64,000 bases of DNA, taken from Pseudomonadota bacterium. Lineage in GTDB: Bacteria; Pseudomonadota; Alphaproteobacteria; Rhizobiales; JAKPQE01. Position numbers and translations under genes: made by a program. The stretch spans positions 62,001 to 126,000 of the forward strand of contig JAKPQE010000078.1 of the NCBI GenBank assembly GCA_029572955.1. The letters are read 5' to 3'. Shown here piece by piece: positions 1-64,000 of the stretch (its first letter is position 1; the number at the start of each line of letters is the position of its first letter). The notes below the pieces were generated by a model. It was given only the letters and a program-made list of their open reading frames with translations, was not told the DNA's origin and made no database searches.

Positions 1-231
1 GCCGCGCTCGGCGCTCTCGGAAGAGCGGTACCAGGTGACGTTGTCCATGCCGGTGATCGTCAGATCCCCGGGCGCGACGTCGAAGCTTGCCCAGTAGTGG
101 CCGGACTGGCGCCGGCACTGCGAGCAGTGGCAGGCGCCGAGATCGACGAGCGGGCCGGCGATACGGTAGGCGACCGCGCCGCAGAGGCAGCGTCCGGTGT
201 GGATCCCCGCCTCCTGCGCCGCGTCCGTCAT
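1..231 (-). CDS. GFA-family (CENP-V-like) protein, 3' part missing
   Basis: The first 77 residues of a protein that runs off the left edge. It starts at ATG (231) four bases after the stop of the DAHP synthase gene, so the two are probably translated together. The N-terminus has CLCGAVAYRI followed by CHCSQCRRQSG, the cysteine pattern of GFA / Mss4-like zinc proteins, a family named after glutathione-dependent formaldehyde-activating enzyme. Many members have no proven formaldehyde role, so only the zinc-binding fold is safe. Truncated only by the window edge. Confidence 0.8.
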   Translation of the reverse strand, partial: MTDAAQEAGIHTGRCLCGAVAYRIAGPLVDLGACHCSQCRRQSGHYWASFDVAPGDLTITGMDNVTWYRSSESAERG

Positions 232-235
232 GGCG

Positions 236-1615
236 TCAGGCCGTCGCGATCGCCGACACGTCCTTGCCGCGCTCGCGGCGAAGGTTCTCGGCGATGAGGA
301 AGGAGAGCTCGATCGCCTGGTCGGCATTGAGCCGCGGATCGCAATGGGTGTGGTAGCGGTCCGACAACGCCTCCTCGGTAATCTCGCGGGCGCCGCCGGT
401 GCACTCGGTCACCGCCTGGCCGGTCATCTCGACATGGATGCCGCCGGCATGGGTGCCCTCGGCACGATGGACGGCGAAGAAGTTCTCCACCTCGGCGAGG
501 ATGCGCTCGAACGGCCGGGTCTTGAAGCCGGTGCCCGCCTTCACGGTGTTGCCGTGCATCGGGTCGCAGGACCACAGCACGACCTTGCCCTCGCGCTCGA
601 TCGCCCGGATCAGCCGCGGCAGGTGCGCCTCGACCTTGTCGGCGCCGAAGCGGGTGATGAGGGTCATGCGGCCCGGCTCGTTCTCCGGATTGAGGACGTC
701 GACGAGGCGCAACAGGTCGTCGGTGTCGAGCGAGGGACCGCACTTGACGCCGATCGGGTTCTTGACGCCGCGGCAGAACTCGACATGGGCGTGGTCGAGC
801 TGGCGCGTGCGATCGCCGATCCACAGCATGTGGCCGGAGGTGGCGTACCAGTCGCCGGTGGTCGAATCGACGCGGGTCAGCGCCTGCTCGTAGCCGAGCA
901 GCAGCGCCTCGTGGCTGGTGTAGAGATCGGTCGAGCGCAGCTGCGGGGTATTTTCCGGATCGATGCCGCAGGCGCGCATGAAGTCGAGCGTCTCGGTGAT
1001 GCGGTCGGCCAGCACCCGGTAACGCTCGCCCTGCGGGCTGTCGTTGACGAAGCCGAGCATCCACTGGTGGACGTTGTCGAGATTGGCATAGCCGCCCTGG
1101 GCGAAGGCGCGCAGAAGATTGAGCGTCGCCGCCGCCTGGCGATAGGCCATGGTCATGCGGGTCGGGTCCGGGATACGGCCGGATTCCTCGAAGGCGATGT
1201 CGTTGATGATGTCGCCGCGATAGCTCGGCAGCTCGACGCCGTCGATGACCTCGGTCGCGGCCGAGCGCGGCTTGGCGAACTGGCCGGCGATGCGGCCGAC
1301 CTTCACCACCGGGCGCGAGCCGGCAAAGGTGAGCACGACCGCCATCTGCAGGAAGACGCGGAAGAAGTCGCGGATGTGGTTCGGGTGGTGCTCGGCGAAG
1401 CTTTCGGCGCAGTCGCCGCCCTGCAGAAGGAACGCCTCGCCGCGCGCCACGGCCGCGAGATGCTTCTTCAGCTTGCGCGCCTCACCTGCAAAAACCAGCG
1501 GCGGAAACGTCGCCAGACGACCCTCGACCGCCGACACCACCGCCATGTCGGGGTAGTCGGGAACCTGCGCCACCGGCTTCATCCGCCAGCTGTCGGGTGT
1601 CCAGATCGCTGCCAT
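236..1615 (-). CDS. class II 3-deoxy-D-arabino-heptulosonate-7-phosphate (DAHP) synthase
   Basis: First step of the shikimate pathway: condenses phosphoenolpyruvate and erythrose 4-phosphate to DAHP in the cytosol. The 459 residues match the usual length of class II (plant/actinobacterial-type) enzymes. Expected metal ligands are visible: Cys69 in GGDCAESF, His in CDPMHGNT, Glu in GIHVEMTG and Asp in HCDPRLN. The frame stays open further upstream, but ATG 1615 has a GGAAAG Shine-Dalgarno and gives the family N-terminus ([11 protein letters not shown]). A GFA-family gene follows after 4 nt. No class I-type sequence or fused chorismate mutase is present. Confidence 0.96.
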
Positions 1616-1894
1616 CGTCGTCTTTCCATGTCCTGCCACATGCCGGCCGGGAGGGGCCGGCGGTCGCCGTGAGTGCGGCGTTATACACAGATCGGGCCGC
1701 GCTGACCAGCAAGTAGAGCCGGGGCGACGGCCGGCAATTCGACCGATGGAGAAGGGCCGTCGCCCGGTGCCGCCGAGGCCGCTTGCCTTCCGGCGAATGT
1801 CCGGATCAAAATCGGTCGCCGGCAAGTTGGGGGACCGGTCAGGCACGGGCGACACGTGCCGACCGGGCGCGATCAGGCGGGGGGAGCGATCGAG

Positions 1895-3031
1895 ATGCCG
1901 ATACCGGAACCGTCATTCACTCTCGGCATCGAGGAGGAATATCTTCTCATCGACAACGAGACCCGCGATCTCGCCTCGGACCCGCCGAAAGCGCTGATGA
2001 GCGAATGCGAGGCGCGGCTGCCGAACGAGGTGAGCCCGGAATTCCTGCGCTGCCAGATCGAGATCGGCACGCCGGTCTGCCACTCGATCGCCGAGGCGCG
2101 CCAGCAACTCGCCCGGCTCCGCCGCACCATCGCCGACGTCGCCGGCGAGCACGGCCTCTCACCGCTCGCCGTCTCGACCCATCCCTTCGCCGACTGGGAG
2201 CGGCAGCACCACACCGACAAGGACCGCTACAACGAGCTCGCGCGCTCGATGCAGGTCGTCGTGCAGCGCCTCTTGATCTGCGGCATGCACGTCCATGTGG
2301 CGGTCGAGGACGAGGCGCTGCGGATCGATATCTTCAACCAGCTCTCCTACTTCCTGCCGCACCTCCTCGCGCTTTCGACCTCATCGCCGTTCTGGCGCGG
2401 CCGTCGGACCGGCCTCAAGTCGTACCGCCTCTCGGTCTTCAAGGAGCTGCCGCGCACCGGCCTGCCGGAGTTCTTCAACAGCCCGGACGAATACCGGCGC
2501 ACGATCCAGGTGCTGGTCGATGCCGGCGTCATCGAGGACGCCACCAAGGTGTGGTGGGACGTGCGGCCGAGCGGCCGCTTCCCGACCCTCGAGATGCGCG
2601 TCACCGACGTCTGCACCCGGCTCGACGACGCCATCGCCATCGCCGCGCTCTATCGCTGCATCGTGCGCATGCTCTATCGCCTCAGGCGCGGCAACCAGCG
2701 CTGGCGCCACTATTCGCGCTTCCTCATCGAGGAAAACCGCTGGCTCGCCCAGCGCCACGGCGCCCATGGCGACCTCATCGACTTCGGCCGCGGCCAGGCG
2801 GTACCGATGAGGGAACTCGTCGACGAGCTGCTCGAGCTGGTGCGCGAGGACGCCGAGCATTTCCACTGCGTCGCCGCGGTCGAGCACGCCCGGGCGATCC
2901 TCACCGACGGGACGAGCGCCGACCGGCAGCTCGCCACCTTCGAGGCGGCGATCGCCGAGGGCGCGACGCCGCACGAGGCGCTGGTCAAGGTCGTCGACCA
3001 GCTCAGGGCCGAGACGCTGATCGGCTGCTGA
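1895..3031 (+). CDS. YbdK-type carboxylate-amine ligase (glutamate-cysteine ligase family 2)
   Basis: A 378-residue member of the GCS2 family of ATP-dependent carboxylate-amine ligases. Escherichia coli YbdK, the best known member, shows only weak gamma-glutamylcysteine synthetase activity, so the true substrate is open. The family start [11 protein letters not shown] lies near residue 10 and the metal/ATP-binding acidic and histidine residues (for example CGMHVHV) are present. ATG 1895 is chosen because GGGGAG lies just upstream and the conserved region starts at once; an ATG 13 codons upstream is possible. It stands alone, divergent from the DAHP synthase. Confidence 0.85.
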
Positions 3032-3152
3032 CGTCAACGGAAGCCGTCGCCATCGGGCGGCGAGTTTCCGCTTGCGTAACGTTGCGGGAGGCGAACTAGC
3101 GTTCGATCCTCGCCCCGGCCCCGCGGGGCCGGCCCAGCGGAGATTGCCTGCC

Positions 3153-4016
3153 GTGGACGTCAACATCCGCGACATCCAGATACCGGCGGCCGACGGCTTT
3201 GCCCTCGCCGCGACGCTGTTCGAGGCAGGCGGCGGTCCGGTCGTCGTCATGTCGGCGGCGGCGGCGGTGCCGCGCCGGTTCTATCGGCATTTCGCCAGCT
3301 TCCTCGCCGGCGACCTCAACGGCAGCGTCGTCACCTACGACTATCGCGGCGTCGGCGACTCGCGGCCGAAGTCCCTCGTCGGCTTCGAGGCCTCGATGCG
3401 CGACTGGGCGACCCGGGATTTCGCCGGCGTCGTCGACTGGGTGCGCCGCACCGCGCCGGGGCGGCCGATCCTTCTCGTCGGCCACAGCTTCGGCGGCCTC
3501 GCCCTCGGCCTCACCGACCGCAACGCCTTCGTCGAGCGCGCCGTCTTCGTCGCCACCATCTCGGGCTACTGGGGCAATGTGGTCGGAGCGGAGAAGCTCC
3601 GGGTCTGGCTCTTTGCCCACCTGCTCGGCCCGCTCGCCACGCTGCCGCTCGGCTACCTGCCGGGCAGCCGGCTCGGCATCGGCGAGGACCTGCCGCGCGG
3701 CGTCTTTGCCGACTGGGCGCGCTGGATCCGCAGCCGGCATTTCCATTTCGAGGATCCGGGCCTGCCCGAGACGCGGCACTATGCCGACTATCGCGGCGCG
3801 ATCCTCGCCATCGGCCTTGCCGACGATCCCTGGGGGCCGCCGAAGGGCGTCGAGGCGGTGCTGTCGCGCTACACCGCGGCGAGGCGCGAACACCGCCATC
3901 CGGGGCCGCGCGACGTCGGGGCGAAATCGATCGGACACATGGGTTTCTTCCGGCCGGAATTCCGCGAGACGCTGTGGCGCGAGACCGCCGACTGGCTCGC
4001 CGCCGACCGGACATAG
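3153..4016 (+). CDS. alpha/beta-hydrolase
   Basis: A cytosolic alpha/beta-hydrolase-fold protein of 287 residues. The nucleophile elbow GHSFGG puts the catalytic serine at about residue 112; a late GHMGFF supplies the likely catalytic histidine. VVTYDYRGVGDS matches the segment after strand 4. It resembles proteins annotated as KANL3/Tex30-like or serine aminopeptidase-like hydrolases; the substrate cannot be read. GTG 3153 (GGAG upstream) is preferred to an in-frame TTG at 3072, which would add a Pro/Gly-rich tail unlike the family. Confidence 0.75.
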   Translation: MDVNIRDIQIPAADGFALAATLFEAGGGPVVVMSAAAAVPRRFYRHFASFLAGDLNGSVVTYDYRGVGDSRPKSLVGFEASMRDWATRDFAGVVDWVRRTAPGRPILLVGHSFGGLALGLTDRNAFVERAVFVATISGYWGNVVGAEKLRVWLFAHLLGPLATLPLGYLPGSRLGIGEDLPRGVFADWARWIRSRHFHFEDPGLPETRHYADYRGAILAIGLADDPWGPPKGVEAVLSRYTAARREHRHPGPRDVGAKSIGHMGFFRPEFRETLWRETADWLAADRT

Positions 4017-4091
4017 CACTCGCTTTTGCCGGCGCGGCGTGGTCTCTTCGGTGCCCCGGCAACGACGTCGGACGGCGAGGAGACGGACGGA

Positions 4092-5312
4092 GTGCGCAGC
4101 CCCCTTGGTGCCGACGGCTGGACGATCACGGTCGCCGTCGCGCGTGTCTTCCTCTTTGCGACCTTCATGACGATCGCCGCGGCGATCCCGGTGCTGCGCG
4201 AGAGCTGGGGCCTCTCGGCCGCCGAGGCCGGCTCGATCGTGACCAGCTTCACGATCTCCTATGCCGTCTCGCTGTTCGGCTTTGCCTGGGTCGCCGACCA
4301 TATCGGCGCCAAGCGCGCGGTCGCGATCTCGGCACTGGCGAGCGCGCTCGCCTCGGCGCTTTTCGGGTTCCTCGCCCGCGACTACTGGTCGGCGCTCGTC
4401 CTCTACGGCCTCGTCGGGGCGGCGCAGGGCGGCGTCTACACGCCCCTCATCATGCTCTTTGCCGAGCGCAACTCGGTCGAGCGGCGCGGCTCGGCGATGG
4501 GCTGGCTGATCGCCTCGACCTCGGTCGGCTATGCCGCCTCGCTCGTCCTTTCCGGGCTCGGCCTCAGGATCGGCGGCATTCCGGCCGCCTTCATCGCGAC
4601 GGGCCTTGCCCCGAGCGTCGGGACGCTCATCCTTCTCGCCGCCCTTCGCGGAGTGGAGAACCGGGTGCACAGCCGCGACGGCAAGCCCGGCCTCGTGGCG
4701 CAGATGGTGCACAATCTCGATGCCCGGCGCCTCATCCTCGGCTACACGGCGCACACCTACGAGCTGCTCGGCATGTGGGCGTGGATGCCGGCCTTCCTTG
4801 CCGCGAGCTTCGCCCTCGACGGCCTCGGCACCGGCGCGGCGACCCAGTCGAGCGCCTGGTTCTCGGCGGCGATGCACATCGTCGGGGCGAGCGCGGCGTT
4901 CTCGATGGGGCGCGCCTCCGACGTGCTCGGCCGCAAGCGGGTGCTCGTCGGTGTCGCCGCGCTCTCGGCGATCCTGTCGCTCTCGATCGGCTTTGCGATC
5001 GCGCTGCCCACCCTCGTGCTCGTCGCCATCGGCTTCGTCTACGGCTTTGCCTGCATCGGCGATTCACCGGTACTCTCGACGGCGCTGACGGAAGCGGTCG
5101 ATCCGGCCTATCTCGGCGCGGTGCTGGCGGTGCGCTCGCTCGTCGGCTTCGGCGCCGGGGCGGTCTCGCCGCTCGTTTTCGGCGCCGTCCTCGACATCGC
5201 CGGGGCGGCGGGCGCCGGGCCGAGCCTCACCTGGGGCGCGGCCTTCGTCGCGCTCGGCATCGGCGGCGTCGTCGCGACGGTGATGGCAGCGCGGCTGAAG
5301 GGCATTGCCTGA
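4092..5312 (+). CDS. MFS transporter
   Basis: Major facilitator superfamily permease of the inner membrane, about 406 residues with 12 hydrophobic segments. The loop between segments 2 and 3 reads ADHIGAKRAV, close to the MFS A-motif, and the repeated copy reads GRASDVLGRKRVL in the second half. It resembles cyanate/nitrate-type and sugar-exporter-like MFS proteins, but the substrate is unknown. GTG 4092, with a GAGGAG-like sequence upstream, is the likely start; TTG 4026 would extend it by 22 residues. It converges with the DUF2269 gene, leaving 22 nt between stops. Confidence 0.85.
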   Translation: MRSPLGADGWTITVAVARVFLFATFMTIAAAIPVLRESWGLSAAEAGSIVTSFTISYAVSLFGFAWVADHIGAKRAVAISALASALASALFGFLARDYWSALVLYGLVGAAQGGVYTPLIMLFAERNSVERRGSAMGWLIASTSVGYAASLVLSGLGLRIGGIPAAFIATGLAPSVGTLILLAALRGVENRVHSRDGKPGLVAQMVHNLDARRLILGYTAHTYELLGMWAWMPAFLAASFALDGLGTGAATQSSAWFSAAMHIVGASAAFSMGRASDVLGRKRVLVGVAALSAILSLSIGFAIALPTLVLVAIGFVYGFACIGDSPVLSTALTEAVDPAYLGAVLAVRSLVGFGAGAVSPLVFGAVLDIAGAAGAGPSLTWGAAFVALGIGGVVATVMAARLKGIA

Positions 5313-5334
5313 CACGCGACGGCCCGCGCGCGCC

Positions 5335-5805
5335 TCAGGGCTTGAACACCATGAAATAGAGGTTCGCCAGCGGCAGGATGGTGGCAAGGATGCCCCAGAT
5401 GAACCAGTGGCGGTTGAAGCGCCAGTAGCGGTCCGGGATCGGCCCGCCGTCGGCGAAGGACCGCGCCATGCGCGCCTGGGCGATCTGCAGCGGGATCAGG
5501 ACGGCGATCCAGATGATGCCGGAGAGGTAGAACATCACGACGCCCCACCGCACCCAGGTCGGATGCTCGAAGAAGGTCCAATGCGCCGAGCCATAGCCCA
5601 TGCCGGTATAGCCGAACACGACGAGGACGACGCCGCCGAAGGTGAAGACCCAGTCGGTGATGGTGACGAGGCGCTGCCCGAAGGCGATCACCACCGGATT
5701 TCCGGTGCGGTCGGCGAAGGCCTTCCAGAAGCCGGTGATGATGATGTTGCCGAGGAAAAGCACCACGCCGAGGACGTGGACGGACTTGTACGCTTCATAG
5801 GACAT
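5335..5805 (-). CDS. DUF2269 family membrane protein
   Basis: A 156-residue integral membrane protein with four predicted hydrophobic helices, matching the DUF2269 family, whose function is unknown. ATG 5805 begins MSYEAYKSVHVLGVVLFLGN, a typical family N-terminus; the in-frame extension to 5925 would run through the operators and the divergent gene. The promoter region is shared with the TetR gene, and two palindromes lie 29 and 55 nt upstream of the start codon. The TetR protein therefore probably represses both genes. Confidence 0.85.
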   Translation of the reverse strand: MSYEAYKSVHVLGVVLFLGNIIITGFWKAFADRTGNPVVIAFGQRLVTITDWVFTFGGVVLVVFGYTGMGYGSAHWTFFEHPTWVRWGVVMFYLSGIIWIAVLIPLQIAQARMARSFADGGPIPDRYWRFNRHWFIWGILATILPLANLYFMVFKP

Positions 5806-5833
5806 CGCTCGAACCCATTGGCGAAAACCGGAC

Positions 5834-5848
5834 GTTGACAGTGTCAAC
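5834..5848. promoter_or_regulatory. TetR-type operator 1 (perfect palindrome)
   Basis: GTTGACAGTGTCAAC is a perfect 7-1-7 inverted repeat between the divergent DUF2269 and TetR genes. Size and symmetry suit a TetR-family dimer. A near-identical copy lies 26 bp further on, centre to centre. Binding is inferred from position and symmetry. Confidence 0.7.
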
Positions 5849-5859
5849 ATAACAGACGT

Positions 5860-5874
5860 GTTTACACTGTCAAC
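5860..5874. promoter_or_regulatory. TetR-type operator 2 (near-perfect palindrome)
   Basis: GTTTACACTGTCAAC repeats operator 1 with one symmetry mismatch (T for G in the left arm) and a changed centre base. It lies 29 nt before the TetR ATG, so bound repressor would also block its own gene. The 26-bp centre spacing is about two and a half helical turns. Confidence 0.65.
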
Positions 5875-5903
5875 AAATCGCTGCGAGCGCTGCAAAACAT
5901 GGT

Positions 5904-6545
5904 ATGAAGGGTCGGATCGATTCAAGCGAGACGGGTGTCGCAGTGTCCAATCCCGACAAGGATCAGGGTCACGCCGAGGGGCTGAGAGACGTTCTCATCG
6001 CCGAGGCGATGCGGATCCTGGAGACCGACGGCCTCGAGGCGCTGAGCCTGCGCGCCGTGGCGCGGGCGGCAAAGGTCTCGCATGCCGCACCATACCGCCA
6101 TTTCGCCGACAAGGACGCACTGCTGGCGGCGGTCAGCGCCTGCGGGTTCCTGGCGCTCGCCGAGGCGATGGAGGCGGCGGCTGCCGGCATCGACGACCCG
6201 TTCCGGCGCCGGTCGCGGATCGGCATCGCCTATGTCCGCTATGCGCTCGACCATCCGGCCCGCTACCGGCTGATGTTCGGCCCGACAATCGCCGGCAAGC
6301 GGCGCTTTCCCGAACTCGTCGAAGCGGGCGAGCGTTCGTTCCGGCGCTGCCGGCAGATGATGACCGATGTCGCCGGCCCGGCGGAGCGCGCCGACGAGGC
6401 CCTGATCGAGCGCCGGGCGATCGCCATCTGGTCGCTGGTGCACGGGCTCGCGAGCCTGCTGATCGACGATACCGTTACCCTGCCCGGCCCGGACGATCTG
6501 GCGATCGACGAGCGCATTTCCGCGGTCCTCAGGATCGCTCCCTGA
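5904..6545 (+). CDS. TetR/AcrR family regulator (WHG-type C-terminal domain)
   Basis: A 213-residue one-component repressor. The helix-turn-helix covers about residues 28-75 with LSLRAVARAAKVSHAAPYRHFADKDAL; the PYRHF / K-D-A-L pattern is typical. The C-terminal part (GIAYVRYALDHPARYRLMF, later AIWSLVHGLASLL) matches the WHG ligand domain. It is divergent from a DUF2269 membrane gene and sits beside two palindromes it probably binds. ATG 5904 is used; GTG 5943 is an alternative. The ligand is unknown. Confidence 0.88.
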   Translation: MKGRIDSSETGVAVSNPDKDQGHAEGLRDVLIAEAMRILETDGLEALSLRAVARAAKVSHAAPYRHFADKDALLAAVSACGFLALAEAMEAAAAGIDDPFRRRSRIGIAYVRYALDHPARYRLMFGPTIAGKRRFPELVEAGERSFRRCRQMMTDVAGPAERADEALIERRAIAIWSLVHGLASLLIDDTVTLPGPDDLAIDERISAVLRIAP

Positions 6546-6557
6546 GCAGCGGCGGGC

Positions 6558-8477
6558 TCAGCCGACGGCGCGGCGCATCACCTGCATCTCGACGTCGAGG
6601 GCGAGCACCTCGTCGTGGCGGGTCTCCTCGCGGGCGACCTCGAAGCCGTGATGGGCGAAGAACTTGCGAGCCCGCACATTGCCGGCGACGACATCGGCGA
6701 CGAGCCCGTCGCAGCCCTCGCTGCGGGCCCGCTCGATCATCGCGGAAAGCAGCGCCGTGCCGACGCCGCGGCGCCACGCCGACGGCTCGACCCAGATGTC
6801 GGAGAGGAGGCACGGCTCGTCGGCGGCGGCAAAGCCGACCGGCACGCCGTTCAGCTCGGCAACCAGCACGCGGGCGCCGAGGGCGGCGAGGATCGGATCG
6901 AACGGCCGTTCGTCGCGCATGCGCTTCCAGGCCTGCGGCAGCAGCGGGCCGACCGAGGCCTGCCAGGCATAGAGCGCGATCCGCGACAGCAGCGGCAGGT
7001 CGGCGGCATGGGCCTCGCGGATGGTGACCGCGGCATGGCCGGCGCGGTGGCCGGGGGCATGGCCCATGGCCATCACCGGCGCCGGCGGCGTCCCGGCGGC
7101 GTCCTCGCGGACATGGCGCTCGGAGCGCTGGCGCATGGTCACGAGCTCCTCGGCCGCGGTCGGATGGACCGCGATGGTGCGGTCGAAATCGGCCTTGGTG
7201 GCGCCCATGGCGAGGGCGACGCCGACGAGCTGGATCATCTCGCCGGCATCGGGACCGAGGATGTGGCAGCCGACGACCTTGTCGCTCTCGCCGTCGACGA
7301 GGAGCTTCATCACCGTCTTCTCGTCGCGGCCCGAGAGCGTGTGCTTCATCGGCCGGAAGCTCGAGCGGTAGACGTCGAGGACGCGGCACTTCTCGCGCGC
7401 CTCGGCCTCGGTGAGGCCGACGGTGCCGATCTCGGGGTTCGAGAACACCGCCGTCGGGATCAGCGAATGATCGACCCGGGTCGGATTGTCGTTGAACACC
7501 GTCTCGGCGAAGGCGGCGCCCTCGCGGATCGCCACCGGCGTCAGGTTGACGCGATGGGTGACGTCGCCGACGGCGTAGATGTTCGGCACCGAGGAGCGGG
7601 AATAGTCGTCGACGACGACATGGCCGTTCCAGCCGAGCTCGACGCCGACGCGCTCGAGATCGAGGCCGACGGTATTCGGCACGCGGCCGGTCGCGAACAT
7701 GATCTCGTCGGCGGCGATGATCGAGCCGTCGTCGAGTTCGCCCTCGAGGCCGTCGACGGTGCGGTCGATGCGGGTGAAGACGCGGCCGGTGACGATGCGG
7801 ATGCCCTTCTTCTCCATCTCGTCATGGAGGGCGTGGCGCATGTCGTCGTCGAAGCCGCGCAGGATCTCCGGGCCGCGATAGACGAGGGTGGTTTCGGTGC
7901 CGAGGCCGGCGAAGATGCCGGCGAATTCGACCGCGATGTAGCCGCCGCCGACGATGGCGACGCGACGCGGCTGGCGCTCGAGGTGGAAGACCTCGTTCGA
8001 CGTGATGGCGTGCTCGATGCCGGCGACGCGGTCGTCGAGGGCCGGACGGCCGCCGGTGGCGACGAGGATGTAGCGGGCGGTGACGTCGCGCCCCTCGGCG
8101 ACGAGATGGACGGTGTGAGCGTCCCGGAGCACGGCGCGGGAGCGGATGATCTCGACGCCGGACGTGCCGAGATTGCGCGAGTAGATGCCCTCGAGCCGGT
8201 CGAGCTCGCGATCCTTGGCGGCGATCAGCGTCGCCCAGTCGAAGCTCGTCTCGCCGAGGCTCCAGCCGAAACCGGCGGCATCGTCGAATTCCTCGGAGAA
8301 GCGCGCGGCGTAGACCATCAGCTTCTTGGGCACGCAGCCGCGGATCACGCAGGTGCCGCCGACGCGGTATTCCTCGGCGACGGCGACCCTGGCGCCGTGG
8401 CTCGCCGACATGCGGGCGGCGCGCACGCCCCCCGAGCCGGCACCGATGACGAAGAGGTCATAGTCGAAGCCGGACAT
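6558..8477 (-). CDS. gor: glutathione reductase fused to a C-terminal GNAT acetyltransferase domain
   Basis: Residues 1 to about 460 form a complete NADPH-dependent glutathione-disulfide reductase: FAD motif IGAGSGG (residues 11-17), redox pair Cys43/Cys48 in GTCVIRGC, NADPH motif VGGGYIAVEFAG, and the C-terminal HPTAAEELVTM with the proton-relay histidine. The usual stop is absent. After a Gly/Pro/His-rich linker of about 30 residues comes a GNAT fold (VTIREAHAADLP to the end) with the acetyl-CoA loop WRRGVGTALL. At 639 residues it is far longer than the usual ~460. A good GGGAG precedes ATG 8477. The DUF2059 gene lies upstream. The acetylation substrate is unknown. Confidence 0.93.
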   Translation of the reverse strand: MSGFDYDLFVIGAGSGGVRAARMSASHGARVAVAEEYRVGGTCVIRGCVPKKLMVYAARFSEEFDDAAGFGWSLGETSFDWATLIAAKDRELDRLEGIYSRNLGTSGVEIIRSRAVLRDAHTVHLVAEGRDVTARYILVATGGRPALDDRVAGIEHAITSNEVFHLERQPRRVAIVGGGYIAVEFAGIFAGLGTETTLVYRGPEILRGFDDDMRHALHDEMEKKGIRIVTGRVFTRIDRTVDGLEGELDDGSIIAADEIMFATGRVPNTVGLDLERVGVELGWNGHVVVDDYSRSSVPNIYAVGDVTHRVNLTPVAIREGAAFAETVFNDNPTRVDHSLIPTAVFSNPEIGTVGLTEAEAREKCRVLDVYRSSFRPMKHTLSGRDEKTVMKLLVDGESDKVVGCHILGPDAGEMIQLVGVALAMGATKADFDRTIAVHPTAAEELVTMRQRSERHVREDAAGTPPAPVMAMGHAPGHRAGHAAVTIREAHAADLPLLSRIALYAWQASVGPLLPQAWKRMRDERPFDPILAALGARVLVAELNGVPVGFAAADEPCLLSDIWVEPSAWRRGVGTALLSAMIERARSEGCDGLVADVVAGNVRARKFFAHHGFEVAREETRHDEVLALDVEMQVMRRAVG

Positions 8478-8570
8478 GGGCGTGCTCCCGCTCGGTTCTC
8501 GGTCAGAGGATCTCTGCCGCGGCGCGGCGGACGGCAGCGGGTGCCGTCCCGGCGGCGCGGCCGCGCTCGG

Positions 8571-9080
8571 TCAGAGGTTGTGACCGCGCTTCAGCATCTC
8601 GGCGCGGATGCCCGACACCATGTCGCTCGACAGCTTGTCGCCCCAGTCGCGGGCCGCTTCGAGGGTCTTCAGCGACAGCGCGTTGACCGAATTGGCGAGC
8701 TTCTTGCCAGCGTCGGACTCGTAGAAGGCCGAGATCGCCTTCAGTTCGTCGGGGGTGAAGGCCTCGGCGTAGATCATGGAGATCTGCTTGTCGAGCTCGG
8801 CGCGGCGCGCCTTCATGTCCTCGCCGATCTTGGTGGCGACTTCGCCGATGTCCTTGGACAGGTCCGGATTGGTGCGGATGAACAGCGTCTTGGCGTCGTC
8901 GACGATCGCCGGAATGATCTGGTCGAGGCCGGAATCGGCCTTGGTGGCGGCGGCGACCTTGGCGGCGAGCGCCAGATGCTCGGCGCTCGGCTCGGCCCGG
9001 GCAACGCCGGTCATGCCGACGAGGGCAACGAGCGCGGCAGCGAAAAGGCTGGCAGTCAGACCCGTAAGGGTTTTGCGCAT
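8571..9080 (-). CDS. secreted DUF2059 protein
   Basis: A 169-residue exported protein. Residues 1-29 form a signal peptide ending ARA before EPSAEHLA. The rest is all-helical and carries the DUF2059 core (YAEAFTPDELKAISAFYESDAGKKL). The family is periplasmic with no known activity. It sits between rpiA and gor, 34 nt after rpiA, an order common in rhizobial genomes as far as I recall. GGAG precedes ATG 9080. Confidence 0.9.
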   Translation of the reverse strand: MRKTLTGLTASLFAAALVALVGMTGVARAEPSAEHLALAAKVAAATKADSGLDQIIPAIVDDAKTLFIRTNPDLSKDIGEVATKIGEDMKARRAELDKQISMIYAEAFTPDELKAISAFYESDAGKKLANSVNALSLKTLEAARDWGDKLSSDMVSGIRAEMLKRGHNL

Positions 9081-9114
9081 TTGTGTTTTCTCCGTTCTAA
9101 CGTGCTGGTTCGCC

Positions 9115-9804
9115 TCACGCCGTCAGCGTTTCGACCCCGTTCGGGCCGGCCACCAGCGCGGTCGTGGCAAGACCGATGAAAAGACCGTGTTCCACGACGC
9201 CGGGGATCGCCACCAGCGCGTTCGCCAAGGCTTCTGCGTCGGGAATGCGGCCAAAAGATGCGTCGAGGATATAATGTCCTCCGTCGGTGACGAAAGGCAG
9301 GCCGTCCGGGCCCTTGCGCAGTTCGATCGGGCCGGAAAGGCCGAGCTTCTCGGCCATCCGCTCGACGGCGATGCGGGTCGCGCCGAGACCGAACGGGTTG
9401 ACCTCGATCGGCAGCGGGAACCTGCCGAGCATGTCGACCTTCTTGGAGGCGTCGGCGATGACCACCATGCGGGCGCTCGCAGCCGCGACGATCTTCTCGC
9501 GCAGGAGCGCGCCGCCGCCGCCCTTGACGAGGCGGAGCGCGGCGTCGAGTTCGTCGGCGCCGTCGACCGTGAGGTCGAGTTCCGGCGTCTCCTCGAGGGT
9601 CGAGAGCGGGATGTTGAGGCTGCGGGCAAGGGCCGCGGTGCGCTCCGACGTCGGCACGCCGACGACCTGCAGCCCCATGGCGACGCGAACGCCGAGCAGC
9701 TTGGTGAATTCGTCGGCGGTCGAACCGGTGCCGATGCCGAGGCGCATGCCGTCGGTGACATAGTCGACAGCGGCGGCCGCCGCCTGTTTCTTCAGATCGC
9801 TCAT
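9115..9804 (-). CDS. rpiA: ribose-5-phosphate isomerase A
   Basis: Interconverts ribose 5-phosphate and ribulose 5-phosphate in the pentose phosphate pathway. Typical length (229 residues) with the signatures GIGTGSTA near residue 25, DGADELD, and [11 protein letters not shown], which holds the catalytic glutamate region. ATG 9804 follows a strong GGGGGAGG ribosome-binding site; an upstream in-frame start at 9822 would place that site inside the gene. It lies 31 nt after the succinate-semialdehyde dehydrogenase gene and 34 nt before the DUF2059 gene, so the four minus-strand genes may form one transcript. Confidence 0.95.
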
Positions 9805-9835
9805 GACGTTTGCCTCCCCCAAGGCATGCGGGCGG

Positions 9836-11284
9836 TTACTTGTCGAGGCCGCCCATCAGCAGATATTTGATCTCCACATATTCCTCGATGCCGTGATGCG
9901 AGCCCTCACGGCCGAGGCCGGACTGCTTGACGCCGCCGAACGGCGCCAGCTCGCTCGAGATGATCCCCGAATTGATCCCGACAATACCGTACTCCAGAGC
10001 CTCGGCCACCCGCCAGACGCGACCGAGGTCGCGGGCGTAGAAATAGGCGGCGAGGCCGAATTCGGTGTCGTTCGCCATCGCGACGACGTCGGCCTCGTCC
10101 TTGAACCGGAACAGCGGGGCGACCGGGCCGAAGGTCTCCTCGCGGGCGACGAGCATGCCGGGGGCGACGTTCTTCAGCACCGTCGGCTGGAAGAAGGTGC
10201 CGCCGAGGGCATGGCGCTGGCCGCCGAGCACGATTTCGGCGCCCTTGCCGACGGCGTCGGCGATGTGCTCCTCGACCTTGACCACCGCCTCTGCGTTGAT
10301 CAGCGGGCCCTGCACGACGCCGTCCTCGGTGCCGGCGCCGACGCGCATTTCGGCGACCTTGACGGCGAAGCGCTCGGCGAAGGCGTCGTAGATGCCGTCC
10401 TGGACGTAGATGCGGTTGGCGCAGACGCAGGTCTGGCCCATGTTGCGGTATTTCGAGGCCATGGCGCCCTCGACGGCGGCGTCGATATCGGCATCGTCGA
10501 AGACGATGAAGGGCGCATTGCCGCCGAGCTCCAGCGCCACCTTCTTCACCGTCGAGGCGGCCTGGCGCATCAGGAGCTTGCCGACCTCGGTCGAGCCGGT
10601 GAAGGCGACGACGCGGACGATCGGGTTCGAGGTCATCTCGCCGCCGATCGCCGGCGCATCGCCGGTGATGACGTTGAGGACGCCCTTCGGCAGGCCGGCT
10701 TCCTCGGCAAGGACGGCGAGCGCGAGCGCCGTCAGCGGCGTCTCGGGCGCCGGCTTGCAGACCGCCGTGCAGCCGGCGGCGATCGCCGGGGCGACCTTGC
10801 GGGTGATCATCGCGGCCGGGAAGTTCCACGGCGTGATCGCGGCGACGACGCCGATCGGCTGGCGGATGCAGACGATGCGGGCATCGGCGCGGAAGGTCGG
10901 GATGGTCTCGCCATAGATGCGCTTGGCTTCCTCGGCGTAGAACTCGACGAAGGAGGCGGCATAGGCCACCTCGCCACGGGCCTCGGCCAGCGGCTTGCCC
11001 TGCTCGGTGGTCATGATGAGCGCGAGATCTTCCTGATTCGCCATGATCAGATCGAACCAGCGGCGCAGGATCTGGCTGCGCTCCCTGGCCGTGCGCTTGG
11101 CCCAGGGGCCGAAGGCGGCCTCGGCGGCCTCGATCGCCCGGCGCGTCTCGTCGGCGCCGAGCACCGGGACGCGACCGACCACCTCGCCGGTCGCCGGATT
11201 GCGGACTTCCTCGGCCGGGCTGCCGACCCAGGCACCGTCGATATAGCAGCGATCCTTGAGCAGAGCGGGATTGCGGAGCTTCAT
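9836..11284 (-). CDS. gabD: NAD(P)-dependent succinate-semialdehyde dehydrogenase (GabD type)
   Basis: Oxidises succinate semialdehyde, or a similar short omega-oxoacid, to succinate in 4-aminobutyrate breakdown. This aldehyde dehydrogenase of 482 residues has the catalytic cysteine in GQTCVCANR, the general-base glutamate in [12 protein letters not shown], the cofactor motif FTGSTEVGK and WNFPAAM. The double cysteine CVC, where the second can form a redox disulfide, is typical of GabD. ATG 11284 has AAGGAG upstream; the longer frame to 11401 lacks family similarity. Substrate choice among ALDHs is inferred from sequence pattern only. Confidence 0.85.
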
Positions 11285-11500
11285 CTTCGAGATCTCCTTG
11301 AAGCGGCCGGGCGGCGCCTTACATGGCGAGCATCGCACGCCTGTCGTTATCAGTTCTCGTCCCCCGGCTCTTAGCACGCAGCCCAGACGGCGCCAAGGCA
11401 AGCTCGCAGGCGACGGCCTTGTCGTCGCAGGCCGGCCCCGCGCCCTTGCGGTACGCCCGCGGCAAGGCTAGCCACGGACGAGAAAACGGAGACCAAAACC

Positions 11501-12196
11501 ATGACCGCTGCCCGCCCGCTCGTCGTGTTCGATCTCGACGGCACCCTCATCGAGACCGCCGGCGACCTGATGGCGACGCTGAACCACATCCTCGCCGCCG
11601 AGGGCCTGCGCACGGTGGAACTCGCCGAGGCGCGCGAGATGATCGGCGACGGCGCCAAGGCGATGCTGCAGAAGGGTTTCCAGGCCAACGAAACGCCGCT
11701 CGAGGGCGACCGGCTGGAGCGGCTGTTCGCCACCTTCCTCGAGCATTACAGCGCCAACATCGCCAATGAGAGCTTCGCCTTTCCGGGCGTCGTCGGCCTC
11801 CTCGACCGGCTCGACGCGGAGGGCATCCTCGCCGCCGTCTGCACCAACAAGCCGGAGGCGATGTCGAAGCTCCTGCTGTCCGAACTCGGCCTTGCCGAAC
11901 GCTTCGCGATCATCGCCGGGCCGGAGACCTTCGGGGCGCGCAAGCCCGATCCGCGCCACATCGCCGAGACCATCCGGGCGGTCGGGGCGAGCCCGGCGAC
12001 GAGCGTGATGATCGGCGATTCCAAGAACGACATCGACGCGGCGCGCGGCGCCGGCGTGCCGGTGATCACCGTCGATTTCGGCTACACCACCATCCCGGTG
12101 AGCCAGCTCGGCCCGGATCGGATCGTCTCGCATTTCGACGACATCTGGGACGCCATCGTCGCGGTGGCGCCGGGCGTCGTGGCGGCGGCGGGCTGA
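11501..12196 (+). CDS. gph: HAD hydrolase, phosphoglycolate phosphatase type
   Basis: A 231-residue HAD superfamily phosphatase. Motif I is FDLDGTLIET (nucleophile and acid Asp), motif II is CTNKPE, motif III is the Lys in ARKPDP, and motif IV is GDSKNDIDAARGAG. The cap domain is the small helical type of Gph, which removes phosphate from the 2-phosphoglycolate produced during DNA repair and oxygenase side reactions. The neighbouring rpiA and gor genes fit the common rhizobial setting for gph. Specificity is inferred. Confidence 0.85.
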   Translation: MTAARPLVVFDLDGTLIETAGDLMATLNHILAAEGLRTVELAEAREMIGDGAKAMLQKGFQANETPLEGDRLERLFATFLEHYSANIANESFAFPGVVGLLDRLDAEGILAAVCTNKPEAMSKLLLSELGLAERFAIIAGPETFGARKPDPRHIAETIRAVGASPATSVMIGDSKNDIDAARGAGVPVITVDFGYTTIPVSQLGPDRIVSHFDDIWDAIVAVAPGVVAAAG

Positions 12197-12205
12197 GCGG
12201 CGCGA

Positions 12206-13231
12206 TCAGACGAGTTGCTGGTCGAGAAGCGTCTGCGCCATCGCGGTGGCGGCCTCGCGCCAGCCGATCAGCGGGCGCCCGAGCATTTCCTCGGCAAGGC
12301 CGTGTTCCATCTCGAAGCGAAGGCCGATCGAGCGCACCGAGGCGCGGGCGTCGGCGTCGAAGAGACCGACGAGGCGGACGAGGAAGGCCGGCAGGCGCCG
12401 CGTCGGGAGCTTTCCGGCATAGGCCGGGAACGCCTCGGCGAGCGCCAGCGCGATGTCGCGCATGCCGACCGAGCCGCTCGAGGCGAGCACCCTGTGACCG
12501 AAGGCGCCCGGATCCGTCATCGCCCGGACGTGCAGCGCGGCGACGTCGCGCACATCGACGATCGTGAAATTGAGGTCCGGCGAGCCGGGCAGCTTGCCGG
12601 CCATCATCTTGTGGATGATCGCCCCCGAGGTGCCCATGTCGGCATCGAGCAGCGGGCCGAGGATGAAGCCGGGATTGACGACGGTGAGATCGTCGCGCCG
12701 CCCGGCCCGCTCCATGATCGCCCAGGCCTCGCGTTCGGCGAGGGTCTTCGACTTGAAATAGGGCGTCATGTCGGGGGCCTCGACGTCGCTCCAGTCGGCC
12801 TCGGTCAGCGGCCGGCCGAGCCCCTTGCCGTGGCCTCTCGCGACGGCGACCTCCGAGGAGGTGACGACCATCCGCTTCACGCCGGTGCCGAGCGCCGCCG
12901 CGAGCGCCCGGCGCGTTCCCTCGACCGCCGGCCGGATGATCTCGCCCTCGTCCTTCGGGATGTGGGTGACGAAGGGCGAGGCGGTGTGGACGAGATAGTC
13001 GACGCCGGCCATCGCCTCCTGCCAGCCGCCGTCGGACATGAGGTCGAGCGTGACGAAGGAGAGGCCCGACGTGTCGGCGCCGTGCGCCTCGAGAACCTTG
13101 CGGACATGACCGCCCTTCCGCGCGTCGCGCACCGACCCGCGCACGCGGTATCCGGCGCCGAGGAGATCGCGGACGACATGGCCGGCGAGAAAGCCCGAAA
13201 CGCCGGTCACGAGAACGAGGTCAGAAGACAT
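12206..13231 (-). CDS. extended SDR, dihydroflavonol-4-reductase-like
   Basis: An NAD(P)-dependent epimerase/reductase of the extended short-chain dehydrogenase class, 341 residues. Cofactor motif TGVSGFLAGHV is near residue 10 and the catalytic pair is in YFKSK. It resembles DFR-like aldehyde/ketone reductases; the substrate is unknown. ATG 13231 is preferred because GGAG lies 6 nt upstream; ATG 13243 adds four residues. Divergent from a TetR gene across an AT-rich spacer, which suggests induction when the repressor is relieved. It converges with gph, leaving 9 nt between stops. Confidence 0.82.
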   Translation of the reverse strand: MSSDLVLVTGVSGFLAGHVVRDLLGAGYRVRGSVRDARKGGHVRKVLEAHGADTSGLSFVTLDLMSDGGWQEAMAGVDYLVHTASPFVTHIPKDEGEIIRPAVEGTRRALAAALGTGVKRMVVTSSEVAVARGHGKGLGRPLTEADWSDVEAPDMTPYFKSKTLAEREAWAIMERAGRRDDLTVVNPGFILGPLLDADMGTSGAIIHKMMAGKLPGSPDLNFTIVDVRDVAALHVRAMTDPGAFGHRVLASSGSVGMRDIALALAEAFPAYAGKLPTRRLPAFLVRLVGLFDADARASVRSIGLRFEMEHGLAEEMLGRPLIGWREAATAMAQTLLDQQLV

Positions 13232-13248
13232 CCGAGGCTCCATTATGA

Positions 13249-13277
13249 AAATTGATACTTTTCTTCATTTATCATTT
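13249..13277. promoter_or_regulatory. AT-rich divergent promoter with imperfect inverted repeat
   Basis: Between the SDR and TetR genes an AT-rich stretch contains AAATTGATA (13249-13257) and TATCATTT (13270-13277), an imperfect inverted repeat 12 nt apart. It could be the operator of the adjacent TetR protein. Symmetry is poor, so this is a weak call. Confidence 0.3.
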
Positions 13278-13377
13278 AATGGACTCGCTGGCAATGAGCG
13301 AACGGGTTTTCCGCCCGCCCGATCTCGTATAGTCCTTGCTGCAACCCCTCATGCGAAGGCGGACGGAGAACAGGCAC

Positions 13378-13983
13378 TTGGCAAGGCCGAAGACGAACAA
13401 GGCCGATGTACGCGAGGAAATGCTGCAGACGCTCGATGCGCTCATCAAGCGGCGCGGCTCGCACCGCGTCACGCTGTCGGAAGTCGCCGAGGCCTGCGGC
13501 ATGTCTCAATCGAACGCCTATCGCTTCTTTGCGAGCAAGAAGGCGATGATGGAGGCGGGCGTCGAGCGCTGGTTCCTCGACATCGACGCCGAGCTTGGCG
13601 AGATCGTCGCCAGCCGTGACGAGGCCGACCGGCGGCTCGCCCGTTTCCTGAAGCGACGCTACGAGCTGAAGCGGGCGAAACACGACGCCGATCCGGAGCT
13701 CTTCGCCGCCCATCTCGCCGTCGCCGACGATTATGGCGCCGCCGTCGCGCCGCATATCGGGCGCATGCAGGCAATGCTCGAGAGCATCCTCGCCGACGGC
13801 ATCGCGGCGGGGACATTCCGCTCCGCCTCGAGCGCCGAACTGGCGATCGCCGTCGAAATGCTCGCCGAGGGCTTCAGCAATCCCTGGCAGATCCTGCGCC
13901 ACCACCAGATCCTGACGCCGGAACGGGTGGATGGCGCCATCGCCATGATTCTCGCCGGCCTCGAGGCGAGCGCCGAAGCCTGA
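13378..13983 (+). CDS. TetR family regulator
   Basis: A 201-residue TetR protein: helix-turn-helix at about residues 8-55 (VTLSEVAEACGMSQSNAYRFFASKKAMMEAG), then a helical ligand domain of the TetR_C type. TTG 13378 gives the common N-terminus MARPKTNK and has GGAGAA eight bases upstream; ATG 13351 has no ribosome-binding site. Transcribed away from the dihydroflavonol-reductase-like gene, which is its likely target. The inducer is unknown. Confidence 0.82.
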   Translation: MARPKTNKADVREEMLQTLDALIKRRGSHRVTLSEVAEACGMSQSNAYRFFASKKAMMEAGVERWFLDIDAELGEIVASRDEADRRLARFLKRRYELKRAKHDADPELFAAHLAVADDYGAAVAPHIGRMQAMLESILADGIAAGTFRSASSAELAIAVEMLAEGFSNPWQILRHHQILTPERVDGAIAMILAGLEASAEA

Positions 13984-14098
13984 GCCTTTCCGGGGCCGAT
14001 CGCCGGATCGCGCGATCGAACGGCCGCAGGCGCCGGCGGCGCTTGACTTGCCCTCCCCGCCCCCCTTATATCGCGGCACTTCTCCGCCAGGCCGGAGC

Positions 14099-14173
14099 GG
14101 GCGCGTAGCTCAGCGGGAGAGCACTTCGTTCACACCGAAGGGGTCACTGGTTCAATCCCAGTCGCGCCCACCA
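14099..14173 (+). tRNA. tRNA-Val (anticodon CAC)
   Basis: Cloverleaf read by eye: acceptor GGGCGCG pairs with CGCGCCC, the D-arm is GCTCAGCGGGAGAGC, the anticodon stem is CTTCG/CGAAG with loop TTCACAC (anticodon CAC, reading GUG), and the T-arm is GGTTCAATCC. The 3' CCA is encoded in the DNA. A repeat cluster begins 31 nt after its end, and tRNA 3' ends are common sites for element insertion. Confidence 0.95.
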
Positions 14174-14203
14174 TTTCGCCAGCAAGGCGAAATGCTTGGT
14201 TTT

Positions 14204-14438
14204 CTTGATCTCACGGCAGTTCGCTACGCTCACGCTTGCGATGGCGCGCGCTGGCCGCGTGACGGCCGTTGGCCTTGCGAACCCTGCCGGGTTCGGGTTG
14301 CCCTTCCTGATCTCACGGCAGTTCGCTTCGCTCATGATCTCCGCGAGGGCGGCCTGACCGGCCGGCGCGCATTTGCGCTTGCGAACCCTGCCGGGTTCGG
14401 GTTGCCCTTCCTGATCTCACGGCAATTCGCTTCGCTCA
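14204..14438 (+). repeat. three-copy repeat downstream of tRNA-Val
   Basis: Copies B (14274-14334) and C (14378-14438) are 61 bp with one mismatch, 104 bp apart. Copy A (14204 to about 14246) holds only the second half, from CTTGATCTCACGG onward. The first half of B and C holds a perfect 7-bp hairpin, CGAACCC-TGCC-GGGTTCG. The gene-free stretch 14174-14565 contains this cluster and then the promoter of the DUF2892 gene; no coding sequence is credible in it. Confidence 0.85.
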
Positions 14439-14503
14439 CGCCTGCGATGGCGGCGTTTCCGACTAATTCGAGCCATAGCGGCGCGGCAAACTCCACGAAT
14501 TCT

Positions 14504-14531
14504 CTTGCCGCGGCGAAACTCTGCCTATAAT
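14504..14531 (+). promoter_or_regulatory. putative sigma-70 promoter of the DUF2892 gene
   Basis: CTTGCC (14504-14509) and TATAAT (14526-14531) are 16 nt apart and lie just before the AT-rich leader of the DUF2892 gene, whose GGAG ribosome-binding site and ATG (14566) follow. The -10 box is a perfect consensus, unusual in this G+C-rich DNA. Confidence 0.5.
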
Positions 14532-14565
14532 TTTCGCAAATTCGAATATTTAACGGAGTGTAAAC

Positions 14566-14769
14566 ATGGCGATCGACCGCATGGTCATGGCTGTTGCCGG
14601 CCTCTTCATCCTTCTCTCTCTCGCCCTGTCGCAGGTGCACAGCATCTACTGGCTGTGGTTCACCGCGTTCGTCGGCGCCAATCTCCTGCAGGCCTCCTTC
14701 TCGGGCTTCTGCCCGATGGTGATGATCCTGAAGAAGTTCGGCTTCAAGCCCGGCGCCGCGTTCAACTGA
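14566..14769 (+). CDS. DUF2892 (YgaP transmembrane-domain-like) protein
   Basis: A 67-residue membrane protein with two hydrophobic helices (about residues 7-22 and 28-45) and the FSGFCPMVMILKKFGFKPG tail of DUF2892. In E. coli the same fold anchors the rhodanese YgaP; here it stands alone. GGAG precedes the ATG. The next gene starts 20 nt later and encodes an exported c-type cytochrome, so the two may be co-transcribed and act at the inner membrane/periplasm. Confidence 0.85.
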   Translation: MAIDRMVMAVAGLFILLSLALSQVHSIYWLWFTAFVGANLLQASFSGFCPMVMILKKFGFKPGAAFN

Positions 14770-14789
14770 GGCGGAGCCCGAGGGACATC

Positions 14790-15398
14790 ATGAGGTCCAT
14801 GCTGAAGGCCGTGCTCGGCGCGGCCGCTTTCGTCGTTGCCACCGGCACGACGCTCGCCGATGACCGCCAGATGGTCGATCTGCCCGAGCCGATGCGCGAG
14901 ATGTTCCTGGCCGAAATGCGCGGCCATCTCGCCGATCTCGACGACGTCGTCGCGGCGCTTGCCGCCGGCGACTTCAAGGCGGCCGCCCAGCTCGCCGAGG
15001 AGCGCATGCAGATCGGCCACCGGATGGTCGAGCGCATGCAGGGCATGGGCGCGACGCCGGAACAGATCGCCGAGATGCGCAAGCACATGGCCCAGATGCG
15101 CGAGCAGATGGGTGGCATGGGCGGCGGCATGGGTATGGGCATGGGCGGCGGCATGGGCATGGGTGGTATGGGCATGGGTGGTATGGGCATGGGCGGCGGA
15201 ATGGGCTTCGGCCGGTTCATGCCGGAAGAGTTCCGTGCCCTCGGCATGCTCTTCCACCAGGCGGCCGACGATTTCGCCAGGACCGCACGCGCCGCCGCCG
15301 AGCCGCCGACGCCGGACGACTACAAGGCGGCGATGGGTGCCCTCGGCGCGATCACGGTCGCCTGCCGCGGCTGCCACGACGCGTTCCGGGTGCGCTGA
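14790..15398 (+). CDS. exported cytochrome c'-like protein with Gly/Met repeat insert
   Basis: A 202-residue exported protein. A signal peptide (residues 1 to about 23, ending LADD) is followed by helical segments. Residues ~107-139 are almost only Gly and Met in GMG-type repeats, then two more helices. Near the C-terminus is CRGCH, a c-type heme site placed as in cytochrome c'/c556 four-helix bundles. The likely state is a periplasmic monoheme cytochrome whose central loop is a methionine-rich arm; such arms can bind Cu(I) or Ag(I), but that is inference. It lies directly after the DUF2892 gene. Confidence 0.7.
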   Translation: MRSMLKAVLGAAAFVVATGTTLADDRQMVDLPEPMREMFLAEMRGHLADLDDVVAALAAGDFKAAAQLAEERMQIGHRMVERMQGMGATPEQIAEMRKHMAQMREQMGGMGGGMGMGMGGGMGMGGMGMGGMGMGGGMGFGRFMPEEFRALGMLFHQAADDFARTARAAAEPPTPDDYKAAMGALGAITVACRGCHDAFRVR

Positions 15399-15627
15399 CG
15401 GCGCCGCCGGGCACCGGCCGGTCGACCATCGCGCGATTTCCCCGCACGGCGGAAATCATCTATAACGACGGCCGCTGCCCTCGGGCGCGGCCGTTTCCTC
15501 GTCGGGGCGCCCGCGCCGGGCGGCGCGGCTGCCGTCCTGCCGGTCCGCCCGCGTCGTGCGATGCGGGCGCCGGTGGTTGCGACAATGGCGCCTTTCCTGG
15601 CGCAAGGCCTGGAGCCGAGCTGGAAGC

Positions 15628-17076
15628 ATGTTCGACATCCGACCGGTCGCCTTCGTCGTCGGCGCCTTCATCTGCACCCTCGCGCCGCTGCTTCTGATTT
15701 GCGCGGTCGTCGATCTGGCCGCCGACAATCCGGACTGGATGGTGTTCGTCGGCTCGGCGATGGTGACGTTCGCCTTCGGTTCGCTGCTCACCCTTGCGAC
15801 CCGGGCCGAAAACCTCGAATTCGACATCCGCCACGGCTTCCTTTTGACCATCGCGGTGTGGGTGGCGATCTGTCTCGTCGGCGCCATCCCGTTCTATTTC
15901 GCGGCGGCCAAGCCGAGCATCGCCGACGCCGTCTTCGAATCGACCTCCGGCATCACCTCGACCGGCGCGACGGTGCTCAGCGACCTCGATCACATGCCCC
16001 CGGGGATCCTCATGTGGCGGGCCCTCCTGCAGTGGATCGGCGGCCTCGGCATCGTCGCCACCGCGCTGCTCATCTTCCCGTTCCTGCAGGTCAGCGGGAT
16101 GCAGCTCTTCAAGCTCGAATCATCGGATGTCGGCGAGAAGCTGTCGCCCCGCATCGCCGACACGACGCGGCAGATCACCCTCCTCTACGTCGCGCTGACG
16201 GTGCTGACGACGGTCGCCCTGATCGCCGCCGGCCTCAGGCCTTTCGATGCCGTGTGCCACGCGATGACCGGGGTGGCGACCGGCGGCTTTGCGACCCACG
16301 ACAGCTCGATCGGCTATTTCGGCAACCGGGCGGTCGAGGCGATCCTGCTCGTCGCGATGATCGCCGGCAGCCTGACACTCACCCTGGTGCTGCGGGCCGT
16401 GGCGGGGCGACCGGGCGCCCTGTTGCGCGATCCGCAGACGCGACTTTTCTTCGTTTCGATCGGCGTCGCCGTGGTCACGATCACCACCTGGCGCATCCTC
16501 ACCTCCGAGGTCGAGCCGCTGCAGGCGCTGTGGGGCACGCTCTTTTCCGTCGTCGCGATCATGACGACGACCGGTTTCGTCCTCGAGGACCACGCGACCT
16601 GGGGGGCGCTGCCGGTCGCCGCCTTCTTCGTCATCATCTTCATGGGCGGCTGCACCGGATCGACGGCCGGCGGCCTCAAGGCCTACCGGCTCTACGTGCT
16701 TCTGGTCGCGACCGCCTACCATTTCCGCATGCTGTTGCACCCGCACCGGGTGACGGCGCTGCGCTATGGCGAGATGCGCCTCGACGACGAGGTGGTGCGC
16801 TCGGTGATGACCTTCGTGCTGCTCTACATGGCGAGCTTCGTCGTCATCGCCGGCGGGCTGTCGGCCACCGGGCTCGACTTCCTTACCAGCCTTTCCGGCG
16901 CGGCCCAGGCGATCGCCAATGTGGGCCCCGGACTCGGCGACATCATCGGCCCGGCCGGCAACTTCTCGACGCTGAGCGATGCGGCCAAATGGATCATTTC
17001 GGCCGGAATGTTGCTCGGGCGTCTGGAGATCATCGCCGTCGTCATGGTATTTACCCCCGCGTTCTGGCGGGTATGA
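15628..17076 (+). CDS. trkH: TrkH family potassium uptake protein, copy 1
   Basis: Channel-like subunit of the Trk potassium uptake system in the inner membrane, 482 residues. The four pore-loop repeats are visible: SGITSTGATVL, GVATGGFATHD, TTTGFVLED and ANVGPGLGDI, each with the conserved filter glycine. It normally works with the NAD-binding regulator TrkA, which is not in this window. ATG 15628 matches the start of copy 2 exactly (MFD-RPVAFVVGAF). The frame continues 24 codons upstream without similarity. Followed 121 nt later by a close paralogue. Confidence 0.93.
   Translation: MFDIRPVAFVVGAFICTLAPLLLICAVVDLAADNPDWMVFVGSAMVTFAFGSLLTLATRAENLEFDIRHGFLLTIAVWVAICLVGAIPFYFAAAKPSIADAVFESTSGITSTGATVLSDLDHMPPGILMWRALLQWIGGLGIVATALLIFPFLQVSGMQLFKLESSDVGEKLSPRIADTTRQITLLYVALTVLTTVALIAAGLRPFDAVCHAMTGVATGGFATHDSSIGYFGNRAVEAILLVAMIAGSLTLTLVLRAVAGRPGALLRDPQTRLFFVSIGVAVVTITTWRILTSEVEPLQALWGTLFSVVAIMTTTGFVLEDHATWGALPVAAFFVIIFMGGCTGSTAGGLKAYRLYVLLVATAYHFRMLLHPHRVTALRYGEMRLDDEVVRSVMTFVLLYMASFVVIAGGLSATGLDFLTSLSGAAQAIANVGPGLGDIIGPAGNFSTLSDAAKWIISAGMLLGRLEIIAVVMVFTPAFWRV
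16012..16121 (+). repeat. 110-bp block identical to 17582-17691
   Basis: Within the first trkH gene, 110 consecutive bases match the second trkH gene at every position, synonymous sites included, while flanking sequence differs every few codons. This looks like recent gene conversion between the tandem copies. It encodes MWRALLQWIGG and the helix that follows. Confidence 0.85.
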
Positions 17077-17197
17077 GGCAGCTTACCGGCGGGTGCAGCC
17101 GGGTTCGTAGTTGGCAGGCAAGGGCACGACAGGCTTCTTGCGGCCGCAACAGAGGGCCTGGCGCAGCCCATAAGGCCCTGAAGCTGAGCGAAAAGAC

Positions 17198-18646
17198 ATG
17201 TTCGATGTCCGACCGGTCGCCTTCGTCGTCGGTGCATTCATCTGCACCCTGGCGCCGCTTCTCCTGATCTGCGCCGTCGTCGACCTCGCCGCCGACAATC
17301 CCGACTGGCACGTGTTCGTCGGCTCGGCCCTCGTGATCTTCGCCTTCGGTTCGCTGATGGCGCTGGCCACCCGGGCGGAGCGGCTCGAATTCGACATCCG
17401 CCAGGGCTTCCTTCTGACCGTCGCGGTGTGGGTGGCGATGGGCCTCGTCGGCGCCGTGCCGCTCTATTTCGCCTCCTCCAAGATCGGCGTCGCCGACGCG
17501 ATCTTCGAATCGATCTCCGGCATCACCACCACCGGCTCGACCGTGCTCGTCGACCTCGACCACATGCCGCCGGGGATCCTGATGTGGCGGGCCCTCCTGC
17601 AGTGGATCGGCGGCCTCGGCATCGTCGCCACCGCGCTGCTCATCTTCCCGTTCCTGCAGGTCAGCGGGATGCAGCTCTTCAAGCTCGAATCGTCCGATGT
17701 CGGCGACAAGTTCTCGGCCCGCATCGCCGACACGGCGCGCCAGATCATGCTGCTCTACGTGTTGCTGACGGTGCTGACCGCGGTCGGCCTCATCGCCGTC
17801 GGCCTCAAGCCGTTCGATGCGGTCTGCCACGCGATGACGGCGCTCTCGACCGGTGGCTTCGGCACGCGCGACAGTTCGGTCGGCTATTTCGGCAGCATCG
17901 CGGTCGAGGCGATCCTCGTCGTCGCCATGATCGCCGGCAGCCTGACGCTCACCCTCGTCCTGCGGGCCGTCGCCGGCCATCCGCGCCCGCTGCTGCGCGA
18001 TCCGCAGACGCAGCTCTTCTTCGCCGTCATCGGCATAGCGGCCATCGTGCTGACGATCTGGCGCGTCGCCACCTCGGACACCCTGCCCGGCCCGGCGCTG
18101 TGGTCCTCGGTCTTCAGCGTCGTCTCGATCATCACGACGACCGGCTTCGTCACCGAGGACTACTCGACCTGGGGGGCGCTGCCGGTCGCCGCCTTCTTCG
18201 TCATCACCTTCATGGGCGGCTGCACCGGCTCGACGGCCGGCGGCCTCAAGTTCTACCGCCTCTATGTGCTGCTGATCGCCACGGCCAACCATTTCCGCAT
18301 GCTGCTCCACCCGCATCGCATCGCGCTCCTGCGCTATGGCGACAAGCGCCTCGACGACGAGGTGGTGCGCTCGGTGACGACCTTCGTCCTGCTCTACATG
18401 GCGAGCTTCGTCGTCATCGCCGGCGGGCTTTCGGTCACCGGCCTCGACCTCGTGACCAGCCTTTCCGGCTCGGCCCAGGCGATCGCCAATGTCGGCCCGG
18501 GCCTCGGCGACATCATCGGCCCGGCCGGCAACTTCTCGACGCTGAGCGATTCGGCGAAATTCATCCTTGCGGCGGGCATGCTGCTCGGCCGCCTCGAGAT
18601 CGTCGCGGTGGTAATGGTGTTCACGCCGGCGTTCTGGCGCGCCTGA
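17198..18646 (+). CDS. trkH: TrkH family potassium uptake protein, copy 2
   Basis: A second TrkH of exactly 482 residues, collinear with copy 1 and roughly 80% identical by eye. Pore loops are SGITTTGSTVL, ALSTGGFGTRD, TTTGFVTED and ANVGPGLGDI. Differences cluster in the N-terminal third and between pore loops 2 and 3, so the copies may differ in affinity or regulation. No frameshift or stop: both copies look functional. The 121-nt spacer after copy 1 shows no clear terminator. Confidence 0.93.
   Translation: MFDVRPVAFVVGAFICTLAPLLLICAVVDLAADNPDWHVFVGSALVIFAFGSLMALATRAERLEFDIRQGFLLTVAVWVAMGLVGAVPLYFASSKIGVADAIFESISGITTTGSTVLVDLDHMPPGILMWRALLQWIGGLGIVATALLIFPFLQVSGMQLFKLESSDVGDKFSARIADTARQIMLLYVLLTVLTAVGLIAVGLKPFDAVCHAMTALSTGGFGTRDSSVGYFGSIAVEAILVVAMIAGSLTLTLVLRAVAGHPRPLLRDPQTQLFFAVIGIAAIVLTIWRVATSDTLPGPALWSSVFSVVSIITTTGFVTEDYSTWGALPVAAFFVITFMGGCTGSTAGGLKFYRLYVLLIATANHFRMLLHPHRIALLRYGDKRLDDEVVRSVTTFVLLYMASFVVIAGGLSVTGLDLVTSLSGSAQAIANVGPGLGDIIGPAGNFSTLSDSAKFILAAGMLLGRLEIVAVVMVFTPAFWRA
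17582..17691 (+). repeat. 110-bp block identical to 16012-16121
   Basis: Partner of the identical block in the first trkH gene, located at the same place in the second gene. Confidence 0.85.
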
Positions 18647-18871
18647 CCAGGCGCCGCCGGAAACATTCCCGTTCCCGGCTAAAAACCGTGTCCGGCAGAC
18701 CACACTTTTTCCGAAATTTACCAAACGGCAGGGCAATTGTCGTTTTTGACATTGCACCGACGCCGCCCGTTCATAGAGATTGACGGGTGTTGCTGCCGGT
18801 ATCCGCGTGCTGGCGGCAAGGTATTTTAGTTTCAAATGTTCGGGCTGATGAGCTGATAAGGGGAACAGAGG

Positions 18872-19480
18872 ATGCGAAAGCACCTTCTTGTGGCTGCGGG
18901 TGTCGTTGCCGGCGTGATGGCCGCCGGCGGTATCGCCGTGGCGGAATTCAATCCGGGCGTGCAGACCTCGTACGATTCGAACGGCAAGGTCGCGAGCGCG
19001 CCGGACAACTTCGCTGCGGGCAGTCCGTCCCGCAGGTCGTCGATCAGGCGCGAGGTTGTCGATTTTGAGGGTAGCTACTCCAAGGGCACCATCATCGTCG
19101 ACACCAACGAGCGCCGCCTCTACTACGTGATGGGCGACGGCAAGGCCATGAAGTACGGCATCGGCGTCGGCCGTCCGGGCTTCCAGTGGTCGGGCGCGCA
19201 CAACATCACCCGCAAGGCGGAGTGGCCGGGCTGGACCCCGCCGCCGGCCATGCGCAAGCGCCAGCCGGGCCTGCCGGCCTTCATGCCGGGCGGCCCGAAC
19301 AATCCGCTCGGTGCCCGCGCCATGTATATCGGCTCGACCATCTACCGCATCCACGGCTCCAACGAGCCCTGGACGATGGGCCAGGCGGTCTCCTCGGGCT
19401 GCATCCGCATGACCAACGAGGACGTGACCGACCTCTACGAGCGCGTCGACGTCGGCACCCGCGTCATCGTCAAGCGCTGA
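18872..19480 (+). CDS. L,D-transpeptidase (YkuD/ErfK family), exported
   Basis: A 202-residue periplasmic enzyme. The signal peptide spans residues 1-24 (ending AVAEF). The YkuD domain covers about residues 70-201, with the histidine in YRIHGSNEPWTMG and the catalytic cysteine in SSGCIRMTNEDV. Such enzymes form 3-3 peptidoglycan cross-links or attach proteins to peptidoglycan; in Hyphomicrobiales they support polar growth. AGAGG precedes ATG 18872. A strong terminator follows, so this is the last gene of its transcript. The 225 nt upstream hold no other gene. Confidence 0.92.
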   Translation: MRKHLLVAAGVVAGVMAAGGIAVAEFNPGVQTSYDSNGKVASAPDNFAAGSPSRRSSIRREVVDFEGSYSKGTIIVDTNERRLYYVMGDGKAMKYGIGVGRPGFQWSGAHNITRKAEWPGWTPPPAMRKRQPGLPAFMPGGPNNPLGARAMYIGSTIYRIHGSNEPWTMGQAVSSGCIRMTNEDVTDLYERVDVGTRVIVKR

Positions 19481-19504
19481 CGAACGCCACCGCCGAAAAG
19501 AACG

Positions 19505-19532
19505 AGGGCCGGGAAATCCCGGCCCTTTTTTT
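19505..19532 (+). terminator. Rho-independent terminator after the L,D-transpeptidase gene
   Basis: AGGGCCGGG (19505-19513), loop AAAT, CCCGGCCCT (19518-19526), then seven T. Perfect 9-bp stem. Confidence 0.9.
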
Positions 19533-19549
19533 GTCCGCGTCGCCTCGGC

Positions 19550-20020
19550 TCAGTGGCCGCAGCCGCAACTGCCGGAACCGCAGCCGCCGCCCGAGCCGCT
19601 CGGCTCGCCAAGGCCGATCATCGGCTCGCGCGACAGGTTGGCGGCGTCGAGCGCATCGAGATAACCGCCCCAGAGCTTGTCGAAATCCTCGCCGAGTTCC
19701 TTGAAGTAGACCCAGGTGAAGATGCCGGTGTCGTGCATGTCGTCGAAGACCAGCTTGACGGCGTAGTTGCCGACCGGCTCGACGCCGACGATCTCGACAT
19801 TCTTCTTGCCGGGCACCGTCTTCTTCTGGTCGGGGCTGTGGCCCTGCACCTCGGCGCTCGGCGAAAGAACGCGCAACGCCTCGGCCGGCAGGTCGTAGGA
19901 CGTACCGTCGTCGAAGGCGACGGTCAGCAACCGCCGGTCCTTCCGCAGCTTGATTTCAGTCGGCCAGACCTTGCCTTCGGTCAAGTCGATCCCTCCCTCT
20001 CGATGATAACGATTGGCCAT
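19550..20020 (-). CDS. DUF971 protein with Cys-rich C-terminal tail
   Basis: A 156-residue cytosolic protein containing DUF971, the small zinc-associated fold also found at the N-terminus of gamma-butyrobetaine hydroxylase (WPTEIKLRKDRRLLTVAFDDG to IFTWVYFKELGE). The tail GGGCGSGSCGCGH carries three closely spaced cysteines and a final histidine, a plausible metal site not part of the basic domain. DUF971 also occurs beside Fe-S and Moco genes; here it is divergent from moaA. ATG 20020 is preferred over a longer frame that overlaps the moaA leader. Confidence 0.8.
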   Translation of the reverse strand: MANRYHREGGIDLTEGKVWPTEIKLRKDRRLLTVAFDDGTSYDLPAEALRVLSPSAEVQGHSPDQKKTVPGKKNVEIVGVEPVGNYAVKLVFDDMHDTGIFTWVYFKELGEDFDKLWGGYLDALDAANLSREPMIGLGEPSGSGGGCGSGSCGCGH

Positions 20021-20215
20021 CAGCGGCCTTGTCGATGACCATCTAGGCGGGGGCGTGCCATCCGGCAAGCCCCCAGCATGCGCCTGCGACGGCGGGTCCC
20101 GCGAGAAAGGCGCCCAATGGACCATTTGACTGGCGAGCGGAGTGATCTAGTGTTACGCGACACGACTGTCCAAGACCCCGCAATCGCTGGCGCAAGCCAT
20201 CCGGAGAGAGGCCGC

Positions 20216-21241
20216 GTGACGAGTTCTACGGCGCATGACGGTCAGGGAACCATGGTCGACCCGTTCGGGCGGGCCGTGACCTATCTGCGCGTCTCGGTCA
20301 CCGATCGCTGCGATTTCCGCTGCGTCTACTGCATGGCCGAGGACATGACCTTCCTGCCGCGGCGCGACCTGCTGACGCTGGAAGAACTCGACCGGCTCTC
20401 GACCGCCTTCGTCGAAAAGGGCGTGAGGCGGATCCGCATCACCGGCGGCGAGCCGCTGGTGCGCAAGAACATCATGCATTTCTTCCGTCAGCTGTCGCGC
20501 CATCTCGCGAGCGGCGCGCTCGACGAGGTGACGGTCACCACCAACGGCTCGCAGCTCTCGCGCTTCGCCGGCGAGCTCGCCGATGCCGGGGTCCGGCGCA
20601 TCAACGTCTCGCTCGACACGCTGCGCGAGGACCGCTTCCGCTCGATCACCCGCTGGGGCGATTTCGGCAAGGTGATGGACGGGCTCGACGCCGCGCAGAA
20701 GGCCGGCCTGGCGATCAAGATCAACGCGGTCGCGGTCAAGGACTTCAACGAGGACGAGTTCGACGAGATGATCCGCTTCGCGCATGGCCGCGGCATGGAT
20801 CTGACGATGATCGAGACGATGCCGATGGGCGAGGTCGGCGACGAGCGCCACGACCAGTACCTGCCGCTCTCGGCGGTGCGCGCCGATCTTTCGAGCCGCT
20901 GGACGCTGGTCGACAGCGACTACCGCACCGGCGGGCCGGCACGCTATGTCCGCATCGCCGAGACCGGCGGCCGGCTCGGCTTCATCACGCCGATGAGCCA
21001 CAATTTCTGCGAATCCTGCAATCGCGTGCGGGTCACCTGCACCGGCATGCTCTATATGTGCCTCGGCCAGGACGACGCGGCCGACCTGCGCGCTCCCTTG
21101 CGCGCCTCTGAGGGCAACGAGCTCATCGGCGCGGCGATCGACGAGGCGATCGGGCGCAAGCCGAAGGGCCACGACTTCGTCATCGAGCGGCAGGAGACGC
21201 GCGGCACCGTCGCCCGCCACATGTCGGTCACGGGTGGCTGA
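20216..21241 (+). CDS. moaA: GTP 3',8-cyclase MoaA
   Basis: Radical-SAM enzyme that starts molybdenum cofactor synthesis by converting GTP to 3',8-cyclo-GTP. The N-terminal cluster motif is CDFRCVYC; the second 4Fe-4S site is formed by CESCN and a further cysteine (VTCTG). ITGGEPLVR and NVSLDTL are family motifs, and the protein ends in the functionally important Gly-Gly. The GTG start at 20216 follows GGAGAGAGG; the frame extends 46 codons upstream without similarity. 341 residues. The DMT permease gene starts at the next base after its stop. Confidence 0.95.
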
Positions 21242-22189
21242 TTGGACAGGACGCCCGAGGACCCCTCGTCATCCTTCGAGAGCACCGATGTCGCGGCGGC
21301 GGCACAGGCGGTCATCGCGACGGCCGCCGAGAATTCCCGCGGCATCTTCGCCATGCTCGCCTCGATGGCGTTCTTCATCGGCAACGACACGCTGGTGAAG
21401 CTGGCGAGCGCCAACCTGCCGACCGGCGAGATCATCTTCATCCGCGGCCTGATGGCGACGGCGCTGGTGCTCCTCGTCGCCAAATTTACCGGCGCGATGC
21501 CCCGCCCCGACCACTATCTGCGACCGGCGATCGCCCTTCGAATCGTCGGCGAACTCGGCGCGACCTTCTTCTATCTCTCGGCGCTTTTTCGCCTGCCGAT
21601 CGCCAACGTCACGGCGATCCTGCAGGCGGTGCCGCTGTTCGCGACGGTCGCCGCCGTCGTCTTTCTCGGCGAGATCGTCGGCTGGCGGCGCTGGCTGGCG
21701 GTCGGCGCCGGCCTTCTCGGCGTCCTGCTGATCATCCGGCCGGGCTTTGCCGACTTCAACGCCGCCTCGGTGCTGGCGGTCGTCTCGGTGCTGTTCATCG
21801 TGCTCAGGGATCTCGCCACCCGGCGCGTGCCGCAGGCGATCCCGTCGATGACGCTGACGGCGCTCACCGCCATTTCGGTGACGATGATGGGCGCGGTGCT
21901 GGTGCAGACCGAGACCTATGTGCCGCCGAGCAGCCACGACCTCCTCATGCTCGCCGGCGCGGCGGTGCTGCTCAATTGCGGCTATTTCTTCATCGTCGTC
22001 GCGATGCGCTCGGGCGAGATGTCGGTGGTGGCGCCGTTCCGCTACTCGATCGTCCTTTGGGCGATCGCCATCGGCTGGCTCGTCTGGGGCGATCTGCCGA
22101 AGCCCGCCGGTCTCGTCGGCATCGCCGTCGTCACGATCGCGGGCATCTACACCTTCCGGCGCGAGCGGCTTGCCGCCCGGGCAAAATGA
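21242..22189 (+). CDS. DMT superfamily (EamA) permease
   Basis: Drug/metabolite transporter of about 315 residues with ten hydrophobic helices in two EamA repeats; helix 1 begins at GIFAMLASMAFFIGND. The start is a TTG immediately after the moaA TGA, so translation likely depends on ribosomes finishing moaA. The first ~30 residues are a polar Ser/Ala-rich extension. The substrate is unknown; nothing links it to molybdenum except position. Confidence 0.85.
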   Translation: MDRTPEDPSSSFESTDVAAAAQAVIATAAENSRGIFAMLASMAFFIGNDTLVKLASANLPTGEIIFIRGLMATALVLLVAKFTGAMPRPDHYLRPAIALRIVGELGATFFYLSALFRLPIANVTAILQAVPLFATVAAVVFLGEIVGWRRWLAVGAGLLGVLLIIRPGFADFNAASVLAVVSVLFIVLRDLATRRVPQAIPSMTLTALTAISVTMMGAVLVQTETYVPPSSHDLLMLAGAAVLLNCGYFFIVVAMRSGEMSVVAPFRYSIVLWAIAIGWLVWGDLPKPAGLVGIAVVTIAGIYTFRRERLAARAK

Positions 22190-22245
22190 AACGCCCCGGC
22201 ACCGAGGGGCAACCGGGACGCTCCAACGACGCGGTGGGGGGAAAA

Positions 22246-22719
22246 TCACACCGCGACATGGCTCTCCACGCCGACGTCCACGCGGATCGCCTCGCCGGCC
22301 CGCTCCTCGATATCCTCGAGTGCGATCGAGATGTCGTAGCCACCGACGGCTGCGGTGCGCACGATCTCCTCGGTCGGCAGGCGGCCGGCGCTCGCCAGCG
22401 CCCAGAGGATCGCGGCGCGGGTGCCGGACTTGCAGTAGGCGAAGACCGGCTGCGGCAGTTCGGCGAGCGCCTCGACGAAGGCGTCGATCTGCTCCTCGTC
22501 GGTGACGCAGTGGCAATGCACCGGCAGATGGCGGTAGCCGAGATCGAAGGCGCGGGCCATGTGGCCGGCGTCGCCCGACTGCAGGAACTCGCCGGTCTCC
22601 TCGTCGGGCCGCAGATTGAGCACCGACTTGAAACCGAGGCCGGCGATGGTCGCGAAATCGGCATCGGAAACCTGCGGCGCGACTGCGATCGAGGGGCTGA
22701 ACGCGCTGAACCTGGTCAT
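22246..22719 (-). CDS. DUF442 / Blh-type phosphatase-like protein (TIGR01244)
   Basis: A 157-residue protein with the protein-tyrosine-phosphatase-like fold of the beta-lactamase-hydrolase-like (BlhA N-terminal) family. The loop FAYCKSGTRA puts the nucleophilic cysteine at about residue 96 and the arginine at 101. Stand-alone forms are common in alphaproteobacteria; a sulfide-linked role has been shown only for versions fused to persulfide dioxygenase-like domains. ATG 22719 is chosen over TTG 22734, which would include the GGAG ribosome-binding site. Confidence 0.8.
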   Translation of the reverse strand: MTRFSAFSPSIAVAPQVSDADFATIAGLGFKSVLNLRPDEETGEFLQSGDAGHMARAFDLGYRHLPVHCHCVTDEEQIDAFVEALAELPQPVFAYCKSGTRAAILWALASAGRLPTEEIVRTAAVGGYDISIALEDIEERAGEAIRVDVGVESHVAV

Positions 22720-23067
22720 TGTCGTCGTCTCCAAAGTGGCGCCGGGAGGGTCGCCAGCGAATGTCTGTCGCGCCCGTTAGACAGCAAATCCATTTCGCAA
22801 ACAAGCGGCCGTAGCGCCGTTTGCGCAAAATAAATCCAATATTTCAGGAATATCGGGACTCTGTAGCACGCCAATTTGGCCCAAGCGGCTTCTGAATAGA
22901 ATATTGTTCCAAGAATCTGTCCGGTTGCGACACGCCGCCGGAAAGATCTCAGCAAGCATCTGTTTTCAAAAGGAAAAACAGAAATGCGAAACCCCGCGGC
23001 GGGCGCCGCGGGGTTCGTTCGTTGCCATCCGTCGTCGCCTCGCCGGCCGGCGAGTCGCCGATGCGGC
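22720..23067. other. gene-free AT-richer stretch
   Basis: About 350 nt between the DUF442 gene and the 3-hydroxyisobutyrate-type dehydrogenase. It is clearly AT-richer than its surroundings at 22780-22985. It should hold the promoter of the DUF442 gene near 22740-22860, though no convincing boxes stand out, and it holds the terminator of the dehydrogenase gene. No credible coding sequence. Confidence 0.6.
22990..23015 (-). terminator. Rho-independent terminator of the dehydrogenase gene
   Basis: Perfect 11-bp stem AACCCCGCGGC / GCCGCGGGGTT with a 4-nt loop (23001-23004). Read on the minus strand it is followed by a pyrimidine-rich, T-rich stretch, and it lies 52 nt after the stop codon at 23068. 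Confidence 0.75.
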
Positions 23068-23940
23068 TCACTTCTTCTCGAGGCGGGCGATGAGGCTCGA
23101 GGTATCCCAGCGACGGCCGCCCATCTTCTGCACGTCGGCGTAGAACTGGTCGACGAGGGCGGTGACCGGCAGGCTCGCGCCGTTGCGGCGGGCCTCGGCG
23201 AGGAGGATCGAAAGGTCCTTGCGCATCCAGTCGACGGCAAAGCCGAAATCGAACTTGCCGGCGTCCATGGTCTTCCAGCGGTTCTCCATCTGCCAGGACT
23301 GGGCGGCGCCCTTGGAGATGACGCCGATCACCTTCTCGACGTCGAGGCCGGCGGTCCGGGCGAAGTGGATCGCCTCGGCGAGGCCCTCGACGAGGCCGGC
23401 GATGCAGATCTGGTTGACCATCTTGGTGAGCTGGCCGGCGCCGGCCGGGCCCATCAGGCCGACCATGCGGGCAAAGCTCTGGATCACCGGCTCGGCGGCG
23501 GCGTAGGCCGTCTCGTCGCCGCCGACCATCACGGTGAGGGCGCCGTTCTCGGCGCCGGCCTGGCCGCCCGAGACCGGGGCATCGAGGGAGGAGAAGCCGC
23601 GCTCGGCGGCGGCGGCGGCGAGTTCGCGGGCGATCTCGGCCGAGGCCGTGGTGTTGTCGACGAAGACCGCGCCGGCCTTCATGCCGTGGAAGGCGCCGTC
23701 GGCCCCGAGCGTCACCGACCGCAGGTCATCGTCGTTGCCGACGCAGGCAAAGACGAAATCGCAGCCCTCGGCGGCGGCGCGCGGCGTCGGCGCGGCGGTG
23801 CCGCCGAACTCGGCGACCCACTTTTCTGCCTTCTCCGCGGTCCGGTTGTAGACGGTGACGTCGTGACCGCCCTTGACCTTCAGATGGCCGGCCATGGGAT
23901 AGCCCATGACGCCGAGGCCGAGAAAAGCGACTTTCGCCAT
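23068..23940 (-). CDS. 3-hydroxyisobutyrate dehydrogenase-family NAD(P)-dependent oxidoreductase
   Basis: A beta-hydroxyacid dehydrogenase of 290 residues. The Rossmann motif is GLGVMGYPMAGHL (residues 7-19), the substrate-binding signature DAPVSGGQAGAENG, and the catalytic lysine is in GAGQLTKMVNQ. The family includes 3-hydroxyisobutyrate, tartronate-semialdehyde and 2-(hydroxymethyl)glutarate reductases; which one applies is unclear. No valine-degradation genes are near. Its own terminator follows. Confidence 0.88.
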   Translation of the reverse strand: MAKVAFLGLGVMGYPMAGHLKVKGGHDVTVYNRTAEKAEKWVAEFGGTAAPTPRAAAEGCDFVFACVGNDDDLRSVTLGADGAFHGMKAGAVFVDNTTASAEIARELAAAAAERGFSSLDAPVSGGQAGAENGALTVMVGGDETAYAAAEPVIQSFARMVGLMGPAGAGQLTKMVNQICIAGLVEGLAEAIHFARTAGLDVEKVIGVISKGAAQSWQMENRWKTMDAGKFDFGFAVDWMRKDLSILLAEARRNGASLPVTALVDQFYADVQKMGGRRWDTSSLIARLEKK

Positions 23941-24022
23941 ATGCCGATGCTCCTCGATTGCCGTTGCCGGGTTCGTCAGCCGCGCCGGGGACCGGTCATC
24001 CCTCGACGGGATCGATGAGCAG

Positions 24023-24041
24023 CCCCCGGGGGGGGGGGGGC
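24023..24041. repeat. homopolymer C5-G13 tract
   Basis: Five C then thirteen G in a row (G-run 24028-24040), between the dehydrogenase start and the ABC permease stop. Such a run is prone to replication slippage and to sequencing or assembly error. It is outside any gene, so a length change would not shift a reading frame. Confidence 0.9.
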
Positions 24042-24050
24042 TTTGTCCTG

Positions 24051-24097
24051 TCGCGTTTGCGACCGCGAACCGGCTTCCACTTCGTCAGGAAACGCTC
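24051..24097 (+). repeat. dispersed intergenic repeat, copy 1
   Basis: A 47-bp element (TCGCGTTT ... GCGAACCGG ... TCCACTTCG ... GAAACGCTC) that recurs in the same orientation at 53451-53498 with a handful of differences. I recall very similar intergenic elements in rhizobial genomes. It lies between the dehydrogenase and the ABC transporter genes. Confidence 0.75.
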
Positions 24098-24119
24098 ATA
24101 GCCGATCGTGCGGGCGCCG

Positions 24120-24818
24120 TCACGTCCTGGCGGTGGCCGGGCGCATGTGACGGGTGATGCGGATCTCGAGGCGGTCCCAGACCCGGCGCAGCACCTCGAC
24201 GACGACGAGGTAGAGCACGGCCGCCCACAGATAGACCTCGAAATCGAAGCTGCGCGAGAAGGCGAGCCGGGTCGTGCCCATCAGATCGTAGACGGTGATC
24301 ACGCTGGCGATCGCCGAGCCCTTGATCATCAGGATCACCTCGTTGCCAAGGGGGCGCAGGGCAATGACGAAGGCCTGCGGCAGGATGATCTTGCGCAGTG
24401 TCGTCCAGCCCTTCAGCCCGAGCGCGGCGGCGGCCTCGGACTGGCCGATCGGCACGGCCTGGATGGCGCCGCGCAGGATCTCGGCCTGATAGGCCGCCGT
24501 GTTCAGCGTGAAGGTGAGGATGGCGCAGAGATAGGCCTCGCGGAACAGCCACCACAGGCCGACGGCCTCGAGCTCGGCGCGGAACTGGCCGGCGCCGTAA
24601 TAGACGAGGAAGGTCTGGGCGAGCAGCGGCGTGCCGCGGAAGAAATAGACGTAGGAGAAGGAGACGCCGCGCAGGAGCTTCGAATCGCTGATGCGGGCGA
24701 GTGCCACCGGCAGGGCGAGCAGCGCGCCGAGGGTCACCGAAACGGCGACGAGCGAGAGGGTGACGTTGAGGCCGCCGAGCATCTGCACGCCGTAGCGCTG
24801 GAGGAGGTCCCAGTTCAT
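24120..24818 (-). CDS. polar amino-acid ABC transporter permease (HisM type)
   Basis: A 232-residue inner-membrane permease with five or six helices and the EAA loop EAAAALGLKGWTTLRKIILPQA, which docks the ATPase. It begins with ATG overlapping the end of the HisQ-type permease by 4 nt and completes a binding protein-permease-permease set. The ATPase gene usual for this family is not next to it. The substrate is probably a basic or other polar amino acid, judged from the HisM/ArtM-like sequence. Confidence 0.9.
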   Translation of the reverse strand: MNWDLLQRYGVQMLGGLNVTLSLVAVSVTLGALLALPVALARISDSKLLRGVSFSYVYFFRGTPLLAQTFLVYYGAGQFRAELEAVGLWWLFREAYLCAILTFTLNTAAYQAEILRGAIQAVPIGQSEAAAALGLKGWTTLRKIILPQAFVIALRPLGNEVILMIKGSAIASVITVYDLMGTTRLAFSRSFDFEVYLWAAVLYLVVVEVLRRVWDRLEIRITRHMRPATART

Positions 24819-25531
24819 GCCCCGACCCTCCGCTGGCCACGGTTGGCCCGCTTCTCCATGGCGACGAGGAAGACGCTCGAGACGATCGAGAGCACGAGAT
24901 AGATGAGGCAGGCGGCGAGGTAGAAGAAGAACGGCTCCTTGGTGGCGCCGACGGCGACCTTGGTCTGGCGCAGCAGGTCGTCGAGGGCGATGACCGAGAC
25001 GAGCGAGGTGTCCTTCAGCAGCACCAGCCAGAGATTGCCGATGCCGGGCAGCGCGTAGCGCCAGAGCTGGGGAATGATGACGAGGCGCAGCGTCAGGCCG
25101 CGGCTGAGGCCGAGGGCGCGCGCCGCCTCGATCTGGCCCTTGGAGATCGCCCTGAGGGCGGCGAGGAACACCTCGCTGGCATAGGCGGCGAAGACGACGC
25201 CGAGGGCGACCATGCCGGCGACGAAGCTCGACACCTCGACATAGGTGTCGACGAACAGCGCGACGATCTTCTGGAAGAGGATCTGGCCGCCGTAATAGAC
25301 GATGAACAGCGTCAGGAGTTCCGGCAGGCCGCGAAAGACCGTCGTGAAGACGTTGCCGACGAAGCGCAGGACGCTGGAATGGGAGTTCTTGGCGAGCGCG
25401 ACGGCAAGGCCGAGCATCAGCCCGAAGGGCACCGTGGCGAGCGCCAGGCGAATGGTCAGCCAGGTCCCGGCCAACAGCTCGTCGGCCCAGCCCTCAGACC
25501 CGAACTGCAAGAGGCCGAACAGCTCCGTCAT
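24815..25531 (-). CDS. polar amino-acid ABC transporter permease (HisQ type)
   Basis: A 238-residue partner of the HisM-type permease. It has several membrane helices and the EAA loop EAARALGLSRGLTLRLVIIPQ. ATG 25531 is preceded by GGGGAGGGG at close spacing; the frame upstream to 25597 shows no similarity. It lies 118 nt after the binding-protein gene and overlaps the next permease by 4 nt. Confidence 0.9.
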   Translation of the reverse strand: MTELFGLLQFGSEGWADELLAGTWLTIRLALATVPFGLMLGLAVALAKNSHSSVLRFVGNVFTTVFRGLPELLTLFIVYYGGQILFQKIVALFVDTYVEVSSFVAGMVALGVVFAAYASEVFLAALRAISKGQIEAARALGLSRGLTLRLVIIPQLWRYALPGIGNLWLVLLKDTSLVSVIALDDLLRQTKVAVGATKEPFFFYLAACLIYLVLSIVSSVFLVAMEKRANRGQRRVGA

Positions 25532-25649
25532 CCCCTCCCCTTCGACGGAGAACGCCTCGTTGCCGCGAGCCGAACCGCCTCTTTCTGCGCGCTGCACCCA
25601 CCGCCGGCACTCCCCACGAATGCCGGCGGCAGGGTTTCAGGTCGTCCGA

Positions 25650-26423
25650 TCAGAAGATCGAGAACGGGAAGTACTTGGCGTTGATCTTCTCGTAGGTTCC
25701 GTCGCCGCGGATGTCCTCGATCGCCTTGTTGAACATGTCGCGAAGGTCGCTGTCGTCCTTGCGGATGGCGATACCGATGCCTTCACCGACATACTTCTCG
25801 TCCATGACGTCTTCGCCGACGAATTCGCAGCACTTGCCGTCGTCGGTCGAGGTCAGCCACTCGTAGCCGACCAGCTTGTCGACGGCGATGGCGTCGAGGC
25901 GGCCGGAGGCGAGGTCGAGATTGGCCTCTTCCTGGGTCGGGTAGAGCTTGACGTTCGAGCCCTTGTAGGTGTCCTCGACGAAATTGGCGCTGACGGTCGA
26001 GGACTGGGCGCCAACGGCCTTGCCGGTGAGGCCGGCGGCGGTCACGTCGGCGATCTTGCCCTTCTGGACCATGAAGGCGATCGGCGAGGAGTAGTACTTG
26101 TTGGTGAAGTCGACCTGCTGACGACGCTCGTCGGTGATCGACATCGAGGCGATGATCGCGTCGTACTTGTTGGCGAGGAGGGCGGGAATGATGCCGTCCC
26201 AGTCCTGGGCGACGAATTCGCACTCGACCGCCATCTTCTCGCAGAGCGCCTTGGCGACGTCGATGTCGAAGCCCTGGAGCTGCTTGTCGGCATCGAAGAA
26301 GTTGAACGGAGGATAGGCACCCTCGGTGCCGATGCGGACCTTCTTCCATTCCTTGGCTTCGGCGACACCGGCCGCAGCGATCGCGATCACCGCACCAAGC
26401 ACCAGCTTTTTCAGAATGCTCAT
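25650..26423 (-). CDS. polar amino-acid ABC transporter substrate-binding protein
   Basis: A 257-residue periplasmic solute-binding protein (family 3, SBP_bac_3). The signal peptide spans residues 1-23 (ending AEA). Family signatures are RIGTEGAYPPFNFFDADKQL and GFDIDVAKALCEKM, with the lysine/arginine/ornithine-type hinge. The paired cysteines in GKCCEF are unusual. The CDS starts at ATG 26423 with GGGGAA upstream. It is the first gene of the importer operon. Confidence 0.92.
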   Translation of the reverse strand: MSILKKLVLGAVIAIAAAGVAEAKEWKKVRIGTEGAYPPFNFFDADKQLQGFDIDVAKALCEKMAVECEFVAQDWDGIIPALLANKYDAIIASMSITDERRQQVDFTNKYYSSPIAFMVQKGKIADVTAAGLTGKAVGAQSSTVSANFVEDTYKGSNVKLYPTQEEANLDLASGRLDAIAVDKLVGYEWLTSTDDGKCCEFVGEDVMDEKYVGEGIGIAIRKDDSDLRDMFNKAIEDIRGDGTYEKINAKYFPFSIF

Positions 26424-26580
26424 GTTTTTCCCCTGTTTCGACGCCTGCCATCTGACGTGGCATCCGAGCCTGCCGCCCACCGACCAACCGGCGGGCGCGC
26501 TTGGCGGGCATATTCCCACCATTTTGGAAAGCGATGCAACGGGGTTTCGGCCGGCTGCCCAACCATTGGGCAACGAAAGG

Positions 26581-27855
26581 TCAACGGGGCGGAATGCCGA
26601 ATTCCGGGAACGGGATGAACATCACCGGCTCGCCGCGCCCGACCTGCTCGACCTCCTCGGGAACGACGATGAGGCCGTCGGCCTCGCGCAGGCTCGTGAT
26701 GATGCCCGAGCCGTCGCGCGGATATTTGCGCACCACCGGCCGGCCGTCTTCGTCGCGGCCGAGAATGCCGCGCAGGAATTCGCGGCGGCCGCCCTTCTTC
26801 GATGCGATCTCGAAATCGGCCGGCAGCAGGTAGTGGTTCGGCTCGCGCCAGCTCGCCCCGGCGAGCCGTTCGAGCACCGGACGGCCGTAATTGAGGAAGG
26901 TGACCATGGCGGCGACCGGATTGCCCGGCAGGCCGAGGAAGACCGCCCGGCCGATATTGCCGAAGGTCACCGGCCGGCCCGGCTTGATGGCGAGGCGCCA
27001 GAGGTGGCGCTCACCGAGGCTCTCGAGCGCGGCAACGAGGTGATCCTCCTCGCCGATGCTGGCACCGCCCGAGGTGACGATCACGTCGTGGCTCTCGGCG
27101 AGGCGGGCGAGCGTGTCCTCGACGACGTCGCGCCGGTCGGGCAGCACGCCGACATCGGTGACGGCGGCGCCGAGGGTCTCGAGCAGCGCCGAGATAAGGA
27201 AGAAATTGGCGTCGTAGACCTGGCCCGGCACGATCGGTTCGCCCGGCCGCACGATCTCGTCGCCGGTCGAGACGACGGCGACCTTCAGCGGCGCGAAGCA
27301 GCGCACGAGGTCGTGGCCGGTCGAGGCGATGGCGGCGAGTTCCTGGGGCCTCAGGCGCGCGCCCGGCTCGATCATGACGGTACCGGCCTTGAGGTCCTCG
27401 CCGGCCTTGCGCCGGTTGGCGCCGGGCTTCAGGCCGCCGGGCACGACCACGGCGTCGCCGTCGAGGTGGCAGTCCTCCTGCATGGCGACGGTGTCGGCCC
27501 CCGCCGGCATCGGCGCGCCGGTGAAGATGCGCGCGGCCGTGCCGGCCGGCAGGTCGCCGGCATCGACATGGCCGGCGGGAATGCGCAGGGCGACCGGCAG
27601 GCGGCCACCGGTCGCGACATAATCGGCATGGGCGAAGGCGAAGCCGTCGACGGCGGAGTTGTCGGTCAGCGGCACGTTGCGCGGCGCGACGATCGGCTCG
27701 GCAAGGACCCGACCGTGGCAGGCGCCGATCGGCACGTCCTCGGCGGCGGCGACAGGAACGATGCGCGCCTCGAGCAGCGCCAGTGCCTCGTCGTGGCGCA
27801 TCAGGCGCTCGTCGACGCGGAAGCAGCAGTCGTTGGCGTGGATGTGGTCAGCCAT
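26581..27855 (-). CDS. moeA: molybdopterin molybdenumtransferase MoeA
   Basis: Inserts molybdate into adenylated molybdopterin, the last common step of Moco synthesis. 424 residues. Visible motifs include PLTDNSAVDGFAF, IFTGAPMPAGADTV, VVSTGDEIV, TSGGASIGEEDH and the KPGRPVTFG / GLPGNPVAAM pair. ATG 27855 overlaps the end of mobB by 8 nt, so it is translationally coupled to fdhD-mobA-mobB. The N-terminus is slightly extended (ADHIHANDCCFRVDERL). Confidence 0.95.
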   Translation of the reverse strand: MADHIHANDCCFRVDERLMRHDEALALLEARIVPVAAAEDVPIGACHGRVLAEPIVAPRNVPLTDNSAVDGFAFAHADYVATGGRLPVALRIPAGHVDAGDLPAGTAARIFTGAPMPAGADTVAMQEDCHLDGDAVVVPGGLKPGANRRKAGEDLKAGTVMIEPGARLRPQELAAIASTGHDLVRCFAPLKVAVVSTGDEIVRPGEPIVPGQVYDANFFLISALLETLGAAVTDVGVLPDRRDVVEDTLARLAESHDVIVTSGGASIGEEDHLVAALESLGERHLWRLAIKPGRPVTFGNIGRAVFLGLPGNPVAAMVTFLNYGRPVLERLAGASWREPNHYLLPADFEIASKKGGRREFLRGILGRDEDGRPVVRKYPRDGSGIITSLREADGLIVVPEEVEQVGRGEPVMFIPFPEFGIPPR

Positions 27856-28369
27856 TACCCCGTTCCGGCAGCTTCGTGAACGATACGATGAAATCGGCGA
27901 TCCCGGCCACGTCGTCAAGGTCGAAGACCGGAACGCCCTCGTCGCCGGTCGCATGATCGGTGGCGATGGCGACGATGTTGGGGTCGTCGGCGGCGAGCGG
28001 CCGGTCGCGGCGGGCGCCCTTGCGGCGCACCTCGATCTTGGGATGGGCCTGGCGCTTGTAGCCCTCGATGACGACGAGGTCGCAGGGATCCATGCGGCGC
28101 AGGATGTCCTCCATCGCGGGCTCGGCATCGTCGCGGATCTCGTGCATCAGCGCCCAGCGATAGCCGGAGACGAGCGCCACCTCGACGGCGCCGGCCGCCC
28201 GGTGGCGATAGCTGTCGGTGCCCTCGTGGTCGATGTCGAAGGCATGGTGGGCGTGCTTCATCGTCGAGATGCGGTAGCCGCGCGCGGTGAGCTCGGTGAC
28301 GAGGCGCTCGACGAGGGTGGTCTTGCCGGAGTTCTTCCAGCCGGTGACGCCGAAAAGCGGTGGGGTCAC
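27848..28369 (-). CDS. mobB: molybdopterin-guanine dinucleotide biosynthesis adaptor MobB
   Basis: A GTP-binding helper of MobA, 173 residues. The P-loop GWKNSGKTTL is near residue 10, followed by STMKHAHHAFDIDHEGTDSYRHR and the DLVVIEGYKR segment, all typical of MobB. The start is GTG 28369, whose last bases are shared with the mobA stop (GTGA); GGAGAG lies upstream. The 3' end overlaps moeA by 8 nt. Confidence 0.92.
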   Translation of the reverse strand: MTPPLFGVTGWKNSGKTTLVERLVTELTARGYRISTMKHAHHAFDIDHEGTDSYRHRAAGAVEVALVSGYRWALMHEIRDDAEPAMEDILRRMDPCDLVVIEGYKRQAHPKIEVRRKGARRDRPLAADDPNIVAIATDHATGDEGVPVFDLDDVAGIADFIVSFTKLPERGNG

Positions 28370-29004
28370 GCAAGTCTCTCCAGGATGGACGCGGCGGTCG
28401 CGAGGTCGCCGGGCGTGTTGACGTTGAAGAACGGGTCGACGGTCGTGCCGGCGATTTCGAGATCGGCAAAGACGAGATCGGCGCTCGGGTGACGATCGAC
28501 GAAGCGGCGAACCTTGCGGTTGTCCGGGTCGGCGAGCCAGAGGGCGAGGTCGTCGGCGAGCGCGACCGGCCACAGGCCGATGACCGGGTGCAGGCCGGCG
28601 GCCGAGCGGGCGAGCACGATGGCGCTGCCGCGGGCGCTCGCCGCCTCGAGCCGCGTGACGAGATCGGCGGGCAGGAACGGCGTGTCGGCGGCAACCGTGA
28701 GGAGCGCCCGGGCGTCCGGCATTTCTGCCTTTGCCCATTCGAGGCCGGCAAGGAGGCCGGCGAGCGGACCGGCATGGCCGGCGACGGTGTCGGCGACGAC
28801 GGCAAGGCCGAAGGCGGAAAGCCGTGCCGGATCGCCATTGGCGTTGATCGCGAGACGGGCGACCTGCGGTGCGACGCGGGCGACGACGTGGGCGAGCATC
28901 GGCCGGCCGGCGAGGTCGAGGAGTGCCTTTTCGTGCCCGCCCATGCGGGTCGAGCGGCCGCCGGCGAGAACGATGCCGGCGATATGCGGGAACGGCCGGT
29001 TCAC
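28366..29004 (-). CDS. mobA: molybdenum cofactor guanylyltransferase MobA
   Basis: Attaches GMP from GTP to molybdopterin to give the dinucleotide cofactor used by DMSO-reductase-family enzymes, including formate dehydrogenases. 212 residues, nucleotide-binding signature VLAGGRSTRMGG followed by EKALL, and the metal-binding AADTPFLP. The start is GTG 29004, overlapping the fdhD stop by 4 nt. Its place directly after fdhD suggests cofactor supply to a formate dehydrogenase, which is not in this window. Confidence 0.93.
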   Translation of the reverse strand: MNRPFPHIAGIVLAGGRSTRMGGHEKALLDLAGRPMLAHVVARVAPQVARLAINANGDPARLSAFGLAVVADTVAGHAGPLAGLLAGLEWAKAEMPDARALLTVAADTPFLPADLVTRLEAASARGSAIVLARSAAGLHPVIGLWPVALADDLALWLADPDNRKVRRFVDRHPSADLVFADLEIAGTTVDPFFNVNTPGDLATAASILERLA

Positions 29005-29888
29005 GCGGCGCCCTCCCCATCCGGCCCGGCGCTCTTGCGGCGGTGGCGGGCGTGCTCGTCCTCGACGGCATGGAGCGGCGCGTCGAAGACGATGCGCTCG
29101 AGCCCCGAAAGCGCGACGAAGCGGCGACCGCGCAGCCGGCCGACCACCGTGAGGTTGGCCTTGCGCGCGAGCTCGACGCCCCAGGCGGTGAAGCCGGAGC
29201 GCGAGGCGAGCACGGGAATGCCCATCTTCACCGTCTTGATGACCATTTCAGAGGTAAGCCGGCCTGTGGTGTAGAAGATCTTGTCGGCGGGATCGATGCC
29301 GTTCATGAACATGTAGCCGGCAATCTTGTCCACCGCATTGTGGCGACCGACGTCCTCCATATAGACCAGCGGCTCGTCGCGGCGGCAGAGCACGCAGCCG
29401 TGAATGGCGCCGGCGGCGAGATAGAGGCTCGGCACGGTGTTGATCTTTTTCGCCAGCGCATAGAGCCAGGAGGTGCGCAGCTCGCCGCCGGGCGGCAGCG
29501 CGATATCGTCGAGGCTTTCCAGCAGGTCGCCGAAGACGGTCCCTTGCGCGCAGCCCGAGGTCTGCACCTTCTTCTTCAGCTTCTCCTCGTAGTTGGTCTT
29601 CCTCTCGGTGCGCACCACGATGGCGCCGAGGTCGGCGTCGTGCTCGATGGCGCGGATGACGTCGTCGGGTTTCAGCATGTGCTGATTGAGCAGATAGCCG
29701 ACGGCGAGAAGATCGGGATGGTCGCCGATCGTCATCGCCGTCACGATCTCCTGCGCATTGAGGAAGATCGTCAGCGGCCGCTCGGTAACGACGCGCACGT
29801 CGACCGCCGCCCCGGTCTCGTCGACGCCGGCGACGGCGACGGACAGGCGCGGATCGTCCGGCGTCGGCGCGATCTCGAATTCCCGCAA
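29001..29888 (-). CDS. fdhD: formate dehydrogenase accessory sulfurtransferase FdhD
   Basis: Transfers sulfur from a cysteine desulfurase to the Moco of formate dehydrogenase. 295 residues. The conserved cysteine lies in TSGCAQGTVF; E. coli FdhD has a CxxC there, while only one cysteine is present here. VYMEDVGRHNAVDKI and YTTGRLTSEMV are family hallmarks. The start is TTG 29888 with GGGGAGG seven bases upstream; no ATG fits. First gene of the overlapping fdhD-mobA-mobB-moeA operon. The last ~25 residues are charged and family-variable. Confidence 0.92.
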   Translation of the reverse strand: MREFEIAPTPDDPRLSVAVAGVDETGAAVDVRVVTERPLTIFLNAQEIVTAMTIGDHPDLLAVGYLLNQHMLKPDDVIRAIEHDADLGAIVVRTERKTNYEEKLKKKVQTSGCAQGTVFGDLLESLDDIALPPGGELRTSWLYALAKKINTVPSLYLAAGAIHGCVLCRRDEPLVYMEDVGRHNAVDKIAGYMFMNGIDPADKIFYTTGRLTSEMVIKTVKMGIPVLASRSGFTAWGVELARKANLTVVGRLRGRRFVALSGLERIVFDAPLHAVEDEHARHRRKSAGPDGEGAA

Positions 29889-29973
29889 TGGCTGCCCTCC
29901 CCAAAGCCGCCCGATTTGCCCGTCGCCACGTTATGAGGCGGGTGGGCGGCCCGGCAAGAGGCAAGCGCCTCGA

Positions 29974-30495
29974 TCAATCGTCGGCAGGGGCGGTCAGCGT
30001 CGCGACGAGGCGGGCGACGACGGGATCGAACCGGGCCTTGTCCTCGGCCTCGTAGGAGATCTCGAAATGCGACATCGCCGAATGGTCGCGGTTGAACATC
30101 ACGCGCATGTAGAAGATGCGCTCGCTCGGCTTGTCGGAGCGCGGGCTCGGCCGATAGCCGGAGAGCACCAGCCAGTCGCGCTTCACCACCTTGTAGGTGA
30201 CGCGGCCGAAGCCGGCATCCTCGGAAAGGAACGCGGCGTATTCGGCCGGGCTCTGCTCGAGGGCGTTGTACGAGCCCCAGACGACGAGGTGGGAGCGCCC
30301 GTCGCGACCGGAAAAATCGCGGCCGTCATTGTTCTCCGGTGCCGGCTGCATGGCGAAGAGACCCGCCGGCACGTCGATCGAATAGCCGAAGCGGGCATTG
30401 TCGTAGCGCGTCCAGCGCAAGTCCTCCGCCGCGGCGGCACTCGCCAGCGCGAGACATCCGAGGACGGCGAGGAGCACGGAGTGCGCACGGATCAT
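29974..30495 (-). CDS. exported protein of unknown function
   Basis: A 173-residue protein with a clear signal peptide (residues 1-23, AASAAAA then EDLRW). The mature part, from WTRYDNARFGYSIDVPAGLF onward, looks like the single compact domain seen in many alphaproteobacterial periplasmic proteins of unknown role, with no cysteine or catalytic motif. It lies between fdhD and the divergent mrp gene; no function follows from that. Confidence 0.75.
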   Translation of the reverse strand: MIRAHSVLLAVLGCLALASAAAAEDLRWTRYDNARFGYSIDVPAGLFAMQPAPENNDGRDFSGRDGRSHLVVWGSYNALEQSPAEYAAFLSEDAGFGRVTYKVVKRDWLVLSGYRPSPRSDKPSERIFYMRVMFNRDHSAMSHFEISYEAEDKARFDPVVARLVATLTAPADD

Positions 30496-30672
30496 CTTTC
30501 AATCCTCCCCTTCGGCGGTTCCGACGCGAAAATGCGACCGGGCCAGAAGGTCGCAAGATTCCTCGCCTGGCCGCGATTGACCCGGCGAAGTCGGGCATTA
30601 CATTAGCGCCACGTCATGGATCATGGATCCTCCAGGATCCTTTCATTCGAAGCACAGGCGGGGAAGCGCGCA

Positions 30673-31803
30673 ATGGCAGCAGTCACCAAGGACCGGATTC
30701 TCGAAGAGCTGAGGCGGGTCAAGGGCCCGAACCTCGAGGGCGACATCGTCTCGCTCGGGCTGGTCTCCGAAATCGTCATCAATGGCGGCAAGGTCATCTT
30801 TTCGATTTCGGTCGATCCGGAGCGGGCTTTCGAGCTCGAGCCGCTGCGCGAGGCGGCCGAGCAGGTCGTCGCCGACATTCCCGGCGTCGAGCAGGTGATG
30901 GTGGCGCTGACCGCCGACCGGGCGCAGGCCCAGGGCAAGGCGGCCCCGGCGCCGCAGCAGGCCGCCCCCTCGGGCGGCTCCCACGGCGCCCAGGCCGACC
31001 TGCCGAACGTCAAGTCGATCATCGCCGTCGCCTCCGGCAAGGGCGGCGTCGGCAAGTCGACGAGCGCGATCAACATCGCCCTCGGCCTCAAGGCGCTCGG
31101 CCTCAAGGTCGGCGTGCTCGACGCCGACATCTACGGCCCGTCGATGCCGCGCCTTCTCGGCATCACCGACCAGCCGCAGGCGGCCAACGAGAGCCAGCTC
31201 GCGCCGATGAAGGGCTTCGGCCTCGAGGTCATGTCGATCGGCTTCCTCGTCGAGGAAGACACGCCGATGATCTGGCGCGGCCCGATGGTCATGTCGGCGC
31301 TGACGCAGATGATGCGCGACGTCGCCTGGGGCGAGCTCGACGTGATGGTGGTCGACATGCCGCCGGGCACGGGCGACGCCCAGCTCACGATGGCCCAGCA
31401 GGTGCCGCTCGCCGGCGCGGTCATCATCTCGACCCCGCAGGACCTCGCGCTCATCGACGCACGCAAGGGCATCGCCATGTTCCGCAAGGTCGACGTGCCG
31501 ATCCTCGGCGTCGTCGAGAACATGAGCTATTTCCTGTGCCCGTCCTGCGGCACGCGCTCGAACATCTTCGGCACCGGCGGCGCCAAGGCCGAAGCGACGC
31601 GCCTCGGCGTGCCGTTCCTCGGCGAAGTGCCGCTGCACATGGACATCCGCGAGAAGTCCGACGCCGGCACGCCGGTGGTCGCGGCCGAGCCGGACGGCCC
31701 GCACGCCAAGATCTACAAGGACATCGCGGCGCGGGTCTGGGCCGATCTGCAGGCCAAGCGCGGCGGCGCCAAGGCCGCCCCGAAGATCGTCGTCGAGAAC
31801 TGA
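30673..31803 (+). CDS. apbC: Mrp/NBP35 family Fe-S cluster carrier ATPase
   Basis: A 376-residue iron-sulfur carrier of the cytosol. Residues ~1-90 form a MIP18-like (DUF59) domain; an Ala/Pro/Gln linker follows; then the deviant Walker A GKGGVGKST. The C-terminal CPSCG pair binds the bridging 4Fe-4S cluster of the dimer. MVVDMPPGTGDAQLT is the switch region. ATG 30673 is chosen over the upstream in-frame ATG because of GGGGAAG. A strong terminator follows. It may serve MoaA or other Fe-S enzymes nearby, but its role is general. Confidence 0.93.
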   Translation: MAAVTKDRILEELRRVKGPNLEGDIVSLGLVSEIVINGGKVIFSISVDPERAFELEPLREAAEQVVADIPGVEQVMVALTADRAQAQGKAAPAPQQAAPSGGSHGAQADLPNVKSIIAVASGKGGVGKSTSAINIALGLKALGLKVGVLDADIYGPSMPRLLGITDQPQAANESQLAPMKGFGLEVMSIGFLVEEDTPMIWRGPMVMSALTQMMRDVAWGELDVMVVDMPPGTGDAQLTMAQQVPLAGAVIISTPQDLALIDARKGIAMFRKVDVPILGVVENMSYFLCPSCGTRSNIFGTGGAKAEATRLGVPFLGEVPLHMDIREKSDAGTPVVAAEPDGPHAKIYKDIAARVWADLQAKRGGAKAAPKIVVEN

Positions 31804-31859
31804 GGATCGGACGCGCCCGCCCCGCGGCGCGGCGCACCGAACCTCACCGAACATGAAGA

Positions 31860-31889
31860 CGGCCCGGCGGGAAACCGCCGGGCCGTTTT
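31860..31889 (+). terminator. Rho-independent terminator after mrp
   Basis: Perfect 11-bp stem CGGCCCGGCGG / CCGCCGGGCCG with a GAAA tetraloop and four T. It separates mrp from the toxin-antitoxin pair. Confidence 0.9.
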
Positions 31890-31912
31890 GCGTTCCGATT
31901 CATTGACGATAC

Positions 31913-31928
31913 GTGCAAAATATTGCAC
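31913..31928. promoter_or_regulatory. palindrome before the toxin gene, probable HigA operator
   Basis: GTGCAAAATATTGCAC is a perfect 6-4-6 inverted repeat ending 11 nt before the toxin ATG. Its AT centre could include the -10 region. Autorepression by the antitoxin is the rule in such operons, so this is its likely site. The palindrome argues against the in-frame GTG at 31913 as the start. Confidence 0.6.
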
Positions 31929-31939
31929 AGTCCGGCCTC

Positions 31940-32284
31940 ATGAGCCGGAACGTCTGCTGGGTCAAAGCTGCGCGAAAGGAATATCTCGCGTTCCCGCAAC
32001 CGGTCATCGACGACATCGATGCAAGTCTGTTCGCGGCGGCGCGCGGCGAGACGACCGGGTCGATCAAGCAGATGAAGCATCTCGGACCGGGCGTCTACGA
32101 GATCGCGCTGCGCCATCGCAAGGATGCCTACCGGGCGGTCTATCTGACGCAGATCGGCAACGACATCTGGGTGATCCACGCGTTCCAGAAGAAGTCGACG
32201 AGCGGGATCAAGACGCCGCAGAAGGAAATGGACGTCATCCGCGAGAGACTGAAACGCCTGAAGGAGGCTTTGTCGAATGGATGA
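31940..32284 (+). CDS. RelE/HigB-type toxin (Gp49-like, DUF891)
   Basis: A 114-residue mRNA-interferase-like toxin. The family pattern is plain: a basic first helix with FPQPVIDDIDASLF, then KQMKHLGPGVYEIALRHRKDAYRAVYL and VIHAFQKKSTSGIKTP. The toxin gene comes first and the antitoxin second, the HigBA order. The last 8 nt overlap the antitoxin gene. Likely to cleave mRNA on the ribosome unless neutralised; this follows from the family. Confidence 0.88.
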   Translation: MSRNVCWVKAARKEYLAFPQPVIDDIDASLFAAARGETTGSIKQMKHLGPGVYEIALRHRKDAYRAVYLTQIGNDIWVIHAFQKKSTSGIKTPQKEMDVIRERLKRLKEALSNG

Positions 32285-32585
32285 TCTCGAACTCGTTCGC
32301 GGCACCGACAATCCGTTCGCGGACCGGCAAGACCCGGCCGCCGCGTCGAAGGCGTTGAAGGCCGAGATCCTGACGGCGATCCTCGGCATCCTTCGCGAAC
32401 GCGACCTCGGCGCGACCCGGGCCGGCGAGATTGCCGGCATCTCGCGCTCGCAAATGTCGCGGATCAGGAACGGCCGGATCAGCTCGATCAGTCTCGATGT
32501 TCTCGTCAACGTCCTCGACGCACTGTCCGGACACCGGGCAGTCGTGCATGTCGCCTTCGCGGAACCGGCGACGGCGCGGGCGTGA
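32277..32585 (+). CDS. HigA-type antitoxin (XRE helix-turn-helix)
   Basis: A 102-residue DNA-binding antitoxin. The helix-turn-helix is at about residues 45-75 (TRAGEIAGISRSQMSRIRNGRISSISLDVL). AAGGAGG precedes the ATG, which overlaps the toxin stop region. It should bind the toxin and repress the operon through the palindrome upstream. The last residues (VVHVAFAEPATARA) form a short tail. Confidence 0.87.
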   Translation: MDDLELVRGTDNPFADRQDPAAASKALKAEILTAILGILRERDLGATRAGEIAGISRSQMSRIRNGRISSISLDVLVNVLDALSGHRAVVHVAFAEPATARA

Positions 32586-32764
32586 GGGCGCGGGGTGCGC
32601 CCGCCGCATCGAGTGGTGAGACGCATGATGATGCAGCCCATTGTTCGATTTGGTTGAGCGGATTTTCTGGAGAAAAATCGCTGCTTAATCTTATCATATC
32701 GGCAAAATTACTATAAATTCTAAATTCTCCCCTTCTTGGCATCCAGAATAACGGAGGAAAGATA

Positions 32765-33784
32765 TTGCCTATGAGAGATACAGTTCGAGTCATTCAAGCA
32801 AACAAACGGCGCGTTAAAATATTTGTTGATTTTTGGAACGTCGTTGTAAATGCACGGAATCAATCAAAGATGTTTGATTTAGAAGTTCGATGGGACGCTT
32901 TGGCGGATTTCGTTCTTAACAAGACAAGATCTGGATACACCGATGAGACTACAGGAGAAATGGCCGGCTGTTATGTATTCGGTTCGTACCCGAAATCAAA
33001 TCACAAAGAATACAAATTTATAAAACGGACTATCGATGAATTCTGATCTCTTCCTGGGCTATTTTTTGACTTTCAGGAACGAATTTCAAAAACATCCTCT
33101 GTTCGTTGCGCAAAGTGCGGCCAATCGAACCGAGCAAAATCGGAAGCCGGGGTCGACGTCCTGCTTGCAGTTGAAATGATTAAGCACTCCGCCATGAAGG
33201 AGCATGAATACATGGCTTTAATTTCCAGTGATCGAGATTTTGCTCCAGTATTATCCTATCTAAGAGACCAAGGTCACAGAATAATACATGTATCGGCATC
33301 AATGATAGACCAGAACATGACATCATTGTCCTGGAGCCATATAAACCTATCCGACACTTACACTACATTATGCAAGATAAATATGGATGGGTATACTGTT
33401 TTTTCTACACCTCATTGCACTGTTGAACTTGCAGAACTTAAGAGACACGCACCGGTCGATGCAGATAAGCTGAGAATAATCGACTTGACAGACAAAACAC
33501 AAATCGGAGATGAAGACCTATCTTTTATTGTCTCTCATCTGAATATGTATTGGCCAGACCCAGGAAAAGAAAGCAATTTATACTTTGACATCAAAAAATT
33601 CGGCAGCATTTCAAAATTTCGAAAGCTTCTAAGTGAAGGGGCAATATGGGGAAATCTACCGTATGTACTGCGCAATGGCCAATCAGAAATATTTTTCACC
33701 AACCATGATCACACCTTTCCTTGGATAGTATCCGGCAGCACTGGAGCTGGTGACCGATGGCGGAGTCTGAGAGAGAAACGCTGA
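32765..33784 (+). pseudogene. NYN-domain (PIN-like) nuclease gene with one in-frame TGA
   Basis: Read from TTG 32765 (GGAGG seven bases upstream; ATG 32771 also possible) to 33784 in one frame, 340 codons with a single stop at codon 94 (TGA, 33044-33046). Both sides belong to one NYN/LabA-like domain: IFVDFWNVV (Asp22) before the stop; CAKCG (115-119), GVDVLLAVEM (Asp131) and ISSDRDF (Asp156/158) after it. NYN proteins are metal-dependent RNases. Residues beyond ~190 are unrecognised. The gene is far AT-richer than its surroundings, which suggests recent transfer. The TGA may be a nonsense mutation, a sequencing error or a read-through site. Confidence 0.75.
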
Positions 33785-33909
33785 TACTCTCGGTCACGGC
33801 AGATCGTGCGTTACGCCCAGCCGGCACCCCACCTCTTTCCTCTCCCTCTCCACCCCGACGCCACGAGACACCCATCCCGGCCGCTCGCGCCAAAGCCGGC
33901 GCGCCCCTC

Positions 33910-35319
33910 TCAGAACACCAGCGGGCCGACCAATGCCCCGACGATCAGGGCGACGGCGATGCCGACGAGGTCGAGCGGCAGGCCGGCGCGGAGCATGTTC
34001 GAGCGCGTCACCGCCGGGTTCGCAAAGACGATGGCGTTCGGCGGTGTCGCCACCGGCAGCATGAAGCCGATCGAGGCGGCGAGCGCGACGGGAAGCGCGA
34101 AGTCGAGGGGCGCGACACCGATGCCGACCGCGGCGGCGCCGGCGACAGGCAGGAAGATCGCCGCCATCGCGGTGTTCGAGGCGAGTTCGCCGAGATAGAC
34201 GATGATCGCCGCGATGACGACGAGGATCAGCAGCGGCGGCAGTCCCTGCAGCGCCTCGGCCCGCCCGCCGATCCAGCCGGCAAGGCCGGTGCCGTCGATC
34301 GCCGCGGCGAGCGAGAGGCCGCCGCCGAAGAGAATCAGCACGTCCCAGCGGATGGTCGCGGCCGCCTCCCAGTCGAGGAGGCGACCGCCGCGCCCCTCGC
34401 CCGAGGGAACGAGGAAGAGCGCCAGCGCGCCGGCCATGGCGATGACCGCATCGCTCAAGCCGAGGGCTGGAAAGAGGCCGGCAAGGACCGGCCGCAGGAT
34501 CCAGCCGAGTGCGGTCGCCGCGGCAACGAGGGCGACCCGTCGCTCGCCGGCGCGCATCGGCTCGCTGCGGCAGAACTCGATCGTCAGCGGTTCCGGCTCG
34601 AGCCTGAACGAGAGGCGCGTCAGAACGAGCCAGGTGACGGGCAAAAGGATGATCGCCACCGGCAGACCGACGAGCATCCATTCGGCAAAGCCGATGACGA
34701 CGCCGTGCGCCTCCTCCATATAGGCGGCGAAGAGGGCGTTCGGCGGCGTCCCGATCAGCGATCCCATGCCGCCGATCGTCGCCGAATAGGCGACGCCGAG
34801 CATCAGGGCGGCGCCGAAGCCGTCGTCCTTTGCGCGGACCGCGGCGATCGAGGCGGCGATCGGGGCCGCGACCATCGCCGCCGCCGTGTTGCTGATCCAC
34901 AGGCTGAGGAAGGCGGTGACCGCCATGATCGACAGGACGATCCGCGCCGGATCGCCGTTGGTCCTCGCCAGGATGGAGAAGGCGAGCCGCCGGTGGAGGT
35001 TCCATCTCTCGATCGCCCGCGCGATCAGGAAGCCGCCGAGGAACAGGAAGACCACCGGGTCGGCGTAGGACGCCGACAGATCCGCGACCGACGCGATGCC
35101 GGCAAGCGGAAAGAGAACGACCGGGACGAGCGCGGTCACGGCGAGGGGGACCGCCTCGGTCACCCAGAGCACGGCCATCAGCACGCCGATTCCGGCGGCG
35201 GCCTGGGCGCCCGGGCCGAGACCCCATTGCGGCGGCAGGACGATGCTCGCGACCGCGACGCCGATCCCGACGAGATTGGCGGCCCTGACGATCGCCGCGA
35301 GCTTCGGTTTCGAGACCAA
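33910..35319 (-). CDS. SLC13/DASS family anion transporter
   Basis: A 469-residue inner-membrane symporter with about 11-12 helices. The two helix-hairpin signatures are SNTAAAM and SNTAMAA, and the family signature LPVATPPNAIVF is near the C-terminus. Relatives move di- and tricarboxylates or sulfate with sodium; the ion cannot be told from sequence. The start is TTG 35319 with an AGAGAAAA purine stretch upstream. The Lrp regulator gene lies next on the same strand, 88 nt upstream. Confidence 0.85.
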   Translation of the reverse strand: MVSKPKLAAIVRAANLVGIGVAVASIVLPPQWGLGPGAQAAAGIGVLMAVLWVTEAVPLAVTALVPVVLFPLAGIASVADLSASYADPVVFLFLGGFLIARAIERWNLHRRLAFSILARTNGDPARIVLSIMAVTAFLSLWISNTAAAMVAAPIAASIAAVRAKDDGFGAALMLGVAYSATIGGMGSLIGTPPNALFAAYMEEAHGVVIGFAEWMLVGLPVAIILLPVTWLVLTRLSFRLEPEPLTIEFCRSEPMRAGERRVALVAAATALGWILRPVLAGLFPALGLSDAVIAMAGALALFLVPSGEGRGGRLLDWEAAATIRWDVLILFGGGLSLAAAIDGTGLAGWIGGRAEALQGLPPLLILVVIAAIIVYLGELASNTAMAAIFLPVAGAAAVGIGVAPLDFALPVALAASIGFMLPVATPPNAIVFANPAVTRSNMLRAGLPLDLVGIAVALIVGALVGPLVF

Positions 35320-35407
35320 TTTTCTCTGCCTCGTGCACCGGGATCGAAACGGCCGGCCACCGGATCGCGCCCGGACGGGCCGGTGCCGGTTGCCTGCCGG
35401 ACGTCCC

Positions 35408-35884
35408 CTACCCCTTGCCCTCCTCGATATAGTCGAGCGGCAGGGCGGTGGTGAACTTGATCTGCTCCATGGCGAAGGAGGAGCTGACGTCGGAGAGCTC
35501 GATCTTCGAGATCAGCCGCTTGTAGAAACGGTCATAGGCCTCGATGTCGGGCACGACGACGCGCAGGAGATAGTCGATCTGGCCGCTCATCCGGTAGAAC
35601 TCGACGACCTCGGGGAATTCGTCGACGGCGGCGGCGAAGCGCTCCAGCCAGTCGCCCTCGTGGCGGTTGGTGGTCACCGAGACGAAGACGGTCACCTTGG
35701 CGTTGACCTTCTTCTGGTCGAGGAGGGCGACGCGCTTCTCGATGACGCCCTCCTCCTCGAGCTTCTGGATGCGGCGCCAGCAGGGCGTCGTCGAGAGCCC
35801 GACCTTCCTGGCGATCTCGGCGACCGGCAGCGTCGCGTCGTGCTGCAGGATGTCGAGGATGCGGCGATCGATGCGGTCGATCAT
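35408..35884 (-). CDS. Lrp/AsnC family transcriptional regulator
   Basis: A 158-residue regulator. The N-terminal helix-turn-helix reads IDRRILDILQHDATLPVAEIARKVGLSTTPCWRRI split over residues 4-38; the C-terminal RAM domain that binds amino acids covers about 68-145. The sequence is the common Lrp type with SGQIDYLLRVVVPD. GGAG precedes ATG 35884. It could control the SLC13 transporter downstream or itself; its effector is unknown. Confidence 0.92.
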   Translation of the reverse strand: MIDRIDRRILDILQHDATLPVAEIARKVGLSTTPCWRRIQKLEEEGVIEKRVALLDQKKVNAKVTVFVSVTTNRHEGDWLERFAAAVDEFPEVVEFYRMSGQIDYLLRVVVPDIEAYDRFYKRLISKIELSDVSSSFAMEQIKFTTALPLDYIEEGKG

Positions 35885-35980
35885 GGGCGTCTCCGCGGCG
35901 CGAGAGATTTGCGCATTAGGCGCAATTTTATTGCGTCGGCGGCGAACCCGCCACCGGCTGACGGAAATTTTTTCTCTCGA

Positions 35981-36607
35981 TCACGACGGGATCAGGCGGC
36001 GGACCTCGGCGCGCAGCACCGGCAGCACGTCGGCCTCGAACCACGGGTTCTTCTTCAGCCAGCCGGTGTTGCGCCAGGAAGGATGGGGCAGCGGCAGGCG
36101 GCGCGGCCGGGCTTCGGCCTCGAAGATCGCCCGCCAGCCGGCCACCGTCTCGGTCAGCGAGCGGCCGCGGGCCGGGCCGAGGTGATAGTCCTGCGCGTAC
36201 CGGCCGATGACGAGCACGAGTTCGAGCTGCGGCATCGCGGCAAAGACGCGGTCGTGCCAGGTCTCCCGGCATTCGCGGCGCGGCGGCAGGTCGCCGCCCT
36301 TGGCATCGAGGCCGGGAAAGCAAAAGCCCATCGGCACGATGGCGAGCCGCGCGCGGTCGTAGAACTCGGCGCGGCCGATGCCCATCCAGTCGCGCAGCCG
36401 GTCGCCGGACGCATCGTCGAAGGGGATGCCGCTGGCATGGACGCGGGTGCCCGGCGCCTGACCGCAGACGCAGAGCCGCGCCGTTGCCGAGAGATGGGCG
36501 ACGGGGCGCGGCTCGTGCGGCAGCGGCGCCGCCCGTGGCGCCTCGCGGCAGATGCGACAGGCGGCGATTTCCGCGGCGAGGCAGTCGAGGTCGCCGCCCG
36601 CCGTCAT
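35981..36607 (-). CDS. uracil-DNA-glycosylase-superfamily protein
   Basis: A 208-residue member of the UDG superfamily. Motif 1 is GQAPGTRVHASGIPFDDASG, with a tail typical of the family 4/5-like branch; motif 2 is HPSWRNTGW. CRIC at residues 17-20 could join an Fe-S site but the full four-cysteine set is not obvious. Such proteins remove uracil, or are inactive relatives. ATG 36607 overlaps the stop of the upstream Gly/Met-rich gene (ATGA). Confidence 0.8.
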   Translation of the reverse strand: MTAGGDLDCLAAEIAACRICREAPRAAPLPHEPRPVAHLSATARLCVCGQAPGTRVHASGIPFDDASGDRLRDWMGIGRAEFYDRARLAIVPMGFCFPGLDAKGGDLPPRRECRETWHDRVFAAMPQLELVLVIGRYAQDYHLGPARGRSLTETVAGWRAIFEAEARPRRLPLPHPSWRNTGWLKKNPWFEADVLPVLRAEVRRLIPS

Positions 36608-37155
36608 CGCGGCTCGAAGACCGGGTGGAAGGCCCCGGCCGAGACGATGACGCGGATCGCCTCGCGGGTATCGTCGAGACCGGCAAAGACCGCCGTGTCG
36701 TCGGCGATGCGCCAGACCGCCTCGCGCTTCTCGGCCGGCGCCTCGCCGACATAGCCGACGACCCGATAGCAGGTCGGCCGGGGCGCTGCCGGCGCCTGCC
36801 ACATCGCGGTCGAGGCGCCAAAGCCCATGCCCGACATACCGGGCGTGCCGCCCATGCCGGACATGCCCCACATGCCCCACATGCCGGACATTCCGCTCAT
36901 GCCGGGCGGCATGGGGATCGGCGGCATGCCGGACATGCCGCCCATGCCGAAGCCGGCGGCGACATTGTCGAACTTCGCCATGACGGCGCCGTCGGGTTCG
37001 CGCAGGATCACGATGCTGGCGGCACCGGTACCCTTGAAGGAGACATCGAAATGCAGCGAGGCGCCGGCGGGGCCACAAGCGGCCGGTCCGGCGAGCGCCG
37101 CCGCCGATGCGAGGCCGAAGGCCGATGCAGCCATCCCGAAGAATATCGCGCGCAT
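36604..37155 (-). CDS. exported protein with Gly/Met/Pro-rich repeat
   Basis: A 183-residue exported protein. The signal peptide is about residues 1-22 (AAALA). Two conserved-looking parts flank a low-complexity stretch (residues ~71-115) of GM, GMSGM, PPIPMPP and GMWGM units containing over a dozen methionines. The ends contain two single cysteines (ACGPAG and TCYRVVGY) that could pair. Met-rich arms of this type occur in periplasmic copper or silver handling proteins; that role is a guess. GGGAGAG precedes ATG 37155. The UDG-like gene overlaps its stop. Confidence 0.72.
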   Translation of the reverse strand: MRAIFFGMAASAFGLASAAALAGPAACGPAGASLHFDVSFKGTGAASIVILREPDGAVMAKFDNVAAGFGMGGMSGMPPIPMPPGMSGMSGMWGMWGMSGMGGTPGMSGMGFGASTAMWQAPAAPRPTCYRVVGYVGEAPAEKREAVWRIADDTAVFAGLDDTREAIRVIVSAGAFHPVFEPR

Positions 37156-37243
37156 GATCACTCTCCCGTTCGCGGCCCCCACACCAATAAGATATACCGC
37201 AACGGCCCTTCACCGCAGGCGCGTTCGGTCACATGACGGCCGG

Positions 37244-37855
37244 TCAGGCCGCGGCGCTCGGCCGGGCCGAGACCTCGGCATACCAGCGCTTGAGATTGGC
37301 GAGGTCCTCGGGCAGGGCGATCCTGGCGGCGCGCATGAAATCGACGGCGACGAGCAGGGTGATGTCGGCGACGGTGAAGCGGTCGCCGGCAACGAAGGCC
37401 CGCCTGCCGAGTTCGCCGTCGAGCCAGGCGAGCTGTTCGAGGGCGCGGCCGCGATTGACCTCGGCCCAGTCGGCGACCTGCGGCACCTCGAAGCCGGCCA
37501 TGCCGGGATGGCCGTGGCGGAAGACGAAGGAGACCTGGGAAAAGACGCCGAGTTCGACGAAGCGGTTCCACATCTCGACCTTGGCGCGCTCGACCGGGTC
37601 GGCGCCGAAGAGGTCCGGCTCGGGGTGGATTTCCTCGATGTAGCGGCAGATCGCCATCGTCTCGGCGATCGCCGTGCCGTCGTCGAGGACGAGGACCGGC
37701 ACCTGACGCTGCGGGTTGATCTCCCGGAAGCGCTCGCCGCGATGCTCCTTGCCGGCAAGGTCGACCATCTCGCTCGGCACGACGACGCCCTTCTCGGCAA
37801 GGAAGATGCGCACGCGGCGCGGGTTTGGCGCTTTCACCGCATCGAGCAGCTTCAT
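37244..37855 (-). CDS. glutathione S-transferase family protein
   Basis: A 203-residue GST. The thioredoxin-like N-terminal domain spans residues 1-80 (PNPRRVRIFLAEKG, then the cis-proline NPQRQVPVLVLDDG and glutathione-binding AIAETMAICRYIEE), followed by a helical C-terminal domain with FTVADITLLVAVDF. The absence of an obvious Cys or Ser in the first helix leaves the catalytic class unclear. ATG 37855 has GGGAGGAC upstream. Confidence 0.9.
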   Translation of the reverse strand: MKLLDAVKAPNPRRVRIFLAEKGVVVPSEMVDLAGKEHRGERFREINPQRQVPVLVLDDGTAIAETMAICRYIEEIHPEPDLFGADPVERAKVEMWNRFVELGVFSQVSFVFRHGHPGMAGFEVPQVADWAEVNRGRALEQLAWLDGELGRRAFVAGDRFTVADITLLVAVDFMRAARIALPEDLANLKRWYAEVSARPSAAA

Positions 37856-37920
37856 GTCGGTCCGTCCTCCCGATCGTTCTTGGCCGCGCCACTCGACCAT
37901 GGCGGCCGCATCGGCGCAAC

Positions 37921-38478
37921 TCACAAGTCCGGCACCATCTCGCCATGGATCGCGCGCCAGTCGCGCGGGCGCTCGAAGGTTCCCTGCCAGACGCCGGCGC
38001 GGTCGCGCTCGGCCTCGGCTTCCTCGAGGTCGTAGTCGCCATAGGCGAGCGCCCAGCCGGCGCGCACCTGGGCGGCATTGAGATCGACCTCGCCGACCCG
38101 GCAGCGACCGAGCACCCGGTCGAAACGGTCGCGCCCCTCGCCGAGGCAGACGACCGTGGCGCCGGCGACGAGGCGCTTCAGGTGATCCTTCGATTGCCGG
38201 CCGCAGGGCCATTCGGTCCCGTTGCGAAAACAGACCTGATCGAGCTCGGGCGCGTCGATGCCGACGAGGCGGATGCGCTCGCCGCCGATGCGCAGGCTGT
38301 CGCCATCGGCGGCGACGGCATTGCCGGCAACCTCGGGGCCGGCCTTTTCCTTCAGGAGGACGCCGACGAGAAGCAATCCGGCAACGACCGCCAGCGCACC
38401 CCACAAGTCGAGGCGGCGCCTCAGGAAATCGCCCCCGCGCCGGCTTGCCGTGCTGCGTCTTAACCGCTGGTTAACCAT
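37921..38478 (-). CDS. membrane-anchored SNase-like (thermonuclease-fold) protein
   Basis: A 185-residue protein with an N-terminal basic segment, one membrane helix (residues ~26-43) and a staphylococcal-nuclease-like domain. The catalytic pattern is recognisable: GDSLRIGGERIRLVGIDAPE and later RDRFDRVLGRC. The usual fold is near complete with two extra cysteines (VCFRNGTEWPCG) that may form a disulfide, which fits a periplasmic location. The gene starts inside a CtrA-type site. Confidence 0.82.
   Translation of the reverse strand: MVNQRLRRSTASRRGGDFLRRRLDLWGALAVVAGLLLVGVLLKEKAGPEVAGNAVAADGDSLRIGGERIRLVGIDAPELDQVCFRNGTEWPCGRQSKDHLKRLVAGATVVCLGEGRDRFDRVLGRCRVGEVDLNAAQVRAGWALAYGDYDLEEAEAERDRAGVWQGTFERPRDWRAIHGEMVPDL
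38460..38475. promoter_or_regulatory. CtrA-box consensus TTAA-N7-TTAAC
   Basis: TTAACCGCTGGTTAAC fits TTAA-N7-TTAAC exactly and is also nearly palindromic. It covers codons 2-6 of the SNase-like gene and lies 115 nt upstream of the histidine-kinase start. CtrA is the essential cell-cycle response regulator of alphaproteobacteria; its use here is inferred from sequence only. Confidence 0.6.
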
Positions 38479-38590
38479 GTTTTTGAGGCAACTCTTAAGC
38501 CTTGTCGGAGAAAAATCTGGCGGTCACGCGTCCATGACGGCGCGGGGCTCGGTTTGGACGCATTGGGGGTCCCGTGGGAGTTCGATCGCG

Positions 38591-40153
<1,563 letters not shown>

Positions 40154-40177
40154 GCGCCGGTCTCGCGCAGACCCTTC

Positions 40178-41134
40178 TCAGTTCTCGTCCCGGCCCTCGG
40201 TGAGGCTTTCGACGGCGCTCGCCGCGGCGCGCACCAGCGTCGCGGCCATGGCGCCGGCCGCGCCCTCGCCAAGCCCCATGTCGAGCAGCGGACGCAGGCC
40301 GAGCGCGGCGGCAACGGCGGCAGCGCCGGCCGGCACTTCGGCGAGCAGGCAATGGTCGATGGCGCTCGCGTCGAGGCCCTTCAGCAGGACCGCCGCGGCG
40401 AGCGCCGGGATACCGTCGAGGATGACGGGAACGCGCTCGTAACGGGCCGCGACGATCGCCCCGGCAAGGGCCGCGATCTCGCGCGAGCCGGTCCGGCGCA
40501 GCGTGTCGAGGGCATCGCCGCTCTTTGCGGCGACGCGGGCGCGCGCCGCCGCGGCGGCGACCCGGCCGGCCTCGTCGAGCCAGCCCTCGCCGTCGGCGCC
40601 GAGCGCTGCGACGAGCGCGGCGGCGGCGACATCGCCACCGGCGCCGGTCGAGGACAGCACCAGCAGATCGTTGCCGCCGGCGACCGCCTCCATGCCGAAG
40701 GCGAAGGTCGCCGCGCAGCCGTTTTCGTCGAAGGCATTGGCCGCGACGATATCGGGCGTCGGCACCTCGACGGCGAGCTCGAACACCTTGAGGCCGAGAT
40801 CCTGCGTCGCGCAGACGTGATTGACGAGGGCGGAGCCGTCGGTGAGCGCGGTGACGCGGGCGCGGGTGGCGGCCACCGGGTCGCCCTCGCCGGTCCTTGT
40901 GGCGACCGTGCCGCTCGCCGCGAAGACCGCGACCAGCGGACGGTCGACGCGCGGCTGCGGATCGCCGATCCAGGTGGCGAGCCAGGCGACGATGTCGCGG
41001 GCGCGGCCGAGGCGTTCGGCCGAACCGGCCTCGTCACCCAAGCGCGCCACGGCCCTGGCAGCAGCGCCGGTATCGGGTCCGGGCAGTCGCGCCACCAGAT
41101 TGCGGATATCGTCGAACGGGCGATCGGCGGCCAT
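40178..41134 (-). CDS. cobT: CobT-like phosphoribosyltransferase, divergent
   Basis: A homologue of nicotinate-nucleotide:dimethylbenzimidazole phosphoribosyltransferase, which makes alpha-ribazole phosphate for the cobalamin lower ligand. At 318 residues it is shorter than the usual ~340. The C-terminal LGEGAAGAM keeps the conserved acidic motif (LGEG). The central glycine-rich motif normally GEMGIGNTT reads LSSTGAGGDVAA (residues ~160-171), so a key glutamate is missing. The gene is divergent from a DUF1289 gene. Function may differ from classical CobT. Confidence 0.75.
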   Translation of the reverse strand: MAADRPFDDIRNLVARLPGPDTGAAARAVARLGDEAGSAERLGRARDIVAWLATWIGDPQPRVDRPLVAVFAASGTVATRTGEGDPVAATRARVTALTDGSALVNHVCATQDLGLKVFELAVEVPTPDIVAANAFDENGCAATFAFGMEAVAGGNDLLVLSSTGAGGDVAAAALVAALGADGEGWLDEAGRVAAAAARARVAAKSGDALDTLRRTGSREIAALAGAIVAARYERVPVILDGIPALAAAVLLKGLDASAIDHCLLAEVPAGAAAVAAALGLRPLLDMGLGEGAAGAMAATLVRAAASAVESLTEGRDEN

Positions 41135-41291
41135 CGGCTGTCTCTTTCCTCGGCGGTCGGCAGAAGGGATCGCCGAGAGGGGAGAGATGGCGATCCTTGC
41201 GGATTGGCTCTGGCAGCGCGGGGGCATCGACCCCATTTCCGCTGCGATGCGGAATGCTCTATCGTTCCACGCCGGCGAAGAAAAGGGTCCG

Positions 41292-41504
41292 ATGGTCTTG
41301 AGCGCGATTTCCAGCCCCTGCACCAAGGTCTGCAAGATGGACGAGCGCACCGGGCTCTGCCTCGGCTGCGGCCGCACGCTCGCCGAGATCGGCGCCTGGG
41401 GCACGATGAGCGAGGACGAGCGCCGGCGCGTCATGGCCGGCCTGTCGCAGCGGCGCGTCGAAGCGGTCCGCCGTCTCGCCATGGCCCAGCAACAGCAGCA
41501 GTAG
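41292..41504 (+). CDS. DUF1289 small cysteine-rich protein
   Basis: A 70-residue cytosolic protein with the DUF1289 pattern SPCTKVC, DERTGLCLGCGRTLAEIGAW: four or five cysteines suited to zinc or Fe-S binding. Family function is unknown. AAAGGG precedes ATG 41292. The frame is open upstream but only this segment is family-like. The aspartic-protease gene starts 4 nt after its stop, so the two form an operon. Confidence 0.85.
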   Translation: MVLSAISSPCTKVCKMDERTGLCLGCGRTLAEIGAWGTMSEDERRRVMAGLSQRRVEAVRRLAMAQQQQQ

Positions 41505-41508
41505 CGGC

Positions 41509-42207
41509 ATGCGAAAGAGCGCCTACATCGCCCTGGCGATCGTCGCCATCGCCCTCGTCGCCCTCCTCGCCTTCGGCGATCGCGGCTCGATGCTCGGCCT
41601 GCCGAGCGACGATTTCGCCCGTGTCACCATGCTCTCGGCGCTCGTCGTCTTCGTCGGCGGCGGCATGTTCGGGCGCGGCCGGCTCGGCGAGAACCTCGGC
41701 GCGGCGGCGATCTGGCTCGTCATCGCCCTCGTCCTCGTCGCGCTCTATGCCTACCGGCCGGAGCTGGAATCCTTCGGCCTCCGGATGCTCGGCGCGCTTT
41801 CGCCCGGCACGCCGATCGCCCGCCAGACCGGTGACGGCGCGACGGTCACGGTGATGCGCTCCGACGACGGCCATTTCAACGTCACGGCGACTGTCGAAGG
41901 GGTCGGCGTCGACTTCCTCGTCGATACCGGGGCGAGCCTGATGACGCTGACGGCGCGCGACGCGGCACGGGTCGGCATCGACCCGGCCCGGCTCGTCTTC
42001 TCGACGCCGATCGAGACGGCGAACGGGCGCACCTTCGCCGCGCCGATCCGGATCGCCGAAGTCGCGATCGGGCCGATCGTCGAGCATCAGGTGCATGCGC
42101 TCGTTGCCGAGGACGGCGCGCTCGATCGCAGCCTCCTCGGCATGAACGTGCTCGACGCCCTCGCCTCCTTCGAGTTTTCCGGCGACCGGCTGACGCTCAG
42201 GCGCTGA
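41509..42207 (+). CDS. membrane-anchored retropepsin-like aspartic protease (TIGR02281)
   Basis: A 232-residue protein. Membrane helices lie at about residues 5-22, 38-54 and 64-81; the aspartic-protease domain has FLVDTGASLMTLT (Asp139) and LLGMNVLDALASFEF, the two hallmark segments of clan AA retropepsin-like enzymes. It would act as a dimer in the periplasm or at the membrane; substrates are unknown. Co-transcribed with the DUF1289 gene. Confidence 0.88.
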   Translation: MRKSAYIALAIVAIALVALLAFGDRGSMLGLPSDDFARVTMLSALVVFVGGGMFGRGRLGENLGAAAIWLVIALVLVALYAYRPELESFGLRMLGALSPGTPIARQTGDGATVTVMRSDDGHFNVTATVEGVGVDFLVDTGASLMTLTARDAARVGIDPARLVFSTPIETANGRTFAAPIRIAEVAIGPIVEHQVHALVAEDGALDRSLLGMNVLDALASFEFSGDRLTLRR

Positions 42208-42210
42208 GCA

Positions 42211-43032
42211 TCACAGCAGGCTGAGGAAGAAGCGGCCGGCGACGACGATGAGGAAGATGCCGAAGCCGACCTCGAGCTTCCGCTTGGACACGGCGTGGGC
42301 GATCTTGACGCCGATCGGCGCCGTCCAGATCGTCACCGGAATGACCAGCAGCACGCCGAGCAGGTTGATGTAGCCGAGCGAGAACGGCGGCAGGCCGGCC
42401 GCGCCCCAGCCGGCCCAGATGAAGCCGATGGCGCCGGGGATGCTGATCAACGTGCCGACACCCGAAGAGGTAGCCACAGCCTGGTGGATCGGCCGGCCGA
42501 AGAAGGTCATGAAGGTGTTGTTGAAAACGCCGCCGCCGATGCCCATCAGCGTCGAGAAGAGACCGATGGCGACGCCGATGATGCTGCGCGCCGGCTGGCC
42601 GGGCAGATCGTCGCCGAGGCTCAGCTTGTCGACGCCGGAGAGCATGCGCACCGCGATGAGGATGGCGAAGAAGGCGAAGATCGCCTTCATCACGGCAGCC
42701 GAGACGAAGGCCGCGACGAGCGAGCCGAGGACGACGCCGAGCGGCACCGCGATCACCCAGCTCTTCAAGAGTTCCATGTCGACCGCGCCGCGCGCCTTGT
42801 GGGCCATGAAGGAGCGGATCGAGGTCGGGATGATGATGCCGAGCGAGGTGCCGACGGAGATGTGCATGCGCACCGCCTCGTCGACGCCGAGGATCACCAG
42901 CAGCTGGTAGAGCACGGGCACCAGCACGGCGCCGCCACCGATGCCGAAGATGCCGGCGAGAATGCCGGCGACACCGCCGGCGGCGACGAGGCCGACGGCG
43001 AGCAGGATGAGTTCGTTGACGGGCACGGACAT
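42211..43032 (-). CDS. TauE/SafE family sulfite/sulfonate exporter-like permease
   Basis: A 273-residue inner-membrane permease with about eight helices. Repeated motifs AGIFGIGGGAVLVPVL and STLMGIGGGVFNNTF are typical of the family, which exports sulfite, sulfoacetate or related anions. No sulfonate-metabolism gene is adjacent. Its stop is 3 nt from that of the aspartic protease (convergent). Confidence 0.88.
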   Translation of the reverse strand: MSVPVNELILLAVGLVAAGGVAGILAGIFGIGGGAVLVPVLYQLLVILGVDEAVRMHISVGTSLGIIIPTSIRSFMAHKARGAVDMELLKSWVIAVPLGVVLGSLVAAFVSAAVMKAIFAFFAILIAVRMLSGVDKLSLGDDLPGQPARSIIGVAIGLFSTLMGIGGGVFNNTFMTFFGRPIHQAVATSSGVGTLISIPGAIGFIWAGWGAAGLPPFSLGYINLLGVLLVIPVTIWTAPIGVKIAHAVSKRKLEVGFGIFLIVVAGRFFLSLL

Positions 43033-43133
43033 GGGCGAGCGACCTCGGAAGGGTCCCGGCGGAAGGGCGGGGGTTGCGACGAAACGTCGTGCCTAATTAG
43101 CGCGTTCGTCCCGGCAGCGCCATGGGGCGCCCG

Positions 43134-44144
43134 TCATGGCTGCCCGGCGCCGGCGGCAAGACGTTCGCGCCCTTGCCGAATTTCGGCGAGCGCATCCTCG
43201 AAGACCTCGGTGCCGGCGCCCGGCCGGCAGCTCTCCACCGTGAGGATGCGGCGCCAGGCGCGCGCGCCCGGAACGCCCTGGAAAAGACCGAGCATGTGGC
43301 GGGCGATGGCATTCACCCGGACGCCCGCGGCGAGCATCCGTTCGGCATAGTCGATCATGCGGGCGACCGCCGCCTCGGCGTCGGCGACGGGCGGCGCCTT
43401 TCCGGCGACGAGCGGGTCGACGCCGAGCAGCAGCGCCGGGTCGTGATAGGCGGCGCGTCCGAGCATCACGCCATCGACACGGGCGAGATGGGCCTCGGCC
43501 TCGGCGAGGCTGGCGATGCCGCCATTGATGATGACCGGCACGTCGCCGAAGAGTTGCTTCAGGCGGTAGACGCGGTCGTAATCGAGCGGCGGGATGTCCC
43601 GGTTCTCCTTCGGCGAGAGGCCCTGCAGCCAGGCCTTGCGGGCATGGACGACGAGGCCGTCGACACCGGCCGAAACGACCTTTTCGACGAACCGGTCGAG
43701 GTCCTTCTCGACGTCCTGGTCGTCGATGCCGATGCGGCACTTGACCGTCACGGGCACGTCGACCGCCGCCTTCATCGCCGCCACGCATTCGGCGACGAGG
43801 TCGGGTTCGGCCATCAGGGCGGCGCCGAAGCGGCCGGACTGGACGCGATCGGACGGACAGCCGCAATTGAGGTCGATTTCGTCATAGCCCCAGTCGGCGC
43901 CGATGCGCGCCGCCATTGCGAGCTTTGCCGCGTCGGCACCACCGAGCTGGAGGGCGACCGGGTGCTCGGCCGGATCGAAGCCGAGAAGCCGCTCGCGGTC
44001 GCCGTGAATGACCGCGTCGGCAGTCACCATCTCGGTATAGAGCAGCGCATGGGCCGTCAGCTGCCGGTGGAAATAGCGGCAGTGCCGGTCGGTCCACTCC
44101 ATCATTGGAGCAACGCTGAACTTGTGCAGCCGGTAGGTCGTCAT
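43134..44144 (-). CDS. dusA: tRNA-dihydrouridine(20/20a) synthase DusA
   Basis: A flavin enzyme that reduces uridines 20/20a of the tRNA D-loop. 336 residues. FMN-barrel start FSVAPMMEWTDRHCRYF, catalytic cysteine in LNCGCPSDRVQSG, and the VHARKAWLQGLSPKENR segment typical of DusA rather than DusB/C. ATG 44144 is chosen; the frame extends 40 codons upstream without similarity. Confidence 0.93.
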   Translation of the reverse strand: MTTYRLHKFSVAPMMEWTDRHCRYFHRQLTAHALLYTEMVTADAVIHGDRERLLGFDPAEHPVALQLGGADAAKLAMAARIGADWGYDEIDLNCGCPSDRVQSGRFGAALMAEPDLVAECVAAMKAAVDVPVTVKCRIGIDDQDVEKDLDRFVEKVVSAGVDGLVVHARKAWLQGLSPKENRDIPPLDYDRVYRLKQLFGDVPVIINGGIASLAEAEAHLARVDGVMLGRAAYHDPALLLGVDPLVAGKAPPVADAEAAVARMIDYAERMLAAGVRVNAIARHMLGLFQGVPGARAWRRILTVESCRPGAGTEVFEDALAEIRQGRERLAAGAGQP

Positions 44145-44404
44145 CGCCTGGCGGGTCGGGTTTGCGGATCGAAGGGCGGTTCTATCAGCTTTCGGCCGAT
44201 TTGCGGAACCGGCCGCCCGGCGAGGCCCGGGCGAGGTGCAGCGCAATGCCGCGCCCGCCGTCACATTGCCGTATTCGGACTGCTATAGGGCGGCGGTGCC
44301 GCAAAGGCGGCGCCATTGTCCAGAATTTCCTCGACTTATCGCGCCGGCTGGCCCAAAAGCTGGCGAAACTGAACGTCGAGACACCTTGGGGGTCGTTCAC
44401 CACC

Positions 44405-45712
44405 ATGCATATCGCAATGATCGGGTCGGGTTATGTCGGGCTCGTCTCGGGCGCCTGCCTTGCCGACTTCGGCCACACCGTCACCTGCATCGACAAGGAT
44501 GCCGCGAAGATCGAAGCGCTGAACAACGGCCGCATCCCGATCTTCGAACCGGGCCTCGAGACGCTGGTTTCGACCAACGTCAAGGCCGGCCGCCTGACCT
44601 TCACCACCGAACTCGCCGAGCCGGTCGCCAAGGCGGACGTCGTCTTCATCGCCGTCGGCACCCCGTCGCGGCGCGGCGACGGCCATGCCGACCTCTCCTA
44701 CGTCCATGGCGCGGCGCGCGAGATCGCCAACGCGGTCAACGGCTTCACCGTGGTCGTCACCAAGTCGACCGTGCCGGTCGGCACCGGCGACGAGGTCGAG
44801 CGAATCATCCGCGAAACGAACCCGGCGGCCGACGTCGCCGTCGTCTCCAATCCGGAGTTCCTGCGCGAGGGCGCGGCGATCAACGACTTCAAGCGGCCCG
44901 ACCGAATCGTCGTCGGCATCGAGGACGAGCGTGCCCGCCCGGTGATGAACGAGGTCTACCGGCCGCTCTACCTTAACCAGGCGCCGATGCTGTTCACCGA
45001 GCGGCGCACCTCCGAGCTGATCAAGTACGCCGCGAACGGCTTCCTCGCCATGAAGATCACCTTCATCAACGAGATCGCCGATCTCTGCGAGAAGGTCGGC
45101 GCCAACGTCCAGGACGTCGCCCGCGGCATCGGCCTCGACAACCGCATCGGCGGCAAGTTCCTGCATGCCGGCCCCGGCTATGGCGGCTCGTGCTTCCCCA
45201 AGGACACCCTCGCCCTCGTCAAGACGGCGCAGGACTACGACAGCCCGATGCAGCTGATCGAGACGACCGTGCGCATCAACGACACGCGCAAGCGCGCGAT
45301 GGCGCGCAAGGTGGTGCGGGCGGTCGGCGGCGACGTGCGCGGCAAGACGATCGCCATCCTCGGCCTCACCTTCAAGCCGAACACCGACGACATGCGCGAG
45401 GCGCCGTCGATCTCGATCATCCGCGCCCTGCAGGACGGCGGCGCCAAGATCCGCGCCTTCGATCCGGAGGGCGTCGAGCAGGCGAGGACCGAGCTCACCG
45501 ACGTCGCCTATTGCGCCGACGCCTACGACGCCGCCAAGAACGCCGACGCCCTCGTCATCGTCACCGAGTGGGACGCCTTCCGCGCCCTCGACTTCGAGCG
45601 GCTGAAGGCGACGATGGCGGCGCCGGTCTTCGTCGACCTGCGCAACATCTACCGTCCCGAGGAAGTCACCCGCTACGGCTTCTCCTACGACAGCATCGGC
45701 CGGCGCGGCTGA
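44405..45712 (+). CDS. ugd: UDP-glucose 6-dehydrogenase
   Basis: Oxidises UDP-glucose to UDP-glucuronate, the donor for acidic polysaccharides. 435 residues. NAD motif IGSGYVGLVSGACLADFG (residues 5-22), KSTVPVGTG, and the catalytic cysteine in GGSCFPKDT. ATG 44405 is the family start. First gene of a plus-strand set with two GT4 glycosyltransferases, so glucuronate or a derived sugar is probably a component of the glycan made here. The 260 nt upstream contain its promoter, but no clear boxes. Confidence 0.95.
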   Translation: MHIAMIGSGYVGLVSGACLADFGHTVTCIDKDAAKIEALNNGRIPIFEPGLETLVSTNVKAGRLTFTTELAEPVAKADVVFIAVGTPSRRGDGHADLSYVHGAAREIANAVNGFTVVVTKSTVPVGTGDEVERIIRETNPAADVAVVSNPEFLREGAAINDFKRPDRIVVGIEDERARPVMNEVYRPLYLNQAPMLFTERRTSELIKYAANGFLAMKITFINEIADLCEKVGANVQDVARGIGLDNRIGGKFLHAGPGYGGSCFPKDTLALVKTAQDYDSPMQLIETTVRINDTRKRAMARKVVRAVGGDVRGKTIAILGLTFKPNTDDMREAPSISIIRALQDGGAKIRAFDPEGVEQARTELTDVAYCADAYDAAKNADALVIVTEWDAFRALDFERLKATMAAPVFVDLRNIYRPEEVTRYGFSYDSIGRRG

Positions 45713-45719
45713 CGCGGCG

Positions 45720-45742
45720 CGCCCGGCTTTCGCGGCCGGGCG
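45720..45742 (+). terminator. GC-rich hairpin after ugd
   Basis: CGCCCGGC (45720-45727) and GCCGGGCG (45735-45742) form an 8-bp stem with a 7-nt loop just after the ugd stop. No T-run follows, so it may be an attenuator or a partial terminator before the first GT4 gene. Confidence 0.35.
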
Positions 45743-45834
45743 AATTGCGCTATCCGGAACCCAGGTCGATTTCGACGAGGGCACCCGGATGATGCTGGAC
45801 GAGGCCGTCGCGCGGCGCGGGGACGGGAGGCACG

Positions 45835-47175
45835 ATGCCGGCTGACTTCGGCACGCCGCTCGTCCTTTACGACGTCACCCGCCTCGTCAACCGGCGGCGG
45901 GCAACGATCCCGACCGGCATCGACCGGATCGACGTGCAGTTCGCCGCCGCCACCTTCTCCCGTTTCGGAGCGTCCTGCCTGCCGGTCGTCCAGTCCGACG
46001 GGCGGCCGCTGGTGCTCGCCGCCGAGCGCGGGCCGATCGAGGATCTCGTCGGCAGCCTCCTTTCGGCCTGGTACCACGACACCGCCCCCGACGAGGCGAT
46101 CGCGCGACGCGTCGACCGGCTCGGGATTGCCGGCAATGCCGGCTACGGATCACGGCGCGTCGAACGCGACCTGATGGCCCGGCGACCGGCGCCGGTTCGG
46201 GTCGCCGGTCAGGCGCGGCGGCTGATGCAGCACGCGGCGCGGCTGGTGCGGCGGGCGCGCGAGACCTGGCCGGCGGACCTTGCCGCCGACACCCGCCCGC
46301 TCGTCTACGTCAACGCCTCGCACGAGGGCGTCGCCCGGCATCCCGGCGGTCTCGACGATCTCGCCGGCGGCAGGCCCTTGCGGGTCGCCTCCTATCTCCA
46401 CGACATCATGCCGATCGAGGTGCCGCAGTTTTCGCGGCCGGACCAGATCGCCTCGTTCGAAGCGTTCCTCGGCGAGTTCGTCTGTCACCGAACGGCCTTC
46501 GCGGTCAATTCGCAGGCGACGGCCGGCTCGCTCGCGGCCTATCTCGGGCGGCGGACGCCCGGCGACGCGGTCGACCCCGAGGTGATCTGTCCGGGCGTCG
46601 GCCGGGCGCCTCGCAATGCATCGCCGCGGCCGATCCCGGCGACGGCGAATTTCGTCGTGCTCGGCACCATCGAGCCGCGCAAGAACCACCTGATGCTGCT
46701 CGAAATCTGGCGCGAGCTCGTCGGCGAGGACGGCGCATCGGCGCCCCGGCTCCTGATCATCGGCCGGCGCGGCTGGGAGAGCGCGGCGGTCGCCGATCTC
46801 ATCGACGGCTGCCCGGAACTCGCGCCGTATGTCACCGAGGAGGCCGAACTCGCCGATGCCGAGGTGAGGCGGCGCCTCGCCGGCGCGACAGCGCTCCTTT
46901 TTCCCTCGTTCGCCGAAGGATTCGGCCTTCCCGTGGTCGAGGCGGCCGGCCTCGGCGTGCCGGTCATCGCCTCCGACTTGCCGGTCTTTGCCGAGATCGT
47001 CGCCGATGGCATGACGCGGCTTCAGCCAGGCGACAAGGCGGCCTGGAAGACGGCGATCCGCGAGGCCGCGCGGCAGCCGGAAACGTTGCGCGCGCCCGTC
47101 CTTTCGCCCGATCTCGACGACTGGCCGGCGCAGGCGCGGCGTTTCACCCAATTCGTCGAAAGGGCATGGCGATGA
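45835..47175 (+). CDS. glycosyltransferase family 4, copy A
   Basis: A 446-residue GT-B glycosyltransferase. The C-terminal domain has the anchor VLGTIEPRKNHLMLL and the E-x7-E donor motif EGFGLPVVEA. The N-terminal end, VLYDVTRLVNRRRATIPTGIDRID, is shared with copy B just downstream and marks a subgroup found in polysaccharide clusters. It probably adds a sugar to a lipid- or protein-linked glycan on the cytosolic face. GGGAGG precedes the ATG. Acceptor and donor are unknown. Confidence 0.88.
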   Translation: MPADFGTPLVLYDVTRLVNRRRATIPTGIDRIDVQFAAATFSRFGASCLPVVQSDGRPLVLAAERGPIEDLVGSLLSAWYHDTAPDEAIARRVDRLGIAGNAGYGSRRVERDLMARRPAPVRVAGQARRLMQHAARLVRRARETWPADLAADTRPLVYVNASHEGVARHPGGLDDLAGGRPLRVASYLHDIMPIEVPQFSRPDQIASFEAFLGEFVCHRTAFAVNSQATAGSLAAYLGRRTPGDAVDPEVICPGVGRAPRNASPRPIPATANFVVLGTIEPRKNHLMLLEIWRELVGEDGASAPRLLIIGRRGWESAAVADLIDGCPELAPYVTEEAELADAEVRRRLAGATALLFPSFAEGFGLPVVEAAGLGVPVIASDLPVFAEIVADGMTRLQPGDKAAWKTAIREAARQPETLRAPVLSPDLDDWPAQARRFTQFVERAWR

Positions 47176-47242
47176 CGGCCCCGAGCCCGCGCCGGCCCGG
47201 CCCGGCATCGGCACACCGGCACAGCGAAGTGGATCGAGACCC

Positions 47243-48685
47243 ATGCCGATCGCCGCGCTGACGCAGCTGATCACCACCGACGTCATCCTTTACGACGTCA
47301 CGCGGCTCATCAATCGGCGTCTCGCGCCGTTCGCGACCGGTATCGACCGGGTCGACATCTCCTTTGCCCTCGGCCTTGCCGAAAGCGCGCCCGAGCGGGT
47401 CGTCTTCGTCGCCAAGCGCGGCGGCGACGGCGCCATCGTCGAGCGCGACCTCGCCGTCGATTTCATGCGGGCGATGCAGGAGGCCTGGCTCGACGGCGAG
47501 GCGCGCGACCGCAGCTTCTCGCGCCGGCTGGAGCGTGCCGGCGTCGTCGACAACATGCTCGGCCCGCTCGCCTTCGATCTCGACCGCCTCGCGGCGATGC
47601 CGGTCGCCGAGCGGTCCGCCCATTTCGCCGGGCTCCTCGCAGCCGGCGATCCGCGCCACGTCCTGCCCGCCGCTTTCGGCCGGCTGCACACGGTGCATCC
47701 CGGTCTGTCGCGGGCCGCGACCCTTGCCCTTGCCCTCGCCCCGCGCCTCGCCAACGGCGCCGTCCGACTGCTGCGCAAGGCAGAGACACGGCTCGCGGCG
47801 GCCCGCGACAAGGGCCTCGCGGCGCGGCTCAAGGAACGGCTCGACGGGCGAACGGCGACCTATTTCGTCTGCTCGCATCACGGCTTCGCGCAGCGGCCCG
47901 GCTTCCTCAAGGGGCTCCGGGACGCGGCACGCTTCGACGTTCTCGCCTATATCCACGACATCATTCCGATCCAGTATCCCGAATACATCCGGCCGAAACA
48001 GATCGGTCGCTTCGCGCGCTATCTCGAGGAAATCGTCGCGGCCGGCGGGCGGTTCGTCTGCAATTCGGCCGACACGGCCGCGCGGCTCACGGCCCATGGC
48101 GAGGCGATGGGCTGGCAGGCCCCGGTCGTTGCCGTCATCCGGCCGAAGATCGAGGTGCCGCCGCTCGCCGACCGGCCGCCTTCGCCGGCGGTGCGCGAGA
48201 TCCTCGCCGGGGCGCTGCCCTATTTCGTCACCGTCGGCACGATCGAGCCGCGCAAGAACCACCTCCTCCTCCTGCACCTCTGGCGCGAGCTGGCGGATGC
48301 CGGCCTCGCCGTCGTCCCACATCTCCACATCGTCGGCAAACGCGGCTGGGAGAACGAGAACGTCGTCGATCTCCTCGAGCGCAGCCCGGCGATCGGGCGC
48401 CACGTCACCGAGCACGGCGCGCTCGACGACGGCAGCCTCTTTCATCTCCTGAAAGGCGCCAGCGCGCTGCTCTTTCCGAGCTTTGCCGAAGGTCTCGGCC
48501 TGCCGCTGATCGAAGCGGCGGCGCTCGGCGTTCCGGTCATCGCCTCCGACCTGCCGGTGTTTCGCGAACTCGGGCTCGACGGCGTCACGCTCATCGACCC
48601 GCTCGATGCAGCGGCGTGGAAGCGGGAATGCCTCGCGGCGACGGCACGCAAGGCGGCGCCGGACGAGGGCCCATCAGGTCTCTAG
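47243..48685 (+). CDS. glycosyltransferase family 4, copy B
   Basis: A 480-residue paralogue of copy A, starting 67 nt after it. ILYDVTRLINRR and GIDRVDISFA mirror the first gene; VGTIEPRKNHLLLL and EGLGLPLIEAA are the C-terminal motifs. A middle insert (residues ~130-185) is specific to this copy. Tandem duplication followed by divergence is likely, giving two transferases for successive sugars. Its TAG stop overlaps the stop of the convergent sulfotransferase gene within the palindrome CTAG (48682-48685). Confidence 0.88.
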   Translation: MPIAALTQLITTDVILYDVTRLINRRLAPFATGIDRVDISFALGLAESAPERVVFVAKRGGDGAIVERDLAVDFMRAMQEAWLDGEARDRSFSRRLERAGVVDNMLGPLAFDLDRLAAMPVAERSAHFAGLLAAGDPRHVLPAAFGRLHTVHPGLSRAATLALALAPRLANGAVRLLRKAETRLAAARDKGLAARLKERLDGRTATYFVCSHHGFAQRPGFLKGLRDAARFDVLAYIHDIIPIQYPEYIRPKQIGRFARYLEEIVAAGGRFVCNSADTAARLTAHGEAMGWQAPVVAVIRPKIEVPPLADRPPSPAVREILAGALPYFVTVGTIEPRKNHLLLLHLWRELADAGLAVVPHLHIVGKRGWENENVVDLLERSPAIGRHVTEHGALDDGSLFHLLKGASALLFPSFAEGLGLPLIEAAALGVPVIASDLPVFRELGLDGVTLIDPLDAAAWKRECLAATARKAAPDEGPSGL

Positions 48686-49623
48686 GACGACTTGCCCGCG
48701 CCGCGCACCGCCTGGCGCAGGCGGGCGGCAAATCCCTGCGCCGCCTTGCGGATGCGTTCGTGGAGGACGAGCCAGTCGCCGATCTCGGCCGCCGCCCAGT
48801 AGAGGTCGTCCTCGTCGAAATGGCCGAGATGAACCGGCATGCCGTTCGCGGCCGAATAGCTCGGCGGCGCGACCGAAAGCGCCCGCCCGATATCGAGACC
48901 GTCCATGCGGTAGCCGGCGAAGGCCATCGCCCGGCCGATCGTTTCGGCCGCCGTCGCCGAATCGAGCAGGTCCTCGTAGTGCAGCGACAGTACCGGCTTT
49001 GCCGCGGCGAGTTCGTCACAATAGGCATGCCATTCGAGATAGTGGCGCAGATCGGCGCGGAAGAAGGCCCGGAAATCCTCCGCGTCGGCGACCGCCGGGT
49101 CGACGTGGTTCTTCAGATGGAGATGGAAACGGGCACGCATGTTGTCGAGCGGATTGCGCACCAGCCGGACATGGCGATCGCAGTTCGCCGGCTCGGCGGC
49201 GAGCCAGCGATCGAGCGCCTTCTGGAACCGGCCGCGACCGGAGATCCGCGTTTTCGCCATGCCGTAATTGCGCATGTGCGACTTCACGAAGGACGGCTGG
49301 TCGATGCCGGGCAGGACGGCATTGGGAAACCGCAGCGAATAGACGCCGCGATGGGGCTCGCCGCCGACGGTGCGGGCCTCGGGCTCATAGACCGTGTGAT
49401 TGCAGATGCGGCTGGCGCGGGCGGTCAGTTCGAGGAACCAGGAGGTTCCCGAATTCGGGAAGGTGAGGAGACCGACAAGGCCCTCGCCGGCAAACGGACC
49501 GACGTCCTCGTTGCTGCGGACGGTCGCGTAGAAGGCCTCGACGACCGGCCGCAGGACCGTGTCGTAGGTCTCCTCCAGCCTTGCGCGGCGAGCTTCTGGC
49601 AAGGCCGATTCGCTACCTGACAT
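48682..49623 (-). CDS. sulfotransferase
   Basis: A 313-residue PAPS-dependent sulfotransferase. The 5'-phosphosulfate loop is TFPNSGTSWFLEL (residues ~54-66) and the 3'-phosphate motif is RLVRNPLDNMRARF. It resembles WSC- and carbohydrate-type sulfotransferases rather than NodH. Substrate is likely a sugar of the local glycan. It is the last gene of the minus-strand cluster. Sulfated polysaccharide is inferred from this and a second sulfotransferase at 54.1-54.9 kb. Confidence 0.85.
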   Translation of the reverse strand: MSGSESALPEARRARLEETYDTVLRPVVEAFYATVRSNEDVGPFAGEGLVGLLTFPNSGTSWFLELTARASRICNHTVYEPEARTVGGEPHRGVYSLRFPNAVLPGIDQPSFVKSHMRNYGMAKTRISGRGRFQKALDRWLAAEPANCDRHVRLVRNPLDNMRARFHLHLKNHVDPAVADAEDFRAFFRADLRHYLEWHAYCDELAAAKPVLSLHYEDLLDSATAAETIGRAMAFAGYRMDGLDIGRALSVAPPSYSAANGMPVHLGHFDEDDLYWAAAEIGDWLVLHERIRKAAQGFAARLRQAVRGAGKSS

Positions 49624-49641
49624 TCCAATGTTTCCAATCGT

Positions 49642-50526
49642 CTAGTCGAAGCGCCGGTCGGTCTCGACCGTCGTTCGCAGCATCGAATAGTCGGCCGGCC
49701 CGATCAAGTCGCGGACCTCGTCGAGGGTTTCGAGGAGGTGTTGCCGGAGATCGGCGACGTTGCGCTCGGCCGGCGGCTCGGCAAGCAGTTCCTCGGCATA
49801 GGTCGTGATCCAGTGGACCGGCGCCTTGCCGAGATGGCGGGCGACGACCTTGACGCCCTCGACGGCGACCCGCCGCCGCATCCGCAGGGTGATGCAGTCG
49901 TCGTGCAGGCGCGACATCGCCTGCACCTCGTCGATGAAGCCGATACGCTCGGGGAAGGCGCGGAAGGCGCGCAGCCAGTATTCGAAATCGAACGCCGCCT
50001 TCAGGTCCTCGTCGAGGTCGCCGAGCAGCACGTGCATCGATTTCTTGAAGAACACGGTCGGCTGGCAGATGAAACAGCCCTCGGCGAAACGCCCGATCGG
50101 CCCCGTCGGCCGGCGCGTCGGATAGGTGTCGAGGAACGCCGCCTCGACGTCGACATGCTGGCCCTGGCCATAGACCATGATCCAGTCGGGACGGGCGGCG
50201 AAGGCGGCAACGGCGCGGGCGACGGCGCCGGGCGCGTAGAGGTCGTCGGAATTGAGCCAGCCGATGAGGGTGCCGCGCGCCCGGGCGAGCGCCCGGTTGA
50301 TCGCCTCGGCCGGACCGCTGTCCCTCTCCGACAGCCAGCGTAGCCGGTCGTCCGCAGCGCTGCGCTCGGCGAGATAGTCGACGGTGCCGTCGGTCGAGCC
50401 GCCATCGGCGACGATCAGCTCGACATGGCCGTAGTCCTGGCCGAGGACGCTGTCGATCGAGGCGCCGATGAAGCGGCGCTGGTCGAAGGAGGGCATCACG
50501 ACGCTGACGAGGGGAGATGCCGGCAT
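49642..50526 (-). CDS. glycosyltransferase family 2
   Basis: A 294-residue GT-A glycosyltransferase. The UDP-sugar site shows in SVVMPSFDQRRFIGASIDSV, ADGGSTDGT and WLNSDDLY (DxD-like NSDD). The C-terminal half has no membrane helices, so it is a cytosolic transferase without its own export channel. ATG 50526 is preferred to TTG 50544. It ends 18 nt before the sulfotransferase start, suggesting one transcript. Confidence 0.88.
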   Translation of the reverse strand: MPASPLVSVVMPSFDQRRFIGASIDSVLGQDYGHVELIVADGGSTDGTVDYLAERSAADDRLRWLSERDSGPAEAINRALARARGTLIGWLNSDDLYAPGAVARAVAAFAARPDWIMVYGQGQHVDVEAAFLDTYPTRRPTGPIGRFAEGCFICQPTVFFKKSMHVLLGDLDEDLKAAFDFEYWLRAFRAFPERIGFIDEVQAMSRLHDDCITLRMRRRVAVEGVKVVARHLGKAPVHWITTYAEELLAEPPAERNVADLRQHLLETLDEVRDLIGPADYSMLRTTVETDRRFD

Positions 50527-50667
50527 GACCGTCTCGCAAGGCAAAGGGCGACCCGCAGCGCTCAGCCTTTCAGCGCCTCCCGATTGGCGACGAGGCCGCG
50601 GCCGGCGACGCCGACAGCGCCACCGGCCACGATCTCCGAAACCGCCGTCACCGGACCCGCCTTGCCG

Positions 50668-51648
50668 TCAGGCGAAGTTGCGGCCGCGCGCCTTCTCGAC
50701 CTGGGTCGCGATCCAGGGATAGGTCTTGCGCATGCCGTCGATCAGCTTCTGCGACGGCCGCCAGCCCAGCTCCTTCTCGTAAAGGTCGTTGTGCGAGTTG
50801 CGGCCGCGCACGCCGAGCGGACCCGGAATGTGCTCGATCGTCAGATCCTTGCCGGCGATCTCCATGGCCATGCGGGCGAGCTGGTTGATGGTCACCATCT
50901 CTTCGGAACCGATGTTGACCGGGCCGGTGAAGTTCGAGCGCGTCAGGCGGGTCGTCGCCTCGAGGCACTCGTCGACATACATGAACGAGCGGGTCTGCTC
51001 GCCGTCGCCCCACATCTCGATCGAGCCACCGGCCGCGGTCTCGGCGACCTTGCGGCACATGGCGGCGGGCGCCTTTTCGCGGCCGTCGTTCCAGGAGCCT
51101 TCCGGACCGAAGATGTTGTGATAGCGCGCAACGCGCACCTGCATGCCGTAATTGCGCTGGTAGGCGAGATAGAGGCGCTCGCTGAACAGCTTCTCGAAGC
51201 CGTAATCGCTGTCCGGATCGGCCGGATAGGCGCTGTCCTCGCGGGTAACCGGGGCGTTCGGATCGAGCTGGTTGCGCTGCGGGTAGATGCAGGCCGACGA
51301 CGAGTAGAAGACGCGCTTGGTATTGCGGTTCTTGCAGGCCTCGAGGATGTTCAGATTGATCATCGCCGAGTTGTGCATGATGTCGGCGTCGTGGATGCCG
51401 GTGAAAACATAGCCGGCTCCGCCCATGTCGGCGGCGAGCTGATAGACCTCGTCGAATCGGCGATCGACGATGGCGCGGCAGTTGGTCGGCTCACGCAGAT
51501 CGGCGATGACGAAATCGTCGGCCTCGGTCTCGGCGAATTCGGGAAATTTCAGGTCGACGCCCCGAACCCAGAAGCCTTCTCTCTTCAAACGCTTGACGAG
51601 ATGCGAGCCGATAAATCCACCTGCTCCGCAAACGAGTGCCGCCTTCAT
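50668..51648 (-). CDS. NAD-dependent epimerase similar to GDP-mannose 3,5-epimerase
   Basis: A 326-residue extended SDR. Residues 7-14 are the NAD motif CGAGGFIGS. EVYQLAADMGGAGYVFTGIHDADIM, YSSSACIYP (catalytic Cys) and YGFEK (Tyr/Lys pair) match plant-type GDP-mannose 3,5-epimerase, which makes GDP-L-galactose and GDP-L-gulose. That would give the glycan an L-sugar. Related UDP-sugar epimerases share the fold, so the exact reaction is inferred. GGAG precedes ATG 51648. Confidence 0.82.
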   Translation of the reverse strand: MKAALVCGAGGFIGSHLVKRLKREGFWVRGVDLKFPEFAETEADDFVIADLREPTNCRAIVDRRFDEVYQLAADMGGAGYVFTGIHDADIMHNSAMINLNILEACKNRNTKRVFYSSSACIYPQRNQLDPNAPVTREDSAYPADPDSDYGFEKLFSERLYLAYQRNYGMQVRVARYHNIFGPEGSWNDGREKAPAAMCRKVAETAAGGSIEMWGDGEQTRSFMYVDECLEATTRLTRSNFTGPVNIGSEEMVTINQLARMAMEIAGKDLTIEHIPGPLGVRGRNSHNDLYEKELGWRPSQKLIDGMRKTYPWIATQVEKARGRNFA

Positions 51649-51822
51649 TTCCGATTGCTCCTGCGGTTGGACCCTGCAGCCCCACGAAGTGATGCCAAGT
51701 GCCTGCAATGGTGATGATGCTCGCCCTGTTAACGCAACCGCCAAGTACTGTCCAGCCGGCCGCAAAACGGCCGGCGAGCCGGATCGACGCAGAGCGACGG
51801 ATCGGCCCGAGGGCCCGCGCCA

Positions 51823-53232
51823 TCAGATGTAGGCGCCGCCATTGACCGCCGTACCCGCCACATCGCCGGGGAAGAACGACGCGCCCGACCAATTGGTGTC
51901 GATGACGGCATATTTGGTCGAGTTGTAGCGCTTCCCGGTCGCCGAGCCGCTGATGGTGCAGGCGTAGAACACGGCCATCGCCTGCTGCTGCGCCACGATG
52001 AATTCCGTGAAGGCCGGCGTGCCGCTCACGGTGATGGTCCGCCCGTTGGCGTAATAATAGGTCTGCGCGTCGAGGCGCAGGTGCTGTCCGGCACCCGCCG
52101 AGACCGTGTAGTTGTTGTCGACCAGGCATTGGCCGCGGCTGGCCAGCCAGATCTGGATACTCGCCGCCGCGAAAACGACGGCAGACCTGATCCGCAGCGT
52201 ACCGATCTTCATCGAGATGCCGTATGTGCCGGCAGCCGAGATCGTGCAGCCGGAGAACGAGATCGTGATGTCGGCCTCGACGTAGTTCGCGCCGAAAACC
52301 ACGCTGGCCGGCGTCGCGGTGTTGCCGACGATCTTCATCTCGCGGACGCCGATCAGCGGGGCGGTCGCATAGAGGCCGGCATAGGTGCCATCGGCGACCT
52401 GGATCGTCACATCGTGTCCGGCGCCGTCGATCGACGCGGCGATGGCATTGTATGCCCCACTGAGGGTGAGAAACGCCCCGGCCGCGGTGTTGGCGAGGCC
52501 GTCGTTGCCGTCCGAGCCATCCGAGCGGACATAGTAGGTCCGTGCGGCGGTCAGCACCTCGCGATAGAGGGAAAGCGGCAAGGTGACGGCGCCCGTGTCC
52601 TTGTCGATCACGATGGCATCGCGCCAGGTCTCGCCGTCGGCCGAGACCTTGAAGTGGAAATGGTCGTCGCCGGCAAGCCCCACCTCGGCCCGCCCCGACC
52701 AGTCGTCCTGGAAGAGAAGGCTCGCGGTCTTGTCGGAGGCGGCCTTGTTGACCTTGAAGCGGATCGAACCGTCGCCGGGGGTCACGTCGTCATGGGAAAA
52801 GAGCACGGCGTCGGATTTCGCCGCGAGCCTGTTGGTCGTGTCCGCCAGCGTGTTGACGCCGAGGAGCGACACCGGGTTGACTGACGGGACGCCACCGCCG
52901 AAGGAGACCCAGCCGGCGCCGTCGAACACGAGCAGGACGTTCTCGTCGGCGACCCAGGCGCGCCAGCCCTCGTTCGGCTCGAGGAACGCCCAGGCGCCGT
53001 CCTCGAACGACGCGATGCGGCCGTCCCTGCCGAGCCAGGCACCCGTCGCCGGCGTGGCGACGATGTGGCGCTCGCCGGCCTGCGGCTCGGCCGGCGGCTC
53101 GGCAAGGTCGCGATCGGCGACCGAGAGCTGCACGAGCGCGTCGAGCAGCCTCAGGGCCTCGTTGTGGGTCACGCGCTTCTGGGCCTGCGCCGCCGCGATA
53201 TAGGGCAGCTTCAAATTGGGGGTGTCGTCCAT
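51823..53232 (-). CDS. DUF2793 protein with beta-helix-like C-terminal part
   Basis: A 469-residue protein. The first ~90 residues are DUF2793 (LKLPYIAAAQAQKRVTHNEAL to GAWAFLEPNEGW), a module of prophage and gene-transfer-agent tail proteins in alphaproteobacteria. From about residue 235 on, TYYVRSDGSDGNDGLANTAAG begins a repetitive, right-handed beta-helix-like region of the kind used by tail spikes and surface glycan lyases. No signal peptide is seen. It lies alone among glycan genes, with no other phage gene near. Confidence 0.78.
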   Translation of the reverse strand: MDDTPNLKLPYIAAAQAQKRVTHNEALRLLDALVQLSVADRDLAEPPAEPQAGERHIVATPATGAWLGRDGRIASFEDGAWAFLEPNEGWRAWVADENVLLVFDGAGWVSFGGGVPSVNPVSLLGVNTLADTTNRLAAKSDAVLFSHDDVTPGDGSIRFKVNKAASDKTASLLFQDDWSGRAEVGLAGDDHFHFKVSADGETWRDAIVIDKDTGAVTLPLSLYREVLTAARTYYVRSDGSDGNDGLANTAAGAFLTLSGAYNAIAASIDGAGHDVTIQVADGTYAGLYATAPLIGVREMKIVGNTATPASVVFGANYVEADITISFSGCTISAAGTYGISMKIGTLRIRSAVVFAAASIQIWLASRGQCLVDNNYTVSAGAGQHLRLDAQTYYYANGRTITVSGTPAFTEFIVAQQQAMAVFYACTISGSATGKRYNSTKYAVIDTNWSGASFFPGDVAGTAVNGGAYI

Positions 53233-53398
53233 CGTCGCGCGCTCCTGTCGGCGGGTTTGGCGACGACGACTATGACGCGGGACCGGATCACCGGGGATAA
53301 GTGGGACGGATGGCGGCGCCGGCCAGGGCCGCCCGCAGGCGCAGCTTTTCAAAGCGAACGTATCGCTCGCCATCGCAATGTTCCGCGTCGTATTCCTA

Positions 53399-53435
53399 GA
53401 GCCTTTTCACTTTTCGATGAATCGCGAAAAGGCTC
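53399..53435. repeat. hairpin next to dispersed repeat copy 2
   Basis: GAGCCTTTTC (53399-53408) and GAAAAGGCTC (53426-53435) form a perfect 10-bp stem around a 17-nt loop. It sits just before the dispersed repeat and may be part of the same element. It could also act as a terminator for the FkbM-type gene on the minus strand. Confidence 0.6.
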
Positions 53436-53450
53436 CAAGTCTCTGATTTG

Positions 53451-53498
53451 TCGCGTTTCCGGACGGCGAACCGGTGTCCACTTCGCCTCGAAACGCTC
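53451..53498 (+). repeat. dispersed intergenic repeat, copy 2
   Basis: Same orientation as copy 1 at 24051-24097, differing at about ten positions. It ends at the stop codon of the FkbM methyltransferase gene, in the 265-nt gap that separates the tightly packed genes upstream from the DUF2793 gene. Confidence 0.75.
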
Positions 53499-54145
53499 TA
53501 GTTCCACCCCTCATAGGCAAGCAATGCATGGCCTTTTCGCACAAAAGCCAAGTCTACCTGGCCCTGCGCGTTGTCGTATGGCCGGTTCAGCGGCGCAAAT
53601 ATCTCGTAAAGCTGAAATCCCTGCTCGAACAGGAAGTCGATGATATCCCGAACGAGGTTTTTCCGATTGGTCAGGGATGCCTCGACGATCACGGTATCGC
53701 ATTTGCGCAACGTCCCGGTCGCGCCGTGGAGGGCCCGCAGGTCGGCCCCCTGGACGTCGAGCTTCAGGAGCGCGCCGTTTTCGATCGGGCTCGACCCGAC
53801 AATTACATCGATGGTGCGGATCGGAACCGTGAAGGTTACTTCGCCATTCTTCGGCGCTTCGAGAACATTCGCACCGGCCAGGGCCTGCGGGGTAAGATTT
53901 ACCGCGACATCAACTTGACCTTCCTTGTCCCCGACCCCGACCAAATGGCTCTCGCCACGCACCCGCTTGAGAATGCGCTCGAGATCCCCTTCGAAACACG
54001 GCAGGGCTTCGATCAGGATGAAATAGGCAGTCGGAAAACCCTCATATAATTCCGGTGTTCCCCAAGCAACACCGACATCCAGCACAGTTTCCGGCGCGTA
54101 ATCGAGAGAACGCAAATGGGTGATGAATGCTCGGAAGTCGCGCAT
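53498..54145 (-). CDS. FkbM-family methyltransferase 1
   Basis: A 215-residue SAM-dependent methyltransferase. SAM-binding VLDVGVAWGTPELY is near residue 23, the acidic FILIEALP end of strand 2 follows, and the FkbM signature appears as LLKLDVQGADLRALHGA. Likely O-methylates a sugar hydroxyl. ATG 54145 has GGAGG upstream and shares one base with the stop of the sulfotransferase gene (TAATG). Confidence 0.85.
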   Translation of the reverse strand: MRDFRAFITHLRSLDYAPETVLDVGVAWGTPELYEGFPTAYFILIEALPCFEGDLERILKRVRGESHLVGVGDKEGQVDVAVNLTPQALAGANVLEAPKNGEVTFTVPIRTIDVIVGSSPIENGALLKLDVQGADLRALHGATGTLRKCDTVIVEASLTNRKNLVRDIIDFLFEQGFQLYEIFAPLNRPYDNAQGQVDLAFVRKGHALLAYEGWN

Positions 54146-54891
54146 TAGCCTGTCCTCCGCCGGTGCGCGTCGTATTCTCTGACGAATTCGTAGAGTCGCC
54201 GGTCCTGTTCTGTTGCACCCATCAGAAGCGACAGACAACCGCTGTTCAGATCGGACACCGCCACGCCCCGAGGACTGACGTTCTCGCGCCGGGCCGCATC
54301 GATCGAAATGCCGAAATTCTCCGCCAGGAACGGATTGATCGCTTCGATGTCGTCCGACACTCCGAAGAAGTCGAAGTTCGACAACAGACTGTCCCGCGCC
54401 GTTTCGAACTTCGCATCATTGCGATCGCCCAGATACAAACACTGATGGTTCAATACAGATTCCGGATCGACCGAAAGCAGGAAGCGGAAATAGTCTTCCG
54501 GCTCCATGGTCAATGCCTGTTGGTGGTATTGTTCGTACGCGGCCGATCGGGTGTAATTGTAGGCAGAGACCAGACGCTTGATGGGATCACGCAGAAACGT
54601 CAGCCCGCGCGGATTGTCGATACCGACACGCCGAAATATATCGGCAAATCGGACGTATTTGGCGTGCCCGCAAATGATCCTGCATCGCGGATCGGCAATC
54701 GCATTGCCGACGCGATCGAGGAAAGTCAGTCCATCCTTCTGACCGTCGTTTATCTGCGGGGCGGCTTCTTCGCCAAGTGCCTCGCGCAGCTGAACCTGTA
54801 CAGACGTTCCGGCCGCCTTGAAGATATGGACGAATGCGTAGACTGTTCGCTTCGCTCGGTTTTCCGACCGACGCGGCGGAACCAACCACAT
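54145..54891 (-). CDS. carbohydrate sulfotransferase-like protein
   Basis: A 248-residue sulfotransferase of the PF03567-like (heparan 2-O / chondroitin) type. 5'-phosphosulfate loop FVHIFKAAGTSVQVQL, 3'-phosphate site FLRDPIKRLVSAYNY. Such enzymes act on sugar residues of glycans. ATG 54891 is chosen because the stop of the upstream gene overlaps it by one base (TGATG); the in-frame extension upstream is inside that gene. AAGGGA serves as ribosome-binding site. Confidence 0.83.
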   Translation of the reverse strand: MWLVPPRRSENRAKRTVYAFVHIFKAAGTSVQVQLREALGEEAAPQINDGQKDGLTFLDRVGNAIADPRCRIICGHAKYVRFADIFRRVGIDNPRGLTFLRDPIKRLVSAYNYTRSAAYEQYHQQALTMEPEDYFRFLLSVDPESVLNHQCLYLGDRNDAKFETARDSLLSNFDFFGVSDDIEAINPFLAENFGISIDAARRENVSPRGVAVSDLNSGCLSLLMGATEQDRRLYEFVREYDAHRRRTG

Positions 54892-56966
54892 CAGAAATCC
54901 CTTCCGCTCATCTCGACTTGCGTGTTGCGCGCCGAAAGCCGGAGTGCCAGCTCCGAGAATGAACTCCACGTCGATCCAAGGAGAAGCGGTGCCGTTCCGA
55001 GCAGCAGCGCGTCGGCCAGCGCATATCGCAACTGCTCGGCCGAGCGATCGTAGAGATCCCGCGTGAGGTAGGCAACGCGGGCCCCGTAGGCTGCCTGGAA
55101 CTCCAGATATGTCTCCGACTTGTCCGCGGCGAGGAGCACCCGCTCCGCCCTGCCCTCGGCAATCAAGGCATCGATCCGCTTCATGAAATGCGAGAAATGG
55201 CTGCGCTCGCGCCAGTGCTCGATCGCGGCGTGGCCTTCCGCCGTCCAGTTTTCGGTCGCCTCATAGGGAAGATGTTCGTAGTCCTTTCCGCCAACCATCC
55301 GGACATGGGCCGAGACATCGTTCGGCTGACGTACCGTCGAAACGAGATCGCGAACGGCCTCGACCGGACGCAGGGCGCGCAGCCATCTGTTCTCCATGTC
55401 CCAGCCAGTAATCGGGGAGTTCAGCACATAGGCCGAACGCACATAGGCATCCTTCGTCGAATCGAGGGCGAGAAGAGCATCCTTTTCGGATCCTTCTTCC
55501 GCTTCCATGTAATTGAAGACGGTGAAACCGTCGGCGACCGCATCGGATACGAAGTTCTTCCCGATGACGGCGCCCTGATACTCGAACAGATCGGAAATCA
55601 GACAATCGCAATGGTGATCGGCTTCCCAGACCGCCACGAGTTCGCGGTCCGTGGCCTCGGCTATGACCGCCGCGGAGGCAAGAGCCCGAAGTCGATTGCC
55701 AAGACCATGCTGGACGTCGGCGAAGATCTTTCGACGTGGGGCCGAGACATTCGGCACCGAAAGACGCGGGGCAACCTTGTCGGCGCCCGGTTGTGCCTGC
55801 TGCGACCCGAGCAATTTCCACACGTCGGCCGTCTCGATCTCGTCGAGCCGCTTGCTCTCGAGCAGGCGATAGAAATCCGCACGCGGCAAATGATACACCG
55901 ATGGCCCGATCCGCCATGAGACCAATTCGAGAGCAGCGTAGTATTCGGCGTCTGCCTTGATGTCGCTTCCCACGTAATGGGGCATTGCCCCCTGTCTTCG
56001 CCTCACTTCGATATAGGATTCCGTATTCAGCAAAACATCGAACGGAACGAGCTGTCGTTCATTCGTCCATGGCGGCATGACCAGAGAAAGGTAGCGGTTG
56101 CCGCGAATTCTGAACAACGGGTTTGCGGCAAGGTCACCGACAGCGTCTTTCGGCGCACTGTCCGAACCGCTCAGCCTTTGAACGTCCTCGTGCGGAATGT
56201 GATAGATTGTCTCCACATCGACGCAGACTCTTTTCAAGCCGAATTTCTGAAACCGCAGATAAAGTTCATCGTCGTCCCACCCATATGTCGTAATATACTC
56301 GTTGAAACCGTTGATCCGCATCAAATCATCACGGAACGTGTAAAAGAATCCGTTGATGTGCTCCTGCCCTTCGTCGGCGACTTCCCAATCCCCCGCAACG
56401 AATGTTCCGGAGGCCAACACGTTCTTCTCGAAAAAGGCCGGCTTCAGCTTGATGTCGGCGTCGACCTTGAGGATTCTCGCGGCCTTCGCGTGGCGAAAAC
56501 CGAGATTGAAGGCACAGGACAGAATCCATCGCGGCTCGTCGAGGACACGAATGATCTTGATCCGCCGGTCCTCGATGCCTGCGCCACGCAAGGCGTCGGA
56601 CACCGGAACGGCGCTGGACCAGTCGACGACGATGATCTCGTCGATTTCTTCGAGCGCCAGCCAGGTCGGAAGGGCCTGCAGCAGGTTTTCCGTCCGATTC
56701 ATGCAGCAGGTGACGAGCGAGACGCCGCCGCCCGATGCCGGCTCCTTCGCTGCGCCGGCCGCCTTGTCGGCCCAGTCGACGGACGGATGGATGGCGTAGG
56801 TCTTTCTGATGAACTCGATGAGCTTGCGGGTCGACGCCCCGCCCTTGGCGCCCGGATCCTTTTCCAGTTGCGACTCGATGCCGAGGAGAATGCGGTTGGC
56901 GCGCGAGCGATCGCCGCTCCTTGCCGCTTTCAATGCCTGATCGATCAAGGCCGCATTGGTGGTCAT
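54891..56966 (-). CDS. two-domain glycosyltransferase (GT-A domain plus fucosyltransferase-like domain)
   Basis: A 691-residue protein with two different transferase-like parts. Residues ~80-300 are a GT-A domain: SLVTCCMNRTENLLQALPTW, the DxD in ILKVDADIKL, and TYGWDDDELYLRF as in galactosyltransferase C-terminal domains. From about residue 430 KIFADVQHGLGNRLRALASA begins a GT-B-like domain reminiscent of alpha-1,6-fucosyltransferase/NodZ proteins. It may add two sugars in sequence. The N-terminal 60 residues are helical. DNA is visibly less G+C-rich than average here. Overlaps downstream by one base. Confidence 0.75.
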   Translation of the reverse strand: MTTNAALIDQALKAARSGDRSRANRILLGIESQLEKDPGAKGGASTRKLIEFIRKTYAIHPSVDWADKAAGAAKEPASGGGVSLVTCCMNRTENLLQALPTWLALEEIDEIIVVDWSSAVPVSDALRGAGIEDRRIKIIRVLDEPRWILSCAFNLGFRHAKAARILKVDADIKLKPAFFEKNVLASGTFVAGDWEVADEGQEHINGFFYTFRDDLMRINGFNEYITTYGWDDDELYLRFQKFGLKRVCVDVETIYHIPHEDVQRLSGSDSAPKDAVGDLAANPLFRIRGNRYLSLVMPPWTNERQLVPFDVLLNTESYIEVRRRQGAMPHYVGSDIKADAEYYAALELVSWRIGPSVYHLPRADFYRLLESKRLDEIETADVWKLLGSQQAQPGADKVAPRLSVPNVSAPRRKIFADVQHGLGNRLRALASAAVIAEATDRELVAVWEADHHCDCLISDLFEYQGAVIGKNFVSDAVADGFTVFNYMEAEEGSEKDALLALDSTKDAYVRSAYVLNSPITGWDMENRWLRALRPVEAVRDLVSTVRQPNDVSAHVRMVGGKDYEHLPYEATENWTAEGHAAIEHWRERSHFSHFMKRIDALIAEGRAERVLLAADKSETYLEFQAAYGARVAYLTRDLYDRSAEQLRYALADALLLGTAPLLLGSTWSSFSELALRLSARNTQVEMSGRDF

Positions 56967-56970
56967 GCGC

Positions 56971-58341
56971 TCATGCCCCCTTGGGTCCGGAGCCGGAAAC
57001 GGGCGGATACGCCGGCGATCGCCTGAAGAACCAATCGTCCCACTCCCGCTCGATGCAGTCGTAGCCATGGCCCTCGAGCAGGTTCCGGATGTCCTTGCGC
57101 CGCGCCGTGAAATTGTGCTCGACCGTCAGGAGCGCGACGTCCCAGTCGGCGAACGGGAAGCTCTCGAGAATGTCGAACTCGCTGCCTTCGGTGTCGATGC
57201 TGATGTAGTCGATCCGGCGCGGTGCACCGTGTCTGACGAGGAGATCGTCGAGCGACAGCGTCGTCAGCCTGGCGACATCGCCGGCGGCGCGATAGGCCTC
57301 GCGCCGCTCGCTGTGCATGTCGTCGCCGGCATAGGCGGCGATCCCGCCATAGACGTCGGCAAGGATGAACTCGACCTCGTCGCCGGTGCGCGGGCCGATG
57401 CAGTCGCCGGTGACGATGCAGGCGCGGTTGGCCCGCAATTCCGTGAGGAAGGACGGGTTCGGCTCGACACAGATGCCGTTCCAGCCGAACTTCTTTTCGA
57501 GCAGCCAGGAATTGCTGAGGAGGACGCCGTTCGCCGCGCCGACCTCGACGAAGAAGCCGCCGCGCCTGAAGCCGGTGTTTTCGAGGACCCAGACGTCCTG
57601 ACCGAGTTGCGCCATCGAGTTCTCGCGCGCGGTCCGGGCATCCTCGCCCGGCGACGCGACCGCGCCGGCGTCGCGATCGCCCGGCCGCGGCACCTGGATC
57701 TGCCGGCGGTCGAGGGCGAGGGTCAGTTCGTGGCGCAGCTGATCCATCTCCGATTTCAGCATGTCGAACCGGCGATCGCGCGACCGCGTGCCGGGGCGGG
57801 ACCGCAGCTCCCCGGCGAGCCGCAGCTCGAGCCGGGCCGCCGCATCGGCGAAGAGGCCGATCCGCGCCATTTCGCCGTTGCGGCGCCGCTCGGCGAGGCG
57901 CGTCGCATCGGCTCTGCCGGGCCGGTCGGCATCGACGGCGCGCGCGAAATAGGACGCCGCCTGTTCGTCGTCCCGGCGGATCGCCGCGATGTTGCCGAAG
58001 GTGTTGCAGGCGCCGGCGATCAGAACCTGCGCCAGCGTCCGGCGCGGGCAACCCCAGGCCGCCGCCTGGCGGATGAAGGTCTCGGCCCGGCCCGCTTCGC
58101 CAAGCTGTTGCAGGGCACTGCCGGCGAGAAGCGCGATCTCGGCGCGATCGGCCTGGCCGTCGATGGCCGAGAGCTCGATTCCGGCAAGGGCGCGCCAGTT
58201 GCCGAGCAGCCACTGATCCTTGACGAAGCGCAGGCCGTTGCTTTCCGCGCCGCCGGAGACCAGCGGCATCCGCCCCTCGGTCGCACTGTCCTTTGTCCGA
58301 TCCCTGCTTGCCATGGCATCCGATCCGCGGCCGTCAGCCAT
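56971..58341 (-). CDS. FkbM-family methyltransferase 2 with helical N-terminal domain
   Basis: A 456-residue protein. The first ~150 residues resemble tetratricopeptide-like helices (WRALAGIELSAIDGQADRAEIALLAGSALQQLG and following, in part). Residues ~250-440 are the methyltransferase: VFVEVGAANGVLLS-type motif read as FFVEVGAANGVLL, CVEPNP, and YISIDTEGSEFDILESFP, the FkbM hallmark. Likely a sugar O-methyltransferase in complex with other cluster proteins. Its start overlaps the end of the gene upstream by 8 nt, and it stops 4 nt before the next start. Confidence 0.85.
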   Translation of the reverse strand: MADGRGSDAMASRDRTKDSATEGRMPLVSGGAESNGLRFVKDQWLLGNWRALAGIELSAIDGQADRAEIALLAGSALQQLGEAGRAETFIRQAAAWGCPRRTLAQVLIAGACNTFGNIAAIRRDDEQAASYFARAVDADRPGRADATRLAERRRNGEMARIGLFADAAARLELRLAGELRSRPGTRSRDRRFDMLKSEMDQLRHELTLALDRRQIQVPRPGDRDAGAVASPGEDARTARENSMAQLGQDVWVLENTGFRRGGFFVEVGAANGVLLSNSWLLEKKFGWNGICVEPNPSFLTELRANRACIVTGDCIGPRTGDEVEFILADVYGGIAAYAGDDMHSERREAYRAAGDVARLTTLSLDDLLVRHGAPRRIDYISIDTEGSEFDILESFPFADWDVALLTVEHNFTARRKDIRNLLEGHGYDCIEREWDDWFFRRSPAYPPVSGSGPKGA

Positions 58342-59614
58342 CCCGGTCGCGCAGGACGACCGAGCCGATCAGTTCGATCTGCGCTTCGAGCTTGGCGATT
58401 TCCCTGTCGAGCAGGCCCTGCCGCCATTCGAGATCACGCCGCGCGGCCTCGGCTTCGGCGAGCTTGCGCTTCAGCTCCTCGGCACTCGCGGCAAGGGCGT
58501 CGCGCTCGCCTTCGAGGCGGTGGATCTCGGCCTTTTTGCCTTCGACCTCGCTCCGCGCGCCCGCCGCCTCGGCGAGCTCGCGCTTCAGCTCCTCGGCGCC
58601 CGCGGCAAGGGCGTCGCGCTCGCCCGCGAGCCGGCGGATCGTGTCCGAGCCGCCCGCGACCTCGGCCTGCAACTCGCCGACGCGGCGTTGCAGCGCCGCC
58701 ATCTCGGCGGTGCGGCCCTCGCCGGACTGCTTTTCGGCCTCGAGATCGGCGGCGAGTGCGGCGAGCCTTGCCTGGAGCTCGTCGCGCTCCCTCTCGCTCC
58801 GCACCGTCAGATCGGCCATTTCACCGAGCGCCCGCCGCGTCGCCTCGCGCTCGGCCGAAAGCTCGCCTGCAAGGTCGGCGATCCGCGATTCCTGCGCTTC
58901 GCCATAGCGGCGGTGCTCGGCCCCGAGCGCCGCAATCTGCGTCGCCAGCCGCACCTCGGCATCGCGCACGAAGACGAGCTGGCCGATCGCCGGATGGCGC
59001 TCGGCAAAGACCGCGACCGGCCGCAAGCCGTGCGCCGACATGAAGTCGTCGATGGTCGCCCGGTCGGCGCCCGTCGCGTCCGATGCCGCCGGATCGAGGA
59101 CGGCGCGGACGACGACGACGTCGAACCGGTCGAGGATGCCGACAGCGCCGGCAAGAACGGCGCGGGCCGGCAGGCAGTCGACATGCAGCCAGTTGAGGCT
59201 CCCGGCAAGCTCCGGCGCGACCTTGGCAAGGAGCGTCGAAAGACGGATCGCCGGCCGTTCTTCGAGGGCGACGAGACCGAGATTGGGCCACAGGCGGGTC
59301 AGCGCAGCCGGCGCGACGAGGCCGCTTTCGGCCGGATTGCTCGCCCGGTGGAAAGTGACCGGACCGTCGGCCTCGGCAACGACGGCAATGCGGATATCCC
59401 AGCCGTCCTCGTCCTCGGCGGCCCGGCGGATGGCGGCGAGCCGCCCCTCTTCGGCCTCGACGAAGAGCGCGCGCGGGGCCGCATCGAGGCCGTATCCGCG
59501 CACCGCGCCGCCGCCGGCCCCGACCCGCAGGTAGCCCGCGACGGGGAACAGCCGTGCGAGCACATCGAACCAGGCATGGTCGGCGGCTTCTGGCACCATC
59601 TCTCGTCGCTTCAC
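58334..59614 (-). CDS. degenerate methyltransferase-like domain with long coiled coil
   Basis: A 426-residue protein. Residues ~1-220 have the outline of a FkbM-like Rossmann domain (GYLRVGAGGG, ALFVEAEEG, WLHVDCLPA) but lack the DTEG motif, so activity is doubtful. Residues ~230-426 are an Ala/Glu/Arg coiled coil with a tandem 38-residue duplication beginning at ERDALAA (DNA period 114 bp at 58457-58684). GTG 59614 has AAGGA upstream; ATG 59599 is an alternative. The coil may scaffold glycan enzymes. Overlaps the next gene by 8 nt. Confidence 0.7.
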   Translation of the reverse strand: MKRREMVPEAADHAWFDVLARLFPVAGYLRVGAGGGAVRGYGLDAAPRALFVEAEEGRLAAIRRAAEDEDGWDIRIAVVAEADGPVTFHRASNPAESGLVAPAALTRLWPNLGLVALEERPAIRLSTLLAKVAPELAGSLNWLHVDCLPARAVLAGAVGILDRFDVVVVRAVLDPAASDATGADRATIDDFMSAHGLRPVAVFAERHPAIGQLVFVRDAEVRLATQIAALGAEHRRYGEAQESRIADLAGELSAEREATRRALGEMADLTVRSERERDELQARLAALAADLEAEKQSGEGRTAEMAALQRRVGELQAEVAGGSDTIRRLAGERDALAAGAEELKRELAEAAGARSEVEGKKAEIHRLEGERDALAASAEELKRKLAEAEAARRDLEWRQGLLDREIAKLEAQIELIGSVVLRDRDG

Positions 59615-59666
59615 CTTCGTCCTTCGCGGCGCCGGCCGGCCCCGATTTGGCCCGGCCCGGTCGCCG

Positions 59667-61409
59667 TCATCGTTTCACGAGCCGCACGGCGCGCAGGCGG
59701 ATGCCCAGTTCGCGCCGATCGGCCGACCCGCGGCTCGACGGCGAGATGGTCGCCGGCAGCCGGAATTCGAGCCGGGCACCCTCCGCGTCGGCGATCGCCA
59801 CGTCCGCCGTCAAAACGAGCGGGTATTTGAGCTTCTTCCTGCGGCCGGTCAGCCACGACCCCGAATAGGCCCTGTCGCCACGGAGCTTCAATTGCCGGCC
59901 GTCGAGGGCGACGCTGAGGCCACGCACGATATCGGCCGACATCGCGTCGACGATCTCGAGTTCGAGCCGATAGTCGCCCGGCGCCACGGCCGGCAGCCGC
60001 AGCCGGCTCGTCGTTCCCGGGCCGGACCAGCGGCCGTCGTGCTCGGCGTAGTACCAGTTGTCACCCTCGATGAAATCGCGCAGGTCGACAGCGGCATCCC
60101 CGGCCGGCGCCGGCGTGGCCGCAGCCGGCTGCGGGGCCGACGTCTCGGCCGGCCGTTCGCCCCTGATCGCGTCCTGGTACTTGACGAAATAGGTCTCCAG
60201 TTCCTCCTGGAGCTGCTGCAGCTGGAGGACGAGCAGCTCGTTCTCCTCGGCGAGGCTGCCGACCTGGTGGCCGAGTTCGCCGGCCGGCCGGGCGACGACG
60301 TCTGCCGCCGCCAAATCTTTGGCAGGGTCGCGAGACAGGCGTTCCTCGCCGTGGCGCCGAACCTCCTCCTCGAGCGCCGCGATCCGCTTGCGCTGGCCGT
60401 CGACGAGGTCGCTCTGGCGCGCCGTCTCGGCCGACTGTTCCTGCAGCTTGCGGACGGTCGTCGCGATCTCGTCCCGGGCCTGCCGGAGTTCGGCGAGCAG
60501 GGTCTCCTTCTCCTCGCGCGTCTCGGCGAGCTGCCTGTCGCTCTCGCGCGCCCCGGCCTCGGCCGTGTCGATCGCGCCGCGCAAGGCGTGGAACTGCTCC
60601 CAAACGAGGAAGGCGAGTTCGCGCGGCGCAAGGTCCTGCGGCCGGCCGGCCGGCGGCAGGGCGTTGTGGCGATGGCCGGCGCCCTCGCCGATCACCGCCG
60701 CGCCATGGGCGCCGGGCAGGTCGGCCGAGCTCTCGAGTTCCTGATAGAGGTCCTGGGCGGCCGTCGCCTCCTCGACCAGCAGCGAGGCGATCAGGTCGAA
60801 GAACGGCGCGCGTGGCGTCGCCCCGTCGCCGTCGCCCGTGCGGTTCTCGCCGAGCCGGACCTTCAGGTGATCACGCGCGAGGCCGAGGAAGAAGCCGGCA
60901 TCCTTGTCGACGACCGCCGCATTGACCAGAAGGCAGCGGTCCTTGTTGCCGTGATAGAAGCGCAACAGCTCGGAATTGACCGCGGCCCAGAGGCCGAGGC
61001 TCTGCTTCACCCGCTCGGGCGAGGCATCGTTTCCGGCGAGCAGTTCGGCGACCGACTCCTCGGGCGAGGAATAGACGAGCACGAACTTCACCTGCGGGTC
61101 GAAATCGCGCCAGTGGTCGAGCAGGTAGACGAGCCGCGCATCGCCCCAGCCCCAGTCGGACCGCTCGAGATTGGCGAGCATCAGATCGACGGAAAGTGCC
61201 TGCCAGACCTTGCCGAGTTCGACCTGCGCGATCGCGCCGGGATCGTTGCGATCGATGCCGTAGGCGGTACAGACGCCCTCGGCGATGTCGAGCGGGGAGA
61301 ACTGTTCGCGCTTGGACGGTTCGGCGTCGGCCAGTCCGGCATCGCGCAGCGACTGCAAGACGCCCCGATAGCCGGAGTTCTCGTCGCCACACACAAGAAT
61401 GATCGACAT
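59667..61409 (-). CDS. three-part protein: N-terminal P-loop-like domain, coiled coil, C-terminal beta domain
   Basis: A 580-residue protein I do not recognise with confidence. Residues ~1-180 (IILVCGDENSGYRGVLQSLRD, FVLVYSSPEESVAELL, CLLVNAAVV) read like a sulfotransferase-type P-loop fold. A long coiled coil runs ~270-415. After an Ala/Pro linker, residues ~435-580 look like an all-beta domain (WYYAEHDGRWSGPG, YRLELEIVDAM). The layout resembles glycan-cluster proteins that pair an enzyme with a coil. GAGGGG precedes ATG 61409. Not an annotated enzyme by sequence alone. Confidence 0.65.
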   Translation of the reverse strand: MSIILVCGDENSGYRGVLQSLRDAGLADAEPSKREQFSPLDIAEGVCTAYGIDRNDPGAIAQVELGKVWQALSVDLMLANLERSDWGWGDARLVYLLDHWRDFDPQVKFVLVYSSPEESVAELLAGNDASPERVKQSLGLWAAVNSELLRFYHGNKDRCLLVNAAVVDKDAGFFLGLARDHLKVRLGENRTGDGDGATPRAPFFDLIASLLVEEATAAQDLYQELESSADLPGAHGAAVIGEGAGHRHNALPPAGRPQDLAPRELAFLVWEQFHALRGAIDTAEAGARESDRQLAETREEKETLLAELRQARDEIATTVRKLQEQSAETARQSDLVDGQRKRIAALEEEVRRHGEERLSRDPAKDLAAADVVARPAGELGHQVGSLAEENELLVLQLQQLQEELETYFVKYQDAIRGERPAETSAPQPAAATPAPAGDAAVDLRDFIEGDNWYYAEHDGRWSGPGTTSRLRLPAVAPGDYRLELEIVDAMSADIVRGLSVALDGRQLKLRGDRAYSGSWLTGRRKKLKYPLVLTADVAIADAEGARLEFRLPATISPSSRGSADRRELGIRLRAVRLVKR

Positions 61410-61528
61410 CGCAGCCGCCCCTCGTCTCCGCCCCTTTTTTCGGGTGGAGAATTCCGAATCTGTCGATCGTTATACCTTGCCCCCCAGCCGGGCGAAACCC
61501 GCGGACCCGGCCGTTGCCGGCTCCCGGA

Positions 61529-63034
61529 TCAGGCTCCGGCGACGCGATGCCCGGCGAAGAACTCCCGCCATTGCGGCAGGATGTTCGCCGCCATGTAGCG
61601 CTCGGCGATCGCGGCGCCGGCGGTGCGGACGGCCGCGCGCTCGGCGGCACCCTCCTCGCCGAGGAGCCGGCCGACGACCGCGGCGGCGTGCTGCGGCGAA
61701 TAGGTGTCGAAATAGGCCGCACCCGCACCGAACACCTCGCGATGGACCGGGATGTCGGAGGCGACGACGAAGCCGCCGCTGCGCATCGCCTCGATGCCGG
61801 AATAGTCGAAGCCTTCGGCAAGGCTCGGGCAGACGGTCGCCGCGGCATGGGCGTAGAGCACCCGCAGCTCGGCGGTCGGCACCTTGGTCAGGCGCAGGAG
61901 TTCGCCGCGGCGCATCCAGGGGTGCATCGCCTCGGCGATCTTCTCGTGCTCCCAGCCATTGCCGCCGACGACGACGAGTTTCAGATCGGGCGCGCGCGCA
62001 TGGCGCAGGCGCTCCCAGGCGGCGACCAGCAGCTCGTGGTTCTTGCGCGGCTCGATGGTCGAGACCATCAGGAGATAGCGCCCGCCGCCCTCGCCGAAGG
62101 CGCGGATCGCCGTGCCGAGGCCGGCGCGGTCGCCGAGGTCGTCGTGTTCCCGGTCGAGCCGGTTGGCGATGATGTCGAAGGCCCGGCTCACCGGCTCGTC
62201 GCCCGGCCGGTAGTCGTCCGAAACCATGTTGTAGATGACCGTCGTGCGCTTCTCGACCTCGGGAAAGAGCGCCAGGAGATCGCCCCGCGTCGCCTCGGAA
62301 ATGCAGGCGAAATGCGCGCCGTCGGCGACGTTCTGCTTCAGGGCGCCATAATGCGCGGCCTGATGGTAGGTGCGGTCGGCGATGGTGTGGGGCATGAGGA
62401 TCGGCACGGCGTCGTGGTAGCGCACGACGAGGCGGGTGCGCGGCCCGACGCGGGCCGGAAACGGCGTCTGCACCAGCAGGAAATCGTAGTCCTCGGTGTC
62501 GAGGGCGAGATAGCGCGGCCGCACGAAGCGGCTGACGCTCTGCAGCCCGACATCGTGCATGTTGCGGCGGGCCGGGGCGACGACGCGGAAGCGCGAGCGC
62601 GTGACGAGGGCCTTGTCGGCGACGTCGATCGACTTGGCGAACAGGTGGCGCCAGATGAAATCGTCGAAATGGGGGCTCTCGAAGCTGCCGAGACCGACCG
62701 GCCGGTCGCGCAGCGACTGCCAGCGCAGGAGTTCGACATAGAGCTTGCGCTGGGTCCGGCGCGGCAGGCCGGGGATGATGGTCCGGGCCGCGCTCATGCA
62801 CAGCGAGGAGACGAGGCGCGAGTCGCGGAAGATCTTCTGGTGCGGCGGCAGCCCGGCGCCGTTGTCGGCAGCGTTCGAACTCAGCACGCCGGCGCCGTGC
62901 TGGATCAGTCCATCGACGTCGAAGGCCTCGCCGAGACGCTTCAGATTGGCGAAAAGCAGCCGGGTTTCCTGCGGGATACCGGCAAAGCCGTCGAGCGCCG
63001 GCTTCAGGTCGACGAGTAGTCTGGTCTTCTTCAT
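61529..63034 (-). CDS. glycosyltransferase family 4, copy C
   Basis: A 501-residue GT-B glycosyltransferase. MVSTIEPRKNHELLVAAW and the E-x7-E-like EGFDYSGIEAMRSGG are the C-terminal signatures; the N-terminus is RLLVDLKPALDGFAGIPQE. It differs from copies A and B at the N-terminal end and likely adds a different sugar. GGAAAA precedes ATG 63034. It is the first clear glycan enzyme in the minus-strand series, 119 nt upstream of the coiled-coil gene. Confidence 0.88.
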   Translation of the reverse strand: MKKTRLLVDLKPALDGFAGIPQETRLLFANLKRLGEAFDVDGLIQHGAGVLSSNAADNGAGLPPHQKIFRDSRLVSSLCMSAARTIIPGLPRRTQRKLYVELLRWQSLRDRPVGLGSFESPHFDDFIWRHLFAKSIDVADKALVTRSRFRVVAPARRNMHDVGLQSVSRFVRPRYLALDTEDYDFLLVQTPFPARVGPRTRLVVRYHDAVPILMPHTIADRTYHQAAHYGALKQNVADGAHFACISEATRGDLLALFPEVEKRTTVIYNMVSDDYRPGDEPVSRAFDIIANRLDREHDDLGDRAGLGTAIRAFGEGGGRYLLMVSTIEPRKNHELLVAAWERLRHARAPDLKLVVVGGNGWEHEKIAEAMHPWMRRGELLRLTKVPTAELRVLYAHAAATVCPSLAEGFDYSGIEAMRSGGFVVASDIPVHREVFGAGAAYFDTYSPQHAAAVVGRLLGEEGAAERAAVRTAGAAIAERYMAANILPQWREFFAGHRVAGA

Positions 63035-63166
63035 GCTTTTCCGACGCCCGCCTCATCCGTCGCGGAGGCGCGCGGCAAAGCAAAGCCGCGTCCCCGGCCC
63101 GACACTACACCAATCGGCGGCGGCGGCGAGACCCGCAAGCGCGACGATTTGCGGGAGGCGGGGCGG

Positions 63167-64000
63167 CTACTTCCTGACGCCGGCATCGTCCGGCCAGAGC
63201 TTGCGCCCCGGAATGGCCGGCCGCTCGGCGAGCCGCTCGGCCTTGGCCGCGCAGCGCGCGAGGCCCTCGGTGTCCTCGGCATGCCAGGCGAGAACGTCGA
63301 TCGACTGGTTGACCGCGGCGACGCGGATCATCGACGGCGTCTCGATCTGCAGCCGGTCGAGGGCATAGCGATAGGCGGCGAGGCGGAACTGCAGCGCCCG
63401 CCAGCCCCAGGCGACAACGTTGCGGTTTTCCTCGACGCGGTTGGCGGCGAGCCTGGCGCTGTTCTCGGTGATGTTCTGCAGGCGATTGGCGACGTTGAGG
63501 CGCTCCTCGTCGGCGGCAAAGACCCGGCAGGCGGCGGCGTAGAAGGGCCGCACCGCCTCGGCGTCGGCGAGGGCGTCGTCGGCGACGCGGGCATAGCGCG
63601 CCTCGCTGGAGCGATAGCGCTCGAGGCGCAGGATGCCGTAATAGGCGCGCGGGTCGAGATAGAGGTCGACCGGGCCGAGAAGGCGGGTGCGCTCCAGTTC
63701 GGCGGCGGCGCCATGGACCCAGTCGCGGGCATGCGGCGGGCGCACGATGCTCCAGGAGAGATCGCGCAGCTCGCGCTCGTCGTCGGTGAGATTGTAAAGC
63801 GAGACCGCCTCGCCGCGGGCCGAGGCGCTGGCCAGCCCGATCATCGGGGCGATCTGGTCGTTGACGAAAGACGGGCGGGCGCGGCCGAAATCGCCGGTCG
63901 GCCGCAGGCATCCGGCAAGGACGATGGCGAGCGCGGCAAGGGCGCCGCAGCGCAGGGCGGTTCGGAGGAGCTTGGTCGGAGCGGCCGTTGCGACCGGCAT
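63167..64000 (-). CDS. lipoprotein of unknown function (start at window edge)
   Basis: A 277-residue lipoprotein. The signal sequence ends in the lipobox VLAGC (Cys about residue 31) followed by LRPTGD, so it is probably anchored in the outer or inner membrane facing the periplasm. The mature part is mostly helical, with ENSARLAANRVEENRN and AEDTEGLARCAAKAERL; no family is recognised. The start ATG is the last codon of the window and a longer N-terminus cannot be excluded. It could be an assembly partner for the glycan, judged only from position. Confidence 0.7.
   Translation of the reverse strand: MPVATAAPTKLLRTALRCGALAALAIVLAGCLRPTGDFGRARPSFVNDQIAPMIGLASASARGEAVSLYNLTDDERELRDLSWSIVRPPHARDWVHGAAAELERTRLLGPVDLYLDPRAYYGILRLERYRSSEARYARVADDALADAEAVRPFYAAACRVFAADEERLNVANRLQNITENSARLAANRVEENRNVVAWGWRALQFRLAAYRYALDRLQIETPSMIRVAAVNQSIDVLAWHAEDTEGLARCAAKAERLAERPAIPGRKLWPDDAGVRK

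Follow-up and report, generated by a model that had tools for sequence, protein, structure and literature searches.

The window, the whole 64,000-nucleotide stretch of DNA analysed from contig JAKPQE010000078.1 of an alphaproteobacterial genome in the order Rhizobiales, carries a gene for a predicted NYN-domain ribonuclease that is interrupted by one in-frame TGA. The likely explanation is the recent nonsense inactivation of a horizontally acquired, island-borne gene, with the stop known from one genome. A single plus-strand frame of 340 codons, including its own terminal stop (TGA, 33782–33784), runs from 32765 to 33784, and its sole internal stop is the TGA at 33044–33046, which is codon 94 counted from the TTG at 32765. 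This confirms the preliminary description, made from the letters of the window alone, in which both pieces were placed in one frame broken at this codon. The features of the locus are as follows.

31913–32284, plus strand: neighbouring Gp49/HigB-like toxin gene (PF05973, E 1.5e-15).
32277–32585, plus strand: neighbouring HTH_37 antitoxin-like gene (PF13744, E 3.6e-12).
32590–33790, no strand: AT-rich stretch of 42% GC, which coincides with the gene and its leader.
32744–32764, plus strand: leader in which a GGAGG resembling a ribosome-binding site precedes the TTG start by 7 nt (read directly).
32765–33784, plus strand: predicted NYN-domain ribonuclease gene, interrupted by a single in-frame TGA (Pfam NYN E 5.5e-11; co-linear over its full length with two intact relatives).
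32765–33043, plus strand: N-terminal piece of 93 aa with the putative catalytic D22; no Pfam match alone.
33044–33046, plus strand: in-frame TGA, codon 94; Gly in both close relatives and Asp or Asn in distant ones.
33047–33784, plus strand: C-terminal piece of 245 codons to the natural stop, with D131, D156, D158, the CxxC pair C115/C118 and the C-terminal extension.

The start chosen in the preliminary description is reasonable, because the GGAGG lies 7 bases before TTG 32765 and this TTG aligns within one codon of the ATG of relatives. Read through the stop, the frame matches Pfam NYN (PF01936) over residues 14–185 with 43.6 bits against a cut-off of 24.2 (E 5.5e-11). On its own, the C-terminal piece reaches 38.9 bits (E 1.6e-9) and the N-terminal piece falls below detection. 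The two pieces together form the complete NYN domain with all the acidic residues that had been proposed for them: D22, D131, D156 and D158 are present and are invariant in seven aligned members. No single translated product contains that complete domain, as the TGA at codon 94 parts D22 from the other aspartates.

An AlphaFold2 model built from the window protein and six relatives is fair for the NYN part and poor for the extension past about residue 200. Foldseek comparison of the NYN-part model with the PDB returns 2QIP as the best match (E 3.6e-8), followed by MARF1 chains (6FDL, 5YAA) at E 3.5e-7 to 6.4e-5, so the modelled NYN part has an NYN/PIN-like fold. A search of the PDB by sequence with the read-through protein found no relative. 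The C-terminal extension of about 140 residues (window 33365–33784) has no Pfam match, is modelled with low confidence and is common only to three close members. By analogy with the NYN ribonuclease of B. fragilis and with MARF1, the intact gene product would be an NYN (PIN-like) ribonuclease with metal-dependent (Mn/Mg) activity.

Two close relatives, both alphaproteobacterial, are co-linear with the window frame from start to stop. One, L003 (JARLJA010000096.1), comes from a Xanthobacteraceae MAG, is 48% identical and reads as one intact protein across the stop site; the other, L009 (genome G202, same order), is 49% identical, with an intact open frame of 358 aa across the same site. A further relative, L010:2-884, lies at the edge of a contig and comprises only a C-terminal fragment, and more distant relatives have the NYN core only in common. 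Out of 398 genomes in the order, four have the subfamily; one of these is the window's own, and two of the others are weak or partial matches. It also occurs in one of 20 genomes in the family of G202, and is thus rare, patchily distributed and probably carried on islands. Homologues naturally divided at the stop point, the finding that the preliminary description had named as counting against it, were sought among the relatives and none was found. There was no match in phage records and none in IMG/VR with either the protein or the alignment, the scan of the collection covering exact pattern matches only. Among plasmids, only small alphaproteobacterial and Cobetia ones gave matches, at 23–26% identity and confined to the NYN core.

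The composition of the gene is foreign to its surroundings. The window averages 67.4% GC and the gene has 41.5%, or −5.8 sd among windows of the same size, which bears out the description of an AT-rich island in a high-G+C chromosome. Third-position GC is 37% before the stop and 39% after it, the same foreign composition in both halves. The gene lies just after a toxin-antitoxin pair, as had been noted; this pair cannot be clearly assigned to the AT-rich insert, because its GC of 63% is close to that of the chromosome. A search of the flanks for direct repeats, which had been suggested as a check, gave none that was convincing and no insertion signature at the locus. The nearest tRNA, a candidate insertion site, is 18 kb off, and no empty site was recovered, since the flanking transporter gene is not beside the same neighbours in related genomes. 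The gene was probably acquired horizontally. Elsewhere in the window, at 53500–57000, lies a second lower-GC stretch (56–61%) whose genes, named by eye, are lookalikes of an FkbM-type methyltransferase, a sulfotransferase and a large glycosyltransferase.

The neighbourhoods of the relatives bear on what the intact family may do. The L009 relative sits in an 18 kb stretch (L096, G202:C12:174500-192500) with a phage-type integrase, a resolvase, a terminase-small-subunit-like gene, Schlafen-AlbA and an N6/N4 DNA methylase, together with an endonuclease-like gene identified by a weak match. The intact L003 relative lies in a lower-GC stretch (L003:1285-6638) with an AbiEii-like nucleotidyltransferase gene and a HicB-like gene, and the L010 fragment is followed by a YefM-YoeB pair. 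These three loci give moderate support to a possible role of the intact family in island-borne conflict, plasmid conflict or defence, and to that extent to the defence-like function guessed for the gene. Two further observations concern these islands: the methylase and the endonuclease-like gene beside L009 may form a type III restriction-modification system, and an unannotated gene of 358 aa lies directly upstream of the NYN gene in L003.

Conservation on the two sides of the stop bears on the age of the lesion. At columns where both close relatives agree, the window protein matches them in 43 of 62 cases before the stop and 81 of 121 after it (p 0.87), and it keeps 22 of the 23 positions that are invariant in six relatives. 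The equal conservation on both sides and the retention of these residues indicate that the lesion is young and that decay has hardly begun. The bound on its age is a loose one, and "recent" is to be read accordingly: 4.6% of random substitutions in the gene would make a further stop, so that some 63 neutral substitutions (about 6%) could accrue before the probability of a second stop reached 95%.

The residue aligned with codon 94, which the preliminary description had proposed to compare, varies among homologues. The column reads G, D, D, N, N, N in six relatives, Gly being the residue of both close ones, and in the model the site falls in a loop between helix 80–93 and strand 99–106. Judged from the alignment and the model, it looks like a tolerant surface turn rather than a conserved special or recoding residue.

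These results suggest a simple course of events. A recent point mutation would have turned a codon for a loop on the surface of the NYN domain into TGA, translation would end after residue 93, and the product would hold one of three catalytic aspartates. The rest of the active site lies downstream of the stop, where a start at the internal ATG at 33176 would yield a product missing both D22 and D131; ordinary leakage at UGA could yield traces of enzyme. The gene is probably null, because the active site would be incomplete in either piece, and most likely it makes no working enzyme in this genome. As a recent pseudogene it is an ordinary case.

Recent nonsense mutation, sequencing error and read-through had been put forward as the three options. 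They were the right alternatives, and the evidence ranks the nonsense mutation first. This ranking takes the stop to be real in living cells; the competing view is that a mistake in base calling or assembly put the TGA into the sequence, the organism itself having an intact gene. Such an error would fit a sole lesion in 340 codons, the retention of all but one of the family-invariant residues and an assembly that is a draft of 182 contigs. Single-base substitution errors are, however, rare in polished assemblies, and the five top candidates in a codon-usage scan for broken genes, which covered the window and would miss genes of foreign composition, are ordinary gene ends or shadow frames, with no other broken genes. 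An error is unlikely.

Low-level read-through, in which near-cognate tRNA-Trp reads the UGA and a little full-length enzyme is made, an amount that in the case of a toxic RNase might be tolerated or even be of use, is improbable. Bacteria show some leakage at UGA, and stops lying in frame under purifying selection are reported to be widespread (PMC7918605). Here the TGA lies in a change-tolerant loop, and conservation after the stop equals that before it. In addition, a fully unpinned top anticodon-stem pair in tRNA-Trp promotes UGA reading (PMC13092985), and the sole tRNA-Trp(CCA) among the 42 tRNAs of the assembly (L063:155-230) has, as read from its sequence, a G27-U43 wobble as its top anticodon-stem pair. 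Because G and U do pair, the tRNA differs from the published 4-bp form (PMC13092985), and the wobble is only a reason not to dismiss leakage. Against read-through also stand the use of TGA as the main genuine stop, the lack of a structured element after it (the predicted RNA fold is no better than shuffles, z −0.46) and its absence from the relatives. Neither mark of programmed read-through, a stop conserved in relatives or a stimulatory element, was seen: the relatives have Gly, Asp or Asn, and the fold is not significant. Genome-wide reassignment of UGA was considered separately and rejected, since TGA is the chief stop codon and ends 25 of the 29 long ORFs in the window.

A more elaborate form of leakage is highly doubtful. 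It would have a potentially toxic, island-borne NYN RNase kept near-silent by a leaky UGA in a tolerant loop, read weakly by tRNA-Trp; if true, the stop would be an expression brake and not an inactivating lesion.

It is very improbable that an enzyme is put together from the 93-aa piece and a C-terminal part translated from an internal start. The break does fall in a loop on the surface, with a helix on one side and a strand on the other, the kind of place at which split proteins can come together again, and there is an ATG at 33176. A start there drops residues 95–137, including D131 and the CxxC pair, has no evident ribosome-binding site and finds no parallel in a split relative. Selenocysteine insertion can practically be dismissed: the codon is TGA and a formate-dehydrogenase accessory gene, fdhD, named by eye, lies nearby (29001–29888), but the genome has no SelB over the cut-off, none of the 42 tRNAs of the assembly has a UCA anticodon, no relative has Cys at the stop column and no significant fold follows the stop. 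Suppression by a tRNA likewise finds no support.

Nonsense inactivation remains the preferred reading, and the locus illustrates clearly how a gene of probable horizontal origin looks soon after a nonsense mutation has made it a pseudogene. Through it a small subfamily of predicted NYN RNases also comes to light, patchy in distribution and with an uncharacterised C-terminal extension, whose members recur next to toxin-antitoxin, restriction and integrase genes. As candidate defence RNases, its intact members are better subjects than the window copy.

A comparison with known systems places the gene among NYN proteins while setting it apart from each of them. In the CRISPR-associated NYN RNase of B. 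fragilis, the substitution D13A abolishes RNA cleavage (PMC11346440), and D22, D131 and D156 of the window protein have almost the same spacing as D13, D118 and D143 of that enzyme (PMC11346440); no CRISPR genes were seen at 28–38 kb of the window. VPA0982 (PDB 2QIP) is the protein behind the best Foldseek match. Unlike both of these, the window gene has the TGA break, a CxxC/CPHC segment and the additional C-terminal extension. The NYN domain of MARF1 (PDB 6FDL, 5YAA) has the same fold by Foldseek, but MARF1 is eukaryotic, has RRM and LOTUS domains and is about 15% identical. The PADLOC models HEC-09 and NYN/LabA-like match the NYN core weakly (E 6e-7 and 3e-4), with partial profile coverage and no recognised HEC-09 context at this locus. 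The nearest likeness is to the subfamily members L003 and L009, whose identity to the window protein extends over the whole length, C-terminal extension included, and which differ from it in having no internal stop.
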